Below, piece after piece: positions 1-34,998 of a DNA stretch of 34,998 nt. The DNA lies in NCBI GenBank assembly GCA_936941205.1, contig CAKZJF010000079.1, positions 1 through 34,998 of the forward strand. Direction: 5' to 3'. Positions within the stretch are counted from its first letter, which is position 1; the number at the start of each line of letters is the position of its first letter. The stretch is from an uncultured Candidatus Altimarinota bacterium. Its GTDB lineage: Bacteria; Patescibacteriota; Gracilibacteria; BD1-5; UBA2023. The position numbers and the translations under genes were made by a program. Below the pieces are notes generated by a model. The model saw nothing but the letters and a program-made list of their open reading frames with translations, did no database searches and was not told the origin of the DNA.

Positions 1-1903
<1,903 letters not shown>

Positions 1904-2197
1904 GGTAATCTACCCTATAAATAGAATAGATTGAATTTGATGCTTTTTGTTCTCGTTCATTTTGGTATGAATATCATTCACCGTTTGTACACACATTTCT
2001 CCCGAAGGAAAAACGGTGGTTAGAAATTGTTAAATTTTCTCTAATTTGGTTTTTTTGATAACATTCATGCATTACACACTCTAAGTCATTCGACTCATTG
2101 TGTATTTTGCTTTGAATCACAGTTGTTAAAGATCATTTCTGATCTCACATCTCACTCAACAGAAGATAAGCATAATTTCTTTCAAGGACTCTCTTGA
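1904..2197 (-). other. 16S-23S internal transcribed spacer
   Basis: Spacer of about 290 bases with no tRNA gene that I can fold. It contains the 3' arm of the 16S processing stem (2147-2171). It also has a boxA-like antitermination motif on the minus strand (TGATCTTTAACAA, about 2123-2135) and an inverted repeat with CACCGTTT arms (about 1979-2013) that would form a hairpin ahead of 23S. Many bacterial spacers carry tRNA-Ile and tRNA-Ala; this one does not. The roles of the hairpin and boxA are inferred from position and sequence only. Confidence 0.8.
2147..2171 (-). other. 16S processing stem, 3' arm
   Basis: On the minus strand this 25-base segment is the reverse complement of 3794-3818 upstream of 16S, with two adjacent mismatches. 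The two arms would clamp the 16S precursor into a long duplex, the standard RNase III substrate. Position on either side of the mature rRNA and near-perfect pairing are seen directly; use by RNase III is inferred. Confidence 0.85.
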
Positions 2198-3700
<1,503 letters not shown>

Positions 3701-3793
3701 CGTAGCACCTACTCTTAATTAAAAGAATAGGATTTTGAATTATGTTGTTGTACGAATCGCAAGAAAGAAACTCTCATAAATTAATATAAAGAC

Positions 3794-3818
3794 GCTTATC
3801 TTCTTGTGAGTGAGATGT
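3794..3818 (-). other. 16S processing stem, 5' arm
   Basis: Leader segment about 95 bases upstream of mature 16S. It pairs with 2147-2171 across the whole 16S molecule over 25 bases with two adjacent mismatches. The pairing is seen in the sequence; the processing role follows from known pre-rRNA maturation. Confidence 0.85.
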
Positions 3819-3855
3819 TAAGGTTCAGACACAACCCGTTGGGCGTGTGGGAAGA

Positions 3856-3883
3856 TTTATATGGAAATCGGATTCAAAGTCAA
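3856..3883 (-). promoter_or_regulatory. rRNA operon promoter (proximal)
   Basis: Minus strand -35 TTGACT (3878-3883), 16-base spacer and -10 TATAAA (3856-3861), located about 150 bases upstream of 16S and just ahead of the processing stem. It is a good sigma-70 match and is followed by a GC-rich leader, in contrast to the AT-rich surroundings. Confidence 0.75.
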
Positions 3884-3926
3884 AACTATTTTGCACTTTT
3901 TTTATAAATACCTTGTTCTATCGCTC

Positions 3927-3955
3927 TATATAGCGGAAAGAAAATACATAAAAAA
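3927..3955 (-). promoter_or_regulatory. possible distal rRNA promoter with shared 15-base element
   Basis: The minus strand has a TATATA hexamer (3927-3932) preceded by ATTTTCTTTCCGC. The 15-base string covering 3931-3945 recurs exactly at 7420-7434, where it overlaps a TACAAT -10 upstream of the pilin gene. No good -35 is present here. Tandem rRNA promoters are common, but this one is an inference. Confidence 0.35.
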
Positions 3956-4274
3956 TATACTTATGGATCACTCCTTTATACACCAAACTACAATATAGGG
4001 TATTTTGAACACACAAAGTGAACATATCCCCTGCCATCCTCTTATAAAAAATATAAAGATATACTCTATATACGTATACCATATACCATAAAAGAATATG
4101 ACTATTACCTCTATTAAAATAGTATCCTATATAGATACTATTTTATAGGCTTTCTAGAAATGCAAAGTATTCATATTTTATAAATAGAATTATATCTCCT
4201 ATTTTTTTACTTATATGCAAAATAATTCCCCCCATAGTTCCATATGTATCTAGAAACATATTGTTCATATAAAC
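3956..4274. other. AT-rich intergenic region without a gene
   Basis: I find no code-25 reading frame or RNA gene here. The only clear structure is a 12-bp perfect inverted repeat (4115-4126 and 4134-4145, 7-base loop). Its arms end in A and T runs, so it could act as a terminator in either direction or as a protein-binding site. The rest is low-complexity AT-rich sequence. Confidence 0.6.
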
Positions 4275-4307
4275 AAAAAAATCTCTCATTTCTGAGAGAT
4301 TTTTTTT
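4275..4307 (-). terminator. terminator of the tRNA cluster
   Basis: Nine-pair stem (4280-4288 with 4293-4301, loop TTTC) flanked by A and T tracts, just downstream of the CAU tRNA on the minus strand. Typical rho-independent terminator; the symmetric flanks mean it could work both ways. Confidence 0.85.
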
Positions 4308-4316
4308 AAATCTAAG

Positions 4317-4392
4317 TGGTGGGCCCACCTGGGATTGAACCAGGGACCAACCGGTTATGAGCCGGCTGCTCTAACCACTGAGCTATAGGCCC
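4317..4392 (-). tRNA. tRNA with CAU anticodon, probably tRNA-Ile2 (k2C34)
   Basis: Clean cloverleaf: acceptor GGGCCTA with TGGGCCC, D arm GCTC/GAGC, anticodon stem GCCGG/CCGGT enclosing CTCATAA, and T arm CCTGG/CCAGG. CCA is encoded. Anticodon CAU fits elongator Met or the isoleucine tRNA whose C34 is modified to lysidine by TilS. The acceptor and the CCGGCTCATAACCGG arm resemble known Ile2 tRNAs more than Met tRNAs, so Ile2 is preferred. It is the last gene of a three-tRNA cluster. Confidence 0.9.
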
Positions 4393-4417
4393 ACAATTAA
4401 TAGCAAAAACGGAAATA

Positions 4418-4510
4418 TGGCGGTGGATGAGGGATTCGAACCCTCGCGGCACCTTGCGGCACCCTACAGGTTTAGCAAACCCGCCTCTTCAGCCACTTGA
4501 GTAACCCACC
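4418..4510 (-). tRNA. tRNA-Ser(GCU)
   Basis: Type II tRNA with a long variable arm (GGGTGCCGCAAGGTGCC). The anticodon loop is TTGCTAA with anticodon GCT, reading AGC and AGU. Acceptor is GGTGGGT/ATCCACC, the discriminator is G73 as expected for serine, and CCA is encoded. Middle gene of the cluster. Confidence 0.95.
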
Positions 4511-4518
4511 AAAAAATA

Positions 4519-4576
4519 AAATAAGCTCCAAATGGATGAGGAAGCTATCCATCTGACATATCCACTTGAGCTCTAT
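4519..4576 (-). other. long hairpin between two tRNA-Ser genes
   Basis: The intergenic segment forms an imperfect long stem: AGCTCAAGTGGAT on one side and ATCCATTTGGAGCT on the other. A second small hairpin sits inside it. On the minus strand a T-rich tract follows. It could be a processing signal, an attenuator or a partial terminator. No T-box core motif is seen. Confidence 0.45.
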
Positions 4577-4588
4577 TAGAATACATAC

Positions 4589-4676
4589 TGGCGGAGAGAC
4601 AGGGATTCGAACCCTGGATGGGTTACCCCATGACGGTTTTCAAGACCGTTGCATTCAACCGCTCTGCCATCTCTCC
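4589..4676 (-). tRNA. tRNA-Ser(UGA)
   Basis: Type II cloverleaf with acceptor GGAGAGA/TCTCTCC, discriminator G and encoded CCA. The anticodon stem ACGGT/ACCGT encloses CTTGAAA, giving anticodon TGA, which reads UCN serine codons. It is an ordinary serine tRNA and is not the tRNA that decodes UGA as glycine, which would need anticodon UCA. First gene of the cluster, about 17 bases after its promoter. Confidence 0.95.
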
Positions 4677-4692
4677 GTATATATGTGCGGGC

Positions 4693-4720
4693 ATTGTATA
4701 AGAAAGTGTTTTTTTGTCAA
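4693..4720 (-). promoter_or_regulatory. tRNA cluster promoter
   Basis: Consensus -35 TTGACA (4715-4720), 16-base spacer and -10 TACAAT (4693-4698), just upstream of tRNA-Ser(UGA). Strong sigma-70 match. Confidence 0.85.
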
Positions 4721-4738
4721 AAAAATTATTGATTCTTT

Positions 4739-5440
4739 CTATTTTTTAAAAAGAAGCTCATTTCTTGTCTTTATTCTAATGTCATGAGTATGGAATTTAA
4801 GCATATCATTTTGTATAACAATTCCATATGGATCTCATAATTTTCTTGATGACTGAATTGTTCTCCATTGAATACACCAACGAATGCAAACATCGAACCA
4901 AATAAAAATTTTAAGAGGAGGAGATATCTGCCTCTTATTATATATACAGTATTCTCAATTCTGTACTTGCATCTCATGAGGCATACTCACCCAATTATTC
5001 TCAGACAAGAACTTTTCATATGTATCATTATAATTAAGAATCGGTTTCATGTAATATATCCAGTAATACATATACACATCATCTTCTATTAGAATAGAAT
5101 TAAAGTTAAGAGAGTTTTCTGTAATAAAGAATGATAAACAAAAACGTTTCTGTACGTATTTTCCATAACGTCGTACTCATAAAATATGAAATATAAGTGT
5201 GGTGAAAAAACGCACAAACCACATCATTCAAGGAGTTGTAATTATAAAAAGATCAATATCAGAAGATTCGTCAGTAGCAAACATAGCAAGTGAATTTACA
5301 ACCGCAATCATACGAATTCATGGTATCCATGCTATGTATCGAATATACTTTTGTGTATAAATAAATAATTCTTTCTCATACTGAGAAGGAATACTTTTTA
5401 TGGAAAAATATGCTTGAAAATCATGAAGATACTGAATCAT
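4739..5440 (-). CDS. nucleotidyltransferase-fold protein
   Basis: 233 aa with UGA=Gly, ending in TAG; under the standard code it is broken into short pieces. Residues 50-68 contain NSLAMFATDESSDIDLFII, the pattern of a DNA polymerase beta-like nucleotidyltransferase: a Gly/Asn-Ser turn followed by the paired Asp residues D61 and D63 of SDIDL. A third catalytic acid is not obvious. A hydrophobic stretch (about 72-88) follows. The C-terminal half is rich in aromatic residues and charge. The start is the ATG three bases after the ruvA stop, in a pilin-ruvA-NTase operon. The substrate is unknown; a role in nucleotide transfer to RNA, protein or an antibiotic-like small molecule cannot be decided. 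Confidence 0.7.
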
Positions 5441-5443
5441 ATA

Positions 5444-6037
5444 TTATTTTGAAAGTTCACGAATGGCCCAAATCGTTTTTTCTTGAAGATCAGTTATGGT
5501 ATGTGGAATTTGCTCCAATGTATATTCAACTCGTTTTTTATCATATCACATCTGAACGAGTGCTGATATCAGAGAAGTGTTTGATTGAGCTGAGATATTC
5601 TTTTCGGTTGTAGGTTTTTGAACAGTAAAAGAGGAAAGAGAGGCCTTATCTTTTAGTTCAATAATAATTTTCTGTGCTGTCTTTTTTCCGATACCAGGAA
5701 CTGTAGAAAGAAGTATATCATCCTGTGTTTCAATGGCACGAATAAATGCCTCTTTTCCAAGTCATAAGAGTGAGAGTGCTGTCTTTCATCCAATACCATT
5801 TACCTTAAGAACTTGACGAAAAAGGCTTCGTTCATCCTTGGAAAAAAAACCAAATAAAACCTCGGAATTTTCCGTTTGATGATGATAGAGATAGAGTTCC
5901 TGTTCGACTCATATAACAACCTGAGTCATTGCAATCGGGGAAAGAAACATTTCGATTCACAAACCACTATTTCTCGGAAGCATAGTAAGCTTCCCTTCAT
6001 CAAAAAAAATGGGAGTACCAATACAATAAGAAAACAT
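5444..6037 (-). CDS. ruvA: Holliday junction DNA helicase subunit RuvA
   Basis: 197 aa. RuvA forms the tetramer that grips four-way DNA junctions and recruits the RuvB motor for branch migration. Seen here are an N-terminal OB-like domain and two helix-hairpin-helix motifs (KVNGIGGKTAL near residue 83 and TVPGIGKKTAQ near 118). A C-terminal domain III (about 150-197) is the part that contacts RuvB. Five UGA codons stand for Gly, one inside the first hairpin where Gly is essential, which is direct evidence for the recoding. Length is normal for the family. The gene lies two bases after the upstream pilin-like gene and three bases before the NTase gene. RuvB and RuvC are not in the window. Confidence 0.96.
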
Positions 6038-6039
6038 AA

Positions 6040-6606
6040 TTATTTAAGGGTATTATGAGATTCAGGGGTCATAACAAAAACTGCCAATGGATCAGGTACT
6101 TCTAAGCCAATAGATCATTGATTTTGAAGAGTAAATTCAGAGAGATCTGTAACTCCAGAAAAAGATGAGCCATATATATAATTTCCATTTTTATTGGATT
6201 CAACATCAGCAACTATAAGAAATGCCATCTCATTATCATCCACTTCAAGATTCGTTATAACTTGATATCAATATACTGATGGAATCTGGCACATACTAAC
6301 CGTACGAAGGGGTGACGGATCTCGACTCATAGATTCACCAATTAGATTTATAAATCCATAATCGGTAATATCTCATTCGAATGTACTTAGACAATTCCCT
6401 GTGGCTGTTGGGGGTTCTGGATATGTCTTATATTCCACTTCATAGGAGCGAAGAGCGGTCATAACCTTTGAAAGGTATGAAATTCGAGTAGCATCACGAG
6501 CCTTAGCAAGATACTCCTTTCATCAAAATGAATACATCATAAGGGCAATGATTGATACAATTCCAACCACCATCATAATTTCTATGAGAGTAAAACCTTT
6601 CTTCAT
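6040..6606 (-). CDS. type IV pilin/pseudopilin-like protein
   Basis: 188 aa. The N-terminus KKGFTLIEIMMVVGIVSIIA is a class III signal: cleavage after Gly by prepilin peptidase would expose Phe1 and Glu5 of the mature protein, followed by the hydrophobic assembly helix. The globular part has two cysteines (about residues 72 and 109) that could form a disulphide. It is related in layout to the pilin upstream (ARDATRISYLSKV against SRDTARISHLGQL after the helix), so the two are probably paralogues. Six UGA codons are used as Gly. It has its own promoter (6627-6655) after the terminator of the first pilin gene, and is transcribed with ruvA and the NTase gene. Whether it is a major or minor pilin is unknown. 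Confidence 0.88.
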
Positions 6607-6626
6607 ACAGATATATTATATACAAT

Positions 6627-6655
6627 ATAATATAAGAATGCATCATGGGAAGCAA
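6627..6655 (-). promoter_or_regulatory. promoter of second pilin-ruvA operon
   Basis: -35 TTGCTT (6650-6655), 17-base spacer and -10 TATTAT (6627-6632), between the terminator of the first pilin gene and the ATG of the second. The same -35 and spacing occur before the first pilin gene. Confidence 0.55.
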
Positions 6656-6662
6656 AACAAAA

Positions 6663-6690
6663 AAATATTCCCTCTTGCAAGGGAATATTT
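6663..6690 (-). terminator. terminator of the first pilin gene
   Basis: Ten-pair stem (6663-6672 with 6681-6690) with a CTCTTGCA-type loop; on the minus strand a run of T follows. It lies 15 bases after the pilin stop. Confidence 0.85.
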
Positions 6691-6705
6691 ATGATGTATA
6701 TATAA

Positions 6706-7305
6706 TTAGTTCATACCACCAATAACGTACACTGAGTAACCAGTTCCAGCAGAAGGATTCGTTGAGTTTGCAATACCCTTTTGTCCATTCACTTGTAAAA
6801 GTGCATCAATTGCTGTATCCCATGAATTTGGAGCTCATGTCATAAAAACAGTAGCACCTGTAGTAGCACTTGCTGAAGCTTCTACGTGAGCAACAATAAA
6901 GAAGGCAAGATTAGTAGCGGCAGTCACACCAGTAGCATAACCGTAGAGCCCTTTATTTCCTGTAGCAAGTAAAGCACCACAAGGAAGACTAACACGTCCA
7001 GCAACTGGATCTACCGGAACCTTACCACCGTTGAGATTCGCAGCAATATCATTTCCTGCTTGAGCTGTATCACCAGCACAGAATGGTAATGTACCACTTC
7101 CAAGCATCGGTGTAGCACCAATATCTTGAAGATATGATTGAACCACTGTACGAAGTTGTCCAAGGTGAGAAATACGAGCAGTATCACGAGATTTTTCAAG
7201 GTAACCACGCATCATAGGAAAGAGTGCAGCAGCAAGAACCCCGATAATTGCGATAACGATCATAAGTTCAACGAGGGTAAAACCCTTGTTATTCGTCTTT
7301 ACCAT
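6706..7305 (-). CDS. type IV pilin (PilA-like)
   Basis: 199 aa. N-terminus VKTNNKGFTLVELMIVIAII is a textbook prepilin leader: six-residue basic leader, G/F cleavage site, Glu5, long hydrophobic helix. The globular domain is small, rich in Ala, Gly and Thr, and has a pair of cysteines (about residues 76 and 109). The standard code would stop it at residue 156. With UGA=Gly it continues through 43 more residues to TAA, ending in YSVYVIGGMN. It has low UGA use (one codon) and a strong own terminator, so it may be a highly expressed major pilin. Type IV pili in CPR bacteria are thought to mediate attachment to hosts or DNA uptake. No assembly ATPase is in the window. Confidence 0.9.
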
Positions 7306-7571
7306 AAGAAGAAAGTATTAAAGAAGTAAAACGACGAGCGAATTATATGCATAAGTAAGAGAAAATAGAAATGTATGAATAGAGACATTTTCACTTAGAT
7401 ATGTATAACTGAGTTATTGTAGCGGAAAGAAAATTTAAAAGCAAATATTTTTTGCTATAATAATAATTTGTCAACTATTATCTTGATCATAATCAATATG
7501 TTTTATAAGGTTTCATAACAATTGTAAATTATGTATAATATATAATTAAAATAAACGGAGAATTATTCAAT
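7306..7571 (-). promoter_or_regulatory. pilin leader region with two possible promoters and an operator-like palindrome
   Basis: Gene-free stretch upstream of the pilin. One promoter candidate is -35 TTGCTT (7439-7444), 17 bases, -10 TACAAT (7416-7421). A perfect 13-base palindrome ATAACTGAGTTAT (7405-7417) overlaps the edge of that -10, where a regulator could block initiation. A second -10, TATAAT (7342-7347), has no convincing -35. The 15-base element at 7420-7434 is shared with the rRNA leader at 3931-3945. Apart from these sites I see only AT-rich sequence. Confidence 0.5.
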
Positions 7572-7600
7572 AAAAAAACACTGAAACTCAGTGTTTTTTT
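7572..7600 (-). terminator. terminator of rpsA
   Basis: Stem CACTGA/TCAGTG extended by seven A-T pairs, loop AAC, with T run on the minus strand; 25 bases after the rpsA stop. Confidence 0.88.
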
Positions 7601-7624
7601 ATTCTAGATATAGCTGGAAGATAA

Positions 7625-8752
7625 TTATTTAGTCAATTCTTCAACAGGAATATCAGGAATTGGTTCTCCAGATGGAACATAATTTGGATCAAGTGCCTTA
7701 AGAGAAAGACCAATGCGCTTTGCTTGTGGATCAAAAGTAATAATACGTGCCTTCATCATCTCACCTACATGTACTTTATCCTCCATATTCTTTGCAACAT
7801 CTTGAGCAATCTCAGAAAGATGAATCAAACCAGAGATACCACCATCAAGTTCTAAGAAAATTCCAAATTGTGACATACGAAGGACTGGTGCCTCAATAAT
7901 ATCACCAACTTGATACTTCTCAGCAAGAACTTGCCAAGGATTTGCTTTCAATCGCTTAACAGAAAGGGAAATCTTTTCAGCTTCTATACCAATAACTTGT
8001 ACGGTAAGTTTATCACCTATACGAGCAAATTTATGAGGATTATTTACATGTCCCCAATCAATCTCAGAAACGTGAACAAGTCCTTCAATACCATTAAATG
8101 TTACAAAGAGACCGTAGGTAAGAATACCTGAAACAACACCTTCTACAACATCACCAACCTTCAAACTCTTAAGAGCTACTGAACGTTGTTCTTCTACTGC
8201 TGCCTTTTCAGAGAAGATAATTTTCTTCCCGTTTTGATCTACATTAATAACACGTACATGGAAAGGTTTTCCAACCAATTTTCCAAGATGTTCAAGAATC
8301 TTTTCTGGATTCGCACCCTCAACACGTGGGTAGTGAATTGGAGTGAGTTGAGAAACTGGAATAAATCATTTAATACCATCAAGATCAATAAGAAGTCCTC
8401 ATTTATTTGCTTCATTAGGAACAACAGTAATAATTTCTTTTGTATCAAAATTCGAATGAAGTTTTTCAATAAGTTTAATCTGGCTTGCTTTTCGAAGAGA
8501 TAGAAGGATCAATCCACTGTGACGATCGTCACCAATAACAATTGATTCAACAATATCTCCTGCATGAATCTCAGAAGTATCTTCTGTAGATGAGTGCATA
8601 TCAGAACCAGTAATAATTCCTGTAAAATGACCATCAAGATCAACAAGAATCATTTTTTGATTTGCTACAATGGCAGTTCCAGAAACCACTACACCAACAT
8701 GATATGGTTTAATAGGTTCTTGAGTTGCTAAATCTTTTGCAAAATCAGTCAT
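7625..8752 (-). CDS. rpsA: 30S ribosomal protein S1
   Basis: 375 aa with four S1 (OB-fold) repeats, at roughly residues 18-90, 105-180, 190-260 and 275-350. The last two are the best conserved (KVGDVVEGVVSGILTYGLFV, QVGDIIEAPVLRMSQFGIFL). S1 binds mRNA at the platform of the small subunit and unfolds it. This matters here because the 16S anti-SD is degenerate and genes lack SD motifs, so S1 may carry much of mRNA recruitment. The ATG at 8750-8752 is chosen because the frame upstream runs into tRNA-His. Only two UGA-Gly codons occur. Four domains rather than six is normal for many bacteria. Confidence 0.93.
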
Positions 8753-8781
8753 AAAATAAAAGGTTATTAAAATAAAAAAAA

Positions 8782-8859
8782 TGGGGCGAATAATGGGGCT
8801 CGAACCCACGACCTCCGGATTCACAGTCCAGCGTTCTAACCAACTAAACTATATTCGCC
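8782..8859 (-). tRNA. tRNA-His(GUG)
   Basis: Cloverleaf with acceptor GCGAATA/TATTCGC, the histidine-specific extra G at position -1 facing C73, and encoded CCA. The anticodon loop is CTGTGAA. It ends 29 bases before the rpsA start and is probably co-transcribed with it. A perfect 12-base palindrome CTTGTATACAAG (8878-8889) sits just upstream. Confidence 0.95.
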
Positions 8860-8892
8860 ATAATCATTTGTACAATTCTTGTATACAAGAAA

Positions 8893-8918
8893 AAGGACTC
8901 CTTTGAAAAAGAGCCCTT
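8893..8918 (-). terminator. terminator of the RNase J operon
   Basis: Stem AAGGGCTC/GAGTCCTT with one mismatch and a T run on the minus strand, about 50 bases after the RNase J stop and before tRNA-His. Confidence 0.7.
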
Positions 8919-8966
8919 GAATTATATAGATTTTTCTTTAAAAGCAAAACTATTTCAGATAAAGTC

Positions 8967-10844
8967 TTACTGAACTACGACAACTACTTTTGGTTCTTTT
9001 CAAATATCATGAAGAATAAGATCTGTTGCTTTCTTTTCAACAAATATCTGAAAACTATGTGCATCTTTAAATTTTGAAAGATCACCATGAAGAATAGATT
9101 TCAATAACATATCAAGATTTTTTTCTAAACCTGTCATGATATTCATAGGAGGAAGTCATACTGTATCATACTTTATACTATATCATCCAGATTTCTTTGA
9201 GATAGCGATAACAACAACTCACTGGGTTGAAATTTGATAACGGTCATGAAGTTCATGTTCTGTCGTATATCAAACCGTATGTCCATCAATAGTAGTTAAT
9301 TTATGTGGAATAAATGTTGTGGTCAATCGATGAGAATCTTTCGTAAACTCGAGAACCTGAGCATTCTTCATTATAATTACTTTATCATGTGCATATCCCA
9401 TTTCATACGCATTTCTTGCATTTCCATACAACATGTGTGGAAATCCATAGATTGGAATATAGAGTTCTGGACGTATCAAAGAAATCATTTTCTTTGTATC
9501 TTCTTCACGAGCATGTCAACCAGCATGTATTTCACTTTCTTTATAATGAAAAACATGGGGTCACTGTTGAGAAATAAGATCAAAAAGGCCTTGAACCGCT
9601 CGTTCATTTCCAGGAATTACAGAAGAAGAGAAAATAATAGTATCATCTGCTTTGAGAGTTGTATCTCGTGACTCACCTGTAACGATTCTCATAAGTGCAG
9701 CATATCTTTCTCATTGAGCACCGGTACAACAAATAGTAACTTTATTATCTGGAAGTTTAGTAGCTTGTTCCATGCTAATCAATGTCCCTTCTTTCGGTCG
9801 AACATATCAGAGTTTAACAGCAATATCTATATAGTTATTCATACTTCTTCCGAGAAGTACTACCTTCCGGTCATACTTTTCAGCCGTAGAAATAATCAAC
9901 ATCACTCGATCTATAATCGATGAAAATGTCGCGGTAATAACACGACCTGACGCTTTTTCAAAAATCTCCTCAATGGAATGAACTACTTCCGATTCCGAAA
10001 TCGAAGATCCCATCAAATGGGCATTTGTAGAATCAGAAAAAAGAGCACGAACGCCTCGATTTCAAAATGATTCAAGAAGACTATAGTCAGTGGAAGCACG
10101 GTTAGGGAGTGGCTTTTTATCAAATTTCCAGTCTCATGTATGAATAAAACGACCTACGGGAGTTTCAATACAAAGACCCACGGAATCAGGAATAGAATGA
10201 TCAACTGTAAATGGTGTAATTTGAAAGTATTTACCGATTTGTACTGGAACATTTCGTTTATATTCAAACAACTTTGGCAATGTAGCTTTCATTTCGCCTT
10301 GCTTCAGCTTAATAAGTTCGAAAGCCATAGGAGTAGCATATACCGGAGTACTTCTTCCGAGTTGTTCTAAAGCATGGTAGACTCATCAAATATGGTCGAT
10401 ATGACCATGAGTAATACAGACACCAACCACTTTCTTTGAACGACAATACGAAAGATCTGGGATACTTGCATTGATACCATACTGATATTGATCAGGAAAC
10501 TGCAACCCCATATCTACAATAAGAAGTTCATCTTTATATTCAAAAGCCATGGAATTTAAACCCACCTGCTCGCATCATCCAAATGGGATAACACGGAGAA
10601 TATCAGAAGAGGTTTCATATGGACGAGCCTTGTCTTCACGATAGTTTAAGAATTTCTTAAGAGCCTGAGATGGGGTAAGAAATGGGAATGAGCGCTTAAG
10701 GCGCATCTTCTCTTCAATAATAAATCGTTCTCATGGTCGAATATGTTCTTTTATTTCTTTTCCTCATCGGAAAAAATTTCTTGGAGCTTGAGGCTTACGT
10801 TGTGGGGTGATGCTTTTTTGTCATCATTCATTAGGAGTGTGCAT
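8967..10844 (-). CDS. rnj: ribonuclease J
   Basis: 625 aa. RNase J is the metallo-beta-lactamase/beta-CASP nuclease (5'-3' exo and endo) central to mRNA decay and rRNA maturation. Visible here are an N-terminal extension (about 80 residues, basic), PFGGCEQVGLNS (87-98), the metal motif HGHIDH (146-151), the DHSIPDS histidine, HTGDWKFD, SDSTNA, SSSVIPGNE and IHAGGHAREED, then a C-terminal domain. Many UGA-Gly codons are present, including both glycines after HGHIDH. Odd point: the usual motif C PxHGE is IPIYGF, with Tyr466 (codon 9447-9449) in place of the metal-binding His. It follows the pseudo-enzyme homologue by nine bases and shares its promoter. Activity is likely but the second metal site may be altered. 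Confidence 0.93.
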
Positions 10845-10853
10845 AAAATTGAA

Positions 10854-12092
10854 TTATTGTTCTAAAATTACGGGCATAATCATTGGGGTTCTTCCGGTAA
10901 GAAGAAAAGCATGTTTTGTTACTTCTCTACGAAGTATTTGGACAAGTTCAGGACGTTCTATAGTGCGATTTGCTAAAATTGTCTTCTCATACATGAATCG
11001 GATTCACTTTACTAATTCTTTATGAATACGCATCATTTCATGTGCATGGAGAAATCAACGACTATCTATATAGATGTGTCCTTGTATTGCTCTTCTTTCA
11101 TGATCCTCTTCAATTACAAAGGTAAGTACTCAATTCTTTGCAAGTACTTTCCTATCATCAAGTGTATATCAAGCAAGAAGTCCAACACTTTTTTCATCAA
11201 AGTAAAACACATCAAGCGTAAAAGAGAGTTCATGTATTTTTGAGGTATGTTTATCAAACATAATAATATTCCCTGGTGAACATATCTCATCTTTTCACTT
11301 ATATATATAGGAAAATTGTGATTCCTCTCTTTTTATAATACAAATATCTCATCGAGATGAAAGTGGCTTGAGAGAGTACTCTCAACTTGTCATATCGAGA
11401 ATAGTGACTTCTGGAGTGTGTATAATCAAATGGGTTGTATCTTCAGAAAAATACCCTTCAATTCTCAAATCACCAATAACTCGTTCAGGGGAACTTGGAG
11501 TAAATAACTCAAAAAAACGACATTTTAAAAGTACAGTTTCATCGAGAATTTCTGAACGAATTTTTGCAATTAATCATCTATTTGCATAGATAGGGGGGTA
11601 TCCAAGAACAGGTAAAATAGCAAGAAAAGTTGCTACATTAATGTCATCCTCTGGAATAATCCAACCTTGCAATCGGTCTTTTTCAGAGTAAGCAAGACGC
11701 AAATCTGGAAAGGCCTGATATACATTCTCATGAGAAATAATTGAAGAAAAGCCAGTATGAAAAAGAAAGGTTGCATCACCACATCGCAATATACTCATAG
11801 GATGGAGCACCTTTACATCCGATAAAAGAACCAAGCGAGTTTGAAAATCTTGTGTCGTTGGAAAAAAAGTCTTTTTCATAGCGTGAAGCATTTCATCCAA
11901 GGAAGAAACGGAGAGTGCTTTCACTATGTCATATTCTTTTTCCTTTGAAATCGAATGACCTGTTTTTCGAGGTGCTGGTTTTGGCCGAGAAGAAGGAACA
12001 TGAGAAGTATTCCTTTCTCAAGGAAGATTCTGTTTACGTGGAGAAAGACCAAATGAAATCTCATCGGTATTTCAAAAAATATGTTCGCTCAT
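10854..12092 (-). CDS. catalytically dead, truncated RNase J homologue
   Basis: 412 aa. Clear relative of the downstream RNase J but reduced. It shares the N-terminal extension, here with a Pro/Arg/Lys-rich tail (SSRPKPAPRK near 34-43), a beta-lactamase-like segment (about 90-250), and the RNase J C-terminal domain (about 290-412, ending RREVTKHAFLLTGRTPMIMP then VILEQ). The HxHxDH motif is replaced by EDDINV (148-153). The DHSIPDS His and the HTGD Asp are also gone, and the beta-CASP domain is absent. All metal ligands are therefore lost, while the C-terminal domain used for subunit assembly is kept. The likely role is a structural or RNA-binding partner of RNase J (inference), comparable in spirit to the J1/J2 pair of Bacillus but far more degenerate. 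First gene of the operon. Confidence 0.85.
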
Positions 12093-12277
12093 AAGCGATA
12101 AATAATATATGAAAAAATACATGCAAAGAATACTGGAGAATCCACTTCTTAAAAAAGCAGATATATATACCAAGACAAGAAAGGATGAGGATTACTCCGT
12201 ATAATTAGCAATTTTCAATTTTGTAAAAATACAAAACAGAAAATCAATAACTATATTTTAGAAAAATATGATATGGA
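12093..12277 (-). promoter_or_regulatory. spacer upstream of the RNase J pair
   Basis: AT-rich 185 bases with no gene. A possible promoter for the RNase J operon is TTGCAT, 16 bases, TATTTA close to the start. A weak stem (12219-12236) could end the upstream metallopeptidase transcript. Neither is compelling. Confidence 0.3.
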
Positions 12278-12979
12278 TTATCCAAGAGAAAACAAATATT
12301 TTTTCAAAGAAATGCGGATTTTTGTTGTATCCCAAAGATATGATCCTATTCCTTTCGGATCAATAGCATATTCTGTTCATTGAAATTCCCCTTTTATAAA
12401 TACTCGTTCCTTCATAAATTTATACTTCTCAGCTAATATACTATTTTTCTTCGATTTTTCTAAAAAAGTTCGATTATGGAATATATAAAAAGTAAAGGTT
12501 TCTGCAAAATCCTCATATTGATTTGTAAGGGCATATCCAGAAACAAAGTCATTTACCTTCGCCTCTCGTAGACGCTCATTTGCTGTCTTCCAACTAATCG
12601 AATAAAAGATAGCGGACGGATCTCTTTTTTGTGAGTCAGAAATTAATCGAAATATATCCATATAATGACCGAGCTCATGGGAGAGAACTTTAATAAATTC
12701 ACCATCATCTTCTTGACCAGTTCATGCGAGTGTTATTATTCCTGCGCGAAATTGTCCTCTCGGTTCATCTTTTGAAACATCAATCCGAATAATTGCATCT
12801 GAAAGATTGGTTCGATAAAATGGCTTTGTCATAGTGAGAAGTACATAATTCTTCTTTTTCAAAATAGCATTGGTACTCTCCCCATCTATCACAAGAGAAA
12901 CTTGAGCTGAAAGAAATGATACTCAACACATAATACCTATTCAAACAAACAAAGATGTAACCGCTTTAAAAGAAATCAT
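12278..12979 (-). CDS. secreted zinc metallopeptidase-like protein
   Basis: 233 aa. The N-terminal hydrophobic segment (about 5-25, ending SAQ) looks like a signal peptide. HELGHY (101-106) is the zinc-binding HExxH motif with the catalytic Glu, and YEDFAETF (155-162) offers the downstream glutamate ligand typical of gluzincins such as anthrax-lethal-factor-like or Mlc-associated peptidases. No family name can be assigned with certainty. Five UGA-Gly codons are read through. The gene is last in the cluster of four T4SS-pilin-like genes, 11 bases after the nearest, so it may process or remodel proteins or peptidoglycan for that surface structure (inference). Confidence 0.75.
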
Positions 12980-12990
12980 AAATATACCTA

Positions 12991-13383
12991 TTATGGTTGA
13001 AGTGTATAAATAAAATCAACAATACTATTCACTGCTGCAAATGATACTATCATAACAATCAATCCTACTATTCCCCACTTAATAGCATCCTTTCCTTTTT
13101 TTACTTTTTCATCGCTCCCCATAGAGGATGCATAGAAGAATCCACCGAGAACAATCGCTCCAATCGAAAATACGGAACCAACAACAATCAGGCGATTAGC
13201 AATATTAATAGTTTTTTCCTTTATTCATGCTATCCCATCAGGAGTTGTATCACCAATAACATATTCAGGCTTACAATCGGTAAAAAAATCTCCATTTCAA
13301 GTACAGCTTTCACTCGAAGCAAATACAGATAAGGCGAATATTTGTACAAGACACACTCAGAGGAGAATAATTCGATGAAACAT
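12991..13383 (-). CDS. T4SS-pilin-like two-helix membrane protein (copy 4)
   Basis: 130 aa. Signal peptide (residues 1-21, ending VFAS), a short extracytoplasmic part with three cysteines, then two hydrophobic helices (about 68-88 and 105-126). Between the helices is the basic loop GSDEKVKKGKDAIKWG. This layout matches the VirB2/TrbC-like 'T4SS_pilin' family frequent in CPR genomes. Three UGA codons read as Gly. It starts six bases after the stop of the next copy and precedes the metallopeptidase. The family assignment is from layout and loop motif only. Confidence 0.72.
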
Positions 13384-13389
13384 AGAGAT

Positions 13390-13728
13390 TTATAAAGAAA
13401 TATTGGTTACTACTTTAACAAGGACATACGAAGCCATGGCAACAACAATTCCTACCCCAACATATACCAGGGATTTCCAAGCTTTCTTAAATTGCTCTTC
13501 ATTCCCCTGTGCTGTAAAGAGATTATATGCCACCCAAAGAAATACTCCGATTGCAATTAACGGAAATGCTACCAATAAAATATCGGTAGCAAAAGCAAAA
13601 TATTCGGTAACATCCGAAGGAGTATTTATGCCACTCTCGGGCTTATTTAAAAGCATATCACCCTTAAGATCGGCAAAAAGAATATATGGAGAAAAAAGTG
13701 CAATAATGAAGAAAAGGATGGTTTTCAT
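13390..13728 (-). CDS. T4SS-pilin-like two-helix membrane protein (copy 3)
   Basis: 112 aa, with no internal UGA. Signal peptide (1-19, ending LFA), 30-residue polar segment, helix 1 (about 45-70, ending WVAYNLF), loop TAQGNEEQFKKAWKSLVYVG and helix 2 (about 87-108). The G(D/N)E-E-xx-KKA loop is common to all four genes of the cluster and marks them as paralogues. VirB2-type pilins form the extracellular filament of type IV secretion systems, but no VirB4-like ATPase is present in the window, so the role is unproven. Confidence 0.75.
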   Translation of the reverse strand: MKTILFFIIALFSPYILFADLKGDMLLNKPESGINTPSDVTEYFAFATDILLVAFPLIAIGVFLWVAYNLFTAQGNEEQFKKAWKSLVYVGVGIVVAMASYVLVKVVTNISL

Positions 13729-13736
13729 AAGTAAAT

Positions 13737-14111
13737 TTAAAAGGAATGATCTGAGATTTTTGCGTTTATATCAACAATAGAATAGGCAGAAGCGGAAAAT
13801 CCTGTACCAATAAGAGCATAGGTAATAATCCATTTGGCTTTTTTTGCTTTCTCATCTTCTCAGAATGAGGTTACATACTTAATTCCTCAGAAAATTATAG
13901 CAATAACGGAAATAATAGAAACATATATAGAAAGCTTTTTAATAACGTTGGCAATTAGCCCACCAACACCCTGGGCATCATTTCCTATAAATTGAAAATC
14001 AATCATGCCATCAATTGGCGCCTCCACATTTACCACTGCGAATGTAGGCAATGAATAGAATGCAAGTAGACAAATGAGAAGTAATTTGATTCTTAAAGTT
14101 GAAGTACCCAT
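13737..14111 (-). CDS. T4SS-pilin-like two-helix membrane protein (copy 2)
   Basis: 124 aa starting at the ATG 14109-14111, which overlaps the end of copy 1 by 19 bases. Longer upstream frames would run deeper into copy 1. Signal peptide LLLICLLAFYSLPTFA (about 10-25), polar part, helix 1 (about 55-75), loop GEDEKAKKAKWIITYA, helix 2 (about 97-114). Two UGA codons stand for Gly, one directly before the GED motif. The shared architecture and tight spacing show tandem duplication in a single transcription unit. Confidence 0.75.
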
Positions 14112-14485
14112 GCTACAAATGAGATTAGAGAATAAGAGAAGAGGGCGATAATAATAGCTATTATGTTCGCTCGGATAATTCATTTTGCCTTCGTTACATT
14201 CTCGGTATCACCTCATGAAAATACAAAAAAATACCCTGCAATAACACCACTAATACCTGCAATAATAGGAATTAATATAAGTAATATGCGCGATATAGCC
14301 TCCAGTATTGATGTAACTCATCAATCTGATGTTAAAAATACTCCACGACTATTTGAACCAGCAGTAGCATCAAGTGCATTCAAATCTACCATGTAATCAG
14401 GTGATGTCATATCATTTGTTCAAAGAGCGAATGGTACCACAAAAAAAGTGGATAAGAAAATGAATAGAGAGAGAAATCAGTGCAT
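14093..14485 (-). CDS. T4SS-pilin-like two-helix membrane protein (copy 1)
   Basis: 130 aa, the first gene after the promoter at 14506-14534. The upstream in-frame ATG (14513-14515) lies between the -35 and -10 and so cannot be in the transcript. That fixes the start at 14483-14485, with a leader of about 14 bases. Signal peptide (1-21), polar segment, helix 1 (about 66-90), loop SGGDTENVTKAKGIIRAN, helix 2 (about 106-128). UGA-Gly codons are frequent, including two GG pairs. It is the most diverged of the four paralogues. Confidence 0.75.
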
Positions 14486-14505
14486 AAATTCAAAATTATA
14501 GATAA

Positions 14506-14534
14506 ATTGTACCATAAAAAGTATGAATTGCCAA
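14506..14534 (-). promoter_or_regulatory. promoter of the T4SS-pilin/metallopeptidase operon
   Basis: -35 TTGGCA (14529-14534), 17-base spacer, -10 TACAAT (14506-14511). The leader is only about 14 bases. It is back to back with the plus-strand promoter at 14540-14567. Confidence 0.7.
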
Positions 14535-14539
14535 AAAAA

Positions 14540-14567
14540 TTGATGATTTTCTAAAAACCTATATACT
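14540..14567 (+). promoter_or_regulatory. promoter of the yvlD-like/secG/SBP genes
   Basis: -35 TTGATG (14540-14545), 16-base spacer, -10 TATACT (14562-14567), divergent from the pilin cluster promoter six bases away. One regulator bound here could affect both directions. Confidence 0.6.
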
Positions 14568-14597
14568 CCAGCATAACTACCCTCTACAATTTTGTTT

Positions 14598-14975
14598 ATG
14601 AAAATATTTTTCATGATCCTATTAAATGGAATTTTACTCTATATTCTACAGCTCCTTTTGCCATGTCATGAAGGTATCACAGGCATATGTGTAATCTGAG
14701 GATGGAAAACATTCTTCATTGGTTGAGTTATTCTTTGATTTATCAATGGTTTCATACGACCAATTCTTAATATACTAACACTTCCTATACGTATACTCAC
14801 CCTCGGGACCTTTGCCCTTGTTATTAATGGACTCCTCCTTGCTCTTTTTCAAAAAACAGTAACTCTCTTAAATCTCAGCAATACTTCTTATGAAATTCAT
14901 GGATTCGGACAGTTTGTAATTGCAGTTGCAATTTTCACGATATTTAATACACTTGTGTCCGTTTTTATAAAATAA
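14598..14975 (+). CDS. YvlD/phage-holin-4-2 family membrane protein
   Basis: 125 aa with four hydrophobic helices. The segment GFINGFIRPILNILTLPIRI followed by LTLGTFALVINGLLLAL is the hallmark of the YvlD (PF04020) family, small membrane proteins of unknown or envelope-stress-related function. Despite the family's old 'holin' name nothing suggests a phage. Three UGA codons read as Gly. It is first in a plus-strand unit with secG. Confidence 0.8.
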
Positions 14976-14986
14976 AATATATTGCT

Positions 14987-15208
14987 ATGCTCTCTACTTT
15001 TCTTTGGATTGAAATCATACTTAGTGCGCTCATTATTCTTCTTGTTGCTGTACAATCAAAATGAAACGGACTCTCTATTGTTCCAACGAGTAACGACTTC
15101 GGGAAGTTTGAACGACGAGGACCTGAAAAAATTCTTCATCTTTTTACTATTACCCTTATTAGTGGTTTTGTAGGAATTGCAATTCTTTACTATCTCTTCA
15201 GTATATAA
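14987..15208 (+). CDS. secG: preprotein translocase subunit SecG
   Basis: 73 aa. Two transmembrane helices (about 5-22 and 52-71) flank the cytoplasmic loop QSKGNGLSIVPTSNDFGKFE with the following RRGPEKILH, which matches SecG: the SKG-GL motif, then the conserved F-x-RRGxEK. SecG is the small subunit of the SecYEG protein-export channel. One UGA codon encodes the Gly of SKG. The start ATG is 11 bases after the upstream stop. Length is normal. Confidence 0.92.
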
Positions 15209-15247
15209 ATATCCGGTAGGAATTTATATTGTAACTCTCTCATTTCT

Positions 15248-17407
15248 ATGCTCCAGTATGCACGCATACGAAAGCCCCTTCTCCTTATAGCTAGTATACT
15301 TTCTAGTGTATTATTTTTACACATAGTATTTATATATCTCTATTCAGGTTCACAATATTTCTGACAAATAGGTGGAACTATTAGTGTTGGGATTGTAAGC
15401 AATGAAACTCCGAGTCTTAATCCAATTGAATATGGTCTTGATACGAATAATGATACCATTATTCGATTTCTTTTTCGATCGCTTGTGCGATATAATCCAA
15501 ATACAGAAGAATATGAGTGAGATTTAGCGAACTGTGATCTCACAAAATGACTCACTGTTGTCCAGTGTGAACTCAAAGATGGAATACTCTGGAGTGATGG
15601 TGCTCCAATAAAAAAAGATGATATTATAGCTACTTATAAAGCATTTCGTGAATCTCCAACCAATAGAGCACTTCAAACATTTCTTGAGGGACTTACCATT
15701 ACAGAAGTATGAGACTCTATACGTTTTGAGAGTAAATATCCAAGTGCTCAAATGGTCGATATCCTTACCTTTCCGGTGGTACGATCAAGTATGATTACAG
15801 ATATACGTGAAGGGCGATTCAATAAAAAAGAGCATTATATAACATCTGGTCCGTATACTTACCTTGAAAATGAACAAAATACTGAAAAGGGATTTGAACG
15901 AGTCAGTATAACTCGAAATGATACAAATGGATGAGGAACATTTATTGGAAAATATCATTTTAAATTTTTCAAAAATTCTGATGCACTCCAGAAAAATCAA
16001 GATACGCTTAATATAATAATACCCCGAGGGCAAAGTGAACTTCCAAAAATTCCTCGTTTTGGGAAACATATATATCATACATATGAGTACGTTGCAGGAT
16101 TTTTGAATGTAGATTCGATACCTTCATCTATTCTAAGAAGTAATATTTTATTTCATCTTTCAACCGCCAAACTTGATACCCTTATAAAAACAGATGCTGA
16201 ACCAATAAAAAATCTTTTCTTTAGTGAAAAGAGCATGATACCATCTCCAACTGATAAAAATATTGCTCATGTCATGAGAGAATTGGAATACTATAAGCCG
16301 GGAGAATTGATAGGCTCCATTGATGCAAGTATCCATGAAACTGGAAGCCTAATAGAAACAGGTACACTCAATACCCAAAAGCTAAAATATTTTAATGAAC
16401 CATCAAATAGTTCAATCCAACTTATCTCAAACAACCAAGGTGAAGTTCTTGTATCATGAAAAGTTCCAGTATGAGTAAATGCAGTATACATTAATAACTA
16501 TAAGCTTGCACAATTTAAGCCTGGAAATACACAATTTTATTATAGAGCCAGAAAAGAAACACAAACCCTGATAGAATGAGGGAATTTTTATACTCTCAGT
16601 TTTGAGTATAAAAATGGAAAAGTGATACGTCAAGAATCTATTACTATATACTTTTATACAAATAAAGATGAGAAAGATAAAAAATACAATGAACTCATAG
16701 CACAACAAACAGAAAAAATTAATACACCTGAACTTATTGCTAAAAAAATCGAATGACTCGAAAAGATTCGAAATGAATACCGTGCGTTAGATCCAAGGTA
16801 TTATTACAAAAAGGATAAAACACCTTTCACTTTCACTATTAAATATTTTGAACAATGAAATAATGAAGATATCAATACAATAACAAAAGAAATACAGAAG
16901 AAACTTATCGATATTGGAATTCAGGTTATAATTCAACCAATAGAAAAACAAGAACTCGTAAAAATTCAAGAAGGAGAAAAGAAATATGATATGCTTATCA
17001 TTGGATTTGATGCTCCATCAAGAATAACAAATATAATTCCAATCTTTCATTCAACAGAAGCAAAGAAAGGAATAAATTTCTCTAAAATACGGAGTAAAAA
17101 ACTTGATACTCTTCTCGATGAATTTAGACTCAATACATACAATAAAACAGAAAGGAAAGCCATAGAAGAGTCCTTAATTACAGAAATACAAAAAGAAGCA
17201 ATTATACTTCCATTTTATAGCCCAAATAGACTTCTTTATATAGATAAAAATATGAAGAATCTCGCTATTGCAAAAATTATACCAAATATAGATCTTCTTG
17301 CATATATGTTAGAAGCCACATTTATTAAAGATGAACTCGTAATGAGCTTTCAATGAAAAGGACTCACTGATTTTTTTCGTTGGGCATATATTGGCTTTAT
17401 ACATTAA
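15248..17407 (+). CDS. family 5 extracellular solute-binding protein with inserted Ig-like segment
   Basis: 719 aa. An N-terminal membrane anchor (about 9-33) is followed by an SBP_bac_5 (peptide/nickel-binding, OppA-like) fold: GGTISVGIVSNETPSLNPIE at the start of the mature domain, LKDGILWSDGAPIKKDDI (typical 'W.DG.p..a.DV' motif), and YITSGPYTYLE. Around residues 395-475 a beta-rich insert occurs (VPVGVNAVYINNYKLAQFKP, then YRARK and NFYTLSFEYKNGK) that resembles glucodextranase-B/Ig-like domains. The SBP C-terminal lobe follows, with IIGFDAPSRI and LPFYSPNRLLY. Many UGA-Gly codons. No ABC permease or ATPase is adjacent, so it may serve as an orphan ligand-binding surface protein or pair with a distant transporter. 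Confidence 0.85.
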
Positions 17408-17414
17408 AAATCGT

Positions 17415-18374
17415 ATGCGAGAAAATATCATAGTACCTGCATGGAATTCAGTTATTCATGCAACTTCAATTAAAAAATTTAACTTCTTCCCAGCATTTTT
17501 AGGAATTCTTTGGCTTTCGATGATAATTCTGTACCAAATTACCTTTACTTATGTTCAGGTATTTCATAAAAAAGATGAATTTTTTAGTGTTCTTGATCGT
17601 TTCATTCATGCAACCTACTTTACAGAAACGATAACTGGAGTTATTCTTATATTCCTATGTTATATTTTTATAAGCCCAATTGCCGAAGCTGGAGTAATAC
17701 AAATGATTCATCATGAAAAAGAAAATACCATTCCAAATCATAAATCCCTCTCTTGAATTTCTGGTTTTTTTCGATGATGCGCGTATTTTCTTCCAATTTT
17801 TGAGCTTCAAAATATGCTTTCTATATTTCGACTCATCTCGGTAATTACCTTCTATATTCTCCTCCTTCGCATATTCTGAAAAGAATACTTTTTAAGTATT
17901 TCTGTAATCATGGGAATATATCTTCTTTTCTCATTTTGTCTGAATATGTTCTTTGCCTATGCTCCATTTTTTATCATATTTGAAAATAAAAAAGCCTTTG
18001 AGGCATTGGCATTGTCAACACAGATGGCAATACACAATATAGAGGTAACGTCACACCTCTATTTTACACTTCTTCTTGTCTACTTAAGAACCATTATCAT
18101 CGCTATCATTTTTATAATTCTTCCATTTATCATTTCTTGAGTTCTTGCTTTTATTACAACTATTTCTATTAAAATAGTGTTTCTTATATTTGCCTGGATA
18201 AGTATTGGTTGATTTCTTCTTTTTGTGTCTCACTTAAACTCAGTACTAGAAATTTTTATGCATTCAATCTGGTATCATGCTTACATAGAAAATAAAAAAC
18301 TTGGTTTTATACATACATGAACCCAGAATGATACTTCTGAAAAACATGATGATCATCATCACTCAGGGGGATAA
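17415..18374 (+). CDS. polytopic membrane protein with His-rich tail
   Basis: 319 aa, not recognised. A soluble N-terminus (about 20 residues) is followed by six or seven hydrophobic helices between residues 22 and 290. The protein ends in a short charged tail KHDDHHHSGG that could bind metal ions. The ATG at 17415 is used; an in-frame TTG at 17391 overlaps the solute-binding protein gene and is less likely. The gene follows the solute-binding protein by seven bases, so the two may work together. The helix pattern is not that of an ABC permease I can identify (no EAA loop seen). It converges with the sufU-like gene with only nine bases between stops. Confidence 0.65.
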
Positions 18375-18383
18375 TAAGAAGAA

Positions 18384-18788
18384 TTATTCAAGAATATCAC
18401 TAAAATCATCTTGAATGGAATCCTCTTTTAAAGCATGGAGTGCATTTCTTGTTGCCAAAATTGCAATAACTGAACCATTTCTTCTACGTGAAGAAATTCC
18501 ATCTGGAAAAAATTGTTTAATATACGGCTCACGTAAATGGATTACCTCATCTATAGTCATTCAGATAATTGATTCCCCAAATAATGATGAACTCGCAGTA
18601 GCAACGATAGACATATATCCATCAAAAGACCATTCCGTAATGATAGAATCCTCAATTCGTAAAAACACCTCAATAACATCCGCACATAATCGATTCTGTT
18701 CTCGGTAGTGAATGGTTGGATCTTTGATTATATATTTATTCTGTGGATTCTTACTATATTCTATAAGTAAAGTATTTGTATCAGACAT
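18384..18788 (-). CDS. SufU/IscU-like scaffold protein, degenerate
   Basis: 134 aa. The pattern NRLCADVIEVFLRI, then SFDGYMSIVATASSSLF and GMTIDEVI, then a C-terminal RRRNGSVIAILATRNALHAL, follows the SufU/IscU fold (NPxCGD..., FxGxGCxISxASAS..., RxxCxxLxW). The first Cys and the Asp of the CxD site are kept. The second ligand Cys (GxGC) is Ser or Met here and the third Cys is Gly or Ser. With one of three cysteines left it should not hold zinc or a cluster in the normal way. It starts three bases after sufS, so a role in activating or chaperoning the cysteine desulphurase is possible. One UGA-Gly codon. Confidence 0.72.
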
Positions 18789-18791
18789 AAT

Positions 18792-20030
18792 TTATGAAAG
18801 AGTAATAAGAGCTTTTTCCAAAACTAAAAAGAATGTATCAATATCTTCTTTTGTTGTATAACACGCAATACTTAATCGAATAGAAGCAGGAATTCACAAG
18901 CTCATATGAAGAGGCTCGGTACAGTGATGTCATGAACGAACAGCAATATTGTTGTCTGCCAAAAAATCTGCCACATCATGTGGATGAATGTCTTTTAATG
19001 CGAATGAAAATAGTCCAATACGTATATCAGGATTTTTTGAACCAATTAAAGAGATTTGACCATTTTTATATGGAAGAAAATCATGTAACTTATGAAAGAT
19101 ATACGCAGTAATCTCCTTTTCATGGGAAGCAATAGCCTCATATCATCAGATGCTTTCAATGTACTCAAATGCACGAAGTAAACTCACAGCTCAGACAAGA
19201 TGAGGCGTTCAAGGCTCAAAACGATACGGAAGGCCTGCAGGAGAGAAATCATTTGCAGAGACATAATTAATCGCTCATCACCCTGAAAAAGCCGGAATAA
19301 GTTTCCGAAGGTGCTCTTTTTTACCATATAAAACGCCGATACCTGTATCTGCCATAACTTTATGACCAGTAAATACAAGAAAATCAATATTGTAGAGCTC
19401 TACATTGATTTGTTCATGTGGCAATAATTGACTAGCATCAATTACCAAGAATGGACGAACTCATGAAATATATGTTTGATCGAGTATGTTTTTTATACGC
19501 AATAAATCAATCTTTTCTCCTGTTGTATTCGATGCAGCTGTAAGTGCTATAAGACGAACATTCTGAGAAAGAGATTGGGTAAAAATATCATAATCAAAAC
19601 CACTATCTTGGTTATATCAAATAGTATTTAATTCAATATTTATTTCTTCTTTCAACATAAGCCAGGGAACAAAATTTGCATGGTGTTCTGCAATATTTAC
19701 AAGAATAGTATCATCTTTTTTGAGCCATCAGGTTTTTTTTAAACTTTGAGCCAACAGATTAATACCATACGTACTATTATAGGTATAGATGATTTCGCTT
19801 GTTTCCTTTGCTCAAATATTCTCCTGGACTTTCTTTTTTGAAAGTTCATAAAGTTCCTCAGATATTGAGGAAAGCTCATATGCTCCCCTATGTATATTTG
19901 AATATGAATATCGCATATAGGAAGCTATTCAATCTATTACATAATTTGGTCTTTGCGCAGTAGCAGCACTATCAAGATAGATTAAAGAAGGGTATTTCTC
20001 GAATACAGGAAAATCAGATCGAATATTCAT
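18792..20030 (-). CDS. sufS: cysteine desulphurase SufS
   Basis: 412 aa. SufS takes sulphur from L-cysteine as a persulphide for Fe-S clusters and thiolated tRNA. Seen are [12 protein letters not shown] near the N-terminus, [20 protein letters not shown], the PLP lysine in [19 protein letters not shown], and the active-site cysteine in [19 protein letters not shown] (Cys about 370). The Gly of RSG is encoded by UGA. The start ATG (20028-20030) lies 13 bases after galU. The gene pairs with the sufU-like gene; SufBCD are not in the window. Reduced CPR cells often keep only the desulphurase branch, for tRNA thiolation (inference). Confidence 0.95.
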
Positions 20031-20043
20031 AATCAATGTATTA

Positions 20044-20919
20044 TTATTTGCTAAGACGCGTCTTGAGAAAGTCATAAAATTTATCTCAAATATCTTCTCG
20101 TGCAAGAGCATAATCTACTGTTGCCTTGAGAAATCCAAATTTATCACCCGTATCATATCTTTCCCCTTCCATTTCAAGACCATAAATATCTCTATCTTGA
20201 ACTATTCGAGCAAATGCATCAGCAAGACGCACTTCACCATCCTTACTTGCCCCTTCACTATCAGTAGCAAGGTAATCAAATATTTCGGGGGTAATAATAT
20301 ATTTTCCTATAACTCCTAATCGAGAAGTTGTTTCATTTGGTTGTGGTTTTTCTAAAAAACGCCCCACCTGATGATATCGTCCATCAGAATGTTTTGCCTC
20401 TATAATTCCATATGAAGAAACTCTTGAATCAGATACTCTTTCCAAAGCTATAATTGGTGCATTTTTTCGTTGAAATGCCTCTATAAGCTGCTGAGCCCCT
20501 GATCGTTCACCTCGAATAAGATCGTCTCAAAAAAGTACTAGACAAGGCTCATCTCAAATAAGTGGCCGTGCACGCAGGAGTGCATCACCATCTCAACGAG
20601 GAATTGGTTGACGGACATATGCAATTCTTGCTAGATTTGATATTTTCTCAACTTCAGCCAATTCTCTTGTTTTTCCTTTTTCAACCAATGTTTTTTCAAG
20701 TTCAAAAGACATATCAAAATGATCTTCAATGGAACGTTTTCCTCGTCATGTCACAATAATAATATCGGTAATTCAAGCTGAAACGGCTTCTTCTACAAGA
20801 TACTGAATAACTGGTTTATCTACAATTGGTAACATTTCTTTCGGTTGAGCTTTCGTTGCCGGAAGAAAACGAGTTCCAAAACCTGCAGCTGGAATAATAC
20901 ACTTGGTAATTGGCTTCAT
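20044..20919 (-). CDS. galU: UTP-glucose-1-phosphate uridylyltransferase
   Basis: 291 aa. It makes UDP-glucose from UTP and glucose-1-phosphate for glycan synthesis. The nucleotide-binding motif [20 protein letters not shown] (13-32) is followed by [29 protein letters not shown], and the C-terminal [13 protein letters not shown] with [20 protein letters not shown]. These are diagnostic for GalU. Seven UGA-Gly codons occur at conserved glycines (for example FGDD and GDGDALL). First gene of galU-sufS-sufU, with its own promoter 30 bases upstream. Confidence 0.96.
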
Positions 20920-20952
20920 AGAATTCTATAAAAAATGAGAAATATAGTACAA

Positions 20953-20980
20953 ATTGTATATACGAAGCGAAAATAATCAA
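20953..20980 (-). promoter_or_regulatory. galU operon promoter
   Basis: -35 TTGATT (20975-20980), 16-base spacer, -10 TACAAT (20953-20958); leader of about 27 bases. Confidence 0.7.
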
Positions 20981-20990
20981 CTTTTAGGGT

Positions 20991-21015
20991 AAAAAAAACC
21001 AGGGATAAACCCTGG
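20991..21015 (-). terminator. terminator of the Cys-repeat lipoprotein gene
   Basis: Six-pair GC-rich stem CCAGGG/CCCTGG (20999-21004 with 21010-21015, loop of five) followed on the minus strand by eight T (20998-20991). Confidence 0.92.
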
Positions 21016-21027
21016 AATAAAATGTTA

Positions 21028-21738
21028 TTATTTATCTGATGGAGCTCATTTTTTATCATCAATTCATCATTCATTTTTTTTCTGTCTCTCTAACATGGTA
21101 TTCTTCATTTTTAAAATACTTTCACAATTTGATCTTCGAGTTTCAGAAACCTTTTCACATACTTTTGGATCAACCTCCTTGTCTGTCATTTGTATAACAC
21201 GTAGGATACATACATCCCTTTCTGAAGAAAGTTCTCCAGTAGAACCTGTTGCAGTTCAAGTTCATGTTGTGAAAACTCCAATCTTTTCACATAATCCAAT
21301 ATCTTTTGTTTCCTGTGCTTTTTGTATTCGAATAGCAGAAACACACTGCTGTTGCTGTTGCTCATTCTTGAGTCCTTGACATTTCGATTCATCCTTTGTT
21401 TTTTGGGCAATACTCATAATTATCATATGTTCGCAACTCTGCTGAAGAGAAACATCAGATAACTCCTGACATATTTCTATGTCATCCTTCTGACGAGCAC
21501 GTTCAGAGACAGATCTCATAGCACACATATTAATCTGACTACTCATACAAGCTTGAAATCCAGTATCAGAACGAAGTGACGATTTTAGTCATTCATAGGC
21601 ACTATCAAATGAAACTACAGGCATAGAAACTTCTGCTTTTTCTTCAGAAGAAATAGGTGATACTTTTCCTCAATTTGATCATGAACATGAGGAAAGTAGA
21701 AAAAATCCAAGAAATAAAATGAATAATTTTGATGACAT
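21028..21738 (-). CDS. cysteine-repeat lipoprotein
   Basis: 236 aa, family not recognised. Signal peptide with lipobox LSSC (Cys18), so it is predicted to be lipid-anchored. The mature part carries about five degenerate repeats of roughly 28 residues, each with two cysteines spaced as C-x(n)-Q-x-C and an Asp a few residues before the next Cys (DDIEICQEL, DESKCQGL, TKDIGLCEKI, VDPKVCEKV). Regular cysteine pairs suggest disulphide-stapled helical hairpins, comparable to SEL1/TPR-like solenoids. A Gln-rich QQQQQ run joins two repeats. A strong promoter lies inside the 3' end of queA, and a strong terminator follows. The function is unknown. Confidence 0.75.
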
Positions 21739-21763
21739 AGGAATATATTATAAAACATACTTA

Positions 21764-21790
21764 AGTATAACTATATATTATCCGTGTCAA
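21764..21790 (-). promoter_or_regulatory. promoter of the Cys-repeat lipoprotein gene
   Basis: -35 TTGACA (21785-21790), 15-base spacer, -10 TATACT (21764-21769), inside the end of queA. It suggests the lipoprotein is expressed separately. Confidence 0.6.
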
Positions 21791-22973
21791 TCTTGCTCGT
21801 ATCATTTCCAATTGATTGAAATGATTTTCATTTTTTAATATACATTCCATCTCAAAAACTAAAAAAACGATATTTCTCCTTTATTGCTATTTGGTATATT
21901 TTTTTTATTGCATCAATTCAAAGAAATGAGCTCACCAAAACGAGAAGTGATGACTTTGGAAGATGAAAATTTGTAATAAGTTCATCAATAATTTGAAAAT
22001 GAAAATCAGGTGTAATATAGAGCTGACATTCAAATATTACATTGGAATTTTCTATTGCATAGGATGCAATATATGAATTTTTATAAATTTTAAGATTATT
22101 CCAGAATTTTTGAGTTTCAGAAGAAAAAAAAGTAGTTCGTTCATGTTCCGAAAAGCAATTCCAAACGTATGGCAAACTTTCAAGCGTTCTACAAACAGTG
22201 GTTCAAACAGCTACAATAGGTCTTTCTGATATTTTTAATTCAGCTATTGTTTGAAATAATGAAATATCAACTTCCACCTCCTCCTTATGAATCATATAGT
22301 TGCGAATATCTGATTCTTGTATTCACTTAAATGTACCGAGTCCCACATGGAGGGTAACAAATAACTTTTGTTGAGGAAGCTTCTGAAGAAGCTCCTCTGA
22401 AAAATGAAGTGAAGCAGTTGGGGCAGCCACAGATCATGGTTTTGTTGCAAAATTTGTTTGATAATCCTCTTCCTTTTGCTTGGTATACTCTATATATGGT
22501 GGCAAAGGAAGTTCTCAATACGCCTCCATTGCATGGGAAATGGATCATTGCAGTACTCGAAGTACTCTCCCAGTTTCAGTAATAGAAAGAACTTCTACAG
22601 ATAATCCTGCAAACTCAAGAAATGTTCCAACCCGAAATTTATTTCCTGGCTGAATAAGCGCTTCAAAAGAATTGGAATCAACATATCTTAAGAAAAATAT
22701 TTCTCATTTTGAGATAATACCCTTCGTACCATTATAGATAATCTCTTGATTCTTAAGAACAAAACGAGAACGGAGAACTCGTGAATTATTCAATATAAAA
22801 ACAGCATTAGGAGACACATGCTTATCTAAAGAAAAAAAGCTTGTATGAGTGATTGAATCGATCGAATCTTGTACTATAAGAAGACGAGCATCATGCGCTG
22901 GCTTTACGGCTAGTTGTGCAACTAATTCAGGTGGCAAATCATAATTATACGTGTCGAGATCAAAATGTGACAT
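21771..22973 (-). CDS. queA: tRNA preQ1(34) S-adenosylmethionine ribosyltransferase-isomerase QueA
   Basis: 400 aa. QueA transfers the ribosyl moiety of SAM to preQ1 at tRNA position 34 to give epoxyqueuosine. Family motifs present are [71 protein letters not shown], then [17 protein letters not shown] and YRFFSFGDGMYI. The start is the ATG in the normal [11 protein letters not shown] context; an in-frame ATG 81 bases further upstream would add a hydrophobic stretch foreign to QueA. Its presence implies queuosine synthesis from salvaged preQ1, since no other que gene is here. A C-terminal tail of about 22 residues extends beyond the usual end. Confidence 0.95.
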
Positions 22974-23045
22974 AAAGTAGAACCATAGAGATTCTGCATC
23001 ATACAGAAAAAAAAAGAAGAAGCAAACCAAAGAGAAAAAGTACTT

Positions 23046-23072
23046 TTGAGTCATAAGAAAATCCTATATACT
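23046..23072 (+). promoter_or_regulatory. promoter of the TPR lipoprotein gene
   Basis: -35 TTGAGT (23046-23051), 15-base spacer, -10 TATACT (23067-23072), in the 128-base gap to divergent queA. Confidence 0.5.
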
Positions 23073-23101
23073 CATATCTATTATTGATTACCAAACAACC
23101 A

Positions 23102-24652
23102 ATGTATATTTTTCTTCTTATATTACTAAGTACTTTATCGTTACAATCTTGTTCCTCTTGAGATAAGGATATCACTCCCATATATCAAAGTGGGAGTATT
23201 AAAATACAACCCACTGAGGAAACAAAAGAAAGTAGAGAAAATAGAGAAACAGTGAAAAAAGAACAAGCAAGGAAACGAATGCAATTTTCCACATTTATCT
23301 CAAAATGAGATTATTATACCCTCAAGAATGATACAAATTCAGCACTTCAGTTCTACCTGACAACCCTATCCATGCTTGATTCAGATCCGATATTGAATGC
23401 AAAAGTAGCAAATGTATATTTTAAACAAAAAGACTGGGTAAATGCTTATATATATTTTTCTAAAATATCTGAACATGATATCCTCCCGGAAGACAGAGAA
23501 CTTTTATACAAATCTCTCTATTTTAATGACTCTATCACTGATAAAAGAAAAGCATTAAATGCCGTTCAAGATACATGAACAGGGGCTGAAGGAAGAAAAA
23601 ATTACTATAGAATCCTAGAGGCATGTTATAGTGGTATTCATAATTGTGTAGTAACCCTTGAATCATACTCATGAAGTCATGATGCAAGTAATGCATTAAA
23701 AAATATTGTAAAATGATATTCCACTATTAGTCCAGATTATCAATATAGAAATGCTCTTTTAGCAGGAAAACTTTTCGAACTCAAGCAGTACTATGCTTCC
23801 TATATATTATCAAAAGAGATTCTTAGTAATCGGCCAGACTATCAAGAAATCATTAAGATGCTCTGATATGCGAGTTATGAACTTGGAAAATATGAAGAAG
23901 CAAAAATTGCCTTTGAAAAATATCTTGAGTATGCTCCAAAGGATTTAAAAATCATATATATCCTTGGAGAAGTAAATTTTTATATGAAAGACTATGTAAC
24001 CTCCAATTTATATTATAATAATGCGGTCATTAATGGATATAAACCAAAAACAAATATAGAAAGACGATTAATCTACAACTACTACATTCTTGAGGATTAT
24101 GAAAGTATGATGAAGGTGTTTCGATATCTTCTTCAAGAATCAGACCTGGTTGCCGATGATTATATAATTGGAGTTCATATGGCTCATGATACCTGAGACT
24201 ATAAGCAGGCTCTAGACTGGGCAAATTCATGAGTACTTATGTTCCCTCAATCTGATATGTTATATGCACTCAGATGAGTTACGCTGAGAAGAATTGGAGA
24301 TTATACAAATGGAATGAATGATATTGCCTATGCACTCTCAATTAACACAAAAAATCCCATAGCACTTATGGAACAAGCCTATATAGAAAATGAGATGGCA
24401 AGTTATGATGAGAGTAAAAAACATATACAAGAAGTTCTTGAGAATACATCCGATGCTGTATTAAATCAAGAAGCTCAAAGACTCCTCGATGAAATAAATA
24501 CGAAAGAGACAAATATATCTCCTACAGATGGTAATTTATATGAAGCTCCAGAGGATACAATAATTCCGAGTGAAAGTGAGAATACCGTAACCCCAATTTC
24601 TGATAGCAGTGAGAATACAGGAAGCTATACAAGAAGAATTATGCAATATTAA
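23102..24652 (+). CDS. TPR-repeat lipoprotein
   Basis: 516 aa. N-terminal signal with lipobox LQSC (Cys17). A charged linker (about 40-70, rich in Glu/Lys) is followed by a long helical region with tetratricopeptide-type repeats: YASYELGKYEEAKIAFEKYL, YILGEVNFYMKDYVTSNLYY, AYIENEMASYDESKKHIQEV and others, each with the small residues at TPR positions 8, 20 and 27. The C-terminus (about 470-516) is a Ser/Thr/Glu-rich disordered tail. Around nine UGA-Gly codons. TPR lipoproteins act as scaffolds for envelope complexes; the partner here is unknown. Divergent from queA and convergent with the 3D-domain gene, one base apart at the stops. Confidence 0.85.
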
Positions 24653-24653
24653 A

Positions 24654-25874
24654 CTAAAGAGAAAGAAGATCTTGTATAAGCATTTCTTTTGTTTTTCCAT
24701 CAAGTATATCCCGAGAATTTGAGATAACATTTCTTTGTTTTTTATAAGCAATAAGACTCTTAATAGTTTTATCCCCCATAATTCCCGTATCCTTTTCGTG
24801 AAAATAACCAAGATTTTTGAGTATAAGTTGGAGTTGTCGAATATGTGCTCATTTTTCTCATTTCTTTGGAGATCATAAGCGAATCACTGAAAATTCAACA
24901 TTATCTTTCTTCTTTTGCCACTCATTCCTCTCGGTATCAAGTTTTTGATGTTCAATCTTAATGCGTTCAATCTCATTTTTACGAAGAGAGGTATATTGTG
25001 TATAGGCATTTGCAAGTGCCTTTTGTGTTTTCGGTCAGTAGTTTCCAGCTCCAACATCATTCTTTGAAGAGACAATTTTTTGATCTTTTTGGAATTGAAA
25101 TATAGCCTCTGTGAGAGAGCTTGTTATCATACCATTTATATCACCATCAAAATAAGAAAGCTTAGAGAGTGCTTCTTGGGCAAAAGATATATCTGAAGAA
25201 GATAGAGAAGACTGGGAGGTATTGGCTGGAAGAAATTTCGATAAATCAAGATCTCAACGAGAAATACGCATAATATCAATTGAAGAATACATGTCTACAT
25301 CATTTCATGATACCACTTTTCCATATACTTCTCTTTTTCACCAAAGAAGAGCTCGTTTGAGCCCTTCATCTCCAGATCACATCCATATATCAATACGATC
25401 TGCTGCATAGATATTGTTCCCTGAGGCCGTTATAGCTCATCAGCGGTCATCTACTGTTCAAACCCCAATACCATCAAAATATATCTTTGTACCAAAGGAA
25501 TAGGTCTTCGGTGCAGCAAGCATTCAGACATAAACAGGTTTACCACTCGCTCAATGAGTTCCATTTCCATTTAATTTTTTTTCTGCCTCGAAATCTCAAC
25601 GAAGATAATATGTTTGATTGGGTAACGGGGAATAATATGCAGTCACAACAAATTTTTGGAGTGATTCTTGAGTAGAATCCGCAAGGGCAGAAGGATGAGA
25701 TCCTGCAGAGAAAGTTAATAAGAAGAAGCATATATTTATAATACTTCGACGTGAAATAAGGTGTTTCTTCGGTTTTTTTTGAACTTCAGCAACTCAAAGC
25801 AAGATAGCATGGGTATGAATACGAATCGTATCAATTGTATCTTGGAGATAAAGTCACTGAGAAAGAATATACAT
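24654..25874 (-). CDS. 3D-domain protein with peptidoglycan-binding repeats
   Basis: 406 aa. A short cytoplasmic N-terminus and one membrane segment (about 44-58) come first. A 3D domain follows (about 75-190: VVTAYYSPLPNQTYYLRGDF, GMLAAPKTYSFGTKIYF, VDDRGGAI, ADRIDIWMG, ALLWGKREVYG). It carries the conserved aspartates of the double-psi barrel found in MltA/RlpA-type lytic transglycosylases. Two PG_binding_1-like units flank a charged coiled coil: EALSKLSYFDGDINGMITSS... and RQLQLILKNLGYFHEKDTGI.... The likely function is cleavage or binding of cell-wall glycan. Single-gene unit upstream of the yidC terminator. The start ATG at 25872-25874 is the first plausible one; the cytoplasmic stretch of about 40 residues before the helix is unusual. 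Confidence 0.85.
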
Positions 25875-26022
25875 ACGGTATTTTTATAGAGTATTGCATT
25901 ATAAAACGTTGTATGAGTTTTATAAGCATCCAACCTTATTTCAAATAAAAGAAATGAAGAGGACAAAACAATTGTACCACAATATAAATATGCGCTCCAA
26001 AGAAAAAGGTATTGACTTATAA

Positions 26023-26053
26023 AAAAAATAATCACTAATCGTGATTATTTTTT
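26023..26053 (-). terminator. terminator of rpmH-rnpA-yidC
   Basis: Nine-pair stem AATAATCAC/GTGATTATT (26027-26035 with 26041-26049), extended by A-T pairs, with a T run on the minus strand. The yidC stop codon (26045-26047) lies inside the stem. Confidence 0.85.
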
Positions 26054-27265
26054 AAAAATTATATTTACAACCCATTGTTGAATAATAACAAATACGGTTC
26101 CAATGAACCAGTAGACTCCAACTCACATAGGGAAAAAGAATGTCGTAACGGCTATCATTAAAGGAAAAAAGTAAAGCATCATGTTCTTCATCATATCGGG
26201 ATCTGGAAGGAAATCCTGAACTCAATTTGAAACAAACTCCCCTTTCTCATTTTTTTCAATAATCTTCTTTTCATTTTTATTACCCTTCCCTTCTCAAGTA
26301 TAAGCAAATGATAGTCGTGCTTGAAGATATTGAGCAGAAGCTACTAATAATGCAAATATAATTCCTGTTTTTCACCCTATTTGCTGAAGATTAATTCAAT
26401 AGAATAATTGATCAATTAACCCAAAATGAAATCAAGATTGTAAAACAAAGGAGTAGATATAGTAATAGTTTGCAGGATCAGTTACTGAAGTGATTATCCA
26501 ATATAATCATATGAGTATAGGCATTTGAATGAGAAGTGGTAAGCAAGAACCCATTGGATTTACCCCCTCTTTCTTATAAAGTTCTAGCATTTCCATGCCA
26601 ATTTTTGCTTGATCTCATTTATTTTTTTCTTGAATCTCTTTAATTTTTGGTTGAATAACTTGCATCTTTTTCTGACTCACCAACATTTGATGTTGTGGAA
26701 CAAGTAATATTAATCGAATAACGAAAGTAAGAAGAATAATTGCCCAACCGAGATTGTGTCATGGAAGATAAGCAAGAAGTGCATAGAATATATTATATAC
26801 TGGTGCATAGAATACCGTGGAAAGAAAGCTACGCATCATTCCTTGTTCCTCTTGTACAAAAGTGACGGGGGGAATCTTCTGAGATCATGAAGCAGTTATT
26901 CGTTCAATAATATAATCACCTGGATGAGAAAATACTTGATATAATTCACCAAGTGGAAGTATTTTTGTTACTCATGATGGGATATATACTGAAGAGCAAA
27001 ATAACTCAGGAAAGTCAGAGAGTCTTTGTGAATATCGATACAATATAAAATCAGTACATGGGTGTAAAGAAATTCAAGTTGATGTATGATTTATAAGTTC
27101 AATAGATGGAATATTTGGGACTACATAGGAATGTGTCACAGATCGCATTATAAATCCTGATTGAGTCTGAATAGATCCTTCTTTCGAGGCTTTAGGAAGA
27201 AAGAGATTGAGTCCAAGAAGGAGAATTAAAAAAAAGAGGGCAAAATTTAAAAATTTTTCATTCAT
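26045..27265 (-). CDS. yidC: membrane protein insertase YidC/Oxa1
   Basis: 406 aa. YidC inserts proteins into the inner membrane alone or with SecYEG. It has an N-terminal helix (about 6-24) and a short periplasmic domain (about 25-150). The conserved Oxa1 core follows: [75 protein letters not shown] ([12 protein letters not shown] is the family signature) and a final [20 protein letters not shown]. It sits in the standard rpmH-rnpA-yidC order, 19 bases after rnpA. The periplasmic domain is shorter than in proteobacteria, as in Gram-positive-type homologues. UGA-Gly codons lie in membrane helices. Confidence 0.95.
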
Positions 27266-27284
27266 ATAGAAAACAGTAGTTGTA

Positions 27285-27626
27285 TTAAGATATCTTTTTA
27301 AGAAGAAATTCTATTTCACGAACAAATTCGATTGTATGCGTTTCAAATGTTTTATCAAAAAATTTTCCCTTTCTTGGAGAAAAAACAATATCATAGGATG
27401 AATATCATGGATTCGTATTATTTACTACATCATAAAATGTTCTTCGAAAGAAATTTCTATGAACACTTCATGGAGTATTTTTTGCAGAAAGAATAATTGC
27501 GTAGCGATTATTGCACATATTATTTTGCATAATATTTGCAATAAATACCTGCGAAAAAAAAGGCCGCCGCAACCGGAGTACCTTTCTCACTTCTTTTTCT
27601 GTAAGTCGATATTTTTTTTTGATCAT
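27285..27626 (-). CDS. rnpA: ribonuclease P protein component
   Basis: 113 aa. RnpA binds the RNase P RNA and helps recognise pre-tRNA 5' leaders. The sequence starts KKKYRLTEKEVRKVLRLRRP and has the basic RNA-binding helix with the RNR-type motif SVHRNFFRRTFYDVV, then a central beta strand FDIVFSPRKG-like segment. Only two UGA-Gly codons, one at NTPG. Length and position between rpmH and yidC are normal. The classical 'K-x-x-VxRNxxKRxxR' box is weakened (HRNFFRR), so identity rests on the operon and the RNR core together. Confidence 0.87.
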
Positions 27627-27647
27627 GAAAAACGCGCGATCAGTTAA

Positions 27648-27887
27648 CTAGCCACGAAAACGCTCTGTAAGACCTGGAAATGTAACAATTCTTGCATTTC
27701 CTCCAGCAACATTGTGATGTTTACTCTTTCCACGTACATTTTTAAATCGATTATCATAACTTACGGCAAGAACATGGCGCCCTTTTCTGCGACGTGCACG
27801 GAGAACCTTCTGTCCATCAACTGTACTCTTACGAGCAAGAAAACCATGAACACGAAGACGCTTTCTTTTCTTAAATTTACCAATCAT
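27648..27887 (-). CDS. rpmH: 50S ribosomal protein L34 with C-terminal extension
   Basis: 79 aa instead of the usual 44-46. The core [20 protein letters not shown] followed by [18 protein letters not shown] is L34. After it come about 34 extra residues, basic at first ([16 protein letters not shown]) and then hydrophobic/neutral, ending in GLTERFRG and a TAG stop. There is no UGA codon. The start is the ATG at 27885-27887 next to the conserved core; an upstream in-frame extension begins before the promoter. First gene of rpmH-rnpA-yidC. Confidence 0.93.
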
Positions 27888-27918
27888 AATCCAATATTGT
27901 GAATAAAAAAGTGTGGCG

Positions 27919-27946
27919 ATTTTATAGAAAAAAAACAAAAAGTCAA
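27919..27946 (-). promoter_or_regulatory. rpmH operon promoter
   Basis: -35 TTGACT (27941-27946), 16-base spacer, -10 TAAAAT (27919-27924), about 32 bases before the L34 start. Confidence 0.6.
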
Positions 27947-27965
27947 AATATAATATAATTGTTTT

Positions 27966-28565
27966 CTATTTCTTCTTTCTCGATAATTTCCAAACAGTCC
28001 AAATAATTATTCAAATAGTCAAAATAATTCCAATTTCATGAGTATACTGTCGAAACCCTTCTATAATAGATTCTCAAAACACATATCAAATAAGAACTAA
28101 AATAGAACACCAAAGAGTAGCACCTAAAAAAGTAAGGACAGCAAACGGCGTTATTTTCATTGAAAATATTCCTGCAGGAATAGAAATAAGATGGCGAACT
28201 ACGGGGATGAGTCGACCTATAAATGTATAAAGTTTATCATTTTTCAAAAAGAGCTCTTCCGACATTTTGTATTTTGAATGGGTAATAAAAAAATATTTAC
28301 CATACCGCTCAATAAAAGGTTTACCAATCAACTTTCCAATAATAAAGTAATTTACAAATGCTCAAAACAATGATCACAATCATCAAACAAGGGTAACATA
28401 GAAAGGATTAAGTGTTCCTATGAAGGATAAGTATCATGCTGGTATCATTACAAGTTCCGAAGGAACTGGAAAGAGAGAAGATTCCATAGCCATAAGAATA
28501 AATATAGCCATATAATCAAGTCATCAAAAAAAAGCTACAAGTGATACGATTAACTGTTCAAACAT
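27966..28565 (-). CDS. DedA family membrane protein
   Basis: 199 aa. DedA/SNARE-associated family: EQLIVSLVAFFGGLDYMAIF, then MESSLFPVPSELVMIPAGYL (the re-entrant loop with the conserved E and P), a Gly-rich helix, GKPFIERYGKYFFI, and the signature GRLIPVVRHLISIPAGIFSM (F/G-R-x-x-P-x-x-R-x-x-x-x-x-x-A-G). Four or five helices follow. Recent work links DedA proteins to flipping of undecaprenyl phosphate. It is placed 13 bases after a PAP2 phosphatase gene, the natural partner for lipid-carrier recycling. About nine UGA-Gly codons. Short C-terminal Lys-rich tail. Confidence 0.92.
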
Positions 28566-28578
28566 GTGGATACGTAAA

Positions 28579-29226
28579 TTATAAATGTAAAAAAGATGCG
28601 AGTCTTATGAGAAATTGAAGGAAATATTTTTTTACACATTGATATTGAAAAACCGGAGCAGTCATATATGTAAGAATAATAGAAAGCAGATAACCGACCA
28701 TAATATCTCCTGGATAGTGAATTCAGGCGAGGACACGTGAAAAAGCCATAAGAATTCATAATACTCATAATACCCATGGCATCCATATGTGGATAAAATA
28801 CTTAAATCAGGAATATTTCTTCTGAGGGGATTGAAGAAATAAAAAAGCTGCAAAAGTAGATGAACCAGCAAACATAGCATGCATAGAAGGAAAGCTATTA
28901 TCTGGAATATGTGAAATAAGTGGTAAAATGGTAGACATAACTTCTGGTCGAGGTCGGAAAGGAAGAATATTATTCAGTAAGATACAAAAAACGATAGAAA
29001 TAACGATAGAAAAAAATATTTTAAGAGACTGTTCTTTATAAAAAATTTCTTTCTGAGCAAGTCCATAAAACCATAAAAAAACAAGGAAAAAAGCACAAAC
29101 TATAAGTTCTATATCAGCAAATATATGAATTAAAGAAACTTGAATTCCTGAATCTTGATTGATGAATCAGCGAAATATATTAAGTAACATAACATCAAAT
29201 TGTTGTAATGAAACGGAGAAAGACAT
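28579..29226 (-). CDS. PAP2-family phosphatase
   Basis: 215 aa with five or six transmembrane helices. Phosphatase motifs in order are NNILPFRPRPEV (KxxxxxxRP-like motif 1, Lys replaced), IPDNSFPSMHAMFAGSSTF (motif 2, PSGH with Gly changed to Met: PSMH) and SRVLAGIHYPGDIMVG (motif 3, SRxxxxxHxxxD). The catalytic His pair, Arg and Asp are kept, so activity on a lipid phosphate such as undecaprenyl pyrophosphate is likely. It shares an operon with dedA. The start ATG at 29224-29226 fits the promoter 28 bases upstream. Five UGA-Gly codons. Confidence 0.88.
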
Positions 29227-29253
29227 AAAAAAATTGATTTATTGATGGAAAGA

Positions 29254-29280
29254 ATTGTACAGTTTTTCAAGAAATGACAA
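29254..29280 (-). promoter_or_regulatory. promoter of the PAP2-dedA operon
   Basis: -35 TTGTCA (29275-29280), 15-base spacer, -10 TACAAT (29254-29259). Confidence 0.5.
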
Positions 29281-29293
29281 ATAAAAAGAATTT

Positions 29294-29322
29294 TTTACTT
29301 TTTAATTTATTTGTGATATAGT
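29294..29322 (+). promoter_or_regulatory. promoter of the unknown membrane protein gene
   Basis: -35 TTTACT (29294-29299), 17-base spacer, extended -10 TGATATAGT with TATAGT at 29317-29322. Divergent from the PAP2 promoter. Confidence 0.55.
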
Positions 29323-29352
29323 AAACAATAGTTACTACAAATCCTTCCAAAT

Positions 29353-30234
29353 ATGATTGAAAGTCTTGATATACAAACCATGCGCATAATAGCATATTAT
29401 GTTCTCCTCCCCTATGTTAGTATTGGATACGTATGAACCGTGGTAGTCTGAATATATGTGAGTACAAAGGAGTTTATTCGTGGTATACGAGTAGTTCTTT
29501 TTTCACTCCTTATATGATATGCACTCTTTATATGAATGGTTTGACTCTATATAGGAAGTGGTTGAGCAATATTTAGTGTATTATGAAATCTTGCAATAGA
29601 TAGTAATCATACTCTATTCTTTCAATCAAGCATACTCCTATTAGGATATACCACTATAATAACAGGACTTGCATTTCATGGCGTAAAGCCATACATAAGA
29701 AGTAAAAAGATATGAATTACCGTAACAACTTCAGATCTCATTGGTTGAAACGCTCAAGAAATTGAAAAAAATACAATTGAAACAGAAAAAGATGAATTTC
29801 TTACAAATTTTAACTCCGTGAAAATAGAGCCTACAAAAAAGAAAATAGAACTCAGTCTTGAAGATAAATTTGTTAAAACACTCAATGAAATGGATATCAG
29901 GAATGTAAGTAATGTGCATTTTCAACCAAAAACAGGAAGAGGATTTACATTAAAACTTGATCCTATTAGTAAACTGGCAGTTCTAACAGAACAACAACAA
30001 GGAAAAACAACGTTTCTTCCGAATGAAATGGAATACTTGTATGATTATGCTCTTGATATATTTAAAAAGGAATGACTCATACATCCTTCTCATTATAAAG
30101 CAATATCAAAATATCTGCGTGAATGGGTTGAAAAAGGTTGAAATCTTACAATTCGTCGAGAAGAAAATGAAACAGGCATACAATGAACAAATGAAGAATG
30201 GATTGTACAGGGGAAAAACAAAAGAACCACATAG
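29353..30234 (+). CDS. uncharacterised membrane protein with cytoplasmic domain
   Basis: 293 aa, not recognised. Three hydrophobic helices in the first half (about 11-37, 47-73 and 95-115). A soluble, charged domain of about 165 residues follows, with an N-terminal EIEKNTIETEKDEF stretch that could be a coiled coil and a C-terminal globular part (FHFQPKTGRGFTLKLDPI-type strands, then DYALDIFKKEGLIHPSHYKA). At least twelve UGA-Gly codons, many in the helices, make it invisible to standard-code gene finding except for its last third. The stop TAG lies inside the terminator stem. Stand-alone gene between divergent PAP2 and convergent rplT. No function can be assigned. Confidence 0.7.
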
Positions 30235-30246
30235 TGGTTCTTTTTT
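30221..30246. terminator. bidirectional terminator between unknown gene and rplT
   Basis: Ten-pair stem AAAGAACCAC/GTGGTTCTTT, loop ATA, with T runs on both strands. It serves the converging unknown membrane protein gene and the ribosomal protein operon. Confidence 0.88.
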
Positions 30247-30266
30247 GTATACATCAATATTATAGA

Positions 30267-30611
30267 CTACTTTACAGCATCAACAATCTTAGAAAAAATT
30301 GAAGGATGAGAGATAGCGATATTTGAAAGTACTTTACGGTTCAAAGTTACTCTCTTAAGGTAACATGCATGAACAAATGTAGAATAGTTCATTCATTCCT
30401 TACGAACTGCATTATTAATACGAATCATCCAAAGAGCTCGAAACTCTCGTTTTTTTTGTTTACGACCAATATATGCATTTTGACCAGCCTTCATAAGTGC
30501 CTGTCGTGCACGAGTATAAACGTTTCCATTCATTCGACGGAATCCTTTTACTTTTGCAAGAACATTTTTATGGCGTTTGTGTGACATAATGCCACGCTTT
30601 ACTCGAGTCAT
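30267..30611 (-). CDS. rplT: 50S ribosomal protein L20
   Basis: 114 aa. Matches L20 throughout: [60 protein letters not shown], then [20 protein letters not shown] and [11 protein letters not shown]. One UGA-Gly codon (KEGMNYS), where almost every bacterium has Gly. L20 is an early 23S-binding assembly protein and often represses its own operon. The order rpsT-infC-rpmI-rplT places it last, 33 bases after rpmI. Confidence 0.97.
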
Positions 30612-30644
30612 ACAATTAACAAATAAGAAAAATAAGAAAATGGA

Positions 30645-30842
30645 CTATTTACCGTATGGAAGTGATCTTAGACATTCAATTTCATTCGTCACATGAGCAA
30701 CTTGACCGTATTTATTACGACCTTTTGCTTTTGATGACTTATCAGAAAGAAGATGACGTTTTGCTGTTTTTCCAAAAATATATTTACCAGTACCAGTAAT
30801 TTTAACACGCTTTTTAGCGCTAGAGAGAGTTTTAAGTTTCAT
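30645..30842 (-). CDS. rpmI: 50S ribosomal protein L35
   Basis: 65 aa. MKLKTLSSAKKRVKITGTGK, then KRHLLSDKSSKAKG and the final LRSLPYGK match L35 along its length. No UGA codon. It starts five bases after the infC stop, in the conserved infC-rpmI-rplT order. Confidence 0.95.
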   Translation of the reverse strand: MKLKTLSSAKKRVKITGTGKYIFGKTAKRHLLSDKSSKAKGRNKYGQVAHVTNEIECLRSLPYGK

Positions 30843-30847
30843 AGAAA

Positions 30848-31378
30848 TTATTTTTTAAGCGGATAAAGTATATGAGTAAAGGTTGTTCCTTGTTTTACAA
30901 GCTTTACATTTGGATCTTGCTTATAGATATCAGAGAGTGAACTAATAAAATCTTTGATTTTATCAACTGCAAGAGATTCATACTGATTTTCACGTCACCT
31001 CAATTGTAATGAGATTTTCAATGGATGTCCATCCTTTGCAAAACGTATTGCCTGATTCCTACGAATATCAAGATCATGTTCTCCTATTTTATAGGTAATC
31101 TTAATAGTCTTTACATCTGTCTTTTTTGATTGATTTTTATTTTGAGATTGTTGTTTCTGCTGTTTAAAAACATATTTTCCATAATCCATTATTCTACCAA
31201 GCACAACACCATCTTGACTTCACATTTCTACTAAATCAAGTTCAGCTTCCTCAGCAAGAGCAAGAGCCTTTTCTCGTGAGATAACTCCGAGGTGTTCTCA
31301 GGTATCAGAGATAACCATTAATTCTCTTGCTTCAATACTATGATTGAGTCGCTTTGTATCCTTTCGTTTCACAACCAT
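30848..31378 (-). CDS. infC: translation initiation factor IF-3
   Basis: 176 aa. The N domain (VISDTGEHLGVISREKALAL, AEELDLVEMG-type segment, GRIMDYGKYVFKQQK) is followed by a Lys/Gln linker and the C domain (KTIKITYKIGEHDLDIRRNQ, FAKDGHPLKISLQLRGRE). IF-3 checks start codon pairing and keeps subunits apart, important here because starts lack SD motifs. The start codon is ATG, not the rare AUU used for self-control in many bacteria, so that feedback seems absent. Three UGA-Gly codons, including the G of the conserved RGRE motif. Ten bases after rpsT. Confidence 0.96.
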
Positions 31379-31388
31379 GGAGTATTGC

Positions 31389-31661
31389 TTAAATAGATAG
31401 ACTTTTTACTTTTTTTGCAAGAAACGATTTTCTTCTAGCTGCAGTATTAATGTGGAGGATATTCTTCTTTTCAAGGGTATCAATACGAGAATATACAAGA
31501 CTCAAAGACTCTTGAAGATTCTTCGCATTCTTATCAGGAGACTTCATAAGCTTCTCAAGAGACTTGAGACTCTCTTTGTAAATATCAAGGAAGTGTCGAT
31601 TTCGTGAACGACGTTTCTCATTCACTTTTACTGCTTTTTTTGCAGATTTTGTAATAGGCAT
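31389..31661 (-). CDS. rpsT: 30S ribosomal protein S20
   Basis: 90 aa of mostly helical, Lys-rich sequence: MPITKSAKKAVKVNEKRRSR, DIYKESLKSLEKLMKS, and the C-terminal IDTLEKKNILHINTAARRKS with FLAKKVKSL, which is the S20 signature for 16S binding. No UGA codon. First gene of the rpsT-infC-rpmI-rplT operon; joining S20 to this cluster is not the usual arrangement in E. coli or Bacillus. Leader of about 46 bases containing a small GGC-GAAA-GCC hairpin. Confidence 0.94.
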   Translation of the reverse strand: MPITKSAKKAVKVNEKRRSRNRHFLDIYKESLKSLEKLMKSPDKNAKNLQESLSLVYSRIDTLEKKNILHINTAARRKSFLAKKVKSLSI

Positions 31662-31713
31662 TTAAGGAAAGAAAGAGCAATATAAAAATAGGCTTTCGCC
31701 AAAAAGTATGAGT

Positions 31714-31741
31714 ATTGTATAAAAAATATAACGAGTGTCAA
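31714..31741 (-). promoter_or_regulatory. rpsT operon promoter
   Basis: Consensus -35 TTGACA (31736-31741), 16-base spacer, -10 TACAAT (31714-31719). Identical hexamers and spacing to the tRNA cluster promoter. Confidence 0.85.
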
Positions 31742-31748
31742 ATCAAAA

Positions 31749-31776
31749 AAATAAAATCCAGAATGGTTCTGGACTT
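31749..31776 (-). terminator. terminator of the surface protein gene
   Basis: Stem TCCAGAA/TTCTGGA (31757-31763 with 31767-31773), extended by flanking A-T pairs, and a T run on the minus strand; just after the surface protein stop. Confidence 0.85.
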
Positions 31777-31783
31777 TATGTAT

Positions 31784-33523
31784 CTAACGCAACTTCCGTT
31801 GACGGTTATATTGCATAAGAATCATACCAATCAATCCGGCAAGAAAAAGAACAGCTAAAAGAAACTCTGGCCCTGTCTGAACTCGAGATGACACGTATTC
31901 AGAAGATTCTGTACCATCATTACAAACAGCTTTTACAGAAAAATCATCGAAAGTAACAAGATTATTGGAGAAATACACTGTATAACTATTTACTTTAACA
32001 TTTTCAAGAAGAACAAGAGAATTTCCTGATTTCTTATATATATTGTAACTTGTAGCATTTGATACAGCATCCCAAGTAAGAGTACTTTTGGATGATCCAG
32101 TACTTACTACCAATCATGATACATTATTAATAACGCATTTTTGAGGAGCATTTGGGGACATATCAATTTCAAGAATATCAGAAGCTACTCATTCAATAAG
32201 TCCATTCTCTGAGGTTAATCAAAGAATTTTATAATACATCTTTCAATTACTAAATCCATTAATAAACCAAGCATACGTATTCGTCTGACCTGCAACAAGA
32301 ATTCATGTAAGGGCATTTGTAATTACCTCCTGGTTAAGTACTTCGCGAGATGAACCATAGACTATTTTAAATTTTCAAAGATTGGATGGTGGATTATCAA
32401 GCGTAAAAGTAAAATTTGCACGTGATCCCTCTGCTTTTGATTGAATATTTTTAAAAATTGCTGGAGAAGTTGGAACAACAGAACCACTTGAGCCTGTATT
32501 TACTACCACTGGAGTATCTACAACCTGAAGTTGAATTTGTCCTGTTTTTGTCAGTACTTTCCCAAGTGCATTTGTAAGTATGACATTCACGGGATATGTT
32601 CAAGCATCTTTTGGAGCTTGAATAATTCCAGTATATTTCCCTTGTTCCGCAGTAGACTCAACCAGTGACTCCATAACAGAACCTTTATCGTTTACAATAA
32701 CTACAGAAACTCCATTTTTTCTTAATGCCTTTTGTGCCAATACAGTTATATGGAGTTGAGCTCCTGAAGGAACTGTAGTTCACTCAGTAATGGTAATCGA
32801 ATCGAATCGAATTCACCCTCATTCAACCGTAATATTTACAACATTACTGTTTGCTACTTCTGCATTATTTGCATCAAGAAGAATAGCTTGAATAAGACTT
32901 GAAGGATCAAGATTTTTAATCTTATAAGTAAATAGCCCGGTTGCATCTGAAGATATGGTAGTAAGAGTTTGTCAGTTCAATTTAATCTTAACACGCTTAT
33001 TTTTTGTAGTAGTTCAAACAAGGTCAATAGAATCAGCAGTTACTTTGGTATTATTTTCTGGAGAGGTAATAACAATAGTTCAAGAAGTTGTGGTAGATCC
33101 TGTTCCATCTCTATTTGATACTTGTATCTGGGCACGGGCCTCAAGCCCATTCAGTCGATCATTTACTGTTACCGTACAAACTTCTCAGTCTTTTTCAAAC
33201 AGGATTCCTGGAAATACCTGAGAACCAACATTTGATTTTTTAAAAGTATATCATTGGGTTTGATATGGGAGAACTGGAACACACCCATCAGGCTTAGCAG
33301 TTAAATGAACAGTCCCATTATAATCTCGAAATACAGTCCCATCCTTCATAACAGCACGAACCAAAATATTGGTTCCCTCTCATTTATATACAGATGTTTT
33401 TCAGTCATTAATCACGATTTCTAATCCGGAAAGTGCAGAATCTGCAGCGCTCGATCAAGTAGCAGCAAAAGCATGCTGAAGAGAAAGAGTAATCAATGTA
33501 CATATAAAAAGAATGCGAATCAT
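31784..33523 (-). CDS. secreted multi-domain surface protein with C-terminal sorting-like tail
   Basis: 579 aa. Signal peptide (1-20, ending AFA). Several beta-sandwich domains follow, with Ig/invasin-like and fibronectin III-like patterns: LEIVINDGKTSVYKGEGTNI, TIVITSPENNTKVTADSIDL, GIIQAPKDAGTYPVNVILTN, then LTWDAVSNATSYNIYKKSG (typical Fn3 strand motif near residue 480). The C-terminus is tripartite: QTGPEF motif, a hydrophobic helix of about 18 residues, and a basic tail NRQRKLR. This is the layout of sortase- or exosortase-type anchors, though the motif is not LPxTG. About 14 UGA-Gly codons. The gene follows recF by 37 bases. A role in adhesion to a host cell is an inference. Confidence 0.85.
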
Positions 33524-33560
33524 AGGAATGAAATGAGGATACCAATTACTCCTGTGGAGT

Positions 33561-34610
33561 TTATTGAGAATTGAGATTTATGCAAGAAAAATCTCATGAT
33601 TCCCGTATATGTTCAAGAAAGAATTGTGCAGTGATAAAGATTTGATATTTTGAAAACATTTGAAGAACTCGATTGGAATATTCAGCATCTAATTCAGAAA
33701 AAAGATCATCCAACAATACAATGATTCATTTTTTCGTAATTCGTTCGAGGAAAACAACTTCAAAATATTTAAGGAACAATAGTAAAATTTTATTTTCTCA
33801 ACGAGAAAGATGTTCCGATGATAGGATTTTATCTCATCAATACGATATAAAGAATCAAAAATCATCTAAATGAGGTCAAACATACGTATGCCCTAGAAGG
33901 ATATCTCTCTGACGATTTTCTAATAAATACTGCTGAACTGACTGTGCAACATCCTGTGTTGGAATCTTTGAGATATAACACAATGAAATATCATGTTTTC
34001 AGTGAAAAAACTGATTTAAATCCTCTCGTCATTTCTGAAGGAACTCTATAAGATGAAGCCTATATTGTATATAAATATCTGCAGTTTGGGCAATCTCATG
34101 ATCCCAATAATCCAAATCGTCACTTCATGCTTCTTGCTGGGAAATTTTCTTGAGGAGTGCATTTCGTTGTTTTAAAAGGCGGTTATATTTTGAACGGACA
34201 GAAGAAAACTGATCGTATGCCCTATCAAGAATATCATCCAAAAAATCTCTTCGATGCGATGGGCTCAAATAGAGAAGATTCATATCTATTGGCGAAAATG
34301 AAACTGATCGAAAGGAAAGTGATTCAATATATTTTTTTCTAGGAACCTTCTTATCTTGATAAAAATAGGATGTCCCGTTTGTATCTGTAAACATTCTATA
34401 CTTACAAACCCCAACTGACGTTTCAAGTCATCCTTCAATACATTGTGTTTCATGAATAGACTGAAATCTTCCATTGCAAAGATCATGAATTGCTTCAAGT
34501 ACATGAGTCTTTCCAGACCCATTTGCTCATAAAATGATATTTCGCATACCAAAAAGGAAATTTCAATTGGTATGGTTTTTATAATGCTCCAATAAAAGTG
34601 AATAAAACAT
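33561..34610 (-). CDS. recF: DNA replication and repair protein RecF
   Basis: 349 aa. SMC-like ATPase that helps load RecA at gaps. Walker A GANGSGKT (28-35, first Gly from UGA), YLSPSHRRDFLDDILDR, LLKQRNALLKKISQQ, LLGHTYVGPHLDDFGFF, the ABC signature HLSRGENKI (Gly from UGA; canonical LSxGE/QQR) and Walker B IIVLLDDLFSELDA are all present and ordered as in RecF. The N-terminus is a few residues shorter than usual but contains the first strand. Together with GatC, seven bases upstream, it forms an operon not commonly seen elsewhere; dnaN and gyrB, frequent recF neighbours, are absent. Confidence 0.94.
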
Positions 34611-34617
34611 AAAATTT

Positions 34618-34911
34618 TTATCCTTCAGTATGCATAATATTTTGTATAGATATCTGATGCGCTATAACTTTTTGATGGGTACATCCTAAACATTCATCTC
34701 ATGATTCGGAAAATCTCACAACCACATCATCTCTCAGGGAAAGTCAAATATCGAGAGATGGATTCATCTTATCAGTTGGAGCTTGAGATAATACATCAAC
34801 ATATGATATAATCCCATTCAAATTTGAAGAAATACGCCCTTCATCAATTGATGCGGAATCCAGTCATGAAAGTTTCATAAGACGAGAAATTTGCTCTTGC
34901 GTTAAAGACAT
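34618..34911 (-). CDS. gatC: Asp-tRNA(Asn)/Glu-tRNA(Gln) amidotransferase subunit C
   Basis: 97 aa. The N-terminal part LTQEQISRLMKLSGLD, then GRISSNLNGIISYVDVLSQA and LSLRDDVV, follows GatC, the small belt protein that stabilises GatAB. Three UGA-Gly codons. Its C-terminal 30 residues are unusual: the common proline-rich end is replaced by GDECLGCTHQKVIAHQISIQ, with a CxxC pair and two nearby His that could bind zinc. GatA and GatB are not in the window. First gene of the recF unit, after the promoter at 34947-34973. Confidence 0.85.
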
Positions 34912-34946
34912 TTTTTTATATAATCGGAATTAAGACTTCTTGTTTC

Positions 34947-34973
34947 ATTATATAAATTTATGGATAAAATCAA
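34947..34973 (-). promoter_or_regulatory. gatC-recF promoter
   Basis: -35 TTGATT (34968-34973), 15-base spacer, -10 TATAAT (34947-34952), about 36 bases before the gatC start. The rest of the sequence to the window end is AT-rich with no identified gene. Confidence 0.6.
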
Positions 34974-34998
34974 GGATAAAAGTACATGAGTATATTTT

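Follow-up and report, generated by a model that had tools for sequence, protein, structure and literature searches.

In Bacillus subtilis, RNases J1 and J2 form stable heteromers that join one strong and one weak catalyst (PMC6759994, PMC4652760), and J1/J2 assemble into heterotetramers (PMC6759994). In the enzymes of Staphylococcus and Bacillus, dimerization of RNase J1 is driven by the C-terminal domain (CTD), without which the enzyme is monomeric and has an altered exo/endo balance (PMC7864078). The CTD of M. tuberculosis RNase J was found to be dispensable for both dimerization and activity (PMC10119312), which counts against the proposal made below. In CPSF73/CPSF100 and INTS11/INTS9, an active MBL/beta-CASP nuclease is paired with an inactive homologue, and the two are joined mainly via their C-terminal domains (PMC9006982). 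Active/inactive nuclease pairs (J1/J2, CPSF73/100) are known, then, and their origins are usually hidden in deep time. Our search of the open-access literature found no description of a split RNase J of the kind considered here.

The window, i.e. the whole stretch of DNA analysed (34,998 nucleotides), carries two neighbouring genes whose products both have RNase J1/J2 as their closest solved relatives by sequence. The features of the first, P0001, are:

10854..12092, minus strand: P0001, a catalysis-free native RNase J of 412 aa (translation with code 25, Pfam RNase_J_C, fold match, synteny)
12048..12092, minus strand: N-terminal motif of P0001, residues 1-15, MSEHIFGNTDEISFG (alignments; disordered in the model)
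11193..11852, minus strand: pseudo-MBL domain of P0001, residues 81-300, without the beta-CASP insert (AlphaFold2 model and VIA-align)
11634..11651, minus strand: EDDINV in P0001, replacing the HxHxDH metal motif (alignment with canonical RNase J)
10857..11171, minus strand: intact RNase J CTD of P0001, residues 308-412, with the DSRGF and RTPMIMPVI signatures (Pfam; lowest dN/dS of P0001)

The P0001 frame includes ten TGA codons read as Gly (code 25) within its 412 aa. The original prediction had described a frame of this length and position, nine bases from an active gene, and the sequence agrees in every point. It had also seen that EDDINV stands for HxHxDH, that the later His and Asp ligands are gone and that beta-CASP is deleted; the AlphaFold2 model and alignment with the canonical RNase J of the same family confirm this, and the beta-CASP motifs are likewise absent from that alignment. 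Neither the Pfam MBL profile nor the beta-CASP profile (PF22505) matched P0001, the alignment showing a gap at beta-CASP, and the single PF22505 match in the source genome lies in the neighbouring P0002. On NCBIfam TIGR00649 (cut-off 400 bits), P0001 fails with 30.9 bits while P0002 passes with 403.4. A scan of the genome contigs with P0001 as query gave no match.

Three parts had been said to survive in P0001, namely an N-terminal extension, a beta-lactamase-like segment and the CTD. The CTD stands: RNase_J_C (PF17770) matches residues 311-411 (E 5.9e-11, 43.7 bits versus a cut-off of 23.8) and is the sole Pfam match of this region, which shows no CPSF-type C-terminal domain. The segment is a complete MBL fold rather than a fragment, and conservation of the extension is confined to its first ~15 residues. 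Alignments and the N-termini of canonical proteins show that MSEHIFGNTDEISFG corresponds to MNDFFTELESDL of the intact native enzyme; past the motif, the alignments show a variable linker of ~65 residues. Across the order, the N-termini of native RNase J in families f1, f2 and f3 (e.g. L056, L170 and L168) begin with a motif resembling M(x)DFFxELDxEL, after which comes a disordered linker. This motif looks like a candidate docking peptide.

The AlphaFold2 model of P0001, built from 16 aligned sequences (pLDDT 76), has a disordered tail (residues 1-62) and predicts both the MBL fold and the CTD with confidence. Modelling the protein alone had been suggested as a check, and it gave a confident fold match: the top Foldseek hits are all RNase J (E 5e-16), and in VIA-align the MBL part fits the MBL domain of 6k6s_B over 211 residues (Z 17.1, rmsd 3.3). 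Against whole RNase Js, the model scores Z 17-18, with the beta-CASP insert absent. P0001 is a relative of RNase J with a folded MBL domain devoid of ligands, no beta-CASP and an intact CTD.

The second gene and the flanking genes are as follows:

10845..10853, minus strand: nine-base spacer between P0001 and P0002 (sequence)
8967..10844, minus strand: P0002, a 'P2-type' RNase J of 625 aa, acquired horizontally, putative catalytic subunit (Pfam and NCBIfam, conserved metal ligands, tree)
10392..10409, minus strand: intact HGHIDH metal motif of P0002, residues 146-151 (invariant in 17 P2-type proteins)
8973..9251, minus strand: degenerate CTD of P0002, residues 532-624, RGF signature lost (Pfam, motif table)
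12278..12979, minus strand: F4, a zinc-metallopeptidase-like gene that marks the ancestral RNase J locus (in two families, the gene just upstream of native RNase J, whether this is intact or dead)
12991..14614, minus strand: F1, tandem T4SS-pilin-like genes, likewise markers of that locus (Pfam T4SS_pilin matches, synteny)

The neighbour had been called active, and its sequence fits this description: P0002 matches the Pfam MBL and beta-CASP profiles, and HGHIDH, the remaining MBL ligands and both motif A and motif B are intact, with no variation at any of these positions among the P2-type proteins (n=17). Motif C is Tyr. A His-to-Tyr change at motif C could be read as a loss coupled to that of P0001; we gave it no weight because this position varies (H, E, Y, F or S) among Patescibacteria whose sites are intact in other respects. 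Downstream of the pair, a tRNA-His (8782-8858, minus strand) lies directly upstream of a gene for a multi-S1-domain protein (7625-8749).

To ask how P0001 and P0002 are distributed, we compared metagenome-assembled genomes, in which direct matches with named organisms were mostly Candidatus Gracilibacteria, with one Peregrinibacteria. In the window's GTDB family (f1, 27 genomes), 23 genomes have a P2-type RNase J; G014, G016 and G018 have only a canonical RNase J of ~640 aa with MNDFFTELESDL or similar at its N-terminus, and neither type was found in G008. Within the order, 23 of the 24 genomes with a P2-type enzyme also encode a catalysis-free native copy; the remaining one, G012, shows no partner, and its contig begins only a short distance upstream of the P2 gene. 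In genomes of the order without a P2-type enzyme, the native RNase J is intact. The gene pair, whose conservation in relatives had been proposed as a check, is conserved, the dead gene travelling with the active one. A single RNase J CTD is present in each of 47 genomes of the sister family, f2, while G085 carries two, one in a P2-type RNase J and one, on a separate contig, in a full-length native RNase J in which all catalytic motifs are destroyed (e.g. ITNALVENAG for ITHGHLDHIG), the CTD and N-terminal motif being intact. Surveys of the class (145 genomes) and phylum (380) otherwise returned one RNase J CTD per genome, besides weak sub-threshold matches.

The same split was sought in the phylum survey of 380 genomes, where only two genomes had two CTD matches and neither was a split. 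G423 was set aside as a single ORF with a split match, and G233, from distant Patescibacteria, as having two full-length RNase Js with HxHxDH intact in both (L307, L309). G507 (f3), with two similar CTDs on two contigs, has no dead partner. In G160 and G507 (L168, L169), the single RNase J shows QETTN as a divergent form of beta-CASP motif A, and its CTD is both short and weak; f3 RNase J has changed along a third path of its own within the order.

Synteny and trees show which copy is native. G014 and G016 have only the intact enzyme; in both, RNase J directly follows the F4 and F1 genes, an arrangement that recurs around the intact RNase J of f2 genomes (G060, G154, G534 and G531; F4 also in G533). 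This F1/F4 locus is where the dead copy lies in the window, and likewise in G085, the g12 genomes and relatives including G001, G006 and G007. This association of RNase J with T4SS-pilin-like and metallopeptidase-like genes in two families is itself an odd conserved neighbourhood (12278-14614 in the window; L201, L202, L298, L300-L302). The P2-type gene is directly downstream of the dead gene in most genomes, and unlinked, elsewhere in the genome, in g12 and G085. In a tree of 64 RNase Js, the P2-type proteins form one clade (support 100) whose neighbours are Parcubacteria-type enzymes and a single Altimarinota sequence; the order's native RNase J stands apart from it, and the dead protein of G085 falls among the native f2 proteins. 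In the CTD tree, for which the alignment is short and the branch of the window-type CTDs long, the AU test rejected a clade of dead and P2 CTDs (p 0.0055) and did not reject one of dead and native f1/f2 CTDs (p 0.32). There, the CTD from g12 clusters with native f1 sequences, and that of the dead G085 protein lies inside the f2 native ones.

P0001 had been regarded as a truncated duplicate of its neighbour. From the synteny and the trees, we conclude instead that it is the RNase J native to the lineage, decayed at its own locus, and that the neighbour is the newcomer. P0002 is a horizontally acquired xenologue, the transfer resting on the tree. The P2-type gene may have entered once, into the ancestor of the order with loss in some lines, or twice, and G049 (Peregrinibacteria NORP126; L303/L180) may be close to the donor lineage.

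Successive stages of decay of the native copy are found among the relatives. It is dead but full-length in G085 (665 aa), has lost beta-CASP in G013 and G026 (490-518 aa), measures about 406-433 aa in the window's genus, g3, g4, g5 and g10, and consists of tail plus CTD in G001, G002, G011 and g12 (165-187 aa). The CTD is kept in every member of the series; the N-terminal motif is clear in most remnants, and weak or absent in G001, G002 and G011. Since each of the two families still includes intact native copies, catalysis was lost at least twice, in the window's family and, with G085, in its sister family.

Retention of the dead relative, which the original prediction had assumed, is borne out by purifying selection on its CTD. 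Pairwise Nei-Gojobori estimates for same-genus pairs are rough values, as dS is high, though they are not neutral. Where dS was unsaturated, dN/dS was about 0.03-0.06 for the dead CTD, which is therefore functional; the pseudo-MBL gave about 0.14, the linker 0.3-0.6 and the active partner 0.01-0.03. In the more diverged window-G015 pair, values were higher (0.39 for the pseudo-MBL). A feature that had gone unmentioned is the degenerate CTD of the active copy, which in P0002 scores 18.2 bits against the Pfam cut-off of 23.8. In 22 of 23 pairs, from genomes that are related and hence not independent, the CTD of the partner outscored that of the active copy (median 50 versus 27 bits; 49 bits for canonical f2 RNase J), the exception being G013, in which the active copy scores slightly higher. 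Most active copies have lost the xRGF/L signature, which the dead ones retain. With the CTD of the active copy degenerate, the two proteins are complementary.

We propose that the pair constitutes a two-gene RNase J, with a foreign catalytic subunit and a native non-catalytic subunit providing CTD and N-terminal tail; we put the probability of this reading, in which heteromer formation and tail docking are inferred, at roughly 70%. The foreign RNase J was gained horizontally and provides catalysis, its own CTD being degenerate. At the ancestral locus, the native enzyme has lost its catalytic residues, then beta-CASP and, in some lineages, the MBL domain, keeping an intact CTD and, in most lineages, the tail motif. 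The CTD of the remnant would pair with the catalytic subunit and set the oligomeric state, and the tail would dock the enzyme onto native partners. A stronger form of the proposal, in which the holoenzyme is split by domain across two ancestries and the foreign subunit needs the dismantled native enzyme as an obligate assembly and docking subunit, with catalysis lost at least twice, seems to us evenly balanced between right and wrong. RNA binding had been offered as one role of the dead subunit; it is unlikely to be the shared one, because sister lineages delete the entire MBL/beta-CASP part and keep the tail and CTD. Assembly or docking is a better guess.

The chief evidence against a two-gene RNase J comes from G049, whose P2-type RNase J has no partner detectable by profile at E up to 5, so that a P2-type enzyme may work alone. 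The unlinked genes of g12 and G085, the G013 pair and the blurred motif of G001, G002 and G011 also count against it. Some of these observations would suit a remnant that acts off the new RNase J as an independent scaffold or adaptor, its CTD homodimerizing and binding other native partners: the CTD fold of P2-type RNase J is still recognisable and the enzyme may be self-sufficient, as in G049, linkage is dispensed with in g12 and G085, and the RNase J2 CTD of Streptococcus mutans binds several other proteins (PMC6759994). We nevertheless consider such a role unlikely, given that the remnant is restricted to genomes with a P2-type enzyme, usually directly upstream of it, and that the degeneration of the two proteins is complementary. 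Somewhat less probable still is that the remnant restrains the acquired RNase J, as a dominant-negative or dosage regulator acting via CTD pairing. By inference, a dead homologue can inhibit its partner by forming heteromers with it, and the putative regulator gene comes first; this leaves unexplained why the CTD signature has decayed in the active copy and is intact in the remnant. A duplication within the lineage, of the J1/J2 kind, is suggested by the adjacency of homologous genes in the window; it is very improbable and contradicted on three counts, as the order's native RNase J is not the sister group of the P2-type clade, a joint clade of dead and P2 CTDs is rejected by the AU test, and the ancestral locus is held by the dead gene. 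Least credible is a functionless, decaying pseudogene, which would account for missing catalytic motifs and repeated deletions and is contradicted by the selection test on the CTD, by open frames in >20 genomes and by retention in small genomes.

If the two-gene RNase J is indeed a heteromer, a xenologue that displaces a core enzyme can leave the native gene behind as a subunit, and the irreplaceable part of RNase J would be pinpointed as tail plus CTD. Intact native, dead full-length, partly deleted and CTD-only forms, beside the foreign replacement, are all extant in relatives, and the remnants offer a natural minimal construct for probing the role of the RNase J CTD, which differs among reports on different species.

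Compared with the canonical RNase J of the order (G014, G016 and f2), the dead protein shares locus, N-terminal motif and CTD, whereas the canonical enzyme unites catalysis and CTD on one polypeptide. The Firmicutes J1/J2 system is alike in having two RNase J proteins and a CTD that matters in oligomerization (PMC7864078), the pairing being deduced here. In contrast, J2 retains MBL and beta-CASP, while P0001 has no beta-CASP and its g12 relatives no MBL either, and J1 and J2 are paralogues from a lineage duplication, while tree and AU test indicate two phylogenetic origins here. The locus is a partial parallel to CPSF73/CPSF100 and INTS11/INTS9: an active and an inactive homologue are present, but the inactive P0001 has no beta-CASP; CPSF100 and INTS9 are ancient homologues that have kept the MBL/beta-CASP core and have another type of CTD, whereas P0001 is a displaced native gene.
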